Shown one piece after another: positions 1 through 64,000 of a stretch of DNA of 64,000 nt (its first letter is position 1; every line of letters starts with the position of its first letter). The position numbers and the translations under genes were made by a program. The notes under the pieces are model-generated. The model ran no database searches and was not told the DNA's origin. It saw only the letters and a list, made by a program, of their open reading frames with translations. The stretch is from Bacteroidales bacterium (GTDB lineage: Bacteria > Bacteroidota > Bacteroidia > Bacteroidales > UBA932): assembly GCA_017459075.1 (NCBI GenBank), contig JAFUDQ010000021.1, forward strand, positions 1 through 64,000, written 5' to 3'.

Positions 1-137
1 ACTTTTTTTGAACTACCAAATTTTTTTGAACTTTTTTTCAAACTTTTTTTGCCCCAAAATCGGCCACCAAACCGCCTAAAACGATGTAACCGCCCCACTA
101 TGAGACGGTTACACGAAATCATTTTTTTTGAGAAAAA
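1..137. other. Intergenic leader with phased T-tracts
   Basis: No gene is visible here. Four runs of seven T residues begin at about positions 3, 21, 32 and 44, the last three about 11-12 bp apart, a spacing that tends to bend DNA. The words GAAC/CAAAC precede the T-runs, so the stretch also reads as a degenerate repeat. It lies downstream of the minus-strand glycosyltransferase. Whatever is left of the window may use it as an upstream region. Confidence 0.4.
85..113 (-). terminator. Possible terminator after glycosyltransferase
   Basis: TGTAACCG (85-92) and CGGTTACA (106-113) form a perfect 8-bp inverted repeat around a 13-nt loop. Read on the minus strand it lies 25 bases past the glycosyltransferase stop and is followed by TCGTTTTAG, a weak T-tract. 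This is the expected place for a factor-independent terminator, but the tract is short. Confidence 0.45.
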
Positions 138-1523
138 TTACTGCTTGTTAAGAGCAATACGAGCCTTAAGCTCCCAAGTACGGATACGGTCCTTATAAAG
201 GTTATTTGCATTGACCTTTTCAATATCCAGGGAAGCATCGGAATTATGATCCCAACGACGGCAGTTGTAAACCACATCGTAGATACGGCCAATCTGGTAT
301 TCACGGCTAACGCGAAGACCAACTGCATAATCCTCTCCATACTTAGTGGTAGGGAAATTCAACTGACGGAGCAGCGGGACATAGAATCCGCGCGGAGCAC
401 CAAGGCCGTTGATGCGAAGTGCATTGTTGCGGCCGTTGTCCGGAGTCCACTCGCGATGGTCTACAACTCCCGGAGGCAGAGTATTCAGGAAGAAGTCAGT
501 CATCCTGTAAGTACCGACAACCATTGCGCAGTTCTGCTCACGGAATGCCTCTACAAACTTCTGTACAACACCCTCGTCTGAATACATGTCATCAGAATCA
601 AGCTGGATGGCGAAACGTCCGCACTTTGGATGATGAAGCGCAGCATTCCAGTTGCCGCCAATTGCATGATAAGTCTTATCCTGTGCGATATAGATGAGTT
701 TCTCATCTCCGAGGAAGCTCTTGATGATATCTACGGAACCATCCTCTGAATTATCGTCAACTACTATTACATTATATTTAAAGGTAGTCTTCTGTGAAAG
801 AGCGGACTTGATGGCATCGCCTATAGTCTGGTGCCTGTTCTTGCAAGGGATTACAACGCTGGCCTCATACTCAAAAGGCTCATCGCTGAACTTAACCTCC
901 TTGAACTTGGGCTCAAGATAGCCACCGATATCTTTAAGATGCCTGGTAACAGCTTTTTCCATTTCAATCTGCACTCCCCTGTTCTTAGGATCTACATAAT
1001 CGAAAAGCTTTTCACCTGACTTGCGTGTATCGGTTTCAATTTCATAATACAGATACTCGTTTATATGCTCCAGGACGCCTTTCTGGGATACTTTGAGACG
1101 AAGGTCATACAGAGCTGCGAAGTCATAGTCTACATCCATGCGGCTCACGGCCTCCTTAAAGGCTGCGGTGCGATAAAGAAGAAGACCGCCAAAGTCAAAG
1201 TCATCGCGAAGTGAGCCGAGCTGATAATCAATCACAGGTGCGTTGCCCTGATCATTGAAATGATCTGCATAAACCATGGCTGCGCCTGTATCTTCTGCAA
1301 TCTGGAGCATACGCTCAAGGGCGAAGTTTACAAAGCTGAGGGCGGTTGCCTTCGTATAGATAAGGGTGAAAGGAGCTTCTGCCTCTGCAGCAAGAGCCTT
1401 GATTACGGAAGTTTTGGTAAGAGGGCCATCGGCAAATACAACCTTGGAAACCTCTGCCTCTGCCTTCAATGCTTCTGCCGTCTGGGTATTTCCTTGAGGC
1501 ACAAAACAATCGATACGTTTCAT
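138..1523 (-). CDS. Family 2 glycosyltransferase with N-terminal extension
   Basis: A 461-residue protein. Roughly the first 215 residues match nothing I recognise. From about residue 220 a GT-A fold of family 2 begins with [18 protein letters not shown], then [10 protein letters not shown] and a DxD-type metal/sugar-nucleotide motif in [11 protein letters not shown]. No signal peptide or membrane segment is visible, so it should act on the cytoplasmic face, transferring sugar to an envelope glycan or lipid precursor; the acceptor is unknown. I chose the start [10 protein letters not shown] because the 14 codons upstream (to 1565) are AT-rich leader sequence. The tricorn-like gene is divergent, 129 bp away. 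Family certain, substrate unknown. Confidence 0.85.
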
Positions 1524-1652
1524 CTTATAACTTTTTATTGCTAGTTTTTGAATATTAATTACCAATTGTATGCGATTTTGACATCGATTTTACAAATTTA
1601 TCAAAACATTTTTGTAAATTGCATCATTATTTTAAAAAAGTTCTCTAAGAGC

Positions 1653-4600
1653 ATGAAAAAAATATTTCTGATTACATCTTCCATCGTCCTGGCAGCAACC
1701 ACTTTAATGGCCCAGGAAACACCGCTCTGGCTTAGGAAAAACGCCATTTCCCCGGACGGAAAAACCATCGCATTCACATACAAGGGCGATATTTACACTG
1801 TCCCGGTAGCCGGAGGCACCGCAAAGCAGATTACATCGCACTCTGCATACGATACAGACCCTCTCTGGACTCCCGACGGCAAGCACATAGTCTTCAGTTC
1901 TGAAAGGGAAGCATCCAGGGACATCTACATCACATCAAGTGAAGGCGGCGTACCCAAAAGAATAACAAACTATCCCGGAAGGGAGACGCCGAAGGCTGTT
2001 CTTCCGGACGGAAGAATTCTTTTCACGGCCGCACTTCAGGCCGATGCCACTTACGACGGCTTCCCCAGCGGCAGCCAGGTCTACATTGTCAGCGACATCG
2101 ACAAAAAGCCGGAGCTTGTGACGTCACTGAACCTTCCGGAACTCAGCATCAGCAAGAACGGCACCATTATATATGAAGACTACAAAGGATATGAAGACCC
2201 TTTCCGCAAACATCACACATCTTCCGTAACCAGGGATATATGGGTGTATGAAGGCGCATCACTGAAGGGCGATTTCAAAATCGACCCGGCAATAGGCAAA
2301 TTCACAAAGCTTTCTGACTATGTTGGTGAAGACCGCCAGCCTGTTTTTGCAGCCGACGGCGACACCTTCTATTTTATAAGCGAGCGAGGTGGAAAGACCC
2401 TGAACCTTTTCAAAAGCAGTCTTTCCGCTCCCACAAAGGTCACCCAGCTTACCTCTTACACAAAGAATCCGGTACGATACATCTCCGTTGCAAATGACGG
2501 TACGGTGGCATTCTCCTACAACGGAGAACTATACACCATCCGCGATGGCGGAAAAGCCAAAAAGGTAGAAATCAATGTGTTACGTGATGAGATTGAGAAA
2601 GACATGTATCGCATGACCTTTACCGGCAACACCGCTTCCATGAGCCCTTCCCCTGACGGAAAGGAATTTGCTATCGTCATAAGAGGCGATGTCTTCGTGA
2701 CAAGCGAAGAGTTCAAAACAACAAAAAGAATCACCAATACGCCAGAACAGGAAAGGAATGTTTCCTTTGGAAAAGACGGCCGCAGCCTCTATTATTCAGC
2801 AGAGAGGGATGGTTGCTGGAGCATCTACCGAAGCATTCTGACCGATGAAAAGGACAAGGGCTTCACCTATGCCATGAAATTCAAGGAAGAGCGCTTCTCC
2901 CCTGCCGGAGAAACCTCCTTCCAGCCGGTAGTCTCCCCTGACGGCAAGTGGGTGGCCTATCTTCGAGACCGTACCGAACTTGTTATCAAGCCCACCGCAG
3001 GCGGCCCCGTGAAGAGCCTCCTTAAAGGCGTAAACTATTCATACTCAGACGGAGACCAGTATTTCTCCTGGAGCCCTGACAGCCAGTATCTTCTTACCAG
3101 ATACATAGGCAACGGAGGTTGGCACAATGCCGATGTCGCCTTGATTGACATTAATACCGGTGCACTCACAGACCTTACCCAGAGCGGCTATTCCGACGGT
3201 AATTTCAAATGGGCCCTCGGTGGCAAGGCAATGACCTGGGAAAGCGACAAAAACGGTTATCGCAGCCACGGAAGCTGGGGTTCCGAAGGCGACATCTACA
3301 TAATGTTCTTCGATGCAAAGGCAAAGGCAGACTTCCTTCGTGACAAAGAAGACATCGCCCTTGACAAGCTTCGTTCACCCGAGAAGAAAGATAAGAAAGA
3401 CTCTACCGCCAAGAAGGAAGAGCCTAAGGTAGAGAAGCTGAAACTTGACCTTGACGGCCGCCAGTACCGCATCCTTCGTCTTACAAAGAGTTCCAACAAT
3501 TACGGAGACCATTATCTTAAGAAAGACGGAAGCAAACTTTACTATACTACCCCGCTTGAAAGTGGCTTCGGACTTTGCGTGTATGACCTTCGCGAAGGAG
3601 AGGTAAAAGTGATTCAGAGAGGCGTAAGAGGCACAATCACCCCTTCAAAGGATGAGAAAGCCCTTTATGTAACTTCAGGTGCAGGAATCAGCAAAATAAC
3701 CCTTGCAGACAACAAGGTAAAGAAGATTCCAATCAGCGGGGAATATGAATTCAAGCCTAAGGCAGAAAGGACTTATATGTTCGAGCATATCTGGAAGCAG
3801 GTTAAGGAGAAATTCTACGACCCGGCACTTCATGGGGCAGACTGGGATTATTATCACAAGAACTACGCCCGCTTCCTCCCCTCAATCAACAATTACTATG
3901 ACTTCCAGGAAATGCTTTCTGAAATGCTCGGAGAGCTTAACGGTTCCCATACAGGCGCAAGATATTACCCTGTAGGCGGTGAATCTCTCGGCAGGCTCGG
4001 CGTTATTTACGACCTTGACTGGAAGGGCGAAGGCCTTAAGATTAAGGAGGTTCTGCCCGATGGTGTTTTAGCCGTGGCAGATGCAGAGATAAAGGCAGGT
4101 GACATTATTACCGCCATCGACGGAAAGACAATTGGTGCGGGAGAGAACTGGTATCCACTTCTTTCCAACCGCGCCGGCAAAAAGACCGTTATAAACGTCC
4201 GCAAACAGGGCGGAGCAGAGGTTGAATTGTATGTGAAGCCTGCAATGACAGAATCAGATCTACTGTACCGCAGATGGGTTCGCCAAAGAGAGGAGATGGT
4301 TGAAAAGCTCTCCGGAGGCCGTGTAGGCTATGTTCACGTCAAAGGCATGGACTCCCCCAGTTTCAGGGAGGTTTATGCCAATGCCCTTGGCAAATACCGT
4401 AACTGCGAAGCACTTATCGTGGATACACGCCACAACGGAGGCGGCTGGCTGCATGACGATCTGGCTACCTTCCTTGCCGGAAAGGCCTACCTTGAGTTCA
4501 AACCCCGTGGCCAGTATATCGGAACCGAACCTTATAACAAATGGACCAAACCTTCATGCGTCCTTGTTTGTGAAGACAATTATTCCGATGCCTGCGGTTT

Positions 4601-4877
4601 CCCCTACACATACCGCGCACTTGGTCTTGGCAAGATTATTGGAGCACCTGTTCCGGGCACAATGACAGCCGTTTGGTGGGAACGCCAGATTAATGCAGGT
4701 ATTGTATTCGGTATCCCTCAGGTAGGTTCCTGGGGACTTGACGAAGGAAGGTATCTGGAGAACTTCCAGATAGAGCCTGACATTCTGGTATACAATGACC
4801 CAGCATCAGTTCTTGCCGGAGAAGACAAACAGCTGGAAGCTGCTGTAAAAGAAATGCTTAAGGAAATTGGCAAATAG
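1653..4877 (+). CDS. Secreted tricorn-like S41 protease
   Basis: 1074 residues, the usual tricorn length. The signal peptide MKKIFLITSSIVLAATTLMAQ directs export, unlike cytoplasmic archaeal tricorn. Next come PD40/WD40-like propeller repeats (many SPDGK/TPDGK/GKDGR turns, about residues 25-640), a Lys/Glu-rich linker (KKDKKDSTAKKEEPK), a PDZ-like domain (about 785-870) and the S41 core. The tricorn catalytic set is present: His766 in GSHTG, Ser978-Asp979 in NYSDACGF and Glu1031 in LDEGR, spaced as in Thermoplasma tricorn. It probably degrades peptides in the periplasm. Start taken at 1653 because upstream in-frame codons are AT-rich and the signal peptide begins here. The next gene starts 2 bp after its stop, so the two are cotranscribed. 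Confidence 0.93.
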   Translation: MKKIFLITSSIVLAATTLMAQETPLWLRKNAISPDGKTIAFTYKGDIYTVPVAGGTAKQITSHSAYDTDPLWTPDGKHIVFSSEREASRDIYITSSEGGVPKRITNYPGRETPKAVLPDGRILFTAALQADATYDGFPSGSQVYIVSDIDKKPELVTSLNLPELSISKNGTIIYEDYKGYEDPFRKHHTSSVTRDIWVYEGASLKGDFKIDPAIGKFTKLSDYVGEDRQPVFAADGDTFYFISERGGKTLNLFKSSLSAPTKVTQLTSYTKNPVRYISVANDGTVAFSYNGELYTIRDGGKAKKVEINVLRDEIEKDMYRMTFTGNTASMSPSPDGKEFAIVIRGDVFVTSEEFKTTKRITNTPEQERNVSFGKDGRSLYYSAERDGCWSIYRSILTDEKDKGFTYAMKFKEERFSPAGETSFQPVVSPDGKWVAYLRDRTELVIKPTAGGPVKSLLKGVNYSYSDGDQYFSWSPDSQYLLTRYIGNGGWHNADVALIDINTGALTDLTQSGYSDGNFKWALGGKAMTWESDKNGYRSHGSWGSEGDIYIMFFDAKAKADFLRDKEDIALDKLRSPEKKDKKDSTAKKEEPKVEKLKLDLDGRQYRILRLTKSSNNYGDHYLKKDGSKLYYTTPLESGFGLCVYDLREGEVKVIQRGVRGTITPSKDEKALYVTSGAGISKITLADNKVKKIPISGEYEFKPKAERTYMFEHIWKQVKEKFYDPALHGADWDYYHKNYARFLPSINNYYDFQEMLSEMLGELNGSHTGARYYPVGGESLGRLGVIYDLDWKGEGLKIKEVLPDGVLAVADAEIKAGDIITAIDGKTIGAGENWYPLLSNRAGKKTVINVRKQGGAEVELYVKPAMTESDLLYRRWVRQREEMVEKLSGGRVGYVHVKGMDSPSFREVYANALGKYRNCEALIVDTRHNGGGWLHDDLATFLAGKAYLEFKPRGQYIGTEPYNKWTKPSCVLVCEDNYSDACGFPYTYRALGLGKIIGAPVPGTMTAVWWERQINAGIVFGIPQVGSWGLDEGRYLENFQIEPDILVYNDPASVLAGEDKQLEAAVKEMLKEIGK

Positions 4878-4879
4878 TA

Positions 4880-5605
4880 ATGGACAAGAAAGTAATCATT
4901 ATTCCTACCTATAATGAAAAGGAGAACATTGAGCGGATTATCCGCAAGGTGTTCTCCCTTGAAGGAGGATACAGCATATTGGTGATTGATGACGGTTCAC
5001 CGGATGGTACCGCATTGATAGTAAGGGAGTTACAGAAAGAATTCCCTGAAAGGCTCTTCCTTATTGAAAGGGCCGGCAAACAGGGCCTTGGAACTGCGTA
5101 CCTGACGGGGTTCAAATGGTCCCTGGAGCACGGTTTCGACTATATTTTTGAAATGGATGCGGATTTCTCGCATAATCCGGATGACCTTCAGCGCCTTTAC
5201 AGCGCTTGCGCCGATGGCGGAGCTGACCTTGCCATTGGCAGCCGTTACTGCGACGGCGTAAGTGTTGTAAACTGGCCAATAGGCCGAATCATAATGTCTT
5301 ACTATGCTTCGGTTTATGTGCGCAAGACGCTTGGAATGAAGGTTTACGACTGTACTGCCGGCTTCAAATGCTACAGTGCCAAAGTTCTCAGGACCATCGA
5401 CCTTGACAAGGTAAAAATGCGTGGATACGGTTTCCAGATAGAAATGAAATACACCGCCTACAAACTTGGATTCAAGATTGCGGAGGTTCCGATTATCTTC
5501 GTAAACCGCAAGGAGGGCACATCAAAGATGAGCAGCGGTATTTTCGGTGAAGCCTTCTGGGGAGTCCTGAAACTAAGGTTCAGGAAATTCGACAGGAAAT
5601 CTTAA
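4880..5605 (+). CDS. Polyprenol monophosphomannose synthase (DPM1-like)
   Basis: 241-residue family 2 glycosyltransferase of the dolichol/polyprenol-phosphate mannose synthase type: transfers mannose from GDP-mannose to a lipid phosphate carrier on the cytoplasmic membrane. Visible motifs are IIPTYNEKENIERII, VIDDGSPDGTA, EMDADFSHNPDDL (DxD) and AIGSRYCDG, the standard order for this family. There is no C-terminal GtrA-like membrane domain, so it is the single-domain form typical of Bacteroidota. It follows the tricorn-like gene by 2 bp and ends at a strong hairpin terminator. Confidence 0.92.
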   Translation: MDKKVIIIPTYNEKENIERIIRKVFSLEGGYSILVIDDGSPDGTALIVRELQKEFPERLFLIERAGKQGLGTAYLTGFKWSLEHGFDYIFEMDADFSHNPDDLQRLYSACADGGADLAIGSRYCDGVSVVNWPIGRIIMSYYASVYVRKTLGMKVYDCTAGFKCYSAKVLRTIDLDKVKMRGYGFQIEMKYTAYKLGFKIAEVPIIFVNRKEGTSKMSSGIFGEAFWGVLKLRFRKFDRKS

Positions 5606-5606
5606 C

Positions 5607-5639
5607 AAGATGGCCGGTTAAATCCGGCCATCTTTTTTT
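5607..5639 (+). terminator. Strong terminator of tricorn-DPM1 operon
   Basis: An 11-bp GC-rich stem, AAGATGGCCGG (5607-5617) with CCGGCCATCTT (5624-5634), a six-base loop and a T-run. It starts two bases after the DPM1 stop. The TAA of the convergent transporter gene lies inside the loop, so the terminator overlaps that gene's 3' end. Confidence 0.9.
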
Positions 5640-6532
5640 ACATATTGTGTAAGAATCAATCCGCAGAAAGCGACGGCGATGCCGGTCCACTGAATGATTG
5701 TAAGTACCTCTGTACCAGTTATTACGCCAAGGATAGCTGTGAATACCGGAATCATAGCAAGGAATACGCTGGCTTTCGCTACGCCAAGATTCTTGATAGT
5801 TGCAGCCCACATTGTAAAGGCCACGCTGGAGCACAAGAGGGCAAGGCAAAGAAGCGGCTTCCAGACACTCCAAGACATGTACAGCTCTGCGTCAAAATTG
5901 GCGGCTCCACGCATATAGGCAAGAGGAGTAAGAAATACTCCGCCAATCAGGAACTGGTACATGACTATAACAGAGGGTGAATAACCAGATGAAAGTTGTT
6001 TGGTGAAAATGGCGTATCCTACCTCTATTATTACGGAGAGGAACAGCAGGATGATGCCAAGGATAAAGTATTCACCGGTGCTCTTGTCTCCGTTTGTTAC
6101 CACAAGGGCCAGGCCGGCCAGGCAGACGAATATTCCAAGGATATTGATTTTGGTAAGTTTCTCTTTGAAGAACATTATTCCGGCTATACCGGAGAATATA
6201 GGTGAAGTGGAAACAACCAAAGCGCTGTAAGTAGGTGATTCAGTGAGTTTTATACCGTATGTTTCAAGAACGAAGTAGATGGTTGGTTCACAGAGTGCGA
6301 GTCCGACGAACTTTCCCATATCCTTTTTATTGATATGGATATTCTGCTTGAAGAGCAGGTTCATCAGATACAGGAAGGCTCCGGCTATGAGTGAACGGAC
6401 GCAGACTATGTATTCTACGGGTATTTCTTGTTTTACAAGCTGGTTAGACCAGAGGTAGGACATGCCCCACAGTGCTATGGAGATGACCGATATGGCATAA
6501 ACTACTACTTTTGACTGAAAGATATTCTTCAT
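5618..6532 (-). CDS. DMT superfamily permease (EamA)
   Basis: 304 residues with ten predicted membrane segments arranged as two EamA repeats (about residues 8-145 and 160-300). This is the drug/metabolite transporter family that exports amino acids, nucleobases or other small metabolites; the substrate cannot be read from sequence. Segments such as ISIALWGMSYLWSN and the second-repeat FLAMIPVFTAILGVITG are typical. Start at MKNIFQSK was chosen because a TATTTTTG promoter box lies four bases before its ATG, which makes the upstream MYFCS codons untranslated. The stop lies in the loop of the DPM1 terminator. Confidence 0.88.
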   Translation of the reverse strand: MKNIFQSKVVVYAISVISIALWGMSYLWSNQLVKQEIPVEYIVCVRSLIAGAFLYLMNLLFKQNIHINKKDMGKFVGLALCEPTIYFVLETYGIKLTESPTYSALVVSTSPIFSGIAGIMFFKEKLTKINILGIFVCLAGLALVVTNGDKSTGEYFILGIILLFLSVIIEVGYAIFTKQLSSGYSPSVIVMYQFLIGGVFLTPLAYMRGAANFDAELYMSWSVWKPLLCLALLCSSVAFTMWAATIKNLGVAKASVFLAMIPVFTAILGVITGTEVLTIIQWTGIAVAFCGLILTQYVKKDGRI

Positions 6533-6536
6533 ACTG

Positions 6537-6544
6537 CAAAAATA
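6537..6544 (-). promoter_or_regulatory. -7 box of DMT permease gene, leaderless spacing
   Basis: Minus-strand TATTTTTG matches the Bacteroidota TAnnTTTG element. Only four bases (CAGT) separate it from the ATG, so the start codon must coincide almost exactly with the transcription start. The upstream -33 box is not obvious. Confidence 0.55.
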
Positions 6545-6558
6545 CACAAAATCTCTGA

Positions 6559-8709
6559 TTATTTTATATATCTAAGCGAAATACGTTTTCTGTCCAAGTC
6601 GACTTCAGTGACTTCTACGGTGATATGCTGATGCAGTTTGACCACTTCTGAGGGCGATGCTACCCTGCGTCCGAATTTGGAAACATGAATCAGTCCCTGC
6701 TCATGTACGCCGATATCGACAAAAGCTCCGAAGGCTGTGATATTGGTAACGATGCCTGGCAGGGTCATTCCCGACTGCAAATCTTCAAGGGAGTGGATAT
6801 CTTCGCTGAATGAGAAGTCCGATGCTGCTCCGCGAGGGTCCAGGCCCGGCTTTGCAAGCTCCTTTATAACATCGGTAATAGTGGGTAGTCCAAAGTCAGA
6901 AGTTACATAATCAGAGGCTTTTATTGCAGAGCAAAGCTTTTCATTTCCAATTAGTTCCGAAGTGGTGACACCGAGGTCACCGGCCATTTTGTAAACGATT
7001 GAATAGGTCTCCGGATGAACGGCAGAGTTATCCAAGGGGTTCTTTCCATCACGGATACGCAGGAAGCCTGCGCACTGCTCATAAGCTTTCGCACCAAGGC
7101 GGGGAACCTTCAGGAGTTCCTCTCGGGATGCAAAACCTCCTTTTGCATCACGGTATTCAACAATGCTCTTGGAAAGAGCCGGCCCAAGACCTGAGACATA
7201 ACGCAGCAGATAAGGGCTGGCAGTATTAAGATTCACGCCCACTTTGTTGACGCACATTTCAACGGTCTCATCCAGTTCCTGACGCAGCGCAGTCTGGTCC
7301 ACATCGTACTGGTACTGCCCTACTCCAAGGGATTTAGGGTCGATTTTTACAAGTTCCGACAGCGGATCCATCAGCCTGCGGCCGATACTTACCGCTCCCC
7401 TGACGGTAACATCCTGGTCCGGAAACTCCTCCCGGGCGACTTCTGATGCGGAATAAATGGAGGCACCGTCTTCACTTACTACATAGACTTTGCAGGAAGA
7501 AGGGAGATGTGTCATTTTCACGAACTTCTCCGTTTCGCGGCTTGCAGTGCCGTTTCCTATCGCAATTGCCTGGATACCATATTGTTCCACCATCGCTCCA
7601 AGGCGTGTCATCGACTTAATCTTCTCGCTCTGCGGGGGATGCGGGAAGATTATTTCATGATGAAGCAGGCGTCCTGTCTCATCAAGGCAGGCGATTTTGC
7701 AGCCATTGCGAAAACCGGGGTCAATAGCCATCGTCCTCTTCTGGCCCACAGGAGGCTGAAGAAGCAGTTGCCGCAGATTTTCTCCGAATATCCTTATAGC
7801 CTCTTTGTCGGCCTTCTCCTTGGCTTCCTTTATGATTTCATTGCTGATTGAAGGCTCCATCAACCTGGAAAAGGCATCTTTCAAGGCCTCTTTAAGCTGC
7901 TCCCCTGTCGCAGGCGCCGGATAACGGCGGTCCTTGCAGAACTCATAATATAATTTGTTGCAACATTTCTCTACATCTGTATTAAGGCCGATGTTAAGGA
8001 AACCTTCTTCCTGGGCCCTGAGCATGGCCAGAAGCCTGTGGGAAGGAATGTTTCTCAAGGGTTCGCTGTGGCCCATCCATGCGCGGTACTTGTCTGCATC
8101 GGCACTGTCCGATGCCGCCCTTGTGGCTTTCCCGGTGACATTCAGGGTACGGAAAATGTGGCGAAGCGTCTCTCTAAGCAGAGCCGTTTCACTGAAGCGC
8201 TCTGCGACGATGTCCCTTGCCCCGGAAAGGGCTGCATCGGCATCCTTAACCTTCTCTCCAACAAAGCCGGCGGCTTCCCGCCTTGGGTCGCGGCACTCAA
8301 AAGACCAGATACGGTCTGCCAAAGGCTCCAGGCCGGCTTCCTTTGCTATGGTTGCACGGGTGCGGCGTTTGGGCCTGTATGGCAGGTAAAGGTCTTCAAG
8401 GGCGGAGCTCTCTATACATGATTCTATTTCGTTCTTAAGGGAATCGGTCAGTTTGCCTTGTGACTCAATGGTTTCAAATATACCGGCCTTTCGTTTTTCC
8501 ATCTCTTCGAAAGACTCGGCGAAATGCTTGACGGCAGCCACCTGGACATCGTCCAAACCACCGGTTTTTTCTTTGCGATATCGGCTTATAAAAGGGATGG
8601 TATCGCCTTCCTGAAGCATCGTAACGCAATTTTCCACCTGCCAGGGCTGAATCTGCAGCCGGCTTGCAATGTTATTGATGTATAAAGCTTTCATAACCTT
8701 TGAAATCAT
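6559..8709 (-). CDS. tex: Tex-type RNA-binding transcription accessory protein
   Basis: 716 residues. The order is that of the Tex family: N-terminal helical region with the hallmark EGDTIPFISRYRKEKTGG, a YqgF/RNase H-like domain (MAIDPGFRNGCKIACLDETG, about 320-450), helix-hairpin-helix repeats (NLNTASPYLLRYVSGLGPAL) and a C-terminal S1 RNA-binding domain (GIVTNITAFGAFVDIGVHEQG). In other bacteria Tex binds nucleic acid and affects transcription and stress tolerance. The ATG at 8709 directly follows the ClC stop codon (TAAATG). A second ATG at 8694 (MKALYI) also fits the family N-terminus and cannot be excluded. Likely cotranscribed with ClC. Confidence 0.93.
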   Translation of the reverse strand: MISKVMKALYINNIASRLQIQPWQVENCVTMLQEGDTIPFISRYRKEKTGGLDDVQVAAVKHFAESFEEMEKRKAGIFETIESQGKLTDSLKNEIESCIESSALEDLYLPYRPKRRTRATIAKEAGLEPLADRIWSFECRDPRREAAGFVGEKVKDADAALSGARDIVAERFSETALLRETLRHIFRTLNVTGKATRAASDSADADKYRAWMGHSEPLRNIPSHRLLAMLRAQEEGFLNIGLNTDVEKCCNKLYYEFCKDRRYPAPATGEQLKEALKDAFSRLMEPSISNEIIKEAKEKADKEAIRIFGENLRQLLLQPPVGQKRTMAIDPGFRNGCKIACLDETGRLLHHEIIFPHPPQSEKIKSMTRLGAMVEQYGIQAIAIGNGTASRETEKFVKMTHLPSSCKVYVVSEDGASIYSASEVAREEFPDQDVTVRGAVSIGRRLMDPLSELVKIDPKSLGVGQYQYDVDQTALRQELDETVEMCVNKVGVNLNTASPYLLRYVSGLGPALSKSIVEYRDAKGGFASREELLKVPRLGAKAYEQCAGFLRIRDGKNPLDNSAVHPETYSIVYKMAGDLGVTTSELIGNEKLCSAIKASDYVTSDFGLPTITDVIKELAKPGLDPRGAASDFSFSEDIHSLEDLQSGMTLPGIVTNITAFGAFVDIGVHEQGLIHVSKFGRRVASPSEVVKLHQHITVEVTEVDLDRKRISLRYIK

Positions 8710-10485
8710 TTAGTCACGGGAGAGTTCCCGCAATTCTTCGCGATAAGAAGAGAAAATCTTAGATTTGGAGACAAAGCCTATATAAGACTTGTCATTACGC
8801 ATTACTGGCAGGTTCCAGGCTCCGCTGATTTCGAATTTCTTCATCACGGAATCCATGGACTCATTCTCATAGACCTGCTCCGGAGCTGTCTGCAAATAAT
8901 TATAGACGTGCCTGATATTGTACAAATCGGTATTGAACATATCGGTGCGGACATTTTCAAGGGAGACGTAGCCCTGGAAGTGTCCTTTGGAATCGAGAAT
9001 GGGGAAAATGTTCCTTGAAGAGCGTGAAATGGCTTTTACAAGGTCTCCAAGGGTAGCGTCGATGGAAACGGGGATGAAGTCAGTTTCTACAAGGTCGTTC
9101 ACTTTAAGGAGGGTGAGCACAGCCTGGTCGTTGTCATGGGTAAGAAGTTCTCCAGTAGCGGCGATTCGCTTGGAGTAGATGGAGTAGTGCTCAAAGAAAC
9201 GGGTGATGCCAAATGATACCGTCGCCGTAAGGATAAGGGGCAGGAGCAGGTCGTAGCCGCCGGTAATCTCTGCAATCAGAAAGATGGCCGTCATTGGTGC
9301 CTGCATCACGCCTGCCATTAGGCCCGCCATTCCCACAAGGGCGAAGTTCTGCTCCGGAAGGGTAAGCGACGTTGATGCCAGCAGAAGGTTCAGAGTTCTT
9401 GCAATGACGAAGCCGGCAAGGGCGCCGACTATAAGGGTCGGGCCAAAGGTTCCTCCCACACCGCCTCCGGCGTTGGTGAAAGTCATGGAGAATACCTTCA
9501 GGAGCATTACCAGAAGGAAAAACAGGGGAACGCCCCATGTTGTGGTCATAAGGCCTGCCAGTCCTGAAACTACTGCGCCGTCTTCCGGGTCAGGAGACAT
9601 TCCGTTAAGGAATGGCATAAGTGAGTCGTAGCCTTCACCGAAAAGCGGAGGGAAAAGCAGAATAAGGACACCTAACGAAACGGCGCAGACCGTCCATCTG
9701 ACATAGGGGTTCCGAAGCCTTGACAACAGGTCTTCAAGCTTGAGGGTGGTACGAAGGAAGTACACAGAGCAGAAGCCACAAAATATGCCCAGAATAAGGT
9801 AGAAGGGCATATTTACCATTGAAAATGGCGTCAAGTCGCAGGCAAACGGCCGTTCCATTCCGGTAAGCAGGTAAGACACAACCGTGGCCGATACCGTGCT
9901 GAACAGAAGCGGCATGATGGAACTCATGGAAATATTGAAAAGCAGTATTTCCAGGGTAAACAGAATTCCGGCCAACGGAGCCTTGAATATGCCTGCGATT
10001 GCTCCCGCTGCTCCACAGCCAAGAAGGACGGTTGCGCTGCGGTACGACATTCCCATCCACCTGGCGAAATTGGAACCGATGGCGGCACCGGTATAGACGA
10101 TAGGGGCCTCGGCTCCCACAGAGCCTCCGAAACCAATTGTAATTGAACTTGTCAGGATGGAAGACCACATGTTATGCGGCTTGATGCTCCATTCCTTTTT
10201 AGTCACGGCAACAAGGACCTGGGTAACTCCATGGCCGATATTGTCTTTGATAAGCAACCTTACAAGAAGGCCGCTTACAAACATGCCGATTCCCGGAAGC
10301 ACCAAATAGAACAGGGCTGCGGAAAACGGCATTACTGCTGACGAAAGACCGTCACGTATAATTTTAATGAGGAAATGCAGAAGGACTGCGGCAAGGCCGC
10401 TGAAAATACCTACCAGAAAGGCCAGAATCAGAAGTCTTGTCTTTTCCTGCAGTGCAAGTAGTCTCTGATGAGGTTTAAACGTCAT
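8710..10485 (-). CDS. ClC chloride channel/transporter with CBS pair
   Basis: 591 residues: a voltage-gated chloride channel (ClC) membrane domain of about 430 residues followed by two CBS domains (about 465-590, including IPVSIDATLGDLVKAI and GAWNLPVMRNDKSYIGFV). Selectivity-filter motifs are visible: GFGGSVGAEAPIVYTG (GxxGxE-type) and GGGVGGTFGPTLIVG. The protein moves chloride, possibly in exchange for protons; CBS domains usually sense nucleotides. The start at 10485 (MTFKPHQRL) is inferred: an upstream extension would run through the neighbouring gene in another frame. With this start the genes overlap by 11 bp, indicating one operon with the small acidic protein. Confidence 0.92.
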   Translation of the reverse strand: MTFKPHQRLLALQEKTRLLILAFLVGIFSGLAAVLLHFLIKIIRDGLSSAVMPFSAALFYLVLPGIGMFVSGLLVRLLIKDNIGHGVTQVLVAVTKKEWSIKPHNMWSSILTSSITIGFGGSVGAEAPIVYTGAAIGSNFARWMGMSYRSATVLLGCGAAGAIAGIFKAPLAGILFTLEILLFNISMSSIMPLLFSTVSATVVSYLLTGMERPFACDLTPFSMVNMPFYLILGIFCGFCSVYFLRTTLKLEDLLSRLRNPYVRWTVCAVSLGVLILLFPPLFGEGYDSLMPFLNGMSPDPEDGAVVSGLAGLMTTTWGVPLFFLLVMLLKVFSMTFTNAGGGVGGTFGPTLIVGALAGFVIARTLNLLLASTSLTLPEQNFALVGMAGLMAGVMQAPMTAIFLIAEITGGYDLLLPLILTATVSFGITRFFEHYSIYSKRIAATGELLTHDNDQAVLTLLKVNDLVETDFIPVSIDATLGDLVKAISRSSRNIFPILDSKGHFQGYVSLENVRTDMFNTDLYNIRHVYNYLQTAPEQVYENESMDSVMKKFEISGAWNLPVMRNDKSYIGFVSKSKIFSSYREELRELSRD

Positions 10486-10828
10486 CGTCTCCGGTAGAGT
10501 ACTGGGCGATATTGTCGTCCGGAAGTTCTCCGGCGTTCTCTTCTGAAGAATCTCCTGCAACATCGTCTGAGCCGTCGTCTTCACCGTCCAGCCAGCGCTC
10601 TATTTCGTCGATATTGTCTGTCTTGATTTTAATCTTTACAAGGTAGATGGCGTCCGGAATCTCTACGGTTACCGCATAGAAGCAGGTACCGTCCGGCTTG
10701 TCATACTTCATAAGATCAGGGAGGTAGTCACTGAATCCCTTGGGATATTTGAGAGCGAAAGCTTCCGCCAACTCCTTAGACATGTTCTCATAGCTTATTA
10801 CAGCCCTCTTTTTCTGTACAGGTGACAT
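10475..10828 (-). CDS. Small acidic conserved protein
   Basis: 117 residues, no signal peptide or membrane segment. Residues 1-75 form a compact domain (KRAVISYENMSKELAEAF, TCFYAVTVEIPDAIYLVKIK) resembling an uncharacterised Bacteroidota family I know only as 'hypothetical'. The last 40 residues are very acidic (EDDGSDDVAGDSSEEN). It overlaps the ClC gene by 11 bp and heads the ClC-Tex operon. No function can be assigned. Confidence 0.75.
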   Translation of the reverse strand: MSPVQKKRAVISYENMSKELAEAFALKYPKGFSDYLPDLMKYDKPDGTCFYAVTVEIPDAIYLVKIKIKTDNIDEIERWLDGEDDGSDDVAGDSSEENAGELPDDNIAQYSTGDDDV

Positions 10829-10912
10829 AATAAATTCTTAGTTTCAGTTTAGAGTTTTAATTAGTATTACGGTGCAATATTAAGACAAATTTCTTTTCCT
10901 GCAATGCACTTT

Positions 10913-12694
10913 TTAATGTTTTTTGCCCGTAGGGTTGTTCTTTTTGGCCGGAAACTCGCTTCTTTTGAAAAAATAAGACTTTTGGAGGCGTTTTTTCTCC
11001 GGGTCACGCTCTACAAACACGCTTTTGAGAGTACGGGGGTCAAGGCCTGTATAGAACATTACGGAAGATGTAGTCATGGGCGTGGGAGTGAAATCCTGAA
11101 CCTGGTCCATATACAATCCCCTAAGTGCAGGATGGCGTGCCAGCTGCTCCATGTCATGCATTGTGCATCCCGGATGTGAGGATATGAAATATGGTACGAT
11201 CCCGGTTTTCCTTCCGGCTTTGGCCGTAATGGTATCGAACTCACGGCGCAGACGTTCAAAAAGGCGGAACGACGGTTTTGCCAAATAGTAAAGGACCTTG
11301 TCTTCAGTATGCTCCGGAGCAACTTTCAAGCGGCCTGACGTATGGTCAAGAATGAGTTCCTTAAGATATGGTTTGGAAGACTCGTCCACATAACCGTCTT
11401 CTGACAGGAAAAGGTCATACCTGATTCCGCTGCCTATGTAAGAATGGTTGATTCCTTTAACGGAATCGACCTTGTGATACAGGTTAAGTATGCGTGTATG
11501 GTCCCTGTCAAGGTTTTTGCACGGTGCCGGGAAAAGGCAGGACTTCCTGCGGCAAATGGCGCAAAGCGTCTTGTCACGTCCTCCCATTCCGTACATATTG
11601 GCCGTGGGTGCACCAAGGTCAGATATGTTTCCGGCGAACCCGGGAAGGTCCAGGAGACCTTTTACCTCCTTAAGAATGGAATTCTCGCTTCTGGACTGGA
11701 TGAATTTGCCCTGATGAGCGGCAATTGTGCAGAAATTACAGCCTCCGAAGCATCCCCTGTGGGTATTAATGGAGAATTTTATCATATCGTAGGCCGGTAT
11801 CCTCTTGCCTTTGTACCTTGGGTGAGGCAGCTTAGTATAAGGAACATCCCAGAATGAATCCATCTCTTCCTGCGTTGCCGGCGGCCAGGTGGGGTTAATC
11901 TGCACATAACCATTGCCCACGGCCTCTATGATGGTATCCGGATGCAGCATATTTGCATGCGTCTCAATCTGGTGAAAATTCTCTGCGAAAGCCTTTTTGA
12001 TGGTCTGGCACTCCTCAAAAGAATGCAACTGCAAAATTCCGTCTCCGGAAGGAGGCTCCCCCTTTGAGTAAAAGCCGATTTGCGGAATCTGACGCATCTT
12101 ATGGATGCTCCATCCGGCTTCTATACCTTTTGCCAGCTCCAGTATAGTGCGCTCCCCCATTCCGTACGACAGATAATCGGCACCGCTGTCAACCAATATC
12201 GACGGAAAAAGCCGATCCTGCCAATAATCGTAATGTGTGAGTCTTCGCAGCGATGCTTCTATACCGCCGATGATTACGGGGATATCGGGGTAAAGCTGCT
12301 TAAGGATCTTGGTGTAGACGGTTACGGCGTAATCAGGCCTTTGGCCTGCCTTCCCTTCTGGGGTGTAGGCATCATCGTGGCGAAGACGCTTGGCTGCGGT
12401 GTAATGGTTCACCATTGAATCCATCGCACCGGAATTCACACCAAAGAAAAGTCTTGGAGCCCCAAGCTTTTTGAAATCCCGCAAGTCATCCCTCCAGTTT
12501 GGCTGCGGAATGACGGCAACGCGGTAGCCAAACTTCTGCAACCATCTGGATATCACCGCAGTACCGAATGACGGATGGTCAATGAAGGCATCTCCGGTGA
12601 ACATTATTACATCTATGTAGTCCCAGCCTAAAGCCTCCACTTCTTTCTTGGAAGTGGGGAACATATAAGCGTTTTCTTGATTTTTTCCTGCCAT
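10913..12694 (-). CDS. ygiQ: YgiQ family radical SAM protein
   Basis: 593 residues, the usual length of YgiQ. The N-terminal UPF0313 region (FPTSKKEVEALGWDYIDVIM, RLFFGVNSGAMDSMVNHYT) is followed by a radical SAM core with the CX3CX2C cluster motif in CFGGCNFCTI (about residue 318) and a C-terminal cysteine segment (CAICRRKSCLFPAPC). The family is widely conserved but its reaction is not established. Transcribed from a promoter that overlaps the divergent lipid-kinase promoter. Confidence 0.93.
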   Translation of the reverse strand: MAGKNQENAYMFPTSKKEVEALGWDYIDVIMFTGDAFIDHPSFGTAVISRWLQKFGYRVAVIPQPNWRDDLRDFKKLGAPRLFFGVNSGAMDSMVNHYTAAKRLRHDDAYTPEGKAGQRPDYAVTVYTKILKQLYPDIPVIIGGIEASLRRLTHYDYWQDRLFPSILVDSGADYLSYGMGERTILELAKGIEAGWSIHKMRQIPQIGFYSKGEPPSGDGILQLHSFEECQTIKKAFAENFHQIETHANMLHPDTIIEAVGNGYVQINPTWPPATQEEMDSFWDVPYTKLPHPRYKGKRIPAYDMIKFSINTHRGCFGGCNFCTIAAHQGKFIQSRSENSILKEVKGLLDLPGFAGNISDLGAPTANMYGMGGRDKTLCAICRRKSCLFPAPCKNLDRDHTRILNLYHKVDSVKGINHSYIGSGIRYDLFLSEDGYVDESSKPYLKELILDHTSGRLKVAPEHTEDKVLYYLAKPSFRLFERLRREFDTITAKAGRKTGIVPYFISSHPGCTMHDMEQLARHPALRGLYMDQVQDFTPTPMTTSSVMFYTGLDPRTLKSVFVERDPEKKRLQKSYFFKRSEFPAKKNNPTGKKH

Positions 12695-12723
12695 AATAAT
12701 CAGGTCAGTGTAATTTTATGGAG

Positions 12724-12755
12724 CAAAAATAGTATATTTGCGCGGTTTCACCAAA
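12724..12755 (-). promoter_or_regulatory. ygiQ promoter
   Basis: Minus-strand TTTG (12752-12755), a 20-bp spacer and TATTTTTG (12724-12731) match the Bacteroidota -33/-7 consensus. The divergent lipid-kinase -7 box (12733-12740) lies inside the spacer, so the two polymerases would compete. Confidence 0.65.
12733..12740 (+). promoter_or_regulatory. -7 box of lipid kinase gene
   Basis: TATATTTG, a perfect TAnnTTTG element, lies 16 bases before the ATG at 12757. No good -33 box is visible 18-21 bp upstream. Confidence 0.6.
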
Positions 12756-12756
12756 C

Positions 12757-13647
12757 ATGCCTATGAACAAGATTGCATTTATCGTAAATCCCATTTCCGG
12801 TGGGAAGAACAAGAAAAAGATTATCTCCATGATAGAGAGCAGGATGGCCTCCTCCGGCATTAAGTGGCAGCTTTGTCCTACTGAATATGCCGGTCACGCA
12901 ATTTCTCTTGCACATGAGGCCGATGCAGATGTTGTCGTTGCCGTTGGTGGCGACGGAACAGTGAGCGAAGTGGCCCAGGGCCTGCTTGGTACGGGCAAGG
13001 CACTTGGAATCATCCCCTGCGGAAGCGGAGACGGCCTGGCCCTTCACCTTGGCATCAGCAGGACTCCGTCAAAGGCTCTGGAGCAGCTGCTTGGCGGCGA
13101 AAAGGTTGATATGGACGCCTGCAATGTAAATGGACGTCCGTTCTTCTGCACTACCGGTGTTGGTTTTGACGCCGATGTTGCCCTAGCTTTCGCACAGGCC
13201 GGAAAGCGCGGGCTAAAGACTTATGTATCAAAGTCTTGGAGTATATGGAAGCATTACAAACCACTTACATACAAGATTAATGTGGATGGTACCGTGACCG
13301 AGCTCCCGGCTATGTTTGTAACCGTTGGCAATGCCAACCAGTGGGGAAACAGGGCTAAGATTACCCCGGAGGCATCTGTCAGGGACGGGCTCCTGGAAGT
13401 AACGGCTGTAAAGCCATTCCATTTCTGGCAGTTCCCCGCGCTTGGCTTCAGGCTTTTTGCTGGTTCAGCCAACAAGAGCCGGAAAGTACTTCATTTCCGT
13501 GGCAAAAAGGTGGTAATTACCCGCCCGGCTGCCGGAGCAATCCATTTTGACGGTGACCCCTCAGAAATGGGCACATCCCTGGAAGTTAACCTTAAGCCGT
13601 CAGCCCTCTACGCCATCGTTCCGGAAAACAGAAAATATACTATTTAG
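12757..13647 (+). CDS. Diacylglycerol kinase-family lipid kinase
   Basis: 296 residues of the YegS/DgkB family, which phosphorylates diacylglycerol or a related lipid using ATP at the membrane surface. Key motifs: IAFIVNPISGGKNKK at the N-terminus, the nucleotide-binding VAVGGDGTVSEVA and the GSGDGLALHLGI loop, followed by the beta-sandwich C-terminal domain. ATGs at 12757 and 12763 are both possible. The acyltransferase gene starts one base after the stop, so the two are coupled, suggesting joint action on membrane lipids or glycans. Confidence 0.92.
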   Translation: MPMNKIAFIVNPISGGKNKKKIISMIESRMASSGIKWQLCPTEYAGHAISLAHEADADVVVAVGGDGTVSEVAQGLLGTGKALGIIPCGSGDGLALHLGISRTPSKALEQLLGGEKVDMDACNVNGRPFFCTTGVGFDADVALAFAQAGKRGLKTYVSKSWSIWKHYKPLTYKINVDGTVTELPAMFVTVGNANQWGNRAKITPEASVRDGLLEVTAVKPFHFWQFPALGFRLFAGSANKSRKVLHFRGKKVVITRPAAGAIHFDGDPSEMGTSLEVNLKPSALYAIVPENRKYTI

Positions 13648-13648
13648 A

Positions 13649-14818
13649 ATGGAAACAAAAAGAGAAGTATGGATTGACTGGATGCGAGTAGTAGCCTGCT
13701 TTATGGTAATGGTAGTGCACAGCACTGAACCATTTTACCTTGGTGGCGACGGCTCCCTCATACTGAACAGCACCGATGCATTCTGGTCATCATTCTTTGA
13801 TTCCTTCGTACGCGCATGCGTTCCGCTGTTCGTGGTAGCATCCGCCTACCTCCAATTCCCGGTAAAATACTCCACCGGAGAATTCTTCCGCAAACGTGCG
13901 GTGCGAATACTGATTCCATTTATTATATGGACCATAGTGTACGCCCTTGTGTGGGGTGAACCGGTTCAGAATCTTAAAGACCTCCTGCTGAACTTTAACT
14001 ATGCGGCTGGACATCTCTGGTTTGTATATATGCTTGCGGGACTGTATCTTATTATGCCGATGCTGTCTCCGTGGGCGCAGAAGGTTAGCAAGCGTGAGCT
14101 ACTGTTTTACATGGCAATATGCTTCTTTACAACGCTGATTCCGCTGATTCGCGACTGGGCTGCCAGCACTCCCGCGCCCGTTGTTTACGGCCCTTCAGGC
14201 CTTCCGCGTGCCGCCTTATTCCCGCTTTGGGGAGAGGCCAGCTGGAATGCATACGGAGTATTCTACTATCTGAGTGGTTTTGTTGGTTATATGTTGCTGG
14301 GGTTATATCTTAGGAAGTTCGTGGGAGAACTTTCCTGGAAGAAGACCCTGGCCATTGCCGTGCCTGCGTTCGTGATTGGCTTTGGAGTCACTTTTGGCGG
14401 CTTCCTCCACCGCGTTGGCTGCGAGTTCCCTGCCACAGGACTGGTAGAGAAAGCCGTCTGGTGGGAAACCACATGGTGCAATGACACCGTTGGAGTTGCC
14501 CTTATGACTCTTGCCTGGATACTAATTTTCCGTAAGATTAAATCCGCCGGACCCTTCTATCAGAAAGCGCTCCTTCCCGTTTCCAAAGCCAGCTACGGCA
14601 TGTACCTGATTCATTTGCTGGTACTTGTATACGTCTCTGGGTTCATCCGCACTTGGCTTGGCTCTGCCATAGCCGGCGGCCCGGACGCCTCTCCTCTTGG
14701 CTTCTGGACCACCCCCGCAGAAATCCTGCTCACCGCAGTAGCCTCCTTCCTGATTGTGGCTATTATTGCCATCCTCCTCCAGAAGATTCCCAAAATCGGC
14801 AAATACCTCATGGGCTAA
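13649..14818 (+). CDS. Acyltransferase 3 family membrane protein
   Basis: 389 residues with about ten membrane helices. Diagnostic are the N-terminal REVWIDWMRVVACFMVMVVH with the catalytic-type histidine in helix 1, and GMYLIHLLVLVYV near the C-terminus. Family members O-acetylate or O-acylate sugars of surface polysaccharides or lipids. The start METKREVW follows the lipid kinase stop by one base; longer in-frame extension would overlap that gene. The precise acceptor is unknown. Confidence 0.9.
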   Translation: METKREVWIDWMRVVACFMVMVVHSTEPFYLGGDGSLILNSTDAFWSSFFDSFVRACVPLFVVASAYLQFPVKYSTGEFFRKRAVRILIPFIIWTIVYALVWGEPVQNLKDLLLNFNYAAGHLWFVYMLAGLYLIMPMLSPWAQKVSKRELLFYMAICFFTTLIPLIRDWAASTPAPVVYGPSGLPRAALFPLWGEASWNAYGVFYYLSGFVGYMLLGLYLRKFVGELSWKKTLAIAVPAFVIGFGVTFGGFLHRVGCEFPATGLVEKAVWWETTWCNDTVGVALMTLAWILIFRKIKSAGPFYQKALLPVSKASYGMYLIHLLVLVYVSGFIRTWLGSAIAGGPDASPLGFWTTPAEILLTAVASFLIVAIIAILLQKIPKIGKYLMG

Positions 14819-14863
14819 TCACCTCTGTTTCACAAGAATAGTTTGCAGATTCCAGAAAAAGCC

Positions 14864-16657
14864 TTACATGCGGTCCGGGAGCTGGATGCCAAGGATGGCC
14901 ATGGCGGAGCGGAGGGTGCGAGCCAAGGTGGCAATGAGCACCAGGCGATACTTGAGAAGCACTGGGTCAGGCTCTTTAAGTATCTGTGTATCATGGTAAT
15001 ACTGATTAAACTCCTTAGCCAAATCATAAGAGTAATTGGCAAGCACTGCAGGGCTGAGCGCAGCCACAGCCTCCCCTATCTTGGACGGGAACAGCCCCAG
15101 CAACTTCACAAGACGAACCTCCTTTACGGAAGGAGAAACAGAATCCAGGACATCATCGGCACCAAAAGCAATATCCTGCTCCGCAGCCTTCCTCAATATG
15201 GAACAGATGCGGGCATGGGTATATTGGATAAAAGGACCGGTGTTGCCATTGAAGTCGATGGACTCCTTGGGATTGAAGAGCATCGTCTTCTTGGGATCCA
15301 CCTTAACAATGAAGTACTTAAGTGCGCCAAGACCAATCATATGGTAAAGCTTCTCCTTCTCATCCTTAGGCATATCGGCAAGCTTGCCGCTCTCCTCAGA
15401 AGTCTTTTTAGCCTCCTGATACATAGCCTCAATAAGGTCGTCGGCATCAACCACAGTACCCTCACGGGACTTCATCTTGCCCTCCGGGAGCTCTACCATG
15501 CCGTATGAAAGATGGTAAATCTGGTCTGCCCAGTCAAAGCCAAGCTTCTTAAGAATGAGCTTAAGTACCTGGAAATGATAATCCTGCTCATTTCCAACCA
15601 CATAAACGTGGGAATCAAGGTTATAGTTGGCAAAACGCCTCTCTGCCGTACCAAGGTCCTGAGTAATGTAAACCGAAGTGCCATCGCCACGAAGCACAAG
15701 CTTGCGGTCAAGACCGTCGGCCGTAAGGTCGCACCAAACGGAACCATCGGCTTCACGAACAAAGACGCCGCTATCCAAACCCTTCTGTACCAGTTCCTTA
15801 CCAAGAATATAAGTCTCAGACTCATGATCCACCACATCAAAGGTAATACCCAGGGCGGCATAGGTCTGGTCAAAACCTTCGTAAACCCAGCCGTTCATCT
15901 TTTTCCAGAGAGCGCGAACCTCAGGGTCTTCCTTCTCCCAGGCCACCAGCATATCGTGTGCAGCCTTGATTGAAGGCGCCTCCTTCTTAGCTTCTTCCTC
16001 TGATAGACCCTTATCCATCAGCTCCTTAACCTCACTCTTGTACCACTTGTCAAAAGCAACATAGCAGTCCCCCACCAGATGGTCACCCTTGATGCCTTCT
16101 GACTGGGGAGTCTTGCCGTCAAAGAACTTCTGCCAAGCCAGCATACTCTTACAGATATGCACTCCACGGTCATTGACGATGGTGGACTTGATAACCTCGT
16201 TACCACCAGCCTTCAGAAGGCGTGAAACGCTGTCACCCAGCAGGTTGTTGCGAATGTGGCCAAGATGCAGCGGCTTGTTTGTATTCGGAGATGAGAATTC
16301 CACCATGACACGGCGGCCGGTAGAAGGCAGCTGGCCAAAAAAAGCATCGGCAGCAATTGAACGAAGTTCTTCATTCCAATAAACTTCACTGAAGAGGATA
16401 TTGAGGAAGCCTTTGACACAGTTGAAACTTGCAATCTCCGGCACATTGTCCTTAAGCCATGCGCCGATGGCGTTTCCAGTCACCTCCGGAGAAGATTTTG
16501 ACATCCTCAAGAGAGGAAAAACGACCAATGTATAATCACCTTCAAACTCCTTTCTGGTTACCGAAACCTGAAGGGCAGAAGGCTCGGTTACAACACCATA
16601 CAAGGCGGAGATAGCTTCTGCCGCCTTGCTCTGTATAAATAATTCAGGACTCATCAT
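14864..16657 (-). CDS. argS: Arginyl-tRNA synthetase
   Basis: About 597 residues, class Ia synthetase charging tRNA-Arg. The N-terminal Add-1 domain (about 1-110) is followed by the catalytic core with the HIGH-type motif in SSPNTNKPLHLGHIRNNLLG and the KMSKS-equivalent ELPEGKMKSREGTVV, then the DALR anticodon-binding domain ending in IQLPDRM. The start is one of two adjacent ATGs (16657 or 16654); an upstream extension would overlap rpoD. The gap to rpoD is only four bases, so it is probably cotranscribed with it. Confidence 0.96.
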   Translation of the reverse strand: MMSPELFIQSKAAEAISALYGVVTEPSALQVSVTRKEFEGDYTLVVFPLLRMSKSSPEVTGNAIGAWLKDNVPEIASFNCVKGFLNILFSEVYWNEELRSIAADAFFGQLPSTGRRVMVEFSSPNTNKPLHLGHIRNNLLGDSVSRLLKAGGNEVIKSTIVNDRGVHICKSMLAWQKFFDGKTPQSEGIKGDHLVGDCYVAFDKWYKSEVKELMDKGLSEEEAKKEAPSIKAAHDMLVAWEKEDPEVRALWKKMNGWVYEGFDQTYAALGITFDVVDHESETYILGKELVQKGLDSGVFVREADGSVWCDLTADGLDRKLVLRGDGTSVYITQDLGTAERRFANYNLDSHVYVVGNEQDYHFQVLKLILKKLGFDWADQIYHLSYGMVELPEGKMKSREGTVVDADDLIEAMYQEAKKTSEESGKLADMPKDEKEKLYHMIGLGALKYFIVKVDPKKTMLFNPKESIDFNGNTGPFIQYTHARICSILRKAAEQDIAFGADDVLDSVSPSVKEVRLVKLLGLFPSKIGEAVAALSPAVLANYSYDLAKEFNQYYHDTQILKEPDPVLLKYRLVLIATLARTLRSAMAILGIQLPDRM

Positions 16658-16661
16658 AATT

Positions 16662-17522
16662 CTAACCCAGGTAACTCTTGAGCTGTTTGCTTCTAGACAC
16701 ATTTTTAAGACGACGGATAGCCTTCTCCTTAATCTGACGCACCCTTTCACGGGTAAGGCCGAAGCGCTCTCCGATCTCCTCAAGCGTCATCTCCTGGCAA
16801 CCGATGCCGAAGAATGACTTGATTATCTCCCTCTCACGCGTTGTAAGGGTGGCAAGCGCCCTTTCAATCTCTGTATTAAGGCTTTCGTTAATAAGGCCCC
16901 TGTCTGCACTTGGAGAATCATCATTAGGCAGGACATCCAAAAGACTGTTATCCTCTCCTTCCACAAACGGAGCGTCCACGGAAACGTGCCTTCCTGAAAC
17001 CCTCAGGGTATCTGAAATCTTGTCCTTAGGGACATCTATCATCTCTGAAAGTTCCTCGCTGGAAGGCTGACGTTCGTTCTCCTGCTCAAATTTGGACAGA
17101 GCCTTGTTAATCTTGTTCAGGGAACCCACCTGGTTAAGAGGCAGCCTGACAATACGGCTTTGCTCTGCAAGAGCCTGAAGTATGGACTGACGAATCCACC
17201 AGACAGCGTAAGAAATAAATTTGAATCCGCGTGTTTCATCGAACTTCTCTGCGGCCTTGATAAGCCCGAGGTTTCCCTCGTTTATAAGGTCCGGCAGGCT
17301 GAGTCCCTGGTTCTGATACTGTTTTGCAACGGATACCACGAACCTGAGGTTTGCCTTCGTGAGCTTTTCCAGTGCAACCTGGTCACCTTTTCTGATACGC
17401 TGTGCAAGTTCTACTTCCTCTTCAGGTGAAACCAGTTCCTCACGGCCTATTTCCTGCAAATACTTGTCAAGCGAAGCACTCTCACGGTTAGTGATGGATT
17501 TTGTAATCTTAAGCTGTCTCAT
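16662..17522 (-). CDS. rpoD: Primary RNA polymerase sigma factor
   Basis: 286 residues, the typical short Bacteroidota primary sigma without region 1.1. Visible regions are 1.2 ([20 protein letters not shown]), 2 ([20 protein letters not shown] and [13 protein letters not shown]), 3 and 4.2 ([20 protein letters not shown]). This family recognises the TTTG/TAnnTTTG promoters seen throughout the window. It lies eight bases downstream of degP on the same strand and four bases before argS, giving a degP-rpoD-argS cluster. Confidence 0.97.
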
Positions 17523-17530
17523 TGTCTTTA

Positions 17531-18982
17531 TTATTCCTTGCCGAAGCCGAAGTAAGCCTCTCTGCCAGAAGATGTTACACCCTCAAAGAATACAGACCTC
17601 TTCGCCTTCTTGGCGATATTAACTACATCCTGAGGTGATGAAACAGGCTGGTCATTGACATACAGGATAATAAATCCGTCCGAAGCCCCGCTCTGGCGCA
17701 TTTTGCCGTTTCCTGCATCTTCTATTACGACACCCTTCTTAAGGCCGAGGCGTGCAAGAGTTTTCTCATCCGCAGCCTTGAGGGTAGCGCCGTAGAAAGA
17801 CACTGAACCGTCGGAACTTACCGTAGCATTAGCTTCTTCTGAAGACAGGAAAGTAACCTCAAAATCAAGAGTTTGGCCATCCCTGACAACCTTTACATTA
17901 GCCTTGTCACCGGGGCGGTAGCTTGCCACCTGTGCCTGGACCTCTGCCATGCTTTTAACGATAACGGAACCGACAGATACGATAACATCTCCAGCTTTCA
18001 AACCGGCCTTGTCGGCAGCACTGCCTTTCATTACCTCTCTAATATATACGCCTTCCGGGGAAGAAAGTTTCAATTCCTCTGCTTTTTTGCTGTCAATTTC
18101 CTGCATGGTGATGCCAAGAAGAGCCCTCTTTACTGAACCGAATTCAATGATATCGCCGATGACTTTCTTAACAAGATTTGAAGGAATGGCAAAAGAATAG
18201 CCAGTGTAAGAACCTGTCTGTGAGACGATTGCAGTATTTATACCCACGAGCTCACCCTTCTCGTTAACAAGGGCGCCGCCGGAGTTGCCGGGATTCACGG
18301 CAGCATCGGTCTGAATGAAAGACTCAATCTTGAGTTCACGGGTGGAATGCTGCATCTGACGGCCTTTTGCACTGACGATGCCGGCGGTGATGGTGGAGCG
18401 AAGGTCATAAGGGCTGCCTATAGCGATAACCCACTGGCCAAGGCGAAGCTCGTCAGAATTGCCGAATGGAACGGTAGGAAGACCGGTCTCTGCAACCTTG
18501 ATAAGAGCCACATCGGTAGCAGGGTCGGTACCGACTATAGTTGCCTCATAAGTTTTATTGTTGTTAAGGGTAACTTCAACCTTCTCTGCATTCTCTACAA
18601 CATGGTTGTTTGTGACGATGTAACCGTCTTCACGGATGATGACGCCGCTACCGCTGGCCTGACGTGCCTGAGAGCTGCCCATGCCTTCATCGCCAAAGAA
18701 GAAACGGAAGAAAGGATCCATCATCTGGTCCTGACGTGACGATTTGACAGTCACTTTGACATAAACGACTGCCTCTACTGCGGATTCTGCTGCGTAAGTG
18801 AAATCCGGATATTCTTTTTGTGACAGGTTAACTGTTTGATATACAGGCATGCCGATGGAGCTGCTGTCTGCACCTGAGACATAACCGACTGTGCCTTTAT
18901 TTGATGAAAGGCTCAAAATAGCGAAAGCCGTCAGCGCTGCTGCGGCTACTGAGATCAATACTGTCAATAAATTCTTCTTCAT
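17531..18982 (-). CDS. degP: Do-type periplasmic serine protease (HtrA/DegP)
   Basis: 483 residues. An N-terminal signal anchor ([20 protein letters not shown]) precedes a trypsin-like domain with His127 (NNHVVENA), Asp157 (ATDVALIKV) and Ser234 (NPGNSGGAL). PDZ1 is at about residues 285-375 ([18 protein letters not shown]) and a more divergent PDZ2 at the C-terminus. It degrades and chaperones misfolded envelope proteins. A stretch of [12 protein letters not shown] is the usual LA loop. The gene heads the degP-rpoD-argS cluster and is divergent from dnaN across a 173-bp region holding an inverted repeat. Confidence 0.95.
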
Positions 18983-19026
18983 AATCTCTCAAATTTTAAT
19001 TCTGACACAGACAAACTCAAACACTA

Positions 19027-19044
19027 TGCCAAAACCATTTGGCA
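19027..19044. promoter_or_regulatory. Inverted repeat overlapping dnaN -33 box
   Basis: TGCCAAA and TTTGGCA flank ACCA in a perfect 7-4-7 inverted repeat, the right size for a dimeric repressor. The right arm supplies the TTTG used as the dnaN -33 box, and the site also lies upstream of divergent degP. No regulator can be named. Confidence 0.5.
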
Positions 19045-19070
19045 AATCTGAAAAAAATTTCTTACCTTTG
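19038..19070 (+). promoter_or_regulatory. dnaN promoter
   Basis: TTTG (19038-19041), a 21-bp spacer and TACCTTTG (19063-19070). The leader to the ATG at 19156 is about 80 bases and contains two short inverted repeats, CAGCGC/GCGCTG (19085-19103) and GATGC/GCATC (19103-19122). Confidence 0.7.
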
Positions 19071-19155
19071 TTTGACTGACTGTGCAGCGCACGGGAAGCG
19101 CTGATGCCAGCAAAGCAGCATCGGCAAAAAAATGAAAAGTTAAAAATTATATAGT

Positions 19156-20265
19156 ATGAAATTTACAGTATCCAGCACAGACCTTCTGAAGGCCATTTTA
19201 ACTGTTCAGAAAGCGATTCCGGCCAAGACGACGGAAGCTATTCTGGAAGACTATCTCTTCGTCCTGAAGGGAGAGACCCTGGAAATCACGGCGTCCGACA
19301 TGGAGCTCACCCTTAAAACTGAGCTCAGTGTCCAGAGCACAGAGGAGGAAGGCAGCATTGCCGTTCCCGCAAAACAGCTTACAGACTTGCTGAAGGAGCT
19401 CCCGGACCAGCCCGTTGTCCTGAACACAGCCAACGAGAATTCATTCGAGTGCGCATGGACAAGTGGTTCCTCTACCCTGCCCTATTTCAATCCTGAGGAC
19501 TACCCGGTATTCCAGACTCCCGGAGAGACTGCCGTAACAATTGAAGTACCGGCCCAGACACTGTCAGAGGGCATTTCAAGCACTGTTTACGCTTCGTCAG
19601 ATGAGGAGAACCGTCCTATTATGAACAGTATCTTCTTCGACATCAAACCGGACAGCACCACCCTGGTAGCATCGGACCTTCAGAAGCTTATCTGCTATAC
19701 AGCCAATGATGTAAAGGCCCCGCAGGAGGCTTCTTTCATACTTAACAAACGACATGCAAATGTGCTGAAGACCATTCTTCCGAAGGAAGGAGACGTAACC
19801 ATCACCTTTGATGAGAAGATTGCCCGCATCAAATTCGCAGACACCACGATGCTGAGCTGCCTTGTAGTAGGCAAATATCCTGACTATAAGACAATTATCC
19901 CCAAGAACAACTCCAATATCCTGCAGATTAGCCGCGTTCAGCTGCTCAACACAGTTAAGCGTATCGCAGTTTGCTCACCAAAGGCTTCCAACCATATCAA
20001 GTTCGAGCTTACCCAGGGCAGCCTTGAGGTATCAGCACAGGATGTAGGCTTTGAGATTGCAGCACACGACAAGGTAGAATGCCGCTATGACGGGGATGAT
20101 CTTGTAATCGGATTCAAATCCACCCATATTACAGAGATTCTGAGCAACCTTGGCAGCGAGGAAATCACCCTCAAATTCGCAGACAAGCGCCGCTCTGTTC
20201 TCATTCTCCCTTCAGAGGAAGATGTGAAGGTATTCGGCATTGTAATGCCTATTATGGTAAGATAA
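19156..20265 (+). CDS. dnaN: DNA polymerase III sliding clamp (beta subunit)
   Basis: 369 residues, normal clamp length, three domains of about 120 residues. Recognisable segments are LKAILTVQKAIPAKTTEAIL, YASSDEENRPIMNSIFFD and the conserved C-terminal ending MPIMVR that contributes to the peptide-binding pocket. It forms the ring that tethers polymerase III to DNA. dnaA is not in the window, so dnaN is unlinked from the classic origin cluster, as is common in Bacteroidota. A 3'-5' exonuclease gene follows 9 bp later. Confidence 0.97.
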   Translation: MKFTVSSTDLLKAILTVQKAIPAKTTEAILEDYLFVLKGETLEITASDMELTLKTELSVQSTEEEGSIAVPAKQLTDLLKELPDQPVVLNTANENSFECAWTSGSSTLPYFNPEDYPVFQTPGETAVTIEVPAQTLSEGISSTVYASSDEENRPIMNSIFFDIKPDSTTLVASDLQKLICYTANDVKAPQEASFILNKRHANVLKTILPKEGDVTITFDEKIARIKFADTTMLSCLVVGKYPDYKTIIPKNNSNILQISRVQLLNTVKRIAVCSPKASNHIKFELTQGSLEVSAQDVGFEIAAHDKVECRYDGDDLVIGFKSTHITEILSNLGSEEITLKFADKRRSVLILPSEEDVKVFGIVMPIMVR

Positions 20266-20274
20266 TCGCTTGCT

Positions 20275-21183
20275 ATGGAATTGAATTTAGAGAGGCCGCT
20301 GCTTTTCTTTGATATTGAAAGCACTGGTCTGAGCATAACTACTGACTGTATCGCAGAGCTTTGCTTTGTTCAGGTAATGCCTGGCGGTGAGCAGCGAATC
20401 AAGACATGGAGGATGAAGCCGTGGGACTATGTCCTTGGTAAGCAGCATCCCATTCATCCGGCAGCAAGCGCCGTAAACGGCCTTACGGACGACATGCTGG
20501 CAGACTGCCCGCGCTTCCAGGACCTTGTAGACGAGATTCTCCCCTACCTTAAGGACAGCGATCTGGCAGGTTTCAATTCTGCGAAGTTTGACCTTCCGCT
20601 TCTGGCTGAAGAGTTTGAAAGGGTGCGTCATTACCTTGGAAGGGACATCGACATAGACCTTCACGGAAAGAAGATGGTTGATGTGCAGACCATTTACCAT
20701 ACGATGGAGCCCCGCAATCTTCGCAGTGCCTACCGTTTCTACTGTGGAGGAGAGGATTTTGAGAATGCCCATACGGCCGAGGCCGATACAGTTGCAACCT
20801 ACGAAGTACTTAAGGGTCAGCTGGATAAATACCCAGAGGCCTTGAAAAATGACGTTCAGTTCCTTTCAAGCTTCGGCGGCAGGCCTAAGACCATTGACTA
20901 TGCAGGCCGTCTTGCAATTGGAGAAAACGGCGAGGCTGTCATTACCTTCGGCAAGCATAAGGGAAAGACTGCGCGCGAGGTCTGGAATACTGAGCCGTCC
21001 TATTTTGCCTGGATATCCCAGGGTGACTTCACGATGGACACCAAGCGTCAGTTCGAGCTTTTGTCGCAGCAGTTTGTTCAGGAGAGGAAGGCCATCAGGA
21101 AGGCAGAGGCTGCAAAACCTCTTGAAGGAAAGGCTTTTGACGATGCCGCAGACCTTCTTATAAGGCATTTTGGTGGAAAGTAA
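20275..21183 (+). CDS. DEDDh 3'-5' exonuclease with ExoX-like C-terminal domain
   Basis: 302 residues. The exonuclease fold of the DnaQ/RNase T class carries its acidic motifs in order: LLFFDIESTGLS (DxE), GFNSAKFDLPLLAEEFE, and HTAEADTVATYEV (HxxxxD). After residue 205 a second small domain (AVITFGKHKGKTAREVWNTE) resembles the C-terminal module of exodeoxyribonuclease X-like proteins. Its place directly after the clamp gene suggests proofreading or repair work with the replisome. The usual Bacteroidota partner here is a dnaQ-like exonuclease, so the assignment is firm. Confidence 0.9.
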   Translation: MELNLERPLLFFDIESTGLSITTDCIAELCFVQVMPGGEQRIKTWRMKPWDYVLGKQHPIHPAASAVNGLTDDMLADCPRFQDLVDEILPYLKDSDLAGFNSAKFDLPLLAEEFERVRHYLGRDIDIDLHGKKMVDVQTIYHTMEPRNLRSAYRFYCGGEDFENAHTAEADTVATYEVLKGQLDKYPEALKNDVQFLSSFGGRPKTIDYAGRLAIGENGEAVITFGKHKGKTAREVWNTEPSYFAWISQGDFTMDTKRQFELLSQQFVQERKAIRKAEAAKPLEGKAFDDAADLLIRHFGGK

Positions 21184-21189
21184 GCGCAG

Positions 21190-21771
21190 ATGAACATTGT
21201 TGTCAAAACGGCTTCCGGCTTTATTGCAGTGCGCCCGGACACGACCTGGGAGCGCTACAGCAGGGATTTTTATGTACCGGACTCCGTGAAAATGATTTGC
21301 TGGGCGCCGGTAGCCTATACAAAAATGCTCCGTCCCGGAAAATGCATTGAGGACAAATTTGCTCACCGCTATTACAATGAGTACGATTTTGCCTACGGCA
21401 TTCTGTTCTACCCTTTTGAAACTGATTTTAAGGCCGATGGTGCCTTGATGCCTCCGGAGGCTTTTGCCCAGGCATGTTGTATTGACCATACCAGCATCCT
21501 TACAGACCCTTATCCTGAAGGGGCATGGCAAGGCGGGGCTTTCTCGTTCATTATGAACGATGAAACAGTCTACAAGGCAGACCTTGACGCAAGAGCTTTC
21601 CTTCGTGCCGCCCTGGTGGATTCAAGCAAGAGGGTTCTACTCAGGAATGGGGACTGCGTGGCGATGGAGCTGTCCGCTCCGCAGCTTTTTAACTTTGACG
21701 GAACTACTTCTGTAAGAGGTATTTACGATGGGGCTGAAGTGCCGTTATTTGACTTCAACGTAATAAAATAG
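21190..21771 (+). CDS. Uncharacterised 193-residue protein in dnaN operon
   Basis: I do not recognise this family. It is a soluble protein without signal peptide, rich in aromatic residues (TWERYSRDFYVPDSV, RYYNEYDFAYGILFYPFE), with the alternation of strands and glycines seen in small beta-rich enzymes. A weak resemblance to fumarylacetoacetate hydrolase-type folds came to mind but I could not support it with catalytic residues. The ATG lies six bases after the exonuclease stop, so it belongs to the dnaN operon. Its 3' end overlaps the convergent binding-protein gene by 27 bp. Confidence 0.75.
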   Translation: MNIVVKTASGFIAVRPDTTWERYSRDFYVPDSVKMICWAPVAYTKMLRPGKCIEDKFAHRYYNEYDFAYGILFYPFETDFKADGALMPPEAFAQACCIDHTSILTDPYPEGAWQGGAFSFIMNDETVYKADLDARAFLRAALVDSSKRVLLRNGDCVAMELSAPQLFNFDGTTSVRGIYDGAEVPLFDFNVIK

Positions 21772-22827
21772 CTGGCCGCCTTCGCCGGAGAATATTCTTC
21801 TGAGGTCCTGAAGTATCAAGTCCGGCCGGACACAGCCGCTTTCCCAGAAATCATTTCCACCCTCGGGATTCGTCCTGAGGGTGTTGTTGTATATCCTGTC
21901 TATTTCGAATTTCCCGAAAAGAGGATTCGCGCTTTCTAGGTCTGCGCGGGTGCGGCACCAGCCGGTATTGAGCCAGATGTCAGCTTCCGTGGACAGGATG
22001 TAGGCTTCTTCCAGGGATATGGTTCTGGATGTGGTTTCGCCTTCTTTTGCTCCAAGGATTTCGCCTCCGGCATCTTTAATTAACTGCGACATATAGCTGT
22101 CACCTCCCGGAATGTACCATAAATCTCCATAGGGTATATTTATCAGTACCTTTACACTGGTTTCCGAATCTGATTCAGATTCCGGTCCTGAGGAACTGCC
22201 CTCAGGGCTGAAATGCGAGGGACCAAGCCCGTTCGGGCTGTTCCTCAGAACCTTTAAAGAATTATAAAGACTGGAAACGGTGGTGAAGATGGAGTCTGCC
22301 TCATGGCGACGGCCGGTAACGGTGCCGAAGGCTTTAATGTACTCTGCGCGGCCAAGAGGGTGATTTTCAAGGAATTCGTAAAGGGTAAAGACCCTAATGC
22401 CAAGGCTTTCAAGTTTTGAAATGAATGGCGATTCGGCCGATGATACCTTGAATGCGAGAAGGACATCCGGCTTAAGGGCTACGATTTTTTCATAGTCAGG
22501 AGCCTGGTCGTAGCCGACATCAGGAACATTCCTGGAGCGAAGTTCCAGGGAACTCACAAAATTTACTCCTGAGACCCCGCAAATAACTGAGTCACAACCA
22601 AGTGCATCAAGAAATGCCACATGTGAGGTGGACATGCAAATCACCCTTCCAAACGGTTCTGTAACACGCAGGGTATCCTCAGTCCCGTCAAAAGGACAGA
22701 TACTTATAACCTCATCCTCCCCTACCTTAAGCAGGGTTGCATATTCCATTGACTTTTGCAGTCTCACTTCCTGACGGGCGCAAGACAGCATCGGCAAAAG
22801 AAAAAGAAATAAAAAGAGTCGCTTCAT
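21745..22827 (-). CDS. BtuF/FepB-type ABC binding lipoprotein
   Basis: 360 residues. Signal peptide with lipobox LPMLSC (MKRLFLFLFLLPMLSC), so it is lipid-anchored. The body is a class III periplasmic binding protein of the cobalamin/siderophore type: GRVICMSTSHVAFLDALGCD, YDQAPDYEKIVALKPDVLL and the long linking helix after it. Permease and ATPase genes are not adjacent. Residues about 192-215 (Ser/Gly/Pro/Glu-rich) are encoded by a highly palindromic DNA insert, described separately. Start at MKRLFL follows from the signal peptide; upstream in-frame codons lie between it and the next gene. Ligand not determinable, metal chelate likely. Confidence 0.87.
   Translation of the reverse strand: MKRLFLFLFLLPMLSCARQEVRLQKSMEYATLLKVGEDEVISICPFDGTEDTLRVTEPFGRVICMSTSHVAFLDALGCDSVICGVSGVNFVSSLELRSRNVPDVGYDQAPDYEKIVALKPDVLLAFKVSSAESPFISKLESLGIRVFTLYEFLENHPLGRAEYIKAFGTVTGRRHEADSIFTTVSSLYNSLKVLRNSPNGLGPSHFSPEGSSSGPESESDSETSVKVLINIPYGDLWYIPGGDSYMSQLIKDAGGEILGAKEGETTSRTISLEEAYILSTEADIWLNTGWCRTRADLESANPLFGKFEIDRIYNNTLRTNPEGGNDFWESGCVRPDLILQDLRRIFSGEGGQLFYYVEVK
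22184..22252. repeat. Palindromic insert inside binding-protein gene
   Basis: Arms CTGAGGAACTGCCC (22188-22201) and GGGCTGTTCCTCAG (22235-22248) pair at 13 of 14 positions. Within them lie two further palindromes, GCCCTCAGGGC (22198-22208) and AGCCCGTTCGGGCT (22226-22239). The segment is in-frame and encodes the unusual Ser/Pro/Gly/Glu-rich stretch of the host protein. It looks like a small palindromic element tolerated inside a surface loop. Confidence 0.55.
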
Positions 22828-22840
22828 AATGCGGGGATGC

Positions 22841-24130
22841 TTATTTGGCGGCGCTTTGTCCGGCAAGAAGGCCGGTTGCGAAGGCGCAATGAAGGTTGTA
22901 TCCGCCTGTATCGCAATCTACATCCAGCACTTCACCGCAAAAATAGAGACCGTAAGTTATTTTTGACTGCATTGTCTTGGCTACCACTTCATCTGTATCA
23001 ACACCTCCGGCGGTTACTACGCAACGCTCATATCCGACAAAACCGGCAATGTCAAGTTTCCAAGCCTTAAGGGCGTCGGACAGGGCCTTTGTATTCAGAA
23101 GTTTTCCTTTGAATAACTGTGGATTCGAAGCGGTGAATCCGGCAATGAGTTCAGAAGGTAACAACTTCTGCAGCAGCACTTTGGCTGGTAGGCCGGAGAG
23201 GGAGGATATCCTGCTCTCCAGTTCTTCTTTGGGAACAGCTGGTTTAAGGTCAATAAGAAGGGATATCTTGTTACCGTTTATAAGCCCTTTTACACAGTTA
23301 CGGCTAAGTTTAAAGCCTATCGGACCTTCTATTCCGCCATCAGTAAAGTCTATGTCACCAAACTCTCTCTGAAGCACATTCTGGCCGGCAAAGGCCGTAA
23401 CTTCTACATTTTTAAGGGAGCAGCCGCAAAGGCTCTTTCCCCAGTCCGACATTGGCATGCTTCTGTCAATATGGCCCTTCTGGGAGCCTCTTGGCATGCG
23501 CTCGGGAAGAGTTTTATAGCCGTCAGGAACAAGGGCCGTAAGCGACGGGAAGCAGGTCTTTACAGTATGTCCCATGTTCTCTGCCCAGTCATAGCCGTCT
23601 CCGGTAGAACCGGTAGCAGGATAAGACAGGCCTCCAGTTGCGATAACGAGCTTCTTGCAGGTAAAAGTCTCTCCCCCGGCACATGAGAGGTTGAAGCCTC
23701 CGCCAGAAAGTTCCCTTACGGATTGAACCTCCCTGTCCTTCAATATGCTTGCGCCGGCCTTAGTGGCAGCCGATTCAAGAGTATCTACGACATCTGAGGC
23801 ATGATAAGTAGAAGGATAAGCACGGTCTCCGCGTTCTATAATTGTCTGGAGGCCGTGTTCTCCGAAGAAATGTATAAGATTTTCAGGGGTAAGGTTCCTG
23901 AAAGCGGCTCTTATGAAGCCCTGGTTGGTGCGGATATGCGGGGAAAAATCATTCCAGCTTTTAACGTTGGTGAAATTACAACGTCCTTTTCCCGTAATCA
24001 TTATCTTGCGTCCCGGCCTGGGCATCTTTTCCAATACCAGTACCTTTGCCCCCCTGGACCTTTCGGCAGCGCCATAGGCAGCCATTAAACCTGCCGCACC
24101 TCCTCCTATGATGATAATGTCCGCTTCCAT
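22841..24130 (-). CDS. HI0933/YhiN family flavoprotein
   Basis: 429 residues. The N-terminal FAD-binding dinucleotide fold (ADIIIIGGGAAGLMAAYGAA) is followed by the family signature PRPGRKIMITGKGRCNFTN and the C-terminal second FAD contact (CGEVLDVDCDTGGYNLHCAF). These NAD(P)/FAD-dependent proteins are conserved in bacteria; a YtfN/YhiN member was linked to rRNA modification in some species, but the reaction here is unproven. Thirteen bases separate it from the binding-protein start, so the two may be cotranscribed. Confidence 0.92.
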   Translation of the reverse strand: MEADIIIIGGGAAGLMAAYGAAERSRGAKVLVLEKMPRPGRKIMITGKGRCNFTNVKSWNDFSPHIRTNQGFIRAAFRNLTPENLIHFFGEHGLQTIIERGDRAYPSTYHASDVVDTLESAATKAGASILKDREVQSVRELSGGGFNLSCAGGETFTCKKLVIATGGLSYPATGSTGDGYDWAENMGHTVKTCFPSLTALVPDGYKTLPERMPRGSQKGHIDRSMPMSDWGKSLCGCSLKNVEVTAFAGQNVLQREFGDIDFTDGGIEGPIGFKLSRNCVKGLINGNKISLLIDLKPAVPKEELESRISSLSGLPAKVLLQKLLPSELIAGFTASNPQLFKGKLLNTKALSDALKAWKLDIAGFVGYERCVVTAGGVDTDEVVAKTMQSKITYGLYFCGEVLDVDCDTGGYNLHCAFATGLLAGQSAAK

Positions 24131-24132
24131 TC

Positions 24133-24161
24133 TTGTTTTTCCTAAAAATTATCTATATTTG
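24133..24161 (+). promoter_or_regulatory. tRNA-Thr promoter
   Basis: TTG (24133-24135), an 18-bp spacer and TATATTTG (24154-24161), about 32 bases before the mature tRNA 5' end. Confidence 0.65.
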
Positions 24162-24193
24162 CAGTCCCAAACACTATTTTGTGTTATGGACAA

Positions 24194-24266
24194 GCCGCTT
24201 TAGCTCAGTCGGTAGAGCAGCTCATTCGTAATGAGCAGGTCGCGGGTTCGAGTCCCGTTCGCGGCT
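24194..24266 (+). tRNA. tRNA-Thr (anticodon CGT)
   Basis: Cloverleaf read by eye: D arm GCTC/GAGC, anticodon stem GCTCA/TGAGC with loop TTCGTAA (anticodon CGT, reading ACG), variable AGGTC, T stem GCGGG/CCCGT with TTCGAGT loop. The acceptor 5' strand GCCGCTT pairs with TCGCGGC only over the outer five positions; 6-67 (T/C) and 7-66 (T/T) do not pair. The CCA end is not precisely encoded (TCCCA follows). The rest of the structure is canonical, so I call it functional with a weakened acceptor base. Confidence 0.9.
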
Positions 24267-24290
24267 CCCAAAGTTAGCTATCTTACAGAT

Positions 24291-24338
24291 AATATCAAAA
24301 AATAAAGTGACCGGAAGGCCACTTTATTTTTTGATATT
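24291..24338. terminator. Bidirectional terminator between tRNA and FadL-type gene
   Basis: A long hairpin, about 22 bp with one A/C mismatch, in which AAAAAATAAAGTG pairs with CACTTTATTTTTT around a GGAA loop. Both flanks carry T-runs in the outgoing direction, so it can end the tRNA transcript (+) and the porin transcript (-, stop ten bases away). Confidence 0.88.
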
Positions 24339-24347
24339 TGGTTCAGA

Positions 24348-25805
24348 TTAGAATGCGAAGTTGATTCCAAGGCCGAATACGGTGTTGGTACGGTAGAACT
24401 GGTCTGTACCGGGAACCTTGCAAGCATCAGCGGAAAATCCGGGAGGAACAAGCTGGGCAAGAGCAGGGCCGGCGATAGCGGCAACAGTATTGTATGCGCT
24501 TGTTCCAGCACCATTGTAGTCTGCCATTACCTTGTCTGTCTTGTTGTAGAAAGTCTTGAATACAGCGGCATCGATGCTGATTCTGTCAGAGAATTTGTAA
24601 CGGAAGCCGGCTCCCAGTGAATAAGAATTGATATTGAAAGACTGGTCTGTAATGAACTCATAGTCATTTCCCCAGCCAAAGCGGGTGAGCTGGCCACCGG
24701 CACTTACAGTAAACTTTTCTGAAAGGTCATACTCTACGCCGGCAAGGATTTCATAGGCATTCTTGTCAATGGCATCCTGGCGGTTGTTTTTACCGGTTGC
24801 AGAGCTGAACTGTGAAGCGTTTTTGTCAAAATACTGGTGGAAACCAAGGTTCAGGTGAAGGGAAGGAAGTACATCGTAACTTGCGCCAAGGGAAAGAATG
24901 GCAGGAATATCTGAGCCGATGTTGTCTGCACCATCGACAAACTGAGGCATACCTGCATCGGAGGAAGTATCGTTCTTAAGGCGTACGGATGTGTTGAATT
25001 CATACTTGGCGGCAAAGTTGAAAGGGCCGGTCTTGTAGTCGATGCTGATAACAGGAGTCCAGGCGATGTCTGTCTGGGTGCAATCAAGTTCACGGTCTGC
25101 AAGCATGGCTCCCAGTCCGCCTGCAAGGGGTGCAAGCTGAGGGATATTCTGAATCCCGTTGATGTTTATATTACGGATGGATGCAGTATAATTGTTATAA
25201 AGATAATTTGCACGAAGGCCGGCTGAAACGCTCAGATGATCGTTGATACGGTAACCGATATTAAGCTGACCTGCAAAGATATACTGTTTTCCGATAAGGT
25301 TGATATCGGCACTGTAAGTACATACATTGGCACCTGCAATCTTGTTGATAAGGGCAGGATAAATAGCTACCATGCTCTCAAGGGAGCCCATTCCATTGTC
25401 GTAGGTTGCCTTTCCGCCACCGCCAACAACTCCAAAATGGAAGGAAGCGAAGAAGTCGTCGCTAAAGCGCCATGCAGCATCGAGAGAAGGAAGGAAATTA
25501 GCGTTTGCAAAGCCTTTGTACTTCTTGGTTGCACTTTCATTACCAAGGGCAAACGGAGCATAAGTACTGGTCACCTCACGGGTCTGGTGAGCGCTCTGCC
25601 AGTTGAAGGCAAAATGGAATTTCCTGTCAAGGAAGCCGACTCCTGCGGGATTGAAATATGCACTACCGACAGAAATTGCAGCATTCTGGGCCGGTTGGCG
25701 AAGGAAAGCCACATTCTGGTTGGTATTGGTTACGAATCCGCCAGCGAAGGCCGACGCTGATATCAAAGTTGCAGCAGCTGCTGCTGCCATAATTTTCATT
25801 TTCAT
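24348..25805 (-). CDS. OmpP1/FadL-family outer-membrane transporter
   Basis: 485 residues with an Ala-rich signal peptide (MKMKIMAAAAAATLISASAFAGG). The mature N-terminus (GFVTNTNQNVAFLRQPAQNA, YFNPAGVGFL) is the FadL hatch with the NPA motif, followed by alternating amphipathic strands of a 14-stranded barrel and a C-terminal aromatic ending (GLGINFAF). FadL-type channels admit long-chain fatty acids and other hydrophobic compounds. The gene is monocistronic between a TACCTTTG promoter box and a strong terminator. ATG at 25799 is an alternative start. Confidence 0.93.
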   Translation of the reverse strand: MKMKIMAAAAAATLISASAFAGGFVTNTNQNVAFLRQPAQNAAISVGSAYFNPAGVGFLDRKFHFAFNWQSAHQTREVTSTYAPFALGNESATKKYKGFANANFLPSLDAAWRFSDDFFASFHFGVVGGGGKATYDNGMGSLESMVAIYPALINKIAGANVCTYSADINLIGKQYIFAGQLNIGYRINDHLSVSAGLRANYLYNNYTASIRNININGIQNIPQLAPLAGGLGAMLADRELDCTQTDIAWTPVISIDYKTGPFNFAAKYEFNTSVRLKNDTSSDAGMPQFVDGADNIGSDIPAILSLGASYDVLPSLHLNLGFHQYFDKNASQFSSATGKNNRQDAIDKNAYEILAGVEYDLSEKFTVSAGGQLTRFGWGNDYEFITDQSFNINSYSLGAGFRYKFSDRISIDAAVFKTFYNKTDKVMADYNGAGTSAYNTVAAIAGPALAQLVPPGFSADACKVPGTDQFYRTNTVFGLGINFAF

Positions 25806-25828
25806 AAAGGTTCAGTTTTAATACGGCG

Positions 25829-25836
25829 CAAAGGTA
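25829..25836 (-). promoter_or_regulatory. -7 box of FadL-type gene
   Basis: Minus-strand TACCTTTG matches TAnnTTTG; the leader to the ATG is 23 bases. Confidence 0.55.
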
Positions 25837-25859
25837 TAGCGAAATTTTTATAAATTTCT

Positions 25860-25872
25860 ACCACAAAGTGGT
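25860..25872. promoter_or_regulatory. Inverted repeat between FadL-type and AraC genes
   Basis: ACCAC-AAA-GTGGT, a perfect 5-3-5 inverted repeat about 30 bp upstream of the AraC -7 box and 24 bp upstream of the porin -7 box. Possible operator for either gene. Confidence 0.35.
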
Positions 25873-25903
25873 CAAAATAACCTCAATATTGAAAATTAAT
25901 CCA

Positions 25904-25911
25904 TATATTTG
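25904..25911 (+). promoter_or_regulatory. -7 box of AraC regulator gene
   Basis: TATATTTG, a perfect element, 23 bases before the ATG at 25935. Confidence 0.55.
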
Positions 25912-25934
25912 TACCTGACAAAAACTATAAAACG

Positions 25935-26768
25935 ATGCAATCAGATATAATCATACCATCCAGTATGGAAGAAGCCCGTACCTTATATAATACTGAGAAC
26001 TCAGAAGAAGGCGGTGTGGTTCTTCTCAGTATCTGTGACAAAGGGCACATCAAACTGAACATCGGCACAAAAGTTTACAAGATAAGCACCGGGGACATTC
26101 TAATCCTCCCTCCGGGAATGAGCATCGGCCAGTCAGACGCAGATTCGGCAAAAAGAAAAGATATCAAATATCTTTGCATTAAATACAAATCTTTCATACA
26201 GTCCATCCGCTCCGGAAGAAATGTCTGGACCATCTTGATGTATGCCCGCAGTAACCCGGTCTTTCACCTGTCAGAGGATGACCGCGAGCTGACCTCAAGT
26301 TATTACAAGGTCATTGAGGGCAAACTCCGCACCCAGAGGGGATATTATTATGACGAGATTATCCGCTCCCTGCTTCAATGCGTTATCTATGAGCTTTGCG
26401 TTATCCTGAACCGCGACATTGGCATGTTCCAGTCCGGGGACATACGCAGCAAAGACGTCCTTTTCAAGAAATTCATGGAGATGCTGGCAGAAGACAGCGG
26501 CCGCGAGCGCTCACTCAAGCATTACGCCGACGCCCTCTTCGTCTCTCCCAAATACCTGTCGGCCGTCACAAATGATGTCTGCGGCATAAGCGCACATGAA
26601 ATGATCCTGAACAATGTCACTTCCCACATCCGCCAGGAGCTGGAATTCTCTTCGGCAAGCATTAAGGAGCTGGCCATACAATTTGGCTTCCCCAACATGT
26701 CTTCTTTTGGAAAATTTGTAAAAATGAGGCTTGGAAAGTCCCCCAGGGCCTTCCGCAAAACCAAATAA
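25935..26768 (+). CDS. AraC-family transcriptional regulator
   Basis: 277 residues. An N-terminal cupin-like ligand/dimer domain (GHIKLNIGTKVYKISTGDILILPPG, read in pieces around residues 37-60) leads to a C-terminal AraC double helix-turn-helix (about 180-277): HYADALFVSPKYLSAVTND for the first helix pair and SIKELAIQFGFPNMSSFGKF for the second, ending SPRAFRKTK. No membrane segment. The phosphoesterase gene follows 3 bp later. The protein is similar in length and layout to the second AraC gene at 41204. Target unknown. Confidence 0.9.
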   Translation: MQSDIIIPSSMEEARTLYNTENSEEGGVVLLSICDKGHIKLNIGTKVYKISTGDILILPPGMSIGQSDADSAKRKDIKYLCIKYKSFIQSIRSGRNVWTILMYARSNPVFHLSEDDRELTSSYYKVIEGKLRTQRGYYYDEIIRSLLQCVIYELCVILNRDIGMFQSGDIRSKDVLFKKFMEMLAEDSGRERSLKHYADALFVSPKYLSAVTNDVCGISAHEMILNNVTSHIRQELEFSSASIKELAIQFGFPNMSSFGKFVKMRLGKSPRAFRKTK

Positions 26769-26771
26769 ACC

Positions 26772-27860
26772 ATGTTTCTGACTGCAACTATCGCTACAAT
26801 ACTTGTACTTCTGGCCGATTACTACCTTTGGAAAAAATTCTTCCGCGGCCGGGGCTGGCTCTCCGTGGCATGGTGGGCACCCACTGTTCTGATGGGCCTG
26901 TGCATTCTTGGCGCCGTGAGCGGCCTGTGGCACACATTCTTCATGCGGGCCTGCTACATCCTTGTTTTTGTCTTCTTTGCACCAATGTTGGTTTTTGCAG
27001 CCTTCCACAAACTGCTTGGCAGGCGGATAAGTCTGGTGCTGTCGGCCTCTGTACTGCTTATCTGCGTTTACGGAATGGCCATCGGCTTCCACAAGCTCAC
27101 GATTGTAAAGGAAATAATTGAATGTGAGACACTTCCGGAGTCTTTTGACGGATATAGGATTGTTCACCTGTCAGACCTTCATCTTGGTTCATACACCAAA
27201 AGCAGCAAATTCGTAGGTCGTGTGGTTGACTCCGTCCTGGCACTAAGGCCAGACCTTATAGTGTTTACTGGAGACCTTGTGAATACAGACGCTGCGGAAG
27301 CGGAACCGTTTGTGAAGGAATTATCCCGCTTAAAAGCTCCTGACGGCGTTTATGCAGTCTCCGGCAACCATGATTACGGCTTTGACAAGAGCAAGGTCGA
27401 CGAAGCTTTTTCCCAGTTTTGCGACATTGTAAACAGGGCTGGCTGGACGATTCTGAATAACAGCAACTCCGTGATTCGTCACGGGGCGGACTCTATCTAT
27501 GTCCTTGGCGTAGAAAATACAAGCAAAAGCTTCTTTATTTCCCGCGGAGACCTTGGAAAAGCCCTGGAAGGCACTCAGGACGGGGATTTCAAGATTCTTC
27601 TGACCCATGATCCGAACCATTGGAGGGCAGAAGTCCTGCCGGCAACGGACATTGCCCTTACACTTTCAGGACACACCCATGCCATGCAGCTTAAAGTGTT
27701 CGGCCTCTCCCCTGCCGCCCTTATTTTCAAGGAATGGAGCGGGAAATATACCTCCGAAGACGGTCGCAGCCTTTATGTTTCAGAAGGGATAGGTGGCATT
27801 TTCCCCTTCAGGCTGGGATCTTATCCGCAGATTGCAGAATTGACACTAAAGAAAAAATAG
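26772..27860 (+). CDS. Membrane-bound metallophosphoesterase
   Basis: 362 residues. Four N-terminal membrane helices (about residues 1-115) precede a calcineurin-like phosphoesterase domain with all metal motifs: HLSDLHLGS, FTGDLVNTD, SGNHDYGF, and LSGHTHAMQ. This is the YkuE-like class, often active on phospholipid or UDP-linked intermediates at the membrane, but the substrate is not known here. It is coupled to the AraC gene (3-bp gap). A remnant gene follows after 2 bp. Confidence 0.88.
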   Translation: MFLTATIATILVLLADYYLWKKFFRGRGWLSVAWWAPTVLMGLCILGAVSGLWHTFFMRACYILVFVFFAPMLVFAAFHKLLGRRISLVLSASVLLICVYGMAIGFHKLTIVKEIIECETLPESFDGYRIVHLSDLHLGSYTKSSKFVGRVVDSVLALRPDLIVFTGDLVNTDAAEAEPFVKELSRLKAPDGVYAVSGNHDYGFDKSKVDEAFSQFCDIVNRAGWTILNNSNSVIRHGADSIYVLGVENTSKSFFISRGDLGKALEGTQDGDFKILLTHDPNHWRAEVLPATDIALTLSGHTHAMQLKVFGLSPAALIFKEWSGKYTSEDGRSLYVSEGIGGIFPFRLGSYPQIAELTLKKK

Positions 27861-27862
27861 CC

Positions 27863-28153
27863 ATGACCACGAGAGAACAGGAAATCATCGACCTTATCAA
27901 GCGAGAAGTAAAACCGGCACTTGGATGTACGGAACCAATAGCAGTGGCTCTTGCCGTGGCTAAGGCCGTAGAGATTCTGGCTAGCAACGGTAGATTGGAC
28001 TGCCAATTGCAGCCGCCCTTGGAGCGGTGTGCGGCCAGGCAGACAAAGGTCTGGAAGTGCTTCAGGGAGAGAATCCGGAATCTTGGACTTATCGGCTCCC
28101 GCGGAATGAGGGAGACCGATAAGTTGATTCTGGATATCACGATTTGCAAATAA
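27863..28153 (+). pseudogene. Remnant of UPF0597 L-cysteine desulfidase gene
   Basis: A 96-codon open frame that retains the N-terminus (REVKPALGCTEPIAVALA, with the family's cluster cysteine) and the C-terminus (IRNLGLIGSRGMRETDKLIL) of the UPF0597/CyuA family, normally about 430 residues. Between them, 27994-28080 read in another frame gives IGLPIAAALGAVCGQADKGLEV, an internal piece of the same family. So at least two large deletions and compensating frame changes have occurred, leaving three fragments. Intact members degrade L-cysteine to pyruvate, sulfide and ammonia, or act as serine dehydratase-like enzymes. The gene sits 2 bp after the phosphoesterase and 3 bp before the sulfatase stop. 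I infer it is non-functional. Confidence 0.82.
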
Positions 28154-28156
28154 AAC

Positions 28157-29611
28157 CTATTCACCCGGAAGAAGGGGGAAATCCGGATTTGGAACATGGG
28201 CATCGGCCATAATTGCCTTTAGCTCCGCAGCAACATCGGGATAAAGGGAAATGACGTCCCTGGTCTCTCCGGGGTCTGAATCAAGGTTGTAGAGTTCGTA
28301 AACGGAGTCAGGGTTGCGTACGCCCATGTGAACCAGTTTCCAAGGGCCCTTGCGTACAGCCTGACGGCCACCAAGTTCCTGGAATTCAAAATACAGGTAG
28401 TCATGCTCTTTCTGGCCGGTACGCCCTTCAAGGAGAGGCAGAAGGCTTACGCCGTCAAGGCCATCGGTACTTGCGACTCCTGTAAGCTCGCGAAGGGTAG
28501 GCATCAAATCCCAGAAAGAACACATGAAGGAGGTCTTCTCCCCTGCCTTCACATGTCCGGGCCAAGCCACAATCATGGGGACTCGTATTCCGCCTTCATA
28601 GACATCACGCTTGTAGCCGCGCCATGGACCGTTGCTGTCAAAGAAATCAGGGTCTGCGCCCCCCTCCATGTGAGGACCGTTGTCACTGGCGAAAATCACT
28701 ATGGTATTGTCTGCAAGACCAAGTTCCTCAAGTTTTGAGACCAGCTGGCCAACGTATACATCCAGGCGTGAAACCATGGCTGCAAAAGTAGCATGGGGGT
28801 ATTCCTGGGACACATAACCGCCTTTGCGGAAGCCCCACATGCCCTGGTCTGTCCCATGGTAAGGAGTCTCAGGGTAAACACCTCTGTATTTGGCAATTAT
28901 ACTGTCCTCCGGCACAATCAGTTCTGCATGGGGAATGATGGTTGGATACCACATAAAGAAGGGCTTTCCGTCCTTGGCGGCATTCTCAAGGAACTCAAGG
29001 GCCTTGCCGTGAATGAGATCCTGAGAATAGGTTCCCTGGCCATAAGGGACATCGTCACAATTGTCCGTAAGTTCAACTCTTTGGTCATTGTCCCACAAAT
29101 GGTCCGGATAATAACTGTGGGCAAGAAGCTGGCAATTATAGCCGTAGAACTGGTCCACACCCTGTTTTGAAGGGTCTCCTGTAGAACCTATGAAGCCGAG
29201 TCCCCATTTTCCGAAGGCAGCCGTCGTGTAACCGGCATCTTTCAAATCCTTGAAAATGGTTGTGGCCCCCTCAGGAAGAGGGAACTGTCCCTCCGGGTCC
29301 AGCTCTACATTGCCGCGGATGGAAGTGTGGCCGCTATGGGTGCCGGTAATAAGGCAGGAGCGCGACGGGGCGCTTACCGTTGTACCGCTGTAGCACTGGG
29401 TAAAGAGCATTCCGCGCGATGCAAGGGCATCAATATTAGGGGTGGAGAAATGCTCCTGGCCATAGCAGCTGAGGTCTCCCCAGCCAAGGTCGTCTGCCAG
29501 GACAAACAGTATATTTGGTTTTTCGGGAGCCTTCTTTCCGTCTGAGCATGCCGACGCCGCCAGGGCTGCTCCTCCGGCCATCAAAATGGTTTTTCCTATG
29601 TTATACTTCAT
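28157..29611 (-). CDS. Serine-type sulfatase lipoprotein
   Basis: 484 residues of the alkaline phosphatase-like sulfatase family (S1). The signal peptide carries a lipobox (ALAASAC). Metal ligands appear in PNILFVLADDLGWGDL (Asp40, Asp41), and the activation motif is Ser80-Ala-Pro-Ser-Arg84, so the formylglycine is made from serine, which needs a radical SAM maturase rather than FGE. C-terminal FASDNGPHMEGG provides the second metal site. It hydrolyses sulfate esters, probably on a host or dietary glycan. The start MKYNIGK is set by the signal peptide; the 62 upstream codons overlap the maturase promoter. Its maturase is encoded divergently 82 bp away. Confidence 0.93.
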   Translation of the reverse strand: MKYNIGKTILMAGGAALAASACSDGKKAPEKPNILFVLADDLGWGDLSCYGQEHFSTPNIDALASRGMLFTQCYSGTTVSAPSRSCLITGTHSGHTSIRGNVELDPEGQFPLPEGATTIFKDLKDAGYTTAAFGKWGLGFIGSTGDPSKQGVDQFYGYNCQLLAHSYYPDHLWDNDQRVELTDNCDDVPYGQGTYSQDLIHGKALEFLENAAKDGKPFFMWYPTIIPHAELIVPEDSIIAKYRGVYPETPYHGTDQGMWGFRKGGYVSQEYPHATFAAMVSRLDVYVGQLVSKLEELGLADNTIVIFASDNGPHMEGGADPDFFDSNGPWRGYKRDVYEGGIRVPMIVAWPGHVKAGEKTSFMCSFWDLMPTLRELTGVASTDGLDGVSLLPLLEGRTGQKEHDYLYFEFQELGGRQAVRKGPWKLVHMGVRNPDSVYELYNLDSDPGETRDVISLYPDVAAELKAIMADAHVPNPDFPLLPGE

Positions 29612-29661
29612 ATTATTGACACTTTGTGCGATGCAAGTTAAGAAAATTTCAGATATTTTCA

Positions 29662-29669
29662 TAAATTTG
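29662..29669 (+). promoter_or_regulatory. -7 box of sulfatase maturase gene
   Basis: TAAATTTG, a perfect TAnnTTTG element, 24 bases before the GTG start. Confidence 0.5.
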
Positions 29670-29693
29670 TTAGCATAAACAAACGATTTTGCC

Positions 29694-30911
29694 GTGAAGA
29701 GACCATTCAAAGACACAATTTCGGTAGAAGATGCCCCCCGTCTTAACGAGCAGGCACCTTTCTCCCTTATGCTTAAGCCGATTGGTCCTTCATGCAATCT
29801 TCGATGCTCTTATTGCTATTATCTGGACAAGTCCGGCCTCTTCGGTGGCCAAGTGCGGATGATGTCCGAAGAACTCCTGGAAGCGTCCATTCGCAACTAT
29901 TTCGATTCCCTTCCCCCTGAAGCCGACGCAGCCTTTGACTGGCATGGCGGGGAGCCACTTCTCCGCGAACTCACCTTCTATATGAAAGCTGTGCAGCTCC
30001 AGAAAAGATTCGCCGGAGGAAGGAAGATTTACAACACCCTTCAAACCAACGGAACCCTTGTAGACGACCGCTGGGCCGATTTCTTCCGAAAGGAAAACTT
30101 CCTAATCGGCATAAGCATCGACGGGCCCGAAGACATCCATAATGCCAACCGGAAAGACGCCGGGGGCTCCCCTACTTTTGACAAGGTCCTACGTGGGATT
30201 CGCACCCTTCAGCGTCACGGTGTGGATTTTAATACAATGTCGGCCATTTCAAAGGCCGCAGAAGGCCGTGGAGCCCAGGTCTACGACTTCCTTAAAGCCA
30301 TCGGCAGCAGATACATGCAGTTCATGCCGGTAGTGGAGTTTGTAGGCGAAGGAGGGATCTCCGCTCCCGACAGCATCGGCACTCATATAGCAGAATGGTC
30401 CATTTCTTCCGAAGGATGGGGGAAGTTCCTTTGTGACATTTTTGACAAATGGGTCAGGACCGATGTCGGCCAAGTATTTGTAAATCACTTTGATGCAGCC
30501 CTTTGTTCCTGGTGCGGAGAGAATCGCGGCACCTGCATTTATGACAGGACCTGCCGGCCTAATGCGGTAATTGAGCATAACGGGGATGTTTTCCCCTGCG
30601 ACCATTTTGTCTATCCGGAGTTCAAGATGGGTAACGTGCGCTCCGCTTCACTCCGCGATGTGGTCAATTCCCCCGGGATGGTCCGGTTCTGCCTTGAAAA
30701 ACGAAACTCTCTGCCGCCAAAATGCCTCCGCTGCGAATACGGCTTCGCCTGCGGCGGAGAATGCCCCAAGCATCGCCGTGAAGGCCTTAACCTTCTTTGC
30801 GACGGGTACTTTAACTTCTTCCGCCATGCAGCCCCGTACCTTGACAGGATGAGGGACCTTCTTTCCAAAGGCCGGGCCCCGGCAGAAATAATGTTCAACC
30901 TTCCCAAATAA
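29694..30911 (+). CDS. Anaerobic sulfatase-maturating radical SAM enzyme (anSME)
   Basis: 405 residues. The CX3CX2C motif is Cys34, Cys38, Cys41 (GPSCNLRCSYCYYLDKSG), followed by the anSME signature FDWHGGEPLL. The SPASM half carries two extra iron-sulfur clusters (CGENRGTCIYDRTC, FPCDHFVYPE, CLRCEYGFACGGECPKHR). It oxidises the serine of the neighbouring sulfatase to formylglycine in the cytoplasm before export. The start is GTG: the next in-frame ATG (29769) would remove the region in front of the cluster. The S46 peptidase gene begins 27 bp downstream. Confidence 0.94.
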   Translation: MKRPFKDTISVEDAPRLNEQAPFSLMLKPIGPSCNLRCSYCYYLDKSGLFGGQVRMMSEELLEASIRNYFDSLPPEADAAFDWHGGEPLLRELTFYMKAVQLQKRFAGGRKIYNTLQTNGTLVDDRWADFFRKENFLIGISIDGPEDIHNANRKDAGGSPTFDKVLRGIRTLQRHGVDFNTMSAISKAAEGRGAQVYDFLKAIGSRYMQFMPVVEFVGEGGISAPDSIGTHIAEWSISSEGWGKFLCDIFDKWVRTDVGQVFVNHFDAALCSWCGENRGTCIYDRTCRPNAVIEHNGDVFPCDHFVYPEFKMGNVRSASLRDVVNSPGMVRFCLEKRNSLPPKCLRCEYGFACGGECPKHRREGLNLLCDGYFNFFRHAAPYLDRMRDLLSKGRAPAEIMFNLPK

Positions 30912-30938
30912 CTGAAAACCATAATGAAACTATAAATC

Positions 30939-33011
30939 ATGAAGAAATTTTTACTACCCCTGGCAGTACTTGTCATGACTGCCTTCCTGCCAGCCAAAGC
31001 CGATGAAGGTATGTGGCTTCCTGCTCTTATCTCCCAGCGAATCGGAGACATGCAGGCCAAAGGCTTCAAGCTCACCGCCGAAGACATCTACAGCGTCAAC
31101 CAGGCTTCGCTTAAAGATGCAGTGGTACTTTTCGGTTCCGGCTGCACCGGAGAACTTGTATCAAATGACGGTCTTCTGTTCACCAACCATCACTGCGGCT
31201 ATGGCTATATCCAGAAGCACAGCAGCGTGGAACACGACTATCTGAAAGACGGGTTCTGGGCCCTTAACCGCGCAGAGGAACTCCCTAATTCCGGACTTAC
31301 CGTAAGTTTCCTTGACAGGATGGAAGACGTTACCGCTCAAGTACTTAAGGGATACAAGAAAGGTATGACAGAAGAGGAAAGGGCAGCTCTTGTAGAGAAG
31401 AATTCAAAGAAACTCATAGAGAAAGCCACAGCCGGAGTAAAAGGCATCAAGGCCAGCGTAGAGGCCCTTTTCTACGGCAATCAGTACTTCCTTTTCGTAT
31501 TTCGCGTGTTCAGTGACGTCCGTCTTGTAGGCGCTCCCCCGTCCAGCATCGGCAAATTCGGAGGTGATACGGACAACTGGATGTGGCCTCGTCACACAGG
31601 AGATTTTTCCATCTTCCGTATTTATGCCGATGAAAACAACGCCCCTGCGGATTATTCCCCTGCCAACCAGCCTTATCATCCAAGGAAATTCTTCAAAATT
31701 TCCCGCGCAGGAGTAAAGGAAGGAGATTTCACTTTTGTTTACGGCTGCCCCGGAAGCACCAAGGAATATGTTACCTCGGACGATGTCCGCTATGTTGCTG
31801 AAGTATCTGACCCTGAGAAGATTGCGCTTCGCACCCAGAGGCTTCAGATTCAGAAGAAATATATGGGACAGGACCAGGCTGTACGCATCAAGTACTCCGC
31901 CAAGAACGCCACTACGGCAAACGCATGGAAGAAGTGGCAGGGAGAGGTCAAAGGTATCCTTAAGATGAAGACTGCGGACTCAAAGAAGGCTTATGAAGCC
32001 CGCTTCCGCGAATGGGCCAAAGGTACACGTTACGAAGGTATCCTTGAACAGCTTGAGTCATTATATACACAACGGAATCCGTATTTCCACGCATACGAGA
32101 CCTATAATGAGACCGTTCGTACCATAGAAATACTTCAGCTGGCCTCTTCAATCAAGGCAAACATAAATGATCCTGCTGCCGTTAAAACCAGATGCGAGGC
32201 TTTCTTCAAAGATTACTATCAGCCGATAGACGAGGAGATTTTTACGGCTATGATGACTGCTTTCGGGGATAACCTTCCGGACGAATTCAAGCCAGCTTAT
32301 TATAAGGAGCAGATTGCCAAGTTTGGCTCTGTGGAGGCCTGGAAAGCCGATTTGTTCGCCAAGACGCTTTTCACGGACAAAGAGAGGGTTCTTTCTCTTA
32401 CAGAGGCCGATGCCGATGCTGTCAACTCCGACCCTGCAATTGAGATGTACGATGCATTCTGGCAGTGGTTTACCAAGGATATCCGCCCCGTTGTCATGAC
32501 TGCCAACCGCGCCATTAATCTTGCGTACAGGGATTATATGAAGGGGCAGATGGAGTTTGAGCCTGAAAAGGCCTTCTATCCCGACGCCAATCTTACGCTT
32601 CGTGTAGCCTATGGCAAGGTTGCCGGCTACTCCCCTGCCGACGGTATTGATTACAGGCCGGTTTCAACCTTGAAAGGCATTATAGAAAAAGACAATCCGG
32701 ATATTTTTGACTACAATATTCCCCAGGTGCTCCGTGATATTTACGCCGAGGGCGGCCATGAGGCCCAGCCTGTGTGCTTCCTTGCTACAAACCACACCAC
32801 TGGAGGCAATTCCGGCAGCCCGGTCCTTAATGCCGACGGCAACCTGATCGGCATTAATTTCGACCGCGTCTGGGAAGGAACGATGAGCGACATCGCCTTT
32901 GATCCGGAGATTTGCCGCAATATCTCACTTGATGTGCGTTACCTCCTCTTCAACATCGAATACATCGGCCATGCATCCTACCTCTTTGATGAAATGGTAT
33001 TTGTAGATTAG
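30939..33011 (+). CDS. S46 dipeptidyl-peptidase, DPP11-like
   Basis: 690 residues with signal peptide (MKKFLLPLAVLVMTAFLPAKA). This is the Bacteroidota periplasmic S46 family, which removes dipeptides from peptide N-termini. Catalytic residues are visible: His85 (FTNHHCGYG), Asp222 (RHTGDFSIF) and Ser625 (GGNSGSPVL). The residue 18 positions after the serine is Arg643 (NFDRVWEG). In Porphyromonas DPP11 the S1 arginine lies at the same offset and gives Asp/Glu preference, while DPP7 has glycine, so an acidic P1 preference is inferred. Followed by a bidirectional terminator. Confidence 0.93.
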   Translation: MKKFLLPLAVLVMTAFLPAKADEGMWLPALISQRIGDMQAKGFKLTAEDIYSVNQASLKDAVVLFGSGCTGELVSNDGLLFTNHHCGYGYIQKHSSVEHDYLKDGFWALNRAEELPNSGLTVSFLDRMEDVTAQVLKGYKKGMTEEERAALVEKNSKKLIEKATAGVKGIKASVEALFYGNQYFLFVFRVFSDVRLVGAPPSSIGKFGGDTDNWMWPRHTGDFSIFRIYADENNAPADYSPANQPYHPRKFFKISRAGVKEGDFTFVYGCPGSTKEYVTSDDVRYVAEVSDPEKIALRTQRLQIQKKYMGQDQAVRIKYSAKNATTANAWKKWQGEVKGILKMKTADSKKAYEARFREWAKGTRYEGILEQLESLYTQRNPYFHAYETYNETVRTIEILQLASSIKANINDPAAVKTRCEAFFKDYYQPIDEEIFTAMMTAFGDNLPDEFKPAYYKEQIAKFGSVEAWKADLFAKTLFTDKERVLSLTEADADAVNSDPAIEMYDAFWQWFTKDIRPVVMTANRAINLAYRDYMKGQMEFEPEKAFYPDANLTLRVAYGKVAGYSPADGIDYRPVSTLKGIIEKDNPDIFDYNIPQVLRDIYAEGGHEAQPVCFLATNHTTGGNSGSPVLNADGNLIGINFDRVWEGTMSDIAFDPEICRNISLDVRYLLFNIEYIGHASYLFDEMVFVD

Positions 33012-33025
33012 CTCTGTCATACTTA

Positions 33026-33062
33026 AAAAGAGGGCTGGTTCGCATTGAACCGGCCCTCTTTT
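33026..33062. terminator. Bidirectional terminator between S46 and flavin-reductase genes
   Basis: AAAAGAGGGCTGGTTC (33026-33041) pairs with GAACCGGCCCTCTTTT (33047-33062), 16 bp with one T/G wobble, with A-runs and T-runs flanking both sides. It serves the convergent S46 (+) and lipoprotein (-) genes. Confidence 0.9.
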
Positions 33063-33076
33063 AATATGCAGAAATC

Positions 33077-33754
33077 TTATTCGGCAAAGGTCTTTCCTGC
33101 GCCCCAAGCCTTTCCTACAACATCGCCAAGAGCACGGTAACATACTCCGGCAGCATCGAACACGATTGGTTTGAGTTTGGCAAGGTCCACATTACCATCG
33201 GTAAGAATGCTTTCATCGGCACTCATATTGACGATTTCGCCAATAAGGCAACCGTCCTCGAAGCTTACCACCTTGCATTCAAGGGTAAGAGGATACTGGT
33301 CGATGATAGGAGCGTCCACGTTAGGGCTGGGGGTAACGGTGAAGCCAACCTTGCTTACTTTGTCCGGGACTTTATTACCGCTTACAAGGCCGAAGTAGTC
33401 TGATTCCGCAACTGTTCTTTCATCTGCGAAGCTGATGGTGAAAGCTTTTGTAAGTTCCAGATTTTCAGTTGTTTTGTGCTTGGAAAGGCTGATTACTATC
33501 TGCTTGTAATCCAGCTGTCCTGCCCAGGCGGCCATCATTACGTCCGGGTTCTTATCCTTGTCCCAGGTTGCAATCATAACGCAAGGCTGGGGAGTTGTAA
33601 TAAGAGCATGTGCAGAACCGAAATTCTTGCGTCCTGCAACATCATTTACGGGAGTATTCATAGTTTCTTCTGTTTGATTGTTTTCTGTCTGTGGGTTTCC
33701 CTGGCAAGCTGCAAGCACAGCAACTGCCGCAATAGCTGTCAAAATCTTTTTCAT
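33077..33754 (-). CDS. Flavin reductase-like domain lipoprotein
   Basis: 225 residues. A lipoprotein signal with lipobox VLAAC (MKKILTAIAAVAVLAAC) and a Gln/Asn/Thr-rich linker lead to an FMN-binding split-barrel domain of the flavin reductase family from about residue 48: ALITTPQPCVMIATWDKDKN, MMAAWAGQLDYKQIVISLS, ESDYFGLVSGNKVPDK. Such enzymes are usually cytoplasmic. Here the signal places the flavin domain in the periplasm or at the cell surface. The ATG overlaps the patatin stop (ATGA), so translation is coupled. Role unknown, perhaps extracytoplasmic flavin reduction. Confidence 0.85.
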   Translation of the reverse strand: MKKILTAIAAVAVLAACQGNPQTENNQTEETMNTPVNDVAGRKNFGSAHALITTPQPCVMIATWDKDKNPDVMMAAWAGQLDYKQIVISLSKHKTTENLELTKAFTISFADERTVAESDYFGLVSGNKVPDKVSKVGFTVTPSPNVDAPIIDQYPLTLECKVVSFEDGCLIGEIVNMSADESILTDGNVDLAKLKPIVFDAAGVCYRALGDVVGKAWGAGKTFAE

Positions 33755-34692
33755 AATGGTATAATTTGCTTTGATTCATATTCATCAAGTGCGGCGGCCA
33801 TGAGCGCACGACCTTTTTCTGCGATTTCCTCAGCATGGGAATAGCCGTATACTCCGTGATAGGAATCGTATGGCAAATCCACAAGAATGTTCGGCTTATA
33901 CTGCTCGATTGCCATTCTGGCTATGGTGCAGTTCATAATGCCAAAACCGCGCTGCAATACGGAAATATAGCTGTTTTCAGCATCTACCGGTATCCATTTA
34001 TCCTTGCCTTCCGACTCCAGTTTCCGTTCACTCCACTGGGACTCGATTCTTTCCTTGACATAGAGTTTTCCTCCGGCTTTAACCTTCTCTGAAAGCTCAT
34101 TTCTTATAGCCTCCCTGGTGTCAAGGAAACCCTGAATCTGCGCCGCATCAATCTGATTCACATTGAAAGCCACAAGGATATCATCCGGCTTGCGCTCTAC
34201 AAGGCTCAAAGGCAGGGTGTTAACCATGCCGCCATCCACCAACGTACGCCCTTTCCATTTAACCGGACGGAACATGGAGGGGATGGAAATAGACGCCCTG
34301 ATAGCATCGAACAACGGCCCTTCCCTGAATACAACTTCCTCTCCGGTATAAAGATCTGTTGCAACAGCGGCATAAGGGATTGACAAATCTTCAATATTGA
34401 CATTAGGTACAATCTCCTTGATTGCATTGATGACTTTGTCTCCCTTTACAACATAGTTTCTGCCGATGCTGAAGTCCATCAGCGATACTACCTTTGCCGG
34501 GTCCAGTCCGTAGAGCCAGTTTTTGAAGGCTTCCAAACCGCCTGCGGCGAAGACGCCGCCGACAAGAGAACCGGCGGAAGCGCCTGCTACAGAGGTTATT
34601 TCATAGCCACGTGAGAGCAATTCTTCTATCGCTCCGATATATGCGAATCCACGAGGGCCGCCGCTGGCCAGTGCAAGAGCTACTTTCTTCAT
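33751..34692 (-). CDS. Patatin-like phospholipase
   Basis: 313 residues. The patatin Ser-Asp dyad signature is complete: oxyanion hole GGPRGFAYIGAIEELLS, nucleophile elbow AGASAGSLVGG and DGGMVNTLP with the aspartate. No signal peptide, so it acts inside the cell, probably as a lipid acyl hydrolase. Its stop overlaps the start of the flavin-reductase-like lipoprotein. It is transcribed from a TATTTTTG box (34709-34716) that overlaps the divergent DUF4421 promoter. Confidence 0.93.
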   Translation of the reverse strand: MKKVALALASGGPRGFAYIGAIEELLSRGYEITSVAGASAGSLVGGVFAAGGLEAFKNWLYGLDPAKVVSLMDFSIGRNYVVKGDKVINAIKEIVPNVNIEDLSIPYAAVATDLYTGEEVVFREGPLFDAIRASISIPSMFRPVKWKGRTLVDGGMVNTLPLSLVERKPDDILVAFNVNQIDAAQIQGFLDTREAIRNELSEKVKAGGKLYVKERIESQWSERKLESEGKDKWIPVDAENSYISVLQRGFGIMNCTIARMAIEQYKPNILVDLPYDSYHGVYGYSHAEEIAEKGRALMAAALDEYESKQIIPL

Positions 34693-34702
34693 ATAATTAC
34701 AT

Positions 34703-34733
34703 TTTGTACAAAAATAAAAAAAACCTATATTTG
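34703..34733 (+). promoter_or_regulatory. Canonical promoter of DUF4421 gene
   Basis: TTTG (34703-34706), a 19-bp spacer and TATATTTG (34726-34733), the best match to the Bacteroidota consensus in the window. The patatin gene's minus-strand -7 box TATTTTTG (34709-34716) lies inside the spacer. Confidence 0.8.
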
Positions 34734-34754
34734 TTCCTAATAAATCCAGAATTA

Positions 34755-35810
34755 ATGAAGCGATTTTCAGCCATCTTTTGGGCTACCTTGTTTTTCATTA
34801 TTTTTCCAGCCCTGAACCTGAATGCTCAGGAAACATGGCTGGGAAAAAACCTGAATGCCGTAGGCAGATTCCTTGACGAACGGGCTATGGTTGGTGTAGA
34901 CTCGGCTTTTCTTTCTCCGCCAAAGCATGGCTGGATGGTATCTGTAAGCAGTGCCTTTGCCGGGATAAACACATCGGTTGCCGGACATAATATCCCAACT
35001 TATAACGACATAGACATCAACATGAAGTCCGGCCTTAACGGTAAGACTTCCATTGCATTCGGATACCGTTCCCTGTCCGTAAAATACTCCATTAATGTCT
35101 CTAAAGGGTATTATAAAGACTTGAATATATCCTTGCTCACAAACGGCATCGGCGTGGAACTGCGCAGCCACACTACCGAAGGCCTGAGCGGTACTCTTGA
35201 TGCATCGGCAACACCAGAAGTAATGCATGTAAAAGAAGGAGACACTAAACTGCGTGCGACGATTATCAATGGTTACTATGTATTGAATTCAAGGAGATAT
35301 TCGCTTCCTGCGGCTATGGGCAACGGGGCTATACAGAAACGATCCTCCGGCTCGCTGACTGCATACGCGGTTTTCCTGAATGCAAAGCTTGAAGCCCAGA
35401 ACAACGCTCTGCTGCAAATGCTGGGCGGTATGAAGACTATCGATTTTTACCAGGCTGCAGCGGGTATAGGCTACGGATATAACTTTACCCCAAATCAAGG
35501 TAAATTACTTTTTCATGCTTCAGCAGCCCCATTGGTCGTTTTCTTTAACAAGAATTTCATTACAGCTTCTACCAGAATACCCTTGCCAGACGGAACCGTA
35601 TACGCTACGGATATAAGCAAAGAGGTTAAATCCAAGAATAAAGTATTCATAACCGCTGTTGGCAGAGCCTCGGTTATTTATACCATTAACGATCATTTTC
35701 AGTTAGGCCTGAACGCCCTGCTGAACGACATCCGTTTTAATGCCGAGTCAGGTGTAAGAATCGGAATGGACGATTGGGTCACTCTTGCCTACCTTAGTTT
35801 TAGATTTTAA
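34755..35810 (+). CDS. DUF4421 outer-membrane barrel protein
   Basis: 351 residues: a signal peptide (FWATLFFIIFPALNLNAQ) followed by alternating amphipathic strands and a C-terminal aromatic residue (TLAYLSFRF), as expected of an outer-membrane barrel. FLDERAMVGVDSAFLSPPKHGW near the mature N-terminus and GIGYGYNF later match my memory of the Bacteroidota family DUF4421. Function unknown. Start at MKRFSAIF follows the canonical promoter and signal peptide; upstream in-frame codons run into the patatin gene region. Confidence 0.82.
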   Translation: MKRFSAIFWATLFFIIFPALNLNAQETWLGKNLNAVGRFLDERAMVGVDSAFLSPPKHGWMVSVSSAFAGINTSVAGHNIPTYNDIDINMKSGLNGKTSIAFGYRSLSVKYSINVSKGYYKDLNISLLTNGIGVELRSHTTEGLSGTLDASATPEVMHVKEGDTKLRATIINGYYVLNSRRYSLPAAMGNGAIQKRSSGSLTAYAVFLNAKLEAQNNALLQMLGGMKTIDFYQAAAGIGYGYNFTPNQGKLLFHASAAPLVVFFNKNFITASTRIPLPDGTVYATDISKEVKSKNKVFITAVGRASVIYTINDHFQLGLNALLNDIRFNAESGVRIGMDDWVTLAYLSFRF

Positions 35811-35824
35811 GTTATTTTACCATT

Positions 35825-36139
35825 ATGAATTTCAGTGGAATTATTGTGGGAGCGGCGGTGTTTTTGATTATAGGCATCTGCCATCCTATTGTGATAAAAA
35901 TGGAGTATTATTGGGGCAAAGGTAGCTGGTGGGTCCTGCTGCTGGCAGGCTTGTGTTTTGCAGGATCTTCCCTATTCATTGCGGACGTTATATGGTCTAC
36001 AATACTTGGGGCTTTCGCATTTTCATGCTTTTGGGGTATCCACGAGATTATAGCCCAAGAAAGGCGCGTCCTTAAAGGCTGGTTCCCGGAGAACCCCGCC
36101 CGCCACGCCTATTACGAATCCAAAAGAAAGAGTCTTTAA
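35825..36139 (+). CDS. DUF4491 small membrane protein
   Basis: 104 residues with three hydrophobic helices (GIIVGAAVFLIIGICHPIVI, VLLLAGLCFAGSSLFIADVI, ILGAFAFSCFWGIHEIIAQ) and the family ending GWFPENPARHAYYESK. DUF4491 is a Bacteroidota-specific inner-membrane family without assigned role. It follows the DUF4421 gene by 14 bp and is probably cotranscribed with it. Confidence 0.85.
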   Translation: MNFSGIIVGAAVFLIIGICHPIVIKMEYYWGKGSWWVLLLAGLCFAGSSLFIADVIWSTILGAFAFSCFWGIHEIIAQERRVLKGWFPENPARHAYYESKRKSL

Positions 36140-36194
36140 AGTACTGATTATAAAGAATATAGCATAAATCATTGAACTTCTATTTGGGCTTGTT

Positions 36195-36554
36195 TTGGGT
36201 GGAATTATTTTACTGGCAATAGTGTTTTTGCTGACACTGTTTGCGTGTCTTATATCGCTTATTGGAAAGCGAAAGACTCTCTGGTTCAGGCTGGAAAGGA
36301 CTGCTATTATAACACCGATATGTTCATCGGTTTTCTTTGCAAGCCTTTTAGAAGAGTCATACTTTGTAATAAATACAAAAACCGATGAAGTTTCTAAAAC
36401 AGCAGATAAGGTTTACGACATCGAACTTCTGAGTGCTTCAGATTTTTATTTCAAAAGGTACTGGCAGGTAAATGCACCCGGAATGATAATCCTCGTTATC
36501 CTTTGTGGCGGACTTTCCTTTTTCATTGCACGAAAGCTATTAAAGCGTCTTTAA
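36195..36554 (+). CDS. Small membrane protein, start uncertain
   Basis: About 119 residues with two clear membrane helices, one N-terminal (ILLAIVFLLTLFACLISLIG) and one C-terminal (MIILVILCGGLSFFIARKLL), and a polar middle that would face the periplasm. No family recognised. The start is a TTG; the frame stays open upstream through codons reading IELLFGLVL from 36171 but has no ATG, so either a non-AUG start is used or the 5' end was lost. It overlaps the convergent antiporter gene by 15 bp. Confidence 0.5.
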   Translation: MGGIILLAIVFLLTLFACLISLIGKRKTLWFRLERTAIITPICSSVFFASLLEESYFVINTKTDEVSKTADKVYDIELLSASDFYFKRYWQVNAPGMIILVILCGGLSFFIARKLLKRL

Positions 36555-38135
36555 AATGACAAGGATGTCTCCCTCATGGAGGATGGTGCCTCCGTGGGGG
36601 ATGATTTCTTTTTCACCGCGCTTGATAAGGAGGATAAGGCCGTCTGTGTTAAAGTCACTGATTTTGTGACCGTCAAAGCGGCTGCCATTCTTGATTCTCC
36701 TTTCTACCAGGAAGGTCTCTGTATCATCGAAGGCCTTTGTTACCAGAATCACTTTGTCACCGGCCTGCAAAAGGGTGTTTCCGCGGGCTGTAATGCGGTT
36801 GCCGTCGCGGATTACCAAGGCAATCAGCATGTTGCGAGGCAGACCCAGTTCCTTGACGTGCTTGCCGTCCCACTTGCTGCCAGGGGCAATGGCGATACTC
36901 CCGAACTGCATCTCCGTCCCTTCTGAATAATCGTTAAACGTACGCATAACGTTGGCATCGGCATCGGTCATATCAAGCCTGCGGGCCATCCAAGGGATGA
37001 GGGAACCTTGTAAAGAAATGGAAATAAGTACAATACAGAAGACAATGTTGAAAAGATCATTCTGGAAAAGCGTATCATTGCCGATAGCCATGATGGCGAA
37101 AACGATGGAAGCGGCGCCTCGCAGGCCGACAAATGAAATAAGTGTCTGCTGCTTGAAAGAGTATTTGCGAAAAGGCGTAAGAATGCTGCCAATTGTAAGC
37201 GGACGGGCCACAAGCAGCATGAAGCCAAAGACGGCCAGAGCTGGCAGGATTGCCTTGTGAAGCAGCGCAGGGCGGGCCAGGAGTCCCAGCAGGAAGAAGA
37301 TAAGAACCTGCATCAGACCGGTAATCCCGTCAAAGAAATTCACCAGGGTTTTCTTGCCAGGGAAATCTGTGTTACCCAACACGATACCCACAATGTAGGC
37401 GCTCAGGTAGCCGTTTCCACCGATTATGTCTGTAAGCGCATAAGACAGGATGGCCGTTGCAAGGATGAAAAGCGAATCGAAGCCGTCGCCCTTGATTCTG
37501 AAGCGCTCCAATATAAAAGAAGCCAGCTTTGCTATGCCTATGCCGCCCGCAAAACCAAAGGCAATCTGCGCAAACAGCATCCAGGCAATGTCTATCCCGG
37601 AAGCAGTGCCCGACGCAACACTGAGCATCAAGGCCGTAAGCATGTATGAGCAGGGGTCATTGCTCCCGCTTTCCATTTCCAAAAGCTGGGCCGTATTGTT
37701 TTTGAGGCCCAGTTTCTTGGAACGGAGAATTGAGAACACCGATGCAGCATCGGTAGAACTGACCATAGAGCCCAGCAGGAAGCTCTCTACAAGTCCCCAT
37801 TTAAGCACAAAGTGACAAAACAGACCCGTTAGTCCTGCAGTAAAGACAACGCCCAGGGAGGCAAGCAGGGTCGCCTCCCTGACGATGGGCTTGGCTGAAT
37901 CCCAGCGCGTTCCGAATCCGCCGTAGAACATAATAAAAATCAAGGCAACCGTACAAATCTCCTTGGCAAAGTCATAGTCCTGGAAATGAAGCGGAACAAG
38001 TCCGTTGTTTCCGAAGAAAATGCCCAGGACGATGAATGCGAGGAGGGTTGGTATACCGATACGCGAAGAGATATTGTTGAGCCAGATGCACAACATGATT
38101 ACAATCCCCACGAGGATAAGGAATAGCGTTGTCAT
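36540..38135 (-). CDS. K+/H+ antiporter of the NhaP2/CvrA type
   Basis: 531 residues. A CPA1 antiporter domain of about 12 helices (1-390; GSMVSSTDAASVFSILRSK and MESGSNDPCSYMLTALML carry the ion-binding region) is followed by two TrkA-C type domains (about 405-531, GSIAIAPGSKWDGKHVKEL and NGSRFDGHKISDFN). This layout is that of K+/H+ antiporter subunits such as NhaP2/CvrA, which export potassium in exchange for protons. It is preceded by a small membrane protein 9 bp upstream on the same strand. Confidence 0.92.
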   Translation of the reverse strand: MTTLFLILVGIVIMLCIWLNNISSRIGIPTLLAFIVLGIFFGNNGLVPLHFQDYDFAKEICTVALIFIMFYGGFGTRWDSAKPIVREATLLASLGVVFTAGLTGLFCHFVLKWGLVESFLLGSMVSSTDAASVFSILRSKKLGLKNNTAQLLEMESGSNDPCSYMLTALMLSVASGTASGIDIAWMLFAQIAFGFAGGIGIAKLASFILERFRIKGDGFDSLFILATAILSYALTDIIGGNGYLSAYIVGIVLGNTDFPGKKTLVNFFDGITGLMQVLIFFLLGLLARPALLHKAILPALAVFGFMLLVARPLTIGSILTPFRKYSFKQQTLISFVGLRGAASIVFAIMAIGNDTLFQNDLFNIVFCIVLISISLQGSLIPWMARRLDMTDADANVMRTFNDYSEGTEMQFGSIAIAPGSKWDGKHVKELGLPRNMLIALVIRDGNRITARGNTLLQAGDKVILVTKAFDDTETFLVERRIKNGSRFDGHKISDFNTDGLILLIKRGEKEIIPHGGTILHEGDILVILKTL

Positions 38136-38144
38136 AATAAGGCT

Positions 38145-38582
38145 TTAAAGCTTGTTAATAAGTTTTTCTGCCCGGGGAGAACGCAGCTCAACGATTTCCG
38201 TAGCCTTTTCATAAGTATAGCTGGAGAAATCAAAAAGCTGGGCGTATGCCACACCGGAGGTCCTGTTAAAATAAACCTCCAAGCGTACTATACCGCCGTT
38301 TTCCTGAGCCTTGATTTCAGGAGTGACATCCTTTCCGTCAAGGAAATCTTTAAGTGACTGACGGCAGGAATGGTCTACATCCATCGCCTTGTATTCAAGC
38401 AGAAGATCTTCACCTTCCCTCTTGTAGCCAGTCTTGAAGATTAGAAGTGAAATAATTCCGCAGGCAGCTACTATAATGCCCAGGCCTGCATTTACAAAAA
38501 ACAGTCCGGCTCCGGCAAGCACAATTGCTGCGGAGATTACAAGGTCCTTGACTGTGTGGACCTTTTTGAATTTAATTTCCAT
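38145..38582 (-). CDS. Conserved membrane protein upstream of antiporter
   Basis: 145 residues. Two N-terminal membrane helices (LVISAAIVLAGAGLFFVN, LGIIVAACGIISLLIFKTGY) and a cytoplasmic domain of about 90 residues (REGEDLLLEYKAMDVDHSC and YAQLFDFSSYTYEK). I know such proteins only as uncharacterised in Bacteroidales. The nine-base gap suggests coexpression with the K+/H+ antiporter. Confidence 0.75.
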   Translation of the reverse strand: MEIKFKKVHTVKDLVISAAIVLAGAGLFFVNAGLGIIVAACGIISLLIFKTGYKREGEDLLLEYKAMDVDHSCRQSLKDFLDGKDVTPEIKAQENGGIVRLEVYFNRTSGVAYAQLFDFSSYTYEKATEIVELRSPRAEKLINKL

Positions 38583-38663
38583 TTTGATTCGATTTTTTGA
38601 TTTGAGTATACGGTTATCCGGCCGGCTATAGAATGGCTGGCTGACAGCAAAGCTGGAAACCGG

Positions 38664-39038
38664 CTAAAGTCTCAATCGGCAAATCGAATAAAGATATCTT
38701 TCAGAAGTGTTCGCTCCCGACAATTTTATAAAGGTCAATGTCAGGAACGGATGTGTGTTATTGTTGTCTATGATTTTCCCGGACTTGACGATACGGGAGT
38801 TGGATCTGTTCTGGGGCGATGTCCGATGACCGGAATGAGTTGTCCGGACCGATATCGAATTTGGGCCGTTATGGCCGGAGAAAACATATCCTGACGCAGT
38901 TGTAAGGCAGATATCATGGTTAATTACATGACTTATGCTGTAATCATCCTGCCGGGGGTGGTGCTCTACTCCAGAACTGCTATTGCCCCCGGAAGACAGG
39001 GACAAAACCAGCGACATTATGAGTACCAACAACCTCAT
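38664..39038 (-). CDS. Small secreted protein downstream of Na/Pi fusion gene
   Basis: 124 residues. A hydrophobic signal (MRLLVLIMSLVLSLSSGG) is followed by a polar, His/Ser/Asn-rich chain (HSGHRTSPQNRSNSRIVKSG, SERYLYSICRLRL). The ending with IVKSGKIIDNNN and RYLYSICRLRL recalls small uncharacterised Bacteroidota exported proteins. It starts 22 bp after the Na/Pi fusion gene on the same strand. The 81 bases to the next gene hold a near-palindrome TATCCGGCCGGCTATA but no gene. Real gene status is likely but not certain. Confidence 0.6.
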   Translation of the reverse strand: MRLLVLIMSLVLSLSSGGNSSSGVEHHPRQDDYSISHVINHDICLTTASGYVFSGHNGPNSISVRTTHSGHRTSPQNRSNSRIVKSGKIIDNNNTHPFLTLTFIKLSGANTSERYLYSICRLRL

Positions 39039-39060
39039 AATGCAAATATAATAAAAAATT

Positions 39061-41010
39061 TTACTCGTAATAATACCCGTAGCCGGCTTTGGTGCGGATA
39101 TGGTCAGAAAGGTCACCGAGTTTGGCGCGAATGCGGCGGATGTTTACATCAACTACACGCTCCCCTACGACAACATCCTTGGGCCAGACAAGTTCCAGCA
39201 GTTCCTCGCGGGAGAAAATACGCCCGGGATTGGAAGACAGCAGGCTTAGCAGTTCAAACTCTGTCTTGGTCAGTTCAACGGACTCACCGTTGACAGATAC
39301 TTCCTTGGAAGCAACATTAATCCTCAGGGCTCCGGTTTCAGGTAAATTGTCCCGCTTACCCATCTTGGCTTCAACCACATTTATGATATAGTCCCCGCAC
39401 TTTTCGCACTCACGGACTATATCAATAAATATGGTTCCCGTATCAAAACTATATACTCCTTCGTCTACATCGTCGGTATTGCGGTTGCGTAAAACAGTCC
39501 TCAAAGAATCAATCCTGTTTTCAAGATCCAAGGAAACGGACTGGTCACCATCGCCCTTGAGAACAAGACACATATTGTCCATGGCCTGCTCTACAAGATC
39601 AAACATATCTGCAATGCCGTCTGCCATATCATCTGTAAATGCAGCCTTCTGCTTGAGTTTTCTCTCCATAGCGCGGGAAAGATTGAAGAGGCTGTCGCCG
39701 ATACTCTCAAGTTCACTGACTTCTCTTGTAAGGGAACGAACCTTGCGTTTGGTATCATCACTAAGATGGGCATTGCCGACCTGGGCCAGATATCCGCCGA
39801 TTTCGCTCTCCAAACGGTCGCTCATCTCCTCCATCTCCTTAATGCGGGCTGCCTTCTTTGCAAAGGCATCGGCATCGTTAATTCCATAAAGTTCACGCAC
39901 TTCCCCGAACATAAGCCTCATCCTGTCTGCAAAGAGCTGAGTCTCTTTCTGCGCCTGGAGCACAGAGATTTCCGGAGTCTTCATAATTCCGCTCTGGATA
40001 TACTGGAGCTTGAAGCCTTCCTCCCCTGCCTTTTGAGGGATGATTTTGCTTACAACCTTTTCCAACTGCGGAATAAACCAAATGAGTATCAATGTGTTAG
40101 TCACATTGAACATGGTGTGGAAGGTTGCCAGTACAAAGGACAGGCTGGCCGCATTCTGGGCCTCTGAATGAGGGTCGACACCAACCAGATTGCATGCTGT
40201 ATTCACAAACGGATAGAAAATCGCAAGCACCCACAGCACTCCGAACACGTTGAAAAGAAGATGCGCAAGCGCTGCCCTTCGGGCCTGAGTATTTGCCGAC
40301 AGGGCGGCGATATTCGCGGTAATCGTAGTGCCTATGTTCTCTCCCATCACAAGGGCGATTCCCTGGTAAATTGTAAGCACTCCGGTAGTACAAAGCACCA
40401 TCGTTATAGCCATAAGGGCTGCCGATGACTGGGCGATGCAGGTCAGAAGTCCGCCAATCAGTATGAACAGGATTATCGTCAGATAGCTGCCCGAATCGAA
40501 CGAAGCGAAGAAATTCACCACACTCTCATTGTGGGCAAGATCCATTTCCCTGCCGGTGGCGTTAAGGGTGCCAAGGGCGAAGAACATGAAGGAAAGGCCA
40601 AAAAGAAAATCGCCGAGATACCTGTGCTTTCGCATTTGAATCAGGATTACAGCGATTAGGAAAACCGGCCAAACCAGGTTTGTTATGTTGAAGGAGAAAC
40701 CGGCGGACATTATCCAAGCCGAAAGCGTTGTGCCGATGTTTGCTCCCATTATGACCGAAATTGCCTGTGACAACGTCAGCAAGGCTGCATTTACGAAAGA
40801 AACGGTCATTACCGTTGTTGCCGCTGAAGACTGGACCGCTACGCAGACAAGCATTCCGGTAAGAACTCCTGTAACGCGGTTAGTTGTCATTGCACCCAGA
40901 ATATGGCGCAGTCCGGGGCCTGCCATCTTCTGCAAGGCCTCACTCATCACCTTCATGCCGTACATCAGCAGGGCGATGCATCCAAGAAGTTTTAATATCG
41001 TCAAAATCAT
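39061..41010 (-). CDS. Na/Pi cotransporter-PhoU-winged helix fusion
   Basis: 649 residues in one uninterrupted frame. Residues 1-330: type II Na/Pi cotransporter with both QSS repeats (CVAVQSSAATTVMTV, CIAQSSAALMAIT) and paired GANIGTTLS/GENIGTTIT motifs. Residues about 345-550: PhoU-like helical domain. Residues 561-649 (39064-39330): an OmpR/PhoB-class winged helix, with ELTKTEFELLSLLSSNPGRI, recognition helix VVDVNIRRIRAKLG and wing IRTKAGYGYYY. The last domain normally belongs to response regulators. The predicted topology leaves it in the cytoplasm, where it could bind DNA. An 11-bp-period direct repeat lies upstream. The transporter is known to import phosphate; transcription control is inferred. 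Confidence 0.9.
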   Translation of the reverse strand: MILTILKLLGCIALLMYGMKVMSEALQKMAGPGLRHILGAMTTNRVTGVLTGMLVCVAVQSSAATTVMTVSFVNAALLTLSQAISVIMGANIGTTLSAWIMSAGFSFNITNLVWPVFLIAVILIQMRKHRYLGDFLFGLSFMFFALGTLNATGREMDLAHNESVVNFFASFDSGSYLTIILFILIGGLLTCIAQSSAALMAITMVLCTTGVLTIYQGIALVMGENIGTTITANIAALSANTQARRAALAHLLFNVFGVLWVLAIFYPFVNTACNLVGVDPHSEAQNAASLSFVLATFHTMFNVTNTLILIWFIPQLEKVVSKIIPQKAGEEGFKLQYIQSGIMKTPEISVLQAQKETQLFADRMRLMFGEVRELYGINDADAFAKKAARIKEMEEMSDRLESEIGGYLAQVGNAHLSDDTKRKVRSLTREVSELESIGDSLFNLSRAMERKLKQKAAFTDDMADGIADMFDLVEQAMDNMCLVLKGDGDQSVSLDLENRIDSLRTVLRNRNTDDVDEGVYSFDTGTIFIDIVRECEKCGDYIINVVEAKMGKRDNLPETGALRINVASKEVSVNGESVELTKTEFELLSLLSSNPGRIFSREELLELVWPKDVVVGERVVDVNIRRIRAKLGDLSDHIRTKAGYGYYYE

Positions 41011-41014
41011 ATTG

Positions 41015-41045
41015 CAAATTTACCTTATACCAACAGACTTGACAA
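41015..41045 (-). promoter_or_regulatory. Promoter of Na/Pi fusion gene
   Basis: Minus-strand TTG (41043-41045), a 20-bp spacer and TAAATTTG (41015-41022). Four bases separate the -7 box from the ATG, so the transcript should be leaderless or nearly so. Confidence 0.65.
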
Positions 41046-41060
41046 TAGAAAAAGTGAGAT

Positions 41061-41079
41061 TTAACATTTTCTTAACATT
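41061..41079. promoter_or_regulatory. Pho box-like direct repeat
   Basis: TTAACATT at 41061-41068 and again at 41072-41079, an exact 8-bp direct repeat with 11-bp period. OmpR/PhoB-family proteins bind such repeats; TTAACA is also the Bacillus PhoP half-site. It lies 16 bp upstream of the -33 box of the Na/Pi fusion gene. Confidence 0.6.
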
Positions 41080-41175
41080 CTGCACATGACGTAAGTGAAA
41101 TAAGGATAATTGATACAGCGAAGAATTTTCGCCAAAATATGAGGATTTGAATATAGTAAATTTACAAAAAATCCT

Positions 41176-41183
41176 TATATTTG
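41176..41183 (+). promoter_or_regulatory. -7 box of second AraC gene
   Basis: TATATTTG, 20 bases before the ATG at 41204. It rules out the upstream TTG at 41147 as the translation start. Confidence 0.6.
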
Positions 41184-41203
41184 TAGCCAAAATTCCAGCA
41201 GCC

Positions 41204-42040
41204 ATGGTCAAGTACTTCAACAATGAACTCATTCTGACAGACGACGTCAGCCAAATGCCTATTGTCAATGGAACCCTGAAGTACTCCATCTTCCTATTAT
41301 GCTCAGACGGGAAACTGAGTTTCAATATTGAAGAAAAGGCATACACTGTTTCACAGAATCAGGTAATGACCAGCTATCCTGGTTCTCACCTGACACAAAT
41401 CATGATTTCTCCTGATTTCAAATGCAAGATAATGTGCCTGAACCCGGAGTCTTATTCGCAGCTGATGTATATCAGCAAGCAGATATGGGTAGATATCCAG
41501 TATTCAGTTGGAAAACCAGTCATGACACTGTCCAAAAGCAGCTGCGACGTATTCAACACTTACCTGGATACAATGCTTGAAAAATTATCCAGGGAAGATG
41601 TTCCTTACAAAAAAGAATATGTGAGATATCTCGTTGGCTGCGTTGTTCTTGAGTTTCTTGCGCTTTTGGAGCAGAATATACCGGCAAAAATCGCCGACAG
41701 TATTTCACATAAAGACAACCTGACAAAACAATTCCTTGAGATTATTTCAAGTGAGGACGGAAAGATCAGAAGCGTTTCAGAAGTTGCCAGCCGTCTAAAC
41801 ATAACGCCCAAATACCTGTCTTTTATCGTAAAGAAGAACACAGGAAAAAACGCATACGATTTTATCAGGGACGCCAGTTTCCATGCAATACAAAACCGTT
41901 TGCTTTATTCAGGGGCTTCAATCAAGGAAATTGCCAATGAATTCAAATTCCCAAGCCTGTCATTCTTCGGTAAATTTATTAAGCAAAGGACAGGCCTGTC
42001 ATCAAAAGATTTCAGAAAGAGCAGGATGAACAAAAAGTAA
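41204..42040 (+). CDS. AraC-family transcriptional regulator
   Basis: 278 residues. N-terminal cupin-like domain (KLSFNIEEKAYTVSQNQVMT, about 35-100), a helical linker and a C-terminal double helix-turn-helix (about 185-278): EVASRLNITPKYLSFIVKKN and SIKEIANEFKFPSLSFFGKF, ending SSKDFRKS. Divergent from the Na/Pi fusion gene and directly upstream of the M19 dipeptidase gene, which has its own promoter 7 bases after this stop. Start at MVKYFNNE is set by the promoter box at 41176-41183. Confidence 0.9.
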   Translation: MVKYFNNELILTDDVSQMPIVNGTLKYSIFLLCSDGKLSFNIEEKAYTVSQNQVMTSYPGSHLTQIMISPDFKCKIMCLNPESYSQLMYISKQIWVDIQYSVGKPVMTLSKSSCDVFNTYLDTMLEKLSREDVPYKKEYVRYLVGCVVLEFLALLEQNIPAKIADSISHKDNLTKQFLEIISSEDGKIRSVSEVASRLNITPKYLSFIVKKNTGKNAYDFIRDASFHAIQNRLLYSGASIKEIANEFKFPSLSFFGKFIKQRTGLSSKDFRKSRMNKK

Positions 42041-42046
42041 TTTTAT

Positions 42047-42054
42047 TATCTTTG
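42047..42054 (+). promoter_or_regulatory. -7 box of M19 dipeptidase gene
   Basis: TATCTTTG, a perfect TAnnTTTG match, between the AraC stop (42040) and the ATG at 42078. Confidence 0.5.
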
Positions 42055-42077
42055 CCCTCTGAAATAAATCAACTGAA

Positions 42078-43556
42078 ATGAGAATCCATTGTTTTATAGC
42101 TGCTTCAATGGCAGTTTTTTTCGCCTTGCTGGGAAGCGAAGCCTTAGCCCAGGAGAATGTCTACCCTGCCAAAGTCAAATCACTTTTTGAGAAGACCGAT
42201 GCTTCTGAAAAGCCCGGATACTCAGACGTACCGCTCATTGCGGTTCCGCAGTGCGGCAAGACTTCTTCTTTGGTAAAAAGCATTCAAAAGGCTGGTGCCC
42301 AGGCTGTCATAATCCCGGAAACAGAAGACGGGGCTGTGCTCAGGGAAATGGCATCCCAGTGGGATGGAGCAGCTATTCCTGACGGTTGGGTTAAAGAAAA
42401 ATCCTCATTCAGTATTCTGTTTTACAAGGCTGTAGCGGAAAGGAATATTCCCCATACCGGAGCCTCTCCCCTGTCGGAAGAAATAGACAAAGGCCTGATG
42501 CGTATTGACGGAGCCCTTTCCGGAAACAACGAACTTTATAGGAAATCGCTTGTTTTCAAGAGGGCCAAACACCTGATGGATAATATATTAACCATAGATG
42601 CACACGGAGACCTCCCCTGCTGCTACGATGATGGATGTGAGCTAGGGTTGCGACAGGTTAATCAGGTAAGCCTGCAAAAAATGCAGGAAGGGCACCTCAG
42701 CAGCCGCGTTCTCATAAGCTATCTTGGACAGAAGGGTCTGGATGATGAATCTTCCCGCAAAGCCTTTGCCTACTGCGACGGAATGATAGACCAGATTCTT
42801 GCCGATATAGACAAAAACAAGGCTTGGTGCGGTCTGGCAAAGACAGAAGAAGAGGCCATTCGCCTTAAGGCAGAAGGTAAAAAGGCCTTTTTCCTTGGAA
42901 TAGAAAACGGATACGGCATCGGTAACGACATCAGAAATGTAAAGCATTATGCAGACCGCGGGGTTGTTTACATAACCCTCAGCCATCTTTACGACAATGC
43001 CATCTGCCACAGTTCCACCCACAGTGCCGATACCACTCTGGGTCTTACGGACTTTGGCCGTGCAGTAGTGAGAGAAATGAACCGCTACGGAATCATTGTT
43101 GACGTTTCCCACACCAGCAGCGGAACTTTCTGGGACTGTATAAAATACAGCAAAGCTCCAATAATCTGCTCACATTCAGGAGCCAAGGCAGTTTTCAAAC
43201 ATGACAGAAACATAACCGATGACCAGCTTCGCGCCCTTGCAGAGAAGGATGGTCTTGTTATGGTTTACATCGTCCCTGACTACATGCGTACAGATAAAAA
43301 AGACGCTACAATTGATGATACAATGGAACATCTGATGCATTGCATCAAAGTAGCCGGTATAGACCATGTTGGCATTTCGTGCGATTTTGACGGCGGTGGC
43401 GGCGGATGGGGCCTTAACGGAGACAATGATACAATAAACCTGACTGTTCACCTGCTGGAAGCCGGCTTCAGTCAGGAAGATATTGCAAAAATCTGGTCAG
43501 GAAACTTTTTCCGGGTACTTACTTCTGTACGGCAGGCTCAAGAGAACTCTCTTTAG
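42078..43556 (+). CDS. Secreted M19 membrane dipeptidase
   Basis: 492 residues with signal peptide (FIAASMAVFFALLGSEALA). The M19 (renal dipeptidase) domain begins near residue 155; about 130 residues before it are an unrecognised N-terminal region. Metal-site motifs: TIDAHGDLPCCYDDG (HxD), GIENGYGIGNDIRN, ITLSHLYDNAICHSS, VDVSHTSSGTF and DHVGISCDFDGGGGG. M19 enzymes are zinc dipeptidases acting on L-Xaa-D/L-Xaa dipeptides. The 3' end overlaps the convergent HMA gene by 38 bp. Confidence 0.9.
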   Translation: MRIHCFIAASMAVFFALLGSEALAQENVYPAKVKSLFEKTDASEKPGYSDVPLIAVPQCGKTSSLVKSIQKAGAQAVIIPETEDGAVLREMASQWDGAAIPDGWVKEKSSFSILFYKAVAERNIPHTGASPLSEEIDKGLMRIDGALSGNNELYRKSLVFKRAKHLMDNILTIDAHGDLPCCYDDGCELGLRQVNQVSLQKMQEGHLSSRVLISYLGQKGLDDESSRKAFAYCDGMIDQILADIDKNKAWCGLAKTEEEAIRLKAEGKKAFFLGIENGYGIGNDIRNVKHYADRGVVYITLSHLYDNAICHSSTHSADTTLGLTDFGRAVVREMNRYGIIVDVSHTSSGTFWDCIKYSKAPIICSHSGAKAVFKHDRNITDDQLRALAEKDGLVMVYIVPDYMRTDKKDATIDDTMEHLMHCIKVAGIDHVGISCDFDGGGGGWGLNGDNDTINLTVHLLEAGFSQEDIAKIWSGNFFRVLTSVRQAQENSL

Positions 43557-43863
43557 CAAGAGCCTTCATTTTAGGTTCCTTTTTCTTGACAGTGTAACCA
43601 AGTTTCTGGATAGCCTCTGCCAATTCAGTTTCCTTCACCTTGTCAGGATTGTACTTGATGATGACGGTCTTGTTTTTAAGCGAGACCTTAAGGTCATCTA
43701 CGCCATCAAGAAAAGACACTTTGTCTGTAATCTTATTCACGCAGTTCTGGCAGTGAATACTTACCTCAAAGATAACTGTTTTGGGTTTTACTTTAGGTTT
43801 GGCGGCAAAAGCAACTGATGCGCCAATCAGGACAAGAATGACAATAAGAATGTACTTTTTCAT
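43519..43863 (-). CDS. Exported heavy-metal-associated (HMA) domain protein
   Basis: 114 residues. A signal peptide (YILIVILVLIGASVAFA) precedes an HMA domain with the metal-binding CxxC in SIHCQNCVNKITDKV. This is the fold of copper chaperones, here exported to the periplasm. It begins 13 bp after the TonB receptor stop and belongs to the same transcript, suggesting the pair handles a metal such as copper. The 3' end overlaps the M19 gene. Confidence 0.88.
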   Translation of the reverse strand: MKKYILIVILVLIGASVAFAAKPKVKPKTVIFEVSIHCQNCVNKITDKVSFLDGVDDLKVSLKNKTVIIKYNPDKVKETELAEAIQKLGYTVKKKEPKMKALAKESSLEPAVQK

Positions 43864-43876
43864 ATCTGCAATCAAT

Positions 43877-45877
43877 TTATTTCCAAATAGTTAAACGTAT
43901 TCCGGCATAAAATTTAGCACCCATCAGCGGTCCCCACACAGAGGCGGCGTCAAAGTTTTCCGAATAAGGATTGTGTGCATCTGCAACAGGGTGCATCTGC
44001 ATTGAACCGGTGAGGTTCTCTGCGCCCACATAAATGTCAAAACCCTTGAAACGGCGTGTCACCTGGGCATACAGCAAAGGGTATGCCGGAGTACGTCCTG
44101 AAGGATACAGCAAGTCACCATCGTCATCCCTTAATTCCTTCATGAAATCATAAACACGTGAACGGCCGCTAAGTGACGCTGTAAAATCAAAAATCCACTT
44201 ATTGGCGCCCAACTTGTACTGGGCGTTCAAAACGGCTTTGAAACGGGCTGCAAGAGGCATTTCACGGACCTTTCCGGTGGATGGCTGCCAGGCCTTGGCA
44301 TCTGTATATCGGCCGGTAAGAGTCAGGCTGAGGCGGCTTAAGGGTTCAATACTGAAGTCTGCCTGGAAATTCCGGGACCAAGCCCTGTGGCCACTCAAAT
44401 CATACAGTATAATCCTGGAAGTCTCACGGTCTGTAAACATGGCAGAGGAAAACTCAGTCTGGAAATAGTCAAGGCTCAGGTAAGTGCTTTCTTCAAAATA
44501 GAAGGTAGCATTTCCGCCAAAAATCCAGGCATCTTCCAAAAGCCTTTTGGAGAGGTCTCCCACGAGCGTTTTTCCAGTAGATAGTATGCCTATGTTGTCA
44601 GCCACGGGATGGGTAAACCTCAGTCCCCTGCCCCCGTTAAGACGAAGCACCAGCTGCTCAGCCGGCTGATATTTGAGGGTGAGGCGCGGAACCGGATAAA
44701 AGCCATGGTCAGGAACAACTGTTCCGCTGAAACCGGCTACAACTGAGAGATCTTCTCCCTGACGGAAAGTGTACTCTGCATAAGGGGCGAACTGCGAGAG
44801 ACTTTTCTTTACCCCGCTATAGGTCTGGCCTCCACCGAGGATATCTTCCCTCAACCAGTCCAATGTTGTATTTATGCCGATTGTAAATTCATGAGCCTCA
44901 GTTATTTGAGTCCGATACAGAAGGTTTGCGAACAGGCTGTTCTGCCTGGCATCGTAAAGATTCCGGCCAAAGGCGGAATTTGAGTTCTGAAGTGTGAAGT
45001 CCGTAACCAGGGCGATGCTTGAGACGCCATCGTCGCTGGGGGCATAACCTATTTTCATATAGGCATCGGCAACATTATTGGTAATATCAGACTTCCAGAG
45101 ACCGTCAATCTGACCGCCTTTCCTACGGTCGTGGACATATTTCACTCCCCAGCGGATTTGGACCTTCGGCGAATACCAGAGCCAGCGGTTGGCGACGTTA
45201 AGTTGCATAAGCGAAGGCTCATCGGCAAAACCGTCATCGTTCATATCATACTTATGAAAGTTGCCGTCTGCATGGCCCATGAACACGGTATAAAGATTCT
45301 CAGACACGTCCAGTGATGAGACGATGTTGAAATCAGTCTTGGTGTCGTTCATCACGGAAGCATTCAGATACAGCGGCTTGCCATCGGTGGGCTTTGCATG
45401 CTCAAGGTTGATGGAGCCGGTGATTGACTCCGTGCCATTGACAACTGAAGGAGAGCCTTTTCCTACCTGGATGCTTTCCAGCCAGGGGCCGGGGATGTAG
45501 GATAGTCCGTAAGGGGCTGTAATTCCGCGCATTGTGGGACGGTTCTCGTCCAGCATCTGGGTGTAGATGCCGGAGAGACCAAGAAGGCGTATCTGGCGTG
45601 CGCCAGTGGTAGCATCGGCATAACCTACTGTAACGCTGGCAGAGTTTTCAAAGCTTTCTGCAAGGTTGCAGCAGGCCATTTTCATAAGGCCGGCAGAAGA
45701 AATTACCTCTGTACGCAGGGTTTTGCCTTTTGACAGGTAATTGGCATCGTTGCGGGCTACGAATACGGCTGCGTCAAGGGAGTCTTTCCGCTCTCCGTAA
45801 ATACCGGTTGTATCAATCTGGGCGTTCAAATGCACCCCCAGAACCGCAAATATCACTATCGACAATAACTTTTTCAT
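43877..45877 (-). CDS. TonB-dependent receptor, likely metal-related
   Basis: 666 residues with signal peptide (LLSIVIFAVLGVHLNAQ). A plug domain (about 45-165: LAESFENSASVTVGYADATT, IRLLGLSGIYTQMLDENRP) is followed by a 22-strand barrel ending MGAKFYAGIRLTIW. There is no carboxypeptidase-like extension and no SusD partner, so it is not a typical glycan receptor. The downstream HMA protein suggests a metal or metal complex. Start at MKKLLS chosen from the signal peptide and TATATTTG box 45886-45893. Confidence 0.92.
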   Translation of the reverse strand: MKKLLSIVIFAVLGVHLNAQIDTTGIYGERKDSLDAAVFVARNDANYLSKGKTLRTEVISSAGLMKMACCNLAESFENSASVTVGYADATTGARQIRLLGLSGIYTQMLDENRPTMRGITAPYGLSYIPGPWLESIQVGKGSPSVVNGTESITGSINLEHAKPTDGKPLYLNASVMNDTKTDFNIVSSLDVSENLYTVFMGHADGNFHKYDMNDDGFADEPSLMQLNVANRWLWYSPKVQIRWGVKYVHDRRKGGQIDGLWKSDITNNVADAYMKIGYAPSDDGVSSIALVTDFTLQNSNSAFGRNLYDARQNSLFANLLYRTQITEAHEFTIGINTTLDWLREDILGGGQTYSGVKKSLSQFAPYAEYTFRQGEDLSVVAGFSGTVVPDHGFYPVPRLTLKYQPAEQLVLRLNGGRGLRFTHPVADNIGILSTGKTLVGDLSKRLLEDAWIFGGNATFYFEESTYLSLDYFQTEFSSAMFTDRETSRIILYDLSGHRAWSRNFQADFSIEPLSRLSLTLTGRYTDAKAWQPSTGKVREMPLAARFKAVLNAQYKLGANKWIFDFTASLSGRSRVYDFMKELRDDDGDLLYPSGRTPAYPLLYAQVTRRFKGFDIYVGAENLTGSMQMHPVADAHNPYSENFDAASVWGPLMGAKFYAGIRLTIWK

Positions 45878-45885
45878 ATCGGTGG

Positions 45886-45893
45886 CAAATATA
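45886..45893 (-). promoter_or_regulatory. -7 box of TonB receptor-HMA operon
   Basis: Minus-strand TATATTTG, eight bases before the ATG at 45877. A TTTG lies only 14 bp further upstream, closer than usual. Confidence 0.5.
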
Positions 45894-46032
45894 ACAAATA
45901 GAATCCGCAAATTACCGATTTTGACACCATGAAAAAACTTTTAGGGAAAATTGGTAGAAGAAACGGGAAAAAAGGAAAAAGATTCTGACAGATATTTCCC
46001 ATATTTGCAAACAGAAAATAAACATAAAAGAT

Positions 46033-47196
46033 ATGCAGAACTTTGAGTATTGTACCCCCACCCGCCTTATTTTCGGGAAAGGCGTTGTAGAAAAGCTTCC
46101 CGCAGTTATGGCTCCGCTTGGGAAAAAGGTCCTCCTGACCTACGGAGGCGGCAGCATCAAGAAGATTGGCCTGTACCAGAAGGTGCTTGAACTCCTGAAA
46201 AACTTTGAAGTTGTGGAGCTTCCCGGCATCCAGCCCAACCCCAAGTATGACCCAAGCGTTCTTGACGGAGTACGCCTGTGCAAAGAGCACAAGATTGACG
46301 TTATCCTGTCCGTTGGCGGCGGAAGCGTGCTGGACTGCTCAAAAGCCATTGCAGCCGGTGCCTGCTACGATGGAGATCCTTGGGACCTTATTTCCTATAA
46401 AGTCAAAGCCAAGGCAGCCCTTCCGATAGTAGATATCCTTACCCTTGCCGCAACCGGCAGCGAGTTTGATGCCGGCGGAGTTATCTCACGCACTGAGACC
46501 AATGACAAGATTGGTTATATCGATCCGCTCCTCTACCCTGTTGCATCGTTCCTTGACCCTACATACACCTTCACCGTTTCCAAAAAGCAGACAGCCGCAG
46601 GCGTTGCCGATGCCATGAACCACGTTATGGAGCAGTACTTTGTAGAAGACGCTACCCTTCTTAACGATGGTTTCTGCGAGAGCATGCTCCGCAGCCTTAT
46701 GGTTAACGGCCGTAAGTGTATTGAAAACCCGGAAGACTACACCGCTCGCGCAGAGATGATGCTCTGCTGCACCTACGGCTGCAACCGCATCCTTTCCCTT
46801 GGAAACAGCCAGTCCGGTTGGCCCTGCCACGGCATAGAGCACGCTCTTAGCGCATACTACGATATCACCCACGGTGAAGGCCTGGCCATAATCACACCCC
46901 GCTGGATGAAACATATCCTTAGCGAAAGAACTCTTGACCGCTTTGTAAAATACGGAGTTAACGTATTCGGCATCGATCCGTCCCGTGACAAATGGGAAAT
47001 CGCCCGCAAAGCCATCGATATGACATACGATTTCTTTAAATCAATCGGTATTCCGATGACTCTTCGTGAAGTTGGCATCGATGAAAGCCGCCTTGATGAG
47101 ATGGCTCACCACATTGCAGTTAACGAGGGGCTCGATGAGGCCTATGTTCCGCTTGATGAAAAGGGAATCAAAGACATACTTGTAGCAAGCTTGTAA
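46033..47196 (+). CDS. Iron-containing alcohol dehydrogenase (YqhD-like)
   Basis: 387 residues of the group III alcohol dehydrogenases: NAD(P)H-dependent reduction of short aldehydes in the cytoplasm. Motifs: FGKGVVEKLP and LLTYGGGSIKK at the N-terminus, SVGGGSVLDCSKAIAAGACY for dinucleotide binding, and metal ligands within DAMNHVMEQYF and HGIEHALSAYYDITHGEG. The layout matches YqhD/butanol dehydrogenase. The acetyltransferase gene starts immediately at its stop codon. Confidence 0.93.
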   Translation: MQNFEYCTPTRLIFGKGVVEKLPAVMAPLGKKVLLTYGGGSIKKIGLYQKVLELLKNFEVVELPGIQPNPKYDPSVLDGVRLCKEHKIDVILSVGGGSVLDCSKAIAAGACYDGDPWDLISYKVKAKAALPIVDILTLAATGSEFDAGGVISRTETNDKIGYIDPLLYPVASFLDPTYTFTVSKKQTAAGVADAMNHVMEQYFVEDATLLNDGFCESMLRSLMVNGRKCIENPEDYTARAEMMLCCTYGCNRILSLGNSQSGWPCHGIEHALSAYYDITHGEGLAIITPRWMKHILSERTLDRFVKYGVNVFGIDPSRDKWEIARKAIDMTYDFFKSIGIPMTLREVGIDESRLDEMAHHIAVNEGLDEAYVPLDEKGIKDILVASL

Positions 47197-47631
47197 ATGG
47201 TTTTTCTTGTTAAATCATTCGGGCAGCTGTCTGGAAAAGAAGTTTATGAGATTCTTAAAGCCAGGTCAGATGTATTCATGACAGAGCAGGGCATCCGGTA
47301 TCCAGATATGGACGATATCGATTACCGGAGCCTGCATGTCTGGATGCAGGATGATTCAGGCCTTGTTCTGGCTTATCTTAGGCTTTATGACAAAGAAGAC
47401 GAGCCCGGCATAGTGAAAATGGGCCGTGTACTGACAAGGGAACACGGCAAGGGTATTGGCCGGAAGTTGGTGTCCGCCGGTATTAAAGCTGCTCACGAAA
47501 GAATGAATGCCCGTGGGATTTTACTTGATTCCCAGGAGTATTGTACCGGTTTCTATGAGAAACTTGGCTTCAAAAAATGTTCTGATGCATTTATGGAAGC
47601 CGGAATTCCCCACGTTCAAATGATTATGTAA
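47197..47631 (+). CDS. ElaA-type GNAT acetyltransferase
   Basis: 144 residues. Family marks: ILKARSDVFMTEQGIRYPDM at the N-terminus, VKMGRVLTREHGKGIGRKLV with the acetyl-CoA-binding R/QxxGxG/A motif, and the ElaA ending (FYEKLGFKKC, GIPHVQMIM). Its ATG follows the dehydrogenase stop without a gap. Substrate unknown. It overlaps the convergent transporter gene by 8 bp. Confidence 0.9.
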   Translation: MVFLVKSFGQLSGKEVYEILKARSDVFMTEQGIRYPDMDDIDYRSLHVWMQDDSGLVLAYLRLYDKEDEPGIVKMGRVLTREHGKGIGRKLVSAGIKAAHERMNARGILLDSQEYCTGFYEKLGFKKCSDAFMEAGIPHVQMIM

Positions 47632-48475
47632 GAGGGGCTTTCCTTACTACTGCTACATAAATCAACAGGACGATATTCATCATCAGTGAGTACAGAATGG
47701 CTGGAATAGCCATCTGTTCATTGGCAAAAATGAAGGGGCTGGATGCTATTGCAATGGCCTGGGCTGCATTTTGCATACCAACTTCTATGACTACCGTCCT
47801 TCGCTGGCGGCTGTCAGTCTTAACAAGGCGAGACAGAAGTGAAGAGCAACCAATAGCAATCAGAATAAGGGCCGTTACGCATAGCCCCAGTATGCCGATG
47901 TTGTCCAGAATGGTCTTATGGTGCTGGATATAGAAAACGGTAATCAGTATAAGCAGAAGCGGGAATGCCAGTTTGGTCAGGACTTTGTCTATTTTACCTG
48001 CGCCGCTTGGCCATGCATGATGAAGTCCGATGCCAAGGAGCACCGGAAGCAGCATCAGCACAAGATTCTGCTTGATTAGGTTCCCTACCGGCAGGCTTAT
48101 TCCTACACTTTCCCCTACCAGGTTCGTCGCCCAGCTCATAATAAAGGGAATGGTGAAAAGGGTGATGATGCTGCTAAGGGCAGTGAGGGTTACCGACAGG
48201 GCAACATCACCCCCGGCAAGCTTGGAAAAAACGTTGGAGGAGCTTCCGCCCGGGCAGCAGGCAATCAGAACCAGGCCTATAAAGAATACCGGAGTCAGCT
48301 TAAAAACCCAGGCCAGGCCAAGCGCAATGAGAGGCAGCAGTATTAGCTGGCCGAAGAGCGCTATGGCAATCGGCCAGGGATGCTTGAAAACTTTTCCAAA
48401 ATCCTCTACCTTAAGCGACAGCCCAAGGTCAAACATCAAAAGTGTAAGTATCGGCAGTACAATCCAAATAGCCAT
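47624..48475 (-). CDS. Bile acid:sodium symporter family protein
   Basis: 283 residues with about nine membrane helices of the BASS/ArsB-like SBF family. Characteristic are ACCPGGSSSNVFSKLAGGDV, with the unwound-helix sodium site, and EVGMQNAAQAIAIA in the second half. Bacterial members move bile acids or other organic anions; pantoate has been reported for some. Last gene of a six-gene minus-strand operon (20-bp gap to the nitroreductase). Confidence 0.88.
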   Translation of the reverse strand: MAIWIVLPILTLLMFDLGLSLKVEDFGKVFKHPWPIAIALFGQLILLPLIALGLAWVFKLTPVFFIGLVLIACCPGGSSSNVFSKLAGGDVALSVTLTALSSIITLFTIPFIMSWATNLVGESVGISLPVGNLIKQNLVLMLLPVLLGIGLHHAWPSGAGKIDKVLTKLAFPLLLILITVFYIQHHKTILDNIGILGLCVTALILIAIGCSSLLSRLVKTDSRQRRTVVIEVGMQNAAQAIAIASSPFIFANEQMAIPAILYSLMMNIVLLIYVAVVRKAPLT

Positions 48476-48495
48476 ATCAATTCACACAAGATATT

Positions 48496-49161
48496 TTACT
48501 TCCAGGAGAAGTTTTCCGGGCCAGCGCCAACCTCAAAGTGGTATTTGATTATGCCCAGGTCTATCTGGGTGTAGCCAACCATTGAGAAAGAAGTCTTGGT
48601 CTCTACCTGGTTCCCCTTAAGGATAAACTTGAATTTCTGCTGGTTAACGGCAGTGGGCGCAAGAAGCGCAGCTTCCAATCCGGCTTTGAACCAATCCGGC
48701 AGCACTCCATCGGCTTCATAGAATTTTTCCAATGGCTTCAGGGGGTGCTGTTTTCCTTGGTCCTGACCGTAGCCAAGGGCAATCACGCAGAAAACTTCCT
48801 CACCATCGGCAAGGGAAAAAGCGCCCTGGATTTTCTTGAATGTCAGGCCAACCCAGCAGCTGTTAAGGCCAAGTATCTGGGCCAGCAGGACCAGTTTTTC
48901 TCCGTAGTAACCAATCTTTTCATCGGCACCCTTTGGGCCGGCCATGACAAGGTAATTCCTTACCCCGGAAAAGGCTCCGTATTTCAGTACACCGCGGGCA
49001 AAAGCCTTGGGCTCATCAAGGACCAGCTGAATGTGCAGGCCGCTCTCTGCATTTAACTTATCTATCTCTGTTTTAAGTGTTTGCACTGCGGATGCTTCAA
49101 TGGTTTTGTCCAAATACTTCCGCACCGCATGGCGCGCTTTTATTGCTTCAAGTTCTGTCAT
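48496..49161 (-). CDS. Nitroreductase family protein
   Basis: 221 residues. N-terminal TELEAIKARHAVRKYLDKTIE holds the FMN-binding RhaxRkY motif; LLAQILGLNSCWVGLTFKK and the C-terminal PTAVNQQKFKFIL (A-P-T/S-x-x-N-x-Q) complete the signature. This subgroup resembles TM1586-like reductases with a duplicated half. NAD(P)H-dependent flavin enzyme, substrate unknown. Lies 23 bp after the serpin gene in the same operon. Confidence 0.87.
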   Translation of the reverse strand: MTELEAIKARHAVRKYLDKTIEASAVQTLKTEIDKLNAESGLHIQLVLDEPKAFARGVLKYGAFSGVRNYLVMAGPKGADEKIGYYGEKLVLLAQILGLNSCWVGLTFKKIQGAFSLADGEEVFCVIALGYGQDQGKQHPLKPLEKFYEADGVLPDWFKAGLEAALLAPTAVNQQKFKFILKGNQVETKTSFSMVGYTQIDLGIIKYHFEVGAGPENFSWK

Positions 49162-49184
49162 AAAAAATAAACCATGTATTAAAC

Positions 49185-50438
49185 TTAGTTTGCACTGTAA
49201 CGACCGGCGAAAAGGATTGCACCGGTACTATATTCGGTTATGAGATAAAGGAACGGATGGTCAGCATGGAAAACCACGTGGTCTCCGGGACCGACAGAAG
49301 TAACCTTTTCCACACCTGCGCTTGATACAACTGCAGCCTCAGTCCCTTCTTCATCTACCCTAATAACTGCATCCTGCTGCACAAAGCTTAGGCAAAGGGC
49401 ATAATCTGACATGGCCTTGAAGTCTGCGTTTTCAGAATCGAAGGAAAGGGGCATTCCCATCTCAGAGAGGATATCGTTAAGTTTGATATGGAATTTGGTT
49501 TCAAACTTGGGAAGCCACAGGTCAACATCGCAGGGGAACATCCTTTGGCGAACCATGTTCCAGTCAGATTTCTTCAGAGATGCGATTACGTCCGCCAGTT
49601 TATACCCATCCATAGGCAGGAATGCGTACATAGAGAATACGCCGTTGCCATAAGGCATTTGTACCATTTTGTAGATATCGTTCTCTGAATAGTTGAGGCT
49701 TTTGTTCTGTTTCATCATCTTAACCTTGCCCTTGGCGCCGGACTCGTTGGTAAAGGTTTCATCGGAAGTGGCGCTTTTTTTGAACTTTTCCTTCCACTGG
49801 CTCTTGAAGTACATGGCGTTCAGAAGGTATGCCAGCATGTCTGTTGACACATTATCAAGCACCTTGGGTATCATTCCGTTTGTCTGCTTATTGCACCAGC
49901 CGTTGATGGCCTTGAGTGAGGCGGGACCGTTGGAGAAGTCAAGGTTGGAAACTTCTGCGTTATAATACTGTCCGACGATGCTCTTATAACTGTCCAGCAG
50001 CGGCCAGCCGTCATCGACAAAAATGGCATTGGCAATGTTCAGGGTAGTTTTTTTATCCATCGAGGGCAGCTGCCGGAGCATCGACAGACAATACTCGTTC
50101 ACTTCACTCACTTCTCCGGCCCCGTATCCAAGGACGGAACATATTTCACTGGCAGTCTCTCCACGCGCACCATCCAGAATCATTCCAAGCAGGAACTGCA
50201 TGCTAAGCGGAGAGATGATGTAGTCTTTATCCGTAGAAGCATTAATCTTTTCGATGAAATTAAAGGAGAAGGTATTCCCTTCTTGGACGAATTCGGCCGA
50301 CTTGGACGAGAGCTCCAGTTTTTTGTACGGGTTATTCTCCTCTTCTTCAACCTCGCCGTTTTTGTTACAGGAGGCAAATCCCAGAACTAACGCTGCGGAT
50401 GCAGCAAAGATTGTTAATACTTTATACATAATGTTCAT
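49185..50438 (-). CDS. Serpin lipoprotein
   Basis: 417 residues. A lipoprotein signal (LTIFAASAALVLGFASC) anchors a full serpin fold: NTFSFNFIEKI, DYIISPLSMQFLLGMI, TTLNIANAIFVDD, and the C-terminal HVVFHADHPFLYLI. The hinge reads DEEGTEAAVVSSAGVEK, with Gly and Thr at P15/P14 and small residues after, as inhibitory serpins require. Counting from the hinge places P1 at Val, followed by Thr-Ser, so an elastase-like target is predicted. The ATG overlaps the MFS stop (ATGA), which supports the start at 50438 over 50429. Confidence 0.93.
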   Translation of the reverse strand: MNIMYKVLTIFAASAALVLGFASCNKNGEVEEEENNPYKKLELSSKSAEFVQEGNTFSFNFIEKINASTDKDYIISPLSMQFLLGMILDGARGETASEICSVLGYGAGEVSEVNEYCLSMLRQLPSMDKKTTLNIANAIFVDDGWPLLDSYKSIVGQYYNAEVSNLDFSNGPASLKAINGWCNKQTNGMIPKVLDNVSTDMLAYLLNAMYFKSQWKEKFKKSATSDETFTNESGAKGKVKMMKQNKSLNYSENDIYKMVQMPYGNGVFSMYAFLPMDGYKLADVIASLKKSDWNMVRQRMFPCDVDLWLPKFETKFHIKLNDILSEMGMPLSFDSENADFKAMSDYALCLSFVQQDAVIRVDEEGTEAAVVSSAGVEKVTSVGPGDHVVFHADHPFLYLITEYSTGAILFAGRYSAN

Positions 50439-51622
50439 TTTTTAACGATGTTTTTCTTAATGAAAATAAGGCTTACGACCAAAAGGACGGGGAAGATGCA
50501 GGCCGCCAAAAGGCCGCCCTGAATGCTGTTCCGGCTGGACTCAGTGAAGATTCCAACAAGCGAGGGGCCAAGGGTGCCGCCCATATCACCGGCCAAAGCC
50601 AGCAGGGCGAAAAGTGCCGTGCCGCCACCTGGCATACGGGCCGATGTCAGGCTGATGGAGCCCGGCCACATGATTCCAACGGCCAGTCCGCTTACCATGC
50701 AGCCTGCAAAATCGACAATGGGAAGTGGTGAAAGTGAGGCCGTCAGATAGGCAGCAAAACAAAGGAGCCCGGCCCAGGTCATATAAGTCCTTAGGTCTAC
50801 GCTCTGTCCCTTCTTTCCATACCAAAGCCGCCCAAGGCCCATACAAAAGGCAAAACCGCAAGGCCCGGCCAAATCCCCAATCGCCTTATCAACGCCCAAA
50901 GACATTTCCGCAAAGGCCGATGTCCACTGGGCCATCGAACTTTCCGATGCGCCGGCGGCCACCATAAGGAGGATGAAAATCCAGAATTGCCGGTTCTTAA
51001 GGAGTTGGCTCATGGTCAAGCCACCATCGGCATCAGGAACAATGGGCTCTATAGGGCAGGTGGCAAAATTTAAAATATTGTAAAGGGGGATGAGTGCCCA
51101 AAGGCAAGCCAGGATTCGCCAGTTCTCAAGGCCAAAAAGGGTAAAGAACAGCGTAGAACCTAGGATTACGCTCACGGCACCCCAACAGTAAAAGGAGTGC
51201 AGCAGGCTCATCATTCCCTCTTTGTTGGGGAAAGGGCAGGCCTCGATTATCGGGCTGCAAAGCACCTCGATGAGGCCGCTTCCAACCGCATAAACGCATA
51301 CGCAAATGAGAATTCCCACCATCGGATTTGGAAATAGGGATGGTAAAAATGCCAGTCCGATGAGTCCAAGGGCCGATGTCACTTCGGAGACGATTATGCT
51401 TTTGCGGTAATCCAGATTCTTGAATTTGGCGCAGAGGAAATCGGTGACCAACTGGACTATATAGAAAATCGCCGGGATAAGGGCCAGACTTGCAATCGAG
51501 ACATTATACTCCCTGTGGAAGGCCACAAAGAGCAGCGGTGTGAAATTGGCGACTATAGCCTGGGTCACAAAACCCAGGTAACAGGCCAGCTTGGTTTTAT
51601 TATAATCCTTCAATGTTGTCAT
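50435..51622 (-). CDS. Major facilitator superfamily transporter
   Basis: 395 residues, twelve predicted helices. Landmarks are LVTDFLCAKFKNLDYRKS between helices 2 and 3 (the family's loop motif) and FCMGLGRLWYGKK in the second half. The layout resembles sugar or sugar-derivative permeases of Bacteroidota. It lies 8 bp after the DUF1349 lipoprotein and overlaps the serpin start by 4 bp. Substrate cannot be inferred. Confidence 0.9.
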   Translation of the reverse strand: MTTLKDYNKTKLACYLGFVTQAIVANFTPLLFVAFHREYNVSIASLALIPAIFYIVQLVTDFLCAKFKNLDYRKSIIVSEVTSALGLIGLAFLPSLFPNPMVGILICVCVYAVGSGLIEVLCSPIIEACPFPNKEGMMSLLHSFYCWGAVSVILGSTLFFTLFGLENWRILACLWALIPLYNILNFATCPIEPIVPDADGGLTMSQLLKNRQFWIFILLMVAAGASESSMAQWTSAFAEMSLGVDKAIGDLAGPCGFAFCMGLGRLWYGKKGQSVDLRTYMTWAGLLCFAAYLTASLSPLPIVDFAGCMVSGLAVGIMWPGSISLTSARMPGGGTALFALLALAGDMGGTLGPSLVGIFTESSRNSIQGGLLAACIFPVLLVVSLIFIKKNIVKK

Positions 51623-51630
51623 TCTGCTAA

Positions 51631-52368
51631 TTATTCCTCGTCCGGCTGCTGTCCGTCATGGGCTTTCCACATGCACTCGGTAATCTTCATATCCGTAAAT
51701 TTGGCGGTAAACGAAGATTCTTCAGGAGAGCAGGCGTACACGCCAAAACTTATCTTATCGGCACCGGCGTACATGTGGCAGATGCGCATCTGGCTGAAGT
51801 TAATTCCATCGGCAGAACACTCAATGCAATAGTCGTCGGCCCGGCGGGAGAAACGGTACCACATGGTTTTGACATCGGCAGGGATGGCTGTTGTTGCCCA
51901 ATCTGAATAGCCGTTGTTGGTGGCCACGCTGCCAAGGTGCTGGAACTGCTCGTTCTCAAACTCTACAGAGCCTTTGAGCCAGTTGTCGCTATCCAAGTAC
52001 ATCACAACGCCGCACTGGTCAAAGCGCTGGTGGCTCTGGGTGAAATCTGTCTTAACAACAAAGCTGAAGTATTGCTCCTTTGTCTGTATCTGGAAAACGG
52101 GAGCGTTGTCATTGCGGAAATGATAGTAGGTGCGCTGCCAAAGGTCTGTATGAGGGGCCGTGGTAACAGTAAGAGTATCGCCCTCAATTGAATATGCTCC
52201 GGGCTCACGCGTCCACTGGAAGGCTGTAAGGTCTACTTTTCCACAATTTTCCAATGCCGATGTTACGCTGTCTGTGAAATTGTCTTCTGCTGTTTTTACC
52301 ACTTCGCTGCCACATGACATTGCCATCAGGCAGATGCTCACAGCTGATAATGCTTTACTTAGTTTCAT
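51631..52368 (-). CDS. DUF1349 (concanavalin-like) lipoprotein
   Basis: 245 residues. Lipobox LMAMSC, then a beta-sandwich of the DUF1349 type: FQWTREPGAYSIEGDTLTV, TDLWQRTYYHFRNDN, QCGVVMYLDSDNWLKGSVEF, WYRFSRRADDYCIECSADG. The fold resembles carbohydrate-binding concanavalin-like domains, so surface glycan binding is a reasonable inference. Located upstream of an MFS transporter in the same operon, which points to uptake of a small carbohydrate. Confidence 0.88.
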   Translation of the reverse strand: MKLSKALSAVSICLMAMSCGSEVVKTAEDNFTDSVTSALENCGKVDLTAFQWTREPGAYSIEGDTLTVTTAPHTDLWQRTYYHFRNDNAPVFQIQTKEQYFSFVVKTDFTQSHQRFDQCGVVMYLDSDNWLKGSVEFENEQFQHLGSVATNNGYSDWATTAIPADVKTMWYRFSRRADDYCIECSADGINFSQMRICHMYAGADKISFGVYACSPEESSFTAKFTDMKITECMWKAHDGQQPDEE

Positions 52369-52411
52369 TGTTATTAAGACTTATTTGTGTGTATTATTAA
52401 TCTTTGGCTTG

Positions 52412-52948
52412 TCAATTTGCCAGGTTTACTTTATCAAATTTGTATCCCAGGTGGCAGAGTTCTATTGCTGCACCCAGCTTAAACATGGCTTTTACGGTAA
52501 TCAGGAACATTTGGTAGGCCTCGGCAGTTCCGGGTTCCAGGCATTCTTTCACGTAAAAGTGATAAGCTTCTGTGCTGCAGAACTGCATTGCCGCCACGCT
52601 GAATTTGTTTTCGTGGAGGATATTTCCTGTAATATGGTCATCCATGTCGTCAAAACCGCGCTCCCCTTGGAAGAAGGAATAATCAATATCCTTGTAGCGG
52701 GCCCAGTCCTTATCCCAGAGAAAGGCCACGGCCATTCCAAGATAGCCGGCGCAGGCTAGCGAGTATTCCTGATAATTATTGAATTCCCGTATGGCATCCG
52801 GATAATACGAAGGGGCATAACGGAACCAAGCGGATTCCATGTCGGGAGAAGACAGAAGAACACCTTTAAGCAATCCCTTGGAGGTGCAAGCCTCTAAAAG
52901 GTACTCATGAAGTCTGTCTTTGAATGATTTGTCGCTTATTGCTTGCAT
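52412..52948 (-). CDS. Conserved Bacteroidota protein of unknown function
   Basis: 178 residues, soluble, no signal peptide. Mostly alpha-helical with many aromatic residues (WFRYAPSYYPDAIREFNNYQ, WARYKDIDYSFFQGERGFDD). I recognise it only as a conserved hypothetical of Bacteroidales. It is the first gene of the six-gene operon (43-bp gap to the DUF1349 gene). No function assigned. Confidence 0.78.
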   Translation of the reverse strand: MQAISDKSFKDRLHEYLLEACTSKGLLKGVLLSSPDMESAWFRYAPSYYPDAIREFNNYQEYSLACAGYLGMAVAFLWDKDWARYKDIDYSFFQGERGFDDMDDHITGNILHENKFSVAAMQFCSTEAYHFYVKECLEPGTAEAYQMFLITVKAMFKLGAAIELCHLGYKFDKVNLAN

Positions 52949-53035
52949 TTTTTATCGCGTAGTAAATAATGTTTAGTTTGACGATGTAAAATTACACAAT
53001 ATCTCCAATTTCTCAAAGCAGAAGGCGGCGCCCGA

Positions 53036-53111
53036 GGTGCAAAAACGCCTTTCCTGCACCTGGAAGTGGTAAAAACAAGGGGTTGCGGTGCAAAAGAGGC
53101 CTTTTTGCACC
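53036..53111. repeat. Pair of 25-bp inverted repeats upstream of Gre gene
   Basis: Two 25-bp units, 53036-53060 and 53087-53111, each open with GGTGCAAAA and end with GCACCTGG. The second is nearly a perfect hairpin (GGTGCAAAA...TTTTTGCACC); the first is a diverged copy. Their starts are 51 bp apart. They occupy the upstream side of the Gre promoter. Confidence 0.6.
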
Positions 53112-53132
53112 TGGGATTTCCCAAAATATAAG

Positions 53133-53140
53133 TATATTTG
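53133..53140 (+). promoter_or_regulatory. -7 box of Gre factor gene, leaderless spacing
   Basis: TATATTTG followed by four bases (TCCT) and the ATG at 53145. The transcript should begin at or next to the start codon. Confidence 0.6.
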
Positions 53141-53144
53141 TCCT

Positions 53145-53618
53145 ATGGAATATCTGTCTAAAGAACGATACGATGAACTTGCAGCTGAGCTGAAGCATCT
53201 TATAAGCGATGTCTACCCTAAGGTAAGGGAGGACGTCGCAGAGACTGGTTCCCAGGGAGATCGCAGTGACAATGCAGGATACCGTGAAGCCAGGCGGCTC
53301 CAAGGTAAGACCATCAGCCGGATAAAGTTCCTGCAGAAGGTTCTGGAAAACTCCCGCGTGATTGACACAGAACTTCTTCCCAAAGACAAAGTCTGCCTTC
53401 TGAGCCGGGTAGAGTTTACTAACCTGGCCACAAATACGCGAATGAAATTCCAGATTGTCAGCCCACATGAAATGGACCTCGCTGCTGGCAAGATTTCACT
53501 ACACTCCCCCATCGGCGCCGCCCTGATGGACAAAAAGGTCGGCGAAATAGCCGAGGCTCATGTCCCCTCCGGGCTCCTTCGCCTCAGAATCGAAAGTATC
53601 TCCTTCGACCTTGATTAG
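53145..53618 (+). CDS. GreA/GreB family elongation factor
   Basis: 157 residues. An N-terminal coiled coil (KERYDELAAELKHLISDVYP) with the acidic tip residues in GDRSDNAGYREARRLQG, equivalent to the GreA GDLSENAEY tip that enters the polymerase channel and stimulates cleavage of backtracked RNA. The C-terminal FKBP-like domain (SRVEFTNLATNTRMKFQIVS, SPIGAALMDKKVGEIAE) follows. Start MEYLSKERY lies right after the promoter box; the upstream in-frame codons are part of the repeat. It overlaps the pyrG 3' end by 4 bp. Confidence 0.92.
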   Translation: MEYLSKERYDELAAELKHLISDVYPKVREDVAETGSQGDRSDNAGYREARRLQGKTISRIKFLQKVLENSRVIDTELLPKDKVCLLSRVEFTNLATNTRMKFQIVSPHEMDLAAGKISLHSPIGAALMDKKVGEIAEAHVPSGLLRLRIESISFDLD

Positions 53619-55237
53619 ATGTTACTGGATGTCAATCTGTTTGACATGCAGGCACGGACAAAATGGACAAAAAGGGGCTGAGGGTGCTCCGGAGTGCTCT
53701 TGTATTCCGGATGGAACTGAGTAGCGATAAAGAATGGATGCGAAGGCAGTTCTACAATCTCCACCAGTCCGGTATCAGGATTGACTCCGCTAATTGTCAG
53801 TCCGGCATCCTGCATCGGCAGTAAATATTTGTTATTGAACTCATAACGGTGCCGATGCCGCTCACTGACAACATCAGTCCCGTAAATCTTGTGGGCAAGA
53901 GTACCTTCTACCAATCGGCATTTGTATGCTCCCAGGCGCATAGTTCCACCCTTTATCGTAGTACTCTTCTGGTCTTCCATAAGGTCGATGACAGGATGAG
54001 ATGTGCGTGGATTGACCTCTGTTGAAGCAGCATCGGCATAACCCAAAACGTTCCTTGCAAATTCTACAACGGCCATCTGCATACCCAGACAGATGCCAAA
54101 AAAAGGTATTCCGTGCTCTCGGGCATACTTGACCGCACATATTTTGCCTTCCAAACCACGCTCACCAAAACCTGGAGCGACAAGGATTCCATTCATCTTT
54201 CCAAGCAGTTCATCGGCATTTACGTCATTAAGATGCTCTGCATGTATGGTGTGAACATTTACCTTGCAGGCATTGGCAGCCCCGGCATGCACAAAGCTCT
54301 CTTGAATACTCTTGTAAGCATCCTGCAGCTCTACATATTTGCCAACAAGGGCGACATCGACCTCATGCTCAGGATGTTTCAACCGATCCAAAAAGGCCTT
54401 CAAGGCATCAAGGTCTGGTTCTGGGAGGTCCGGGATTTCAAGTTTTTCCACCACCATATTGTCCAGTTTCTCCGCTTCCATATTCAGGGGAACCTGATAG
54501 ATACTCCATGCGTCAATGGACTGGATGACATGGCCCGGCTTAACATTACAGAAGAGAGCGATTTTATGCCTTAGTTCCGGGGAAAGTTCTTTTTCTGTCC
54601 TGCAGACGATTATGTCCGGGTGCACACCCAATGCTTGCAATTCCTGAACAGAGTGTTGTGTAGGCTTGGTCTTTAGTTCTTTTGCCGCTTTCAGATAAGG
54701 GATAAGAGTTAGGTGAATGGACAGGAAGTCTTCTTCCGGCATTTCCCACTGAAGCTGACGCATAGCCTCTACGAAAGGCTGGCTTTCCATATCGCCGACG
54801 GTTCCTCCTACCTCTGTAATAATCACGTCATACTCCCCTGTTTTACCCAGCAGAAGCATCCGGCGCTTGATTTCGTCTGTAATATGCGGCACAATTTGCA
54901 CGGTCTTTCCAAGGTATGCACCTTCGCGCTCCTTGGTGATTACAGTATGATAGATTTTGCCTGTTGTAACATTATTGGCTTTGGAGGTATGTATGCCCAG
55001 AAAGCGCTCGTAATGACCCAGGTCCAGGTCGGTCTCGGCCCCATCTTCGGTCACATAGCATTCCCCATGCTCATAAGGATTGAGTGTACCAGGGTCGATG
55101 TTTATGTAAGGGTCGAATTTCTGGATGGTGACTCGAAGCCTGCGGGCTTGAAGAAGCTTGGCAAGAGAGGCGGCAATAATGCCTTTCCCAAGCGATGAGG
55201 CAACGCCTCCTGTAACGAAAATATACTTTGTATTCAT
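53615..55237 (-). CDS. pyrG: CTP synthase
   Basis: 540 residues, normal length. N-terminal amidoligase domain (KYIFVTGGVASSLGKGI, EVGGTVGDMESQPFVEAM) converts UTP to CTP with ATP. The C-terminal class I glutaminase domain has the catalytic Cys in FFGICLGMQMAVVEFA and His/Glu in TQFHPEYKSTPEHPQP. A TAAATTTG -7 box (55262-55269) lies 24 bases before the start, and the leader contains a short hairpin, CCGGT/ACCGG (55241-55257), ending three bases before the ATG. Confidence 0.97.
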   Translation of the reverse strand: MNTKYIFVTGGVASSLGKGIIAASLAKLLQARRLRVTIQKFDPYINIDPGTLNPYEHGECYVTEDGAETDLDLGHYERFLGIHTSKANNVTTGKIYHTVITKEREGAYLGKTVQIVPHITDEIKRRMLLLGKTGEYDVIITEVGGTVGDMESQPFVEAMRQLQWEMPEEDFLSIHLTLIPYLKAAKELKTKPTQHSVQELQALGVHPDIIVCRTEKELSPELRHKIALFCNVKPGHVIQSIDAWSIYQVPLNMEAEKLDNMVVEKLEIPDLPEPDLDALKAFLDRLKHPEHEVDVALVGKYVELQDAYKSIQESFVHAGAANACKVNVHTIHAEHLNDVNADELLGKMNGILVAPGFGERGLEGKICAVKYAREHGIPFFGICLGMQMAVVEFARNVLGYADAASTEVNPRTSHPVIDLMEDQKSTTIKGGTMRLGAYKCRLVEGTLAHKIYGTDVVSERHRHRYEFNNKYLLPMQDAGLTISGVNPDTGLVEIVELPSHPFFIATQFHPEYKSTPEHPQPLFVHFVRACMSNRLTSSNI

Positions 55238-55240
55238 AGT

Positions 55241-55269
55241 CCGGTTTTAAATACCGGGATACAAATTTA
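55241..55269 (-). promoter_or_regulatory. pyrG -7 box and leader hairpin
   Basis: Minus-strand TAAATTTG (55262-55269) and, immediately before the start codon, CCGGT-7-ACCGG (55241-55257). The hairpin would sit over the ribosome-binding region; any control role is speculative. Confidence 0.45.
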
Positions 55270-55369
55270 AGCAAATTCCCTTTATTTTTTGTGCTATATT
55301 TTACATTTTTCTCAGTATTGCTACAATATATAGTTCATGCATCTATACCGCAAGAACAAACGTTGCAAA

Positions 55370-56131
55370 TCACTTTACAGGGAAAGTGAAATAAGTATCC
55401 GGGAAGGGTTCGTCTTTAAGGGTGAAGTGCCACCACTCACTGTCAAGGGGTTTGAAGCCGTGGGAAAGCATGGCACGGCGGAGTATCATTCGGTTGTAGA
55501 ACTGCTCCTCGGAAATGCTGCGGCCGGCAGGGCTTTTGCTATTGTCGCCAGTGTATTCTCCAGTTTCAGGATTCCCGCAGAAATCAGGATGGCTTTCCGG
55601 GCCGAACCAGTCAAAGGTGCCGCCCATGTCCAGCTCTTTCTCAGTATTCATGTCAAAGAGCGTCAAATCCACTGTTGAGCCGCGCGTATGGCCACTTTTC
55701 TCCATGATATACTCCTGCTCGAAGAGGACACTCTTGTCCAGATCCGGATAGAAGTAGGGCTTCATCTTGACATCGGCCAAGTCTGCCGCCCAGCGCACGA
55801 AATGGTCCACACCCTTCTGCGGCCGATAGGCATCGTAAATCTTCAGTCGGTAGCCTTGAGCTATTACATCATCGCTAACCTTCTTCAAACTGTCAGCGGC
55901 CGGCCTGGTGAGCAGGGCTGTGGGTTTCTCGTAGCCGTCAATGCGAGTTCCCACGAAGTTGTACGTACCGTAATAGCGTATCTCCAGAATAACGTCAGGT
56001 ACAACATCGGTCAAAGTTACAAACTGAGCGCTGTCATCGGTGGGGTTAACCTTGTCGCTTCTGCAACCGGAGATAAGAAAGGCACCGCAAATAATGATGG
56101 TGGCAAGCGCCCGACTCAGGAATGTTCTCAT
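55370..56131 (-). CDS. VanX-like D-Ala-D-Ala dipeptidase lipoprotein
   Basis: 253 residues. Lipobox LISGC, then an M15D domain: LKIYDAYRPQKGVDHFVRWA, the zinc-site SGHTRGSTVDLTL (SxHxxGxxxD) and the catalytic SEWWHFTLKD (ExxH). The family hydrolyses D-Ala-D-Ala dipeptides. The lipoprotein signal puts it in the periplasm or at the surface, unlike cytoplasmic VanX of resistance operons. It lies 12 bp after the TonB receptor and no van regulators or ligases are nearby, so a nutritional or peptidoglycan-recycling role is more likely than vancomycin resistance. Confidence 0.93.
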   Translation of the reverse strand: MRTFLSRALATIIICGAFLISGCRSDKVNPTDDSAQFVTLTDVVPDVILEIRYYGTYNFVGTRIDGYEKPTALLTRPAADSLKKVSDDVIAQGYRLKIYDAYRPQKGVDHFVRWAADLADVKMKPYFYPDLDKSVLFEQEYIMEKSGHTRGSTVDLTLFDMNTEKELDMGGTFDWFGPESHPDFCGNPETGEYTGDNSKSPAGRSISEEQFYNRMILRRAMLSHGFKPLDSEWWHFTLKDEPFPDTYFTFPVK

Positions 56132-56143
56132 TATCTTATGAAG

Positions 56144-58543
56144 TTAAAAATCCAATCTGTAAAAGATATTAGGCATTGATATACCGCTCTTGTCGGTACG
56201 GACAGAGTTTGTACCAAGGTCGAACCGTTGTGCCAGAGGGGCCTTTGCATCCAGGACATTGAGGCCCTCGAAGGCAAAAGTGTGGCTTACCTTGCCACGG
56301 TTAATCTTATAGCTGATGGTGATATCAACCATGCCGACAGGAGAGAATCGCTCAGTAAACGCCTCTCCAACCTTATAGATGGGAGTATCGTCAATAATAC
56401 CGGCATCTATGTTGGCACGCATTCTGGCCTCATCAATAGGAGTGTAGCATAGACCTCCCTGTATGGAGTATTTTGCACTGATGTTAAGTACATTTTTACC
56501 TACGATCCATTCCTTTCCACCAAGAATCTTAAACATGAATCCGCGGTTGTAAAGCTGGTTATGCCATACTTTATCTATTCCGCGATACTGGGATTTGAAT
56601 ACGGAAAGGTTCGTCTGGCCAAAGAAACCTTTGCTCATATAATGCTCCAATGTAACATCGGCTCCATAATTTCTGGTATTGCCCTTGGATACCAGAGGTT
56701 CATCGGTATATGCATAGAATCGGTTGGCAGAGCAGTAAATGCTGCCATTAATGCCAACAGGTGTATCAAATCCGTATTGATAATAAGCGTTCAGACGAAG
56801 ATTGAGATTATCGTTCAACTTGTGCATGTAAGACGCCAGTACATGATGTGACTTTGTAAAGCCAAGGTCTTTGTTAACAAGTTTTCCGGCATCGTTGCGA
56901 TAGAAGTAAGTATCCAGTTTTTCCATCATCGAATGGAGTCCGTAACCAATTGACAGACTGTTGTTTGCATCAGGATCCCATTTCAGGCTGAGCCGAGGCT
57001 CTATGGATGTGTCTTTAGACAGAAACATATAGTTTGCTGCCAAGCCTGCAGAAAAACTTAAATTTGGACTCAGTTTGAAAAGGTTCTGCCAGAAAATGCT
57101 TGCAAGGCCTGTGTTATCCTTCATATCGGTGTACTCCCGCATTGTTGCAACAGGTGCAAATAACCTGTCGGCAGATTTATAGTTCAAATTGAAGAAACGG
57201 TGTGAATAGTCAACACCAAATTGAGTCAACCATTTAGGAGTAACTTGCTTGGATAATTCTGTGTTTATCAGGATTCTGTCTTCGTTTTGTTTTTGATTAC
57301 TGAAAAGATATTGTTTTTCCGGCTCTTCATATGCAAGTGGATTTGAAAGGACGCCATTTGCATCACGTAGCAGGCCAAAATAATATAGGTCGGCAGAAAT
57401 GTGTTGCATATTATAAGCGACAGTTGTACGCCAGGTCCATTTATTATCAAAGTAAATTTTATGAGTCAGGCCAAACAGCAGATGCAGGAGTTTTGCATCG
57501 TTGTTACATGCATCGTATGCAGAGTGCATATCCTCCAAAGGCATTCGCGTATCATGGGTTGTATCGTAGAAGCCCAAACCGAAGATAGAAAATGTTCCGG
57601 CACTCTTAGTAGGGAAATTAAGCTTTAATGAATAATCCTGGAAAGCCATGTGGGCGCCATCGGTTTCTATTAACCCTAATTTGTCTACAATCGATGAAAA
57701 ACCATATCTGTAATTGACGATATAACTGCTTTTGCTATCTTTGAAAAGCGGGCCTTCAAGCGTAAGCTCTTCTGAAGCGGTACCAACCTGGAGTATGTTC
57801 TCGTGCTTTGAAGTGTTTCCGGGGCGCATTTTAATATCAAAGACTCCGCTCAGGGCATTGGAATAGTTTGAGTTAAAGGTGGATGTGAAGAAATCGCTGT
57901 TACCGATAACATTCGCATTCAGTGCGCTGACAAGGCCATAGCCGGCTGTCCATACATCGTTATAGTGATTGGGTGTGAAGACTTCTACCCCTTCAATGCG
58001 GTATTGCATTCTTTCAGGAGCATTTCCGTGAACGGACAAACCACTGCCGTCACTGTCACCGGAAACGCCGGCGTAAGCCGTAACAAGCCTTGCGGGATCA
58101 TTGAATCCACCGGCAAATCGCGTAGCCTCTTCCATTGAAAGCATAACCCCTCCCGTAAGCACGCTGGGGTTAACTGTGGCTATTTTATTGATTCGGGGGC
58201 GAACGACAGCAGCGTCAATCTCGCTTATATTCTCGCTAAGCGTAATATCAAGGATAACTTCTTTTGCCCCGGATATAAGAATCTCCTTCATTATGCTGGT
58301 CTCATATCCAATGTAGCTGGACTGAATGGTGTATCGTCCTCCCTGTTTGATGTTTATCAGGTAATTACCTTCGACATCCGTCACCGCTGCAGTGTTCTCC
58401 AGTTCCATAACAATAACGGCAGCGCCAATAAGCGGCTCGCCGGTAATAGCATCCAATACACGGCCTCGTAGTACCTCGGCCTTCAAGCCAAGCATACTGC
58501 AACCAAACAGGACTGCAGTACAAATCCATTTTAGCTTTTTCAT
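56144..58543 (-). CDS. TonB-dependent receptor with carboxypeptidase-like N-domain
   Basis: 799 residues. Signal peptide (WICTAVLFGCSMLGLKA), a CarboxypepD_reg-like beta domain (VLRGRVLDAITGEPLIGAAV, about 25-105), a plug (GGFNDPARLVTAYAGVSGDS, NAPERMQYRIEGVEVFTPNH) and a barrel ending in GISMPNIFYRLDF. No SusD gene adjoins it. It is flanked by LD-carboxypeptidase and D-Ala-D-Ala dipeptidase genes in one operon (32-bp and 12-bp gaps to its neighbours), so peptidoglycan peptides are a plausible ligand. Confidence 0.92.
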   Translation of the reverse strand: MKKLKWICTAVLFGCSMLGLKAEVLRGRVLDAITGEPLIGAAVIVMELENTAAVTDVEGNYLINIKQGGRYTIQSSYIGYETSIMKEILISGAKEVILDITLSENISEIDAAVVRPRINKIATVNPSVLTGGVMLSMEEATRFAGGFNDPARLVTAYAGVSGDSDGSGLSVHGNAPERMQYRIEGVEVFTPNHYNDVWTAGYGLVSALNANVIGNSDFFTSTFNSNYSNALSGVFDIKMRPGNTSKHENILQVGTASEELTLEGPLFKDSKSSYIVNYRYGFSSIVDKLGLIETDGAHMAFQDYSLKLNFPTKSAGTFSIFGLGFYDTTHDTRMPLEDMHSAYDACNNDAKLLHLLFGLTHKIYFDNKWTWRTTVAYNMQHISADLYYFGLLRDANGVLSNPLAYEEPEKQYLFSNQKQNEDRILINTELSKQVTPKWLTQFGVDYSHRFFNLNYKSADRLFAPVATMREYTDMKDNTGLASIFWQNLFKLSPNLSFSAGLAANYMFLSKDTSIEPRLSLKWDPDANNSLSIGYGLHSMMEKLDTYFYRNDAGKLVNKDLGFTKSHHVLASYMHKLNDNLNLRLNAYYQYGFDTPVGINGSIYCSANRFYAYTDEPLVSKGNTRNYGADVTLEHYMSKGFFGQTNLSVFKSQYRGIDKVWHNQLYNRGFMFKILGGKEWIVGKNVLNISAKYSIQGGLCYTPIDEARMRANIDAGIIDDTPIYKVGEAFTERFSPVGMVDITISYKINRGKVSHTFAFEGLNVLDAKAPLAQRFDLGTNSVRTDKSGISMPNIFYRLDF

Positions 58544-58575
58544 TAACTAAACGTGTATATATTAAAACCCGATGT

Positions 58576-59229
58576 TTATCCGATGTAAGAGAGGATCAAG
58601 CCGGCTAGCTGCTCTTCAGTGTGGCCGTCTGCTTTAAGGACGATATCATAGTTCCGGGCGTCGTAACGGCTCACGCCGGCATAGCGCTGGATATAATTCT
58701 CACGGGCCTTGTCAATGCTTTCGATAACCTTTAAAGCATCCTGTTCCGAAAGACCTTGTTTTGCCATAATCCTGTTGACGCGATAGTCCTTGGATGCTGT
58801 CAAGAACACATTCAGGGTGTAAGGATGGTTTTTAAATACGAAGAAACCGGAGCGGCCGGCAATGACACAGGAGCCCAAATCGGCAAAGCCATTCAGGATC
58901 TTAACTTCGGCTTCGAAAACATCGTCCGTAGTAATATCGGCCCTGAATTCCTTAACATACTTGGGATTCAGTCCTAAGGCCTGTGCAGGGGGCATTGGCG
59001 TAATCTTGTCAAAGAAATCCGTGAGCCAGTTCTTCTTCTGGCCCTTGAGCTTCTCAATACCGCCAGCTGTGAGGTTGAACTGCTTCTGGAGGCTTTCCAA
59101 AAGTAATTTGTCACAGTAGGGAACGTTAAGTTTTTGAGAGAGAATGCTCCCGACGGTGTGGCCACCAGAGCCGACTTCACGGCTGATGGTGATAACAAAA
59201 GGTTCATTAAAATTCATGGTACAACTCAT
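58576..59229 (-). CDS. Cytidylate kinase-like family protein
   Basis: 217 residues of the Cytidylate_kin2 family: FVITISREVGSGGHTVGSIL forms the P-loop, followed by YCDKLLLESLQKQF, SCVIAGRSGFFVF and NVFLTASKDYRVNRIM. It probably phosphorylates a small molecule or acts as a nucleotide-binding regulator; these proteins are distinct from canonical Cmk. ATGs at 59229 and 59217 are possible. It sits inside the peptidase/TonB receptor operon, which is unexplained. Confidence 0.85.
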   Translation of the reverse strand: MSCTMNFNEPFVITISREVGSGGHTVGSILSQKLNVPYCDKLLLESLQKQFNLTAGGIEKLKGQKKNWLTDFFDKITPMPPAQALGLNPKYVKEFRADITTDDVFEAEVKILNGFADLGSCVIAGRSGFFVFKNHPYTLNVFLTASKDYRVNRIMAKQGLSEQDALKVIESIDKARENYIQRYAGVSRYDARNYDIVLKADGHTEEQLAGLILSYIG

Positions 59230-59266
59230 TTTCCATACAGGATGTGAATACTACTTTTCAATGTCA

Positions 59267-60370
59267 TCAGAATTCTTTTTTACCGGAAAGCATCAGCCGC
59301 TTGGAAAGGCTTGTTTTGGTCGCAGTGATTTCGGAGGTCTTGACGGTTTGTTGCTGTCCTTCCACATTGAACTGGAGGGTGGCGCCGTCTGAGCGAACGT
59401 CAATTGTAACAGGCGCCCCCATGATCATCGGCAGGTTCACATCACCGTGACCGGCAGGAAAACCGCAGAGGACGGGGATGTTGTATTTCACGAGGTACTG
59501 GCGGAGCATTTCTTCACAATTCTCGAAGGAGAACTCCGTGCCACAGTCGGTGAATTCTCCTAGAATAACGCCTTTGCAGCGCTCCAGGACACCGTTCATC
59601 GCCAGGATGTTGAACTGGCGGTCGATGTTGTGCATGGATTCCTCCACCTCTTCGATGAAGAGGATTATGTCCTTGCCCAAGGTGGCATCGGCCAGCGTAC
59701 CCAAATTGGGGGCGAAGGTGCAGATGTTGCCGCCAACAAGGATGCCGCTGGCTTTACCCTCAATGTTCTGCGGATGGGCCGGGATTTCATATTTAGGCAC
59801 TTTTCCCAGCAGGATATCCCTCATCAAGGTGCTGGTCTTGTCCGTTCCTCCAGCGGCCAGGAAGGAACTCATGGTTCCGTGTATACTCATTACCCCGGCA
59901 CGGGTCCAGAGGCCGTGAAGTGTGGTGATATCGCTGAAGCCGACAATCCATTTGGGGCTCGCAGACAGTTCTGACAGTTTGATTTCATCTATCAGCTGGA
60001 TGGTTCCGTAGCCTCCACGGTTGCAGATGATGGCCTTGATGGAAGGGTCGTTTAGTGCCCAGCGGATATCGCTGACGCGTTCAGCGACGGTTCCTGCGTA
60101 ACGGCCGTCAACAACCTTTCCCACATTTGGCCCCACGATGGGTTCCAGGCCCCAGCCTCGCAGGACCTCAGCCGTTTTCTCTACGTTCTCCATCGGAGTG
60201 AAGTAGGACGGAGAAATGAGGGCGACTTTATCTCCGGCCTTAAGGAATCCAGGTTGTTTACAGCTCAGCGTAACAGAACTGTCAGGTGATGGGATGGGGT
60301 CATCTTTGGTACAGGCTATCGTAAAATAAGACAGGATGAGCCCGAGAAGTAATAATCTACTGTGTTTCAT
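59267..60370 (-). CDS. LD-carboxypeptidase (S66) lipoprotein
   Basis: 367 residues. Lipobox TIAC (LLLGLILSYFTIAC). S66 features: KAGDKVALISPSYFTPMENV at the N-terminus, ICNRGGYGTIQLIDEI and the nucleophile serine in WIVGFSDITTLHG, with a C-terminal glutamate/histidine half (LILGxFxD-like GVILGEFTDCG and PAGHGDVNLPM). S66 enzymes remove D-Ala from the tetrapeptide of murein fragments; the export signal suggests action outside the cytoplasm. Its start overlaps the regulator stop by 4 bp (ATGA). Confidence 0.92.
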   Translation of the reverse strand: MKHSRLLLLGLILSYFTIACTKDDPIPSPDSSVTLSCKQPGFLKAGDKVALISPSYFTPMENVEKTAEVLRGWGLEPIVGPNVGKVVDGRYAGTVAERVSDIRWALNDPSIKAIICNRGGYGTIQLIDEIKLSELSASPKWIVGFSDITTLHGLWTRAGVMSIHGTMSSFLAAGGTDKTSTLMRDILLGKVPKYEIPAHPQNIEGKASGILVGGNICTFAPNLGTLADATLGKDIILFIEEVEESMHNIDRQFNILAMNGVLERCKGVILGEFTDCGTEFSFENCEEMLRQYLVKYNIPVLCGFPAGHGDVNLPMIMGAPVTIDVRSDGATLQFNVEGQQQTVKTSEITATKTSLSKRLMLSGKKEF

Positions 60371-62037
60371 TTATTCTTTTTCAATTCTTGTGCATATTCG
60401 CTCGGGGTCTTACCGGTGACAGCAAGGAAGGAACGCTGGAAAGTTCGGATAGTATAGAATCCGCTGCGGTCGGCCAGTTCAGCGATGGGAATATCGGGGT
60501 TCTGGCTCAGAAGCTCCAAAGCATGGCGGATGCGGAGGCTCTTTATGTAGTCCGGGAAACTGATGCCGGGGGCGATTTCCTCCAGCATCTTATCCATCTC
60601 GTATCCAGTCTTGCCAAGAAGTTCGGTAGCGCTTTGTCGGCTGAGATTCTTGTTCAGGTAGAGCTTTTGGCCCTCGATAAGTTCTTTGAGCGAGTCTGCC
60701 TGCTGTTTTCTTACTTCAGTAACGTCTTTTTTCAGCTCTTTTTTTGCGATGATGGAGACTTGGCGTCGGATTGAGCCAAGGCTCTTTTCCAAGGCCCGGG
60801 TCTCTTGGTTGTGTTGGCGGGACTTCCGCAGTATAATCAGAAGAAGGATGCCGACAGAAAGGGCAAATACAAATATCAGGGCAAATATAAGGATCTGGTT
60901 TCTTTTCAGTACCTGCGTAGTATCGTCCAGTTTTAGCCGATAACTCTGCGAATTGAATTCCGCTGCATTCAGCAGTGTGCCTTCGGTCTGTTCTTTGGAC
61001 TCAATCTCTTGGCTCAGGATGTCGTAGAGGGCCTGATATTCCCTTGCCTTTTCCATGTCTCCGGCATTGGTAAAGGCTTCTTTAAGGCGGGAAATGCGAA
61101 GGCGGTAAGCCCTGCTCACGGTATCGGTATCCGTAAACTGTAATTCTCCCCCATAGAGTTCCAGGATTTTGTCTGGCTGACCGGAGGCTGCGTAATAATC
61201 AACAAGGCGAGTTTTTCCTCCGGTGGTGAGTGCATATTCCCGCGTCAGGGCGAGGTTGAAGATCTCTGATGCGGTTGCAGGTTCTCCCAAATAGGAGTAG
61301 CAAACGGCGCGGTTGACATCCAGGTAGAAACGGCAACGGTCAATGTATGAAGGGTTTGCTCCTGGGAAAGAACTCCCCATCCGGGCAATAAGACTGTCGT
61401 AGGTTTTGCAAGCAGTAAGAGCAGTCTGGTAATCCTTCCCGGAGAGCAGGTTGTTGATATACTGTCCGGTGAAATATAGCAGATGACCGTATTCTGATTC
61501 GGTCCTTGCAATGGCCGATGCTTTGGCGATGGCACCTTCCATCATTTCGAAGGCTGTGCTTTCCTCACCCATGTCGTGAAGGCAGTTGCCTGCCAGGAAG
61601 TCGAAGGAGTATTCCTCAAAAGTTTTACCGGCTTTATGTGCACATTCCTTTCCCTCCGTGCAGGTTGCCAGCAGAGCCGTGTAGTCCCGGCCGTTACGCA
61701 GTATAGTGGCCAAATGGTACAATAGTTCCGAACGGATGGCCGGGTCTTTTGCTTCGTCCTGTTCCAGGGCCTTATACATATAATCGGCGGCGGAGGCGTA
61801 GTCTTCCGTATATTGATAGGTAAGATTGGCTCTGAGTTCGTTTGCGGTAAAGACGCTGAGCTGCCCGCTGCGCAGACCCTCTGCCGTGAGTTTCATAGCC
61901 GCCTCGTAGTCTGTCTGCGCCAGTTCCTGGATGTGTGCCGGAGAATATGTTTCTTCGGACGATACGCCGGCATTATCGGCCGGAGAGCAGCAGGACAGAA
62001 TGAGCAATATGGCTGTAATGAAGTATAGCTTTTTCAT
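60367..62037 (-). CDS. Membrane TPR-AraC hybrid regulator
   Basis: 556 residues. The N-terminus MKKLYFITAILLILSCCS looks like a lipoprotein signal. Residues about 30-370 are helical TPR-like repeats (ALEQDEAKDPAIRSELLYHL and similar). One membrane helix (ILIFALIFVFALSVGILLLI, about 392-412) separates them from a cytoplasmic coiled segment and a C-terminal AraC HTH (about 455-556: SRQSATELLGKTGYEMDKML, PIAELADRSGFYTIRTFQRS, TPSEYAQELKK). This is a one-component periplasmic sensor wired to DNA binding. It heads the LD-carboxypeptidase operon by a 4-bp overlap and likely controls it. Promoter box TATTTTTG at 62059-62066. Confidence 0.9.
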   Translation of the reverse strand: MKKLYFITAILLILSCCSPADNAGVSSEETYSPAHIQELAQTDYEAAMKLTAEGLRSGQLSVFTANELRANLTYQYTEDYASAADYMYKALEQDEAKDPAIRSELLYHLATILRNGRDYTALLATCTEGKECAHKAGKTFEEYSFDFLAGNCLHDMGEESTAFEMMEGAIAKASAIARTESEYGHLLYFTGQYINNLLSGKDYQTALTACKTYDSLIARMGSSFPGANPSYIDRCRFYLDVNRAVCYSYLGEPATASEIFNLALTREYALTTGGKTRLVDYYAASGQPDKILELYGGELQFTDTDTVSRAYRLRISRLKEAFTNAGDMEKAREYQALYDILSQEIESKEQTEGTLLNAAEFNSQSYRLKLDDTTQVLKRNQILIFALIFVFALSVGILLLIILRKSRQHNQETRALEKSLGSIRRQVSIIAKKELKKDVTEVRKQQADSLKELIEGQKLYLNKNLSRQSATELLGKTGYEMDKMLEEIAPGISFPDYIKSLRIRHALELLSQNPDIPIAELADRSGFYTIRTFQRSFLAVTGKTPSEYAQELKKNK

Positions 62038-62058
62038 GAACCAAACGTATAACAGGCA

Positions 62059-62066
62059 CAAAAATA
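62059..62066 (-). promoter_or_regulatory. -7 box of peptidase/TonB receptor operon
   Basis: Minus-strand TATTTTTG, 21 bases upstream of the ATG at 62037. No clear -33 box. Confidence 0.45.
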
Positions 62067-62159
62067 AGGTTTTTTAGCGACGCGAATGCCTTCCTGAACC
62101 CCATTTTTGCCGTTTCGCAAAAAAATGTCGCCAGCAACGGGAAAAATGTCGTGCAGTAC

Positions 62160-62330
62160 TTTTCAGCAGGCCGCTCGCTCCGTATTTCAACGATACTTCA
62201 GATGCTGGAAGCCTCCAATATGTCCGTAGCGGATGTCGCTTACAGCCTCGGCTTTGAGAATCCCATCCACTTCAGCCGTATCTTCAAAGAGCACTTCGGA
62301 ACTTCTCCATCAGTAATAGCGGCGAACTGA
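62160..62330 (+). pseudogene. C-terminal fragment of an AraC regulator gene
   Basis: The + strand reads the second AraC helix-turn-helix in one frame up to a TGA: LRISTILQMLEASNMSVADV, then AYSLGFENPIHFSRIFKEHF and GTSPSVIAAN. The first helix pair, the sensor domain and any start codon are missing, and the frame upstream (62073 on) has no family resemblance. It faces away from the intact TPR-AraC regulator. This is the remnant of a lost regulator and accounts for the 362-bp stretch without an intact gene (62038-62399). A hairpin, GCCCCGACA/TGTTGGGGC (62339-62370), follows and may be its old terminator. Confidence 0.82.
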
Positions 62331-62338
62331 GACAACAT

Positions 62339-62370
62339 GCCCCGACAATCTCCATTTGGACTGTTGGGGC
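62339..62370. terminator. Hairpin after AraC remnant
   Basis: GCCCCGACA and TGTTGGGGC pair over nine positions (one G/T wobble) with an inner TCCA/TGGA. No T-run follows on the + strand, so termination is doubtful. Confidence 0.3.
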
Positions 62371-62399
62371 CTAGTCGTCTTATACCGATAAATTCGATT

Positions 62400-62879
62400 T
62401 TATTGTTTCAGTGAATATGTGACAGAGATAGTGCTAGTTCCGAAGAAAGCCTTCAGTTCTTCGGTGGACTTTCCATCAACCTTTCCCAGCGGGGTGTAAG
62501 ACCATCTGTTGTTTCCGTAGAAAATGCAGATGTTGTTGCCGTTGTAGAGCATAATGTCTCCGGAAACAGCTGTAACCTGTCTGTCCTGTCTTTCCAGCGA
62601 GAATCCAAGTAGACCGTAATGCTCAAAGCCATTGGCTCTCATTTCCACGGTTACGGGGCCAGATTTCAGTTTGGCTGCCAAAGCCTTTGCAGCTACGTTA
62701 TCGGCCATGGTGGCAGTTATTGTCTTTCCACCGGCTGTAATAATCATTGTCATAGATTGTGAAGTCTCTGATGTATTTTCTTCCTGTTGTTGCGGCACAA
62801 TTGGCTCATCCTTCCCACCACAGGCAGTAGCGGAAAGGACGGTCAAAATAATTGTCAATAAGGCTGCTATGCGTTTCAT
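62400..62879 (-). CDS. Cyclophilin-like domain lipoprotein
   Basis: 159 residues. Lipobox SATAC, a short Glu/Gln/Thr/Ser-rich linker, and a compact domain of about 110 residues (MTMIITAGGKTITATMADNV, YGLLGFSLERQDRQVTAVSG, MLYNGNNICIFYGNNRWSYT) matching the cyclophilin-like fold often found beside flavodoxin or reductase genes. Activity unknown. It starts inside the alpha/beta hydrolase stop (ATGA), so it is translated with it. Confidence 0.83.
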   Translation of the reverse strand: MKRIAALLTIILTVLSATACGGKDEPIVPQQQEENTSETSQSMTMIITAGGKTITATMADNVAAKALAAKLKSGPVTVEMRANGFEHYGLLGFSLERQDRQVTAVSGDIMLYNGNNICIFYGNNRWSYTPLGKVDGKSTEELKAFFGTSTISVTYSLKQ

Positions 62880-63940
62880 TTCATGTATTCATTGAAGAAG
62901 TACGCCATTTTTTCGTAGGGAATCACGCCTGCCTCGTCATCGTAAAGGTCTATGTGGGAAGCGCCGGGGATGATATAGAGTTCCTTGTTGTCGCCCTTGA
63001 GCTTAGCGAACGCACCTTCCCCGAAATAACGGCTGTGGGCCTTTTCACCATGGACAATTAGGACGGTATTCCTGATCTCGCCGGCCATGTCCAGCAGGGG
63101 CTGGTTCAGGAATGAGATGGTGCCGGTGACGTTCCATCCGTCGGTGGAGTTGCCGCTGCGCTCGTGGTATCCGCGCGGGCATTTGTAGTAGGCGTGGTAA
63201 TCCTTTACAAACCAGGGAGCATCGTCCGGAAGCGGATCGATGACGCCGCCGGCACGTTTGTAAGTACCTGATTTGTAATCCTCTGTGCGCTGAGAACTCC
63301 AGGCCACGCGCTGCGCATGGCGGGCCTCCTCATTATCCGTAGAGCCGAAATAACCCTCACGTGCCACGCGGGACATATCGTACATGGTAGCAGCCACAGT
63401 CACCTTGATGCGCGGATCAATAGCAGCCGCATTGATGGCCATGCCGCCGAAACCGCAGATACCGATAATACCGACGCGCTCCGGGTCCACCAGGTCGCAT
63501 GTGCTCAGGAAATCCACTGCGGCGCAGAAGTCTTCCGTGTTGATGTCGGGAGATGCCATCCTGCGGGGCTCTCCGCCGGATTCGCCGGTAAAGGAAGGGT
63601 CAAAGGCGATGGTGAGGAAGCCTAGCTCCGCCATATGCTGGGCATACAGGCCAGAGGATTGCTCCTTCACGGCGCCGAAAGGGCCGCTCACAGCAATGGC
63701 CGGTAGACGGCGAGTATTGTCATCCTGAGCGTCAGCGAAGGATCTGGGAACATACATATCGGCAGCCAATTCGATTCCGTAACGGTTGTGGAAAGTGACC
63801 TTGGAGTGATTGACCAATTCAGACTTCGGGAACTTTTTGTCCCATTCCTGGGTTAATTTCAAAGTTGTCATGTTGTCTGTGTTTTGCTTGCAGCCGAGCA
63901 GCATCATGGCCGCCAAGGCTAATACTGTCATTCTTTTCAT
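62876..63940 (-). CDS. Alpha/beta hydrolase lipoprotein with Cys nucleophile
   Basis: 354 residues. A lipoprotein signal (LALAAMMLLGC) precedes an alpha/beta hydrolase of the dienelactone hydrolase-like class. The nucleophile elbow is GIIGICGFGGMA, with cysteine where most hydrolases have serine. Other landmarks: FDPSFTGESGGEPRRMA, and the catalytic His in IIPGASHIDLYDD. Residues 66-75 (RSFADAQDDN) are encoded by a dispersed-repeat sequence and are probably an insertion. Start MKRMTVLAL is set by the signal peptide. Upstream codons belong to a GATATTTG promoter region 63945-63952. Confidence 0.88.
   Translation of the reverse strand: MKRMTVLALAAMMLLGCKQNTDNMTTLKLTQEWDKKFPKSELVNHSKVTFHNRYGIELAADMYVPRSFADAQDDNTRRLPAIAVSGPFGAVKEQSSGLYAQHMAELGFLTIAFDPSFTGESGGEPRRMASPDINTEDFCAAVDFLSTCDLVDPERVGIIGICGFGGMAINAAAIDPRIKVTVAATMYDMSRVAREGYFGSTDNEEARHAQRVAWSSQRTEDYKSGTYKRAGGVIDPLPDDAPWFVKDYHAYYKCPRGYHERSGNSTDGWNVTGTISFLNQPLLDMAGEIRNTVLIVHGEKAHSRYFGEGAFAKLKGDNKELYIIPGASHIDLYDDEAGVIPYEKMAYFFNEYMK
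63719..63745. repeat. Dispersed repeat unit inside hydrolase gene
   Basis: The 27 bases starting GTCATCCTGAGCG and ending AGCGAAGGATCT match a short unit I know from many Bacteroidota intergenic regions. Read on the minus strand it adds SFADAQDDN to the protein without breaking the frame. No second copy is in this window. Confidence 0.55.
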
Positions 63941-64000
63941 GATGCAAATATCGATACTATCATCGTAATTTTTATACAAAAATTCGCCGACTTTATACCA

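Follow-up and report, generated by a model that had tools for sequence, protein, structure and literature searches.

The Bacteroidales gene described here likely encodes a phosphate transporter that doubles as the transcription factor of its own gene: a membrane-bound protein, positively autoregulated through a tandem Pho box and independent of PhoR-PhoB. It lies on the minus strand of the window, i.e., the whole stretch of 64,000 nucleotides that was analysed. The evidence comprises the architecture of the protein and its conservation, the kinship of its winged helix with PhoB, 14 fusion genomes with no PhoB over the profile cut-off, a promoter repeat of fixed spacing, and an association between recognition helix and site, all of them read from sequence. 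The features were as follows.

39061–41010, minus strand: complete fusion gene for a type II Na/Pi cotransporter, a PhoU-like domain and a PhoB-class winged helix, 649 amino acids (open reading frame and profile matches)

40030–41010, minus strand: type II Na/Pi cotransporter, residues 1–327 (Pfam and NCBIfam profiles, alignment, hydropathy)

39346–39978, minus strand: PhoU-like domain, residues 345–555 (Pfam PhoU, best stretch 364–446, and conserved columns)

39064–39333, minus strand: OmpR/PhoB-class winged helix, residues 560–649 (Trans_reg_C, the DNA-binding half of NF053854, and solved winged helices including 1gxp)

39118–39159, minus strand: recognition helix RVVDVNIRRIRAKL, residues 618–631 (alignment with E. 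coli PhoB)

41058–41077, minus strand: candidate operator (Pho box) TGTTAAGAAAATGTTAAATC, a direct repeat with an 11-bp period, 67 to 48 nt before the ATG (motif score and pattern)

41015–41022, minus strand: −7-type promoter box TAAATTTG, 35 bp past the operator (spacing common to related promoters)

The original prediction had placed a Na/Pi cotransporter, a PhoU-like domain and an OmpR/PhoB-class winged helix in a single uninterrupted frame, and this is confirmed: the frame at 39061–41010 (minus strand) runs from an ATG through 649 codons without interruption, and all three domains scored over their Pfam cut-offs. Na_Pi_cotrans (PF02690) matched residues 2–327 with 178.2 bits (cut-off 29.1), PhoU matched with 33.9 bits (cut-off 23.5) and Trans_reg_C (PF00486) matched residues 575–647 with 82.2 bits (cut-off 26.2). 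The protein also reached 217.8 bits on the NCBIfam profile NaPi_cotrn_rel (TIGR00704; cut-off 210.1). Two QSS motifs are the mark of the type II Na/Pi cotransporter family; those of the fusion (Q60 S61 S62 and Q194 S195 S196) were invariant across 38 aligned fusions and both aligned with SLC34 chains. The protein is presumably a sodium-dependent phosphate transporter. Conserved motifs of the PhoU-like domain were ELExxGD (residues 433–439) and ExEKxGD (534–540).

The best match of the winged helix was the DNA-binding half of the Bacteroides PhoB profile NF053854 (residues 554–649 on model positions 130–225, 109.7 bits). Against the whole-protein cut-off of 270 this score does not make the fusion a full PhoB response regulator, and among the Pfam profiles there was no Response_reg match, i.e., no receiver domain. 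By hydropathy, membrane segments reached residue 279 and none was found beyond residue 330, so that the PhoU-like domain and the winged helix should share one side of the membrane; going by general knowledge of PhoU, this would be the cytoplasmic side. Transmembrane segments and a DNA-binding domain are joined in one chain.

Full-length fusions without stops were found in at least 14 of 199 genomes of the gene's own family (its own genome included; 59–100% identity) and in at least two genomes, G000 and G580, of an order sample of 393 genomes, six of which belong to the family; G580 is from another family. The best 80 loci from a scan of named genomes comprised 69 fusion-type loci and 11 PhoB-type response regulators. 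Sixty-one of the 69 were full length, partly from the same genomes as the family's 14. The other eight were excluded because they lay at contig ends (L079, L106, L115, L134 and L137), held an undetermined residue (L092), had a start that escaped the search pattern (L124) or lacked the transporter (L130). These 61 loci and the window's own make up the set of 62 fusions used below. Many of the records stem from gut samples of deer, buffalo, goat, sheep, cattle, yak, horse or reindeer; others (RUG, UBA and SRR bins) give no host. The genome of the window is a draft of 53 contigs with 8.16% contamination, and the fusion tail of G587 is 93% identical to its own.

Because full-length, stop-free copies occur in many genomes, an artefact, a frameshift or a pair of separate genes was rejected. 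The original prediction had looked to a break at about 39330, or to absence of the domain from all homologues, as the outcomes that would speak against it; what was found instead were the copies in the family, in G580 and at the 61 named-genome loci.

In one Prevotella MAG from reindeer (L130, 5845–6387), the transporter is gone and a 180-residue frame holds only the last part of PhoU plus the winged helix. Such a frame would suit a protein that is cleaved so that the released PhoU/winged-helix fragment serves as a soluble regulator, and the title of PMC11323476 names proteolysis of a membrane regulator, TcpP. Among 14 sequences no conserved Met was seen near residue 549 and the length of the joint was nearly constant, although neither observation bears directly on cleavage. 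We regard cleavage as very improbable and the intact, membrane-bound chain as the likely regulator.

PhoB over the NF053854 cut-off was present in 130 of the 199 family genomes, namely in none of the 14 with the fusion and in 130 of the 185 others (Fisher p = 1.4e-7, uncorrected for kinship); 55 of the 185 fusion-less genomes were without it as well. A second set of ten genomes (six further fusion genomes, one with the transporter-less form and three unfused relatives of G580), to which G587 belongs, likewise had no PhoB over the cut-off (0/10). The fusion genome G588 carries a PhoB-like regulator of 241.6 bits (cut-off 270). A putative sensor gene follows it and a PHO4 transporter is adjacent; regulator and sensor are probably a divergent PhoB-PhoR pair. 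PstB over the cut-off was found in 44 of the 199 family genomes, none of the 14 with the fusion against 44 of 185 others (p = 0.043, weak alone), and the 14 gave no PstB match at E ≤ 1e-90. Of 40 genomes tested, two had a stand-alone PhoU over its cut-off, and neither was among the 15 that carry the fusion. The genome of the window also holds a second, unfused Na/Pi-PhoU gene, 40% identical to the fusion.

The origin of the fusion was followed on two trees. On the winged-helix tree (69 sequences, few columns), all 40 fused sequences and seven PhoBs shared one node (97/89), and there the winged helix is akin to Bacteroidales PhoBs. Six of the seven were from Prevotellaceae or unplaced Bacteroidales and one (G171) from the gene's own genus; most PhoBs of the own family fell outside the node. 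The fusions were not one clade on this tree, which implied three changes. On the transporter tree (66 rows), a node supported at 91/93 contained 32 fused rows and five nested unfused rows, a topology that fits one gain and three losses of the fusion (four changes). The unfused Na/Pi-PhoU genes nested among the fusions (L016, L017, L018, L019 and L020) look as if they had lost the winged helix secondarily. Median pairwise dN/dS (up to 212 pairs, dS 0.15–1.2) was lowest in the transporter (0.058), followed by PhoU (0.113) and the winged helix (0.156). Single winged-helix pairs reached 1.04; this domain is mostly under purifying selection.

A TGTTAA repeat was first spotted by reading the upstream regions of the fusions, and a site score was then made by hand, with a threshold of 17 at first (window) and of 18 for the fusion, pst and phoB counts. 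Since the score was built after the fusion promoters had been viewed and the threshold was shifted from 17 to 18, the fusion sites were not counted blind. Retrieval of the pst loci came after the score had been built, and the test of the repeat period is independent of the motif. In 33 of the 62 fusions, the window's gene included, the upstream repeat read TGTTAMR-N4-TGTTAMA, with a period of 11 bp. This repeat, which the original prediction does not mention, is the strongest piece of evidence. Within the window, 41058–41077 was the sole site scoring at least 17 and the sole exact match to the pattern. Of 61 fusions, 32 had a site in the 200 bp before the gene; the remaining 645,334 bp of the same loci held four, and two of 40 unfused Na/Pi frames (those recognised in 45 loci) had one upstream. 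When direct repeats (overlapping 7-mers) were counted in 51 non-redundant fusion upstream regions, period 11 gave 60 against 15.3 ± 5.1 in shuffles. Periods 8–10 and 12–15 gave 6 to 32, the next highest being period 8 (32 against 13.4 ± 5.6); period 12 gave 8 against 13.2.

The site stands at a fixed distance from TAnnTTTG, which we take to be the Bacteroidales −7 box. Among the 33 site-bearing promoters, 21 of which are less than 85% alike, the gap from site to box was 35 bp in 27, 34 bp in three and 36 bp in one, and the box was not found in two (L101 and L104). The distance to the ATG, by contrast, varied from 66 to 85. Of the 21 non-redundant promoters, 17 had a −33-like TTG when the best 7-bp window was used (offset 11–17, picked post hoc) and 12 when the window set initially was used (offset 9–15). 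The fusion's own promoter carries, on this evidence, a candidate operator of its winged helix, and because a matching DNA site lies at its own gene the transporter probably controls its own production. In the window only 4 nt separate the −7-type box from the ATG, which may leave the transcript with almost no leader; the box of the sister group is further upstream.

The same repeat was found at phosphate genes of relatives with PhoB. Fifteen pst loci (153,871 bp) held 12 sites. Eleven of these stood immediately in front of pst genes, spread over nine of the 15 loci; six loci had no site there at the threshold. For phoB, a site was present at most 250 bp upstream of eight of 20 genes, with three other sites in 77,225 bp, and 12 of the 20 had none at the threshold. 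The tandem repeat of 11-bp period is common to the fusion promoters, from which the score was derived, and to the pst and phoB promoters of relatives, and TGTTAMR-N4-TGTTAMA is, to judge from these positions, probably the Pho box of this bacterial group. The bare pattern is only weakly enriched in genomes with PhoB, as 14 of these had 15 exact sites against 10 in the control. Eight of the 15 lay at most 120 bp before phoB (2), PHO4 (1), Na/Pi (2), Porin_O_P (1) or DUF2490 (2), the two Na/Pi-associated sites preceding one and the same gene. The DUF2490 genes with an exact match upstream were in two PhoB genomes (L231 and L238), and DUF2490 may belong to the Pho regulon.

The 14 fusion genomes had 15 exact sites (three in the reversed-pattern control), four of them at fusion genes. 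None of the remaining 11 lay before a phosphate gene recognisable from its first residues, and three of these 11 are a single sequence that recurs within one gene in three sister genomes. The genome of the window had two exact sites, at the fusion and before a phage-integrase gene, and showed no general excess of sites with at most one mismatch (10 against 14 in the reversed-pattern control). The regulon of the fusion is apparently very small, judging by these counts. A conserved operon partner or fixed target operon was considered and rejected, since the ORFs around 13 fusion loci (read by eye, without a family search) differ. Downstream of the fusion, at 36540–38135, is a potassium/proton antiporter with TrkA_C domains, with an unassigned 145-residue ORF (38145–38582) between them; the neighbours at other fusion loci differ from this antiporter.

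The sign of the regulation is not fixed by sequence, and the same protein and operator could form a homeostatic repressor that binds the promoter when phosphate is plentiful and shuts the gene down. The site, however, lies upstream of the −33-like TTG and 34–36 bp from the −7 box, a position suiting activation, and before pst the motif is assigned to PhoB, an activator of pst in B. fragilis (PMC3547664, accessible text). We think repression unlikely and proceed with positive autoregulation.

The DNA contacts were compared with those of E. coli PhoB as given in the accessible part of PMC3264566. R626 and R628 of the window's winged helix align with PhoB R201 and R203, and V622 and T640 with V197 and T217; T194 is replaced by V and R219 by A. 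The original prediction had named loss of DNA-contacting residues in relatives as evidence against it. Such loss was seen in part: the equivalent of R201, the base-reading arginine, is R in 46 of the 62 fusions and D or E in eight, whereas the equivalent of R203 is kept in all 62. At the position of R219, a minor-groove contact, there is no R in at least 60 of the 62 fusions, nor in at least 24 of 27 Bacteroidota PhoBs.

A changed recognition helix was seen in 24 of the 62 fusions, and the site followed the helix: it was present in 33 of 38 fusions with a PhoB-like helix ([VI]DVNI) against none of the 24 without. On the tree, five independent pairs were available on supported branches, of which 3.2 on average agreed and none opposed; the kinship-corrected test was not significant (median p = 0.25). 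Seven of the eight D/E fusions form one clade (IRDIR, IKDIR or IREIR), and TTGATAA occurred in the promoter of six of these seven against none of the 55 other fusions. This is a hint of changed DNA specificity in that clade, and shared descent alone could explain the pattern.

The diverged helices without a site in these 24 fusions would also be expected if the winged helix no longer regulated genes and had become a cytoplasmic tail that controls the transporter, or a protein-protein contact, with the Pho box as a PhoB relic or the site of another regulator. In the PhoB genome G041 (contig C48, L232/L239), two exact matches precede an unfused Na/Pi-PhoU gene, so a Pho box can predate the fusion. 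G041 gave no PstB match at E ≤ 1e-90, and its Pho box is possibly the ancestral wiring. In the genome of the window, Trans_reg_C gave three matches: besides the fusion, it matched two response-regulator frames that could supply another regulator. These two, one of them without a receiver start, nevertheless reached just 164.8 and 135 bits on the PhoB model, below the cut-off of 270, and the second covers the model only from position 44. A relic would not readily account for the loss of the site in every changed-helix fusion, for its rarity before unfused Na/Pi frames or for the low median dN/dS of the winged helix. A non-regulatory winged helix is, in our estimate, quite unlikely, and the reading developed below is that of a DNA-binding, autoregulatory transporter.

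The mechanism that we infer is as follows. The N-terminal part would import phosphate with sodium, and the PhoU-like domain, on the cytoplasmic side, would read the state of transport or of phosphate. The winged helix, derived from a PhoB response regulator and without its receiver, would bind the tandem Pho box upstream of the gene's own −33/−7 promoter. When phosphate is scarce, the PhoU-like domain would free two winged helices to pair on the repeat and bring in RNA polymerase, giving positive autoregulation rather than repression; at high phosphate it would restrain them. Receiver, kinase and phosphorelay would no longer be needed. Transcription and membrane insertion can be coupled, and the search for a promoter from the membrane would be less of a problem if the target is the protein's own gene. 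The DNA-binding domain of E. coli PhoB is active alone and activates a reporter, according to the accessible text of PMC3264566.

The proposal of a one-component membrane regulator that shortcuts PhoR-PhoB gains support from the conserved fusion, the PhoB-type winged helix, the lack of PhoB over cut-off and of PstB at E ≤ 1e-90 in all 14 fusion genomes, the lack of a stand-alone PhoU over cut-off in the 15 examined for it, and the promoter repeat; autoregulation and the apparently tiny regulon are additions to that proposal. It seems rather probable, moreover, that one polypeptide replaces PstSCAB-PhoU-PhoR-PhoB with a Pho regulon of about one gene, and that the site moved with the recognition helix in part of the clade. 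If so, the gene would be a minimal feedback loop in which a transporter reads its own promoter, an instance of a two-component system collapsing to a single protein, and a way to test if DNA can be acted on by a polytopic membrane protein. How transporter and PhoU report phosphate to the kinase is a long-standing question of the Pho system; with transporter, PhoU and output domain in one chain, and a candidate site for it, the step from transporter/PhoU to output is open to study without kinase and receiver. The repeat also supplies a candidate Pho box for Bacteroidales. Among the literature matches listed, from a search with subscription journals mostly outside it, no description of a Bacteroidales Pho box was found; B. 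fragilis PhoB binds the pstC promoter (PMC3547664), and the accessible text of that paper mentions "Pho box" once and "consensus" nowhere.

The original prediction knew of no described example, and the literature agrees as far as the same listed matches go: they contained no fusion of a transporter with a DNA-binding domain, nor any regulator whose membrane part is a solute transporter and whose own gene carries a candidate operator. The general kind is already known, as a count of transmembrane transcription regulators includes some with as many as 22 membrane regions (PMC10269533); in the accessible text of that source "transporter" appears once, in a reference title. ToxR, CadC and TcpP share with the fusion the plan of a one-component, membrane-bound DNA-binding protein (PMC10269533, accessible text). 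ToxR and CadC also share its OmpR-class winged helix. The fusion differs in having a solute transporter as its membrane part and its winged helix at the C-terminus. In ToxR and CadC the winged helix is N-terminal. CbrA, UhpC and BglF resemble the fusion in that a transporter-like protein gives the signal, but they act through kinases or other proteins, whereas the fusion has a DNA-binding domain of its own. NptA and other type II Na/Pi cotransporters (TIGR00704, relatives of SLC34) have in common with it the transporter family, the QSS motifs and the PhoU-like domain; S. aureus NptA has a C-terminal PhoU domain that modulates the PhoPR two-component system (PMC13170248, accessible text), and the fusion has the winged helix in addition. 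PhoB (NF053854, TIGR02154) shares the winged helix, the recognition helix and, apparently, the Pho box; the fusion differs from it in having no receiver domain and in being joined to a membrane protein.
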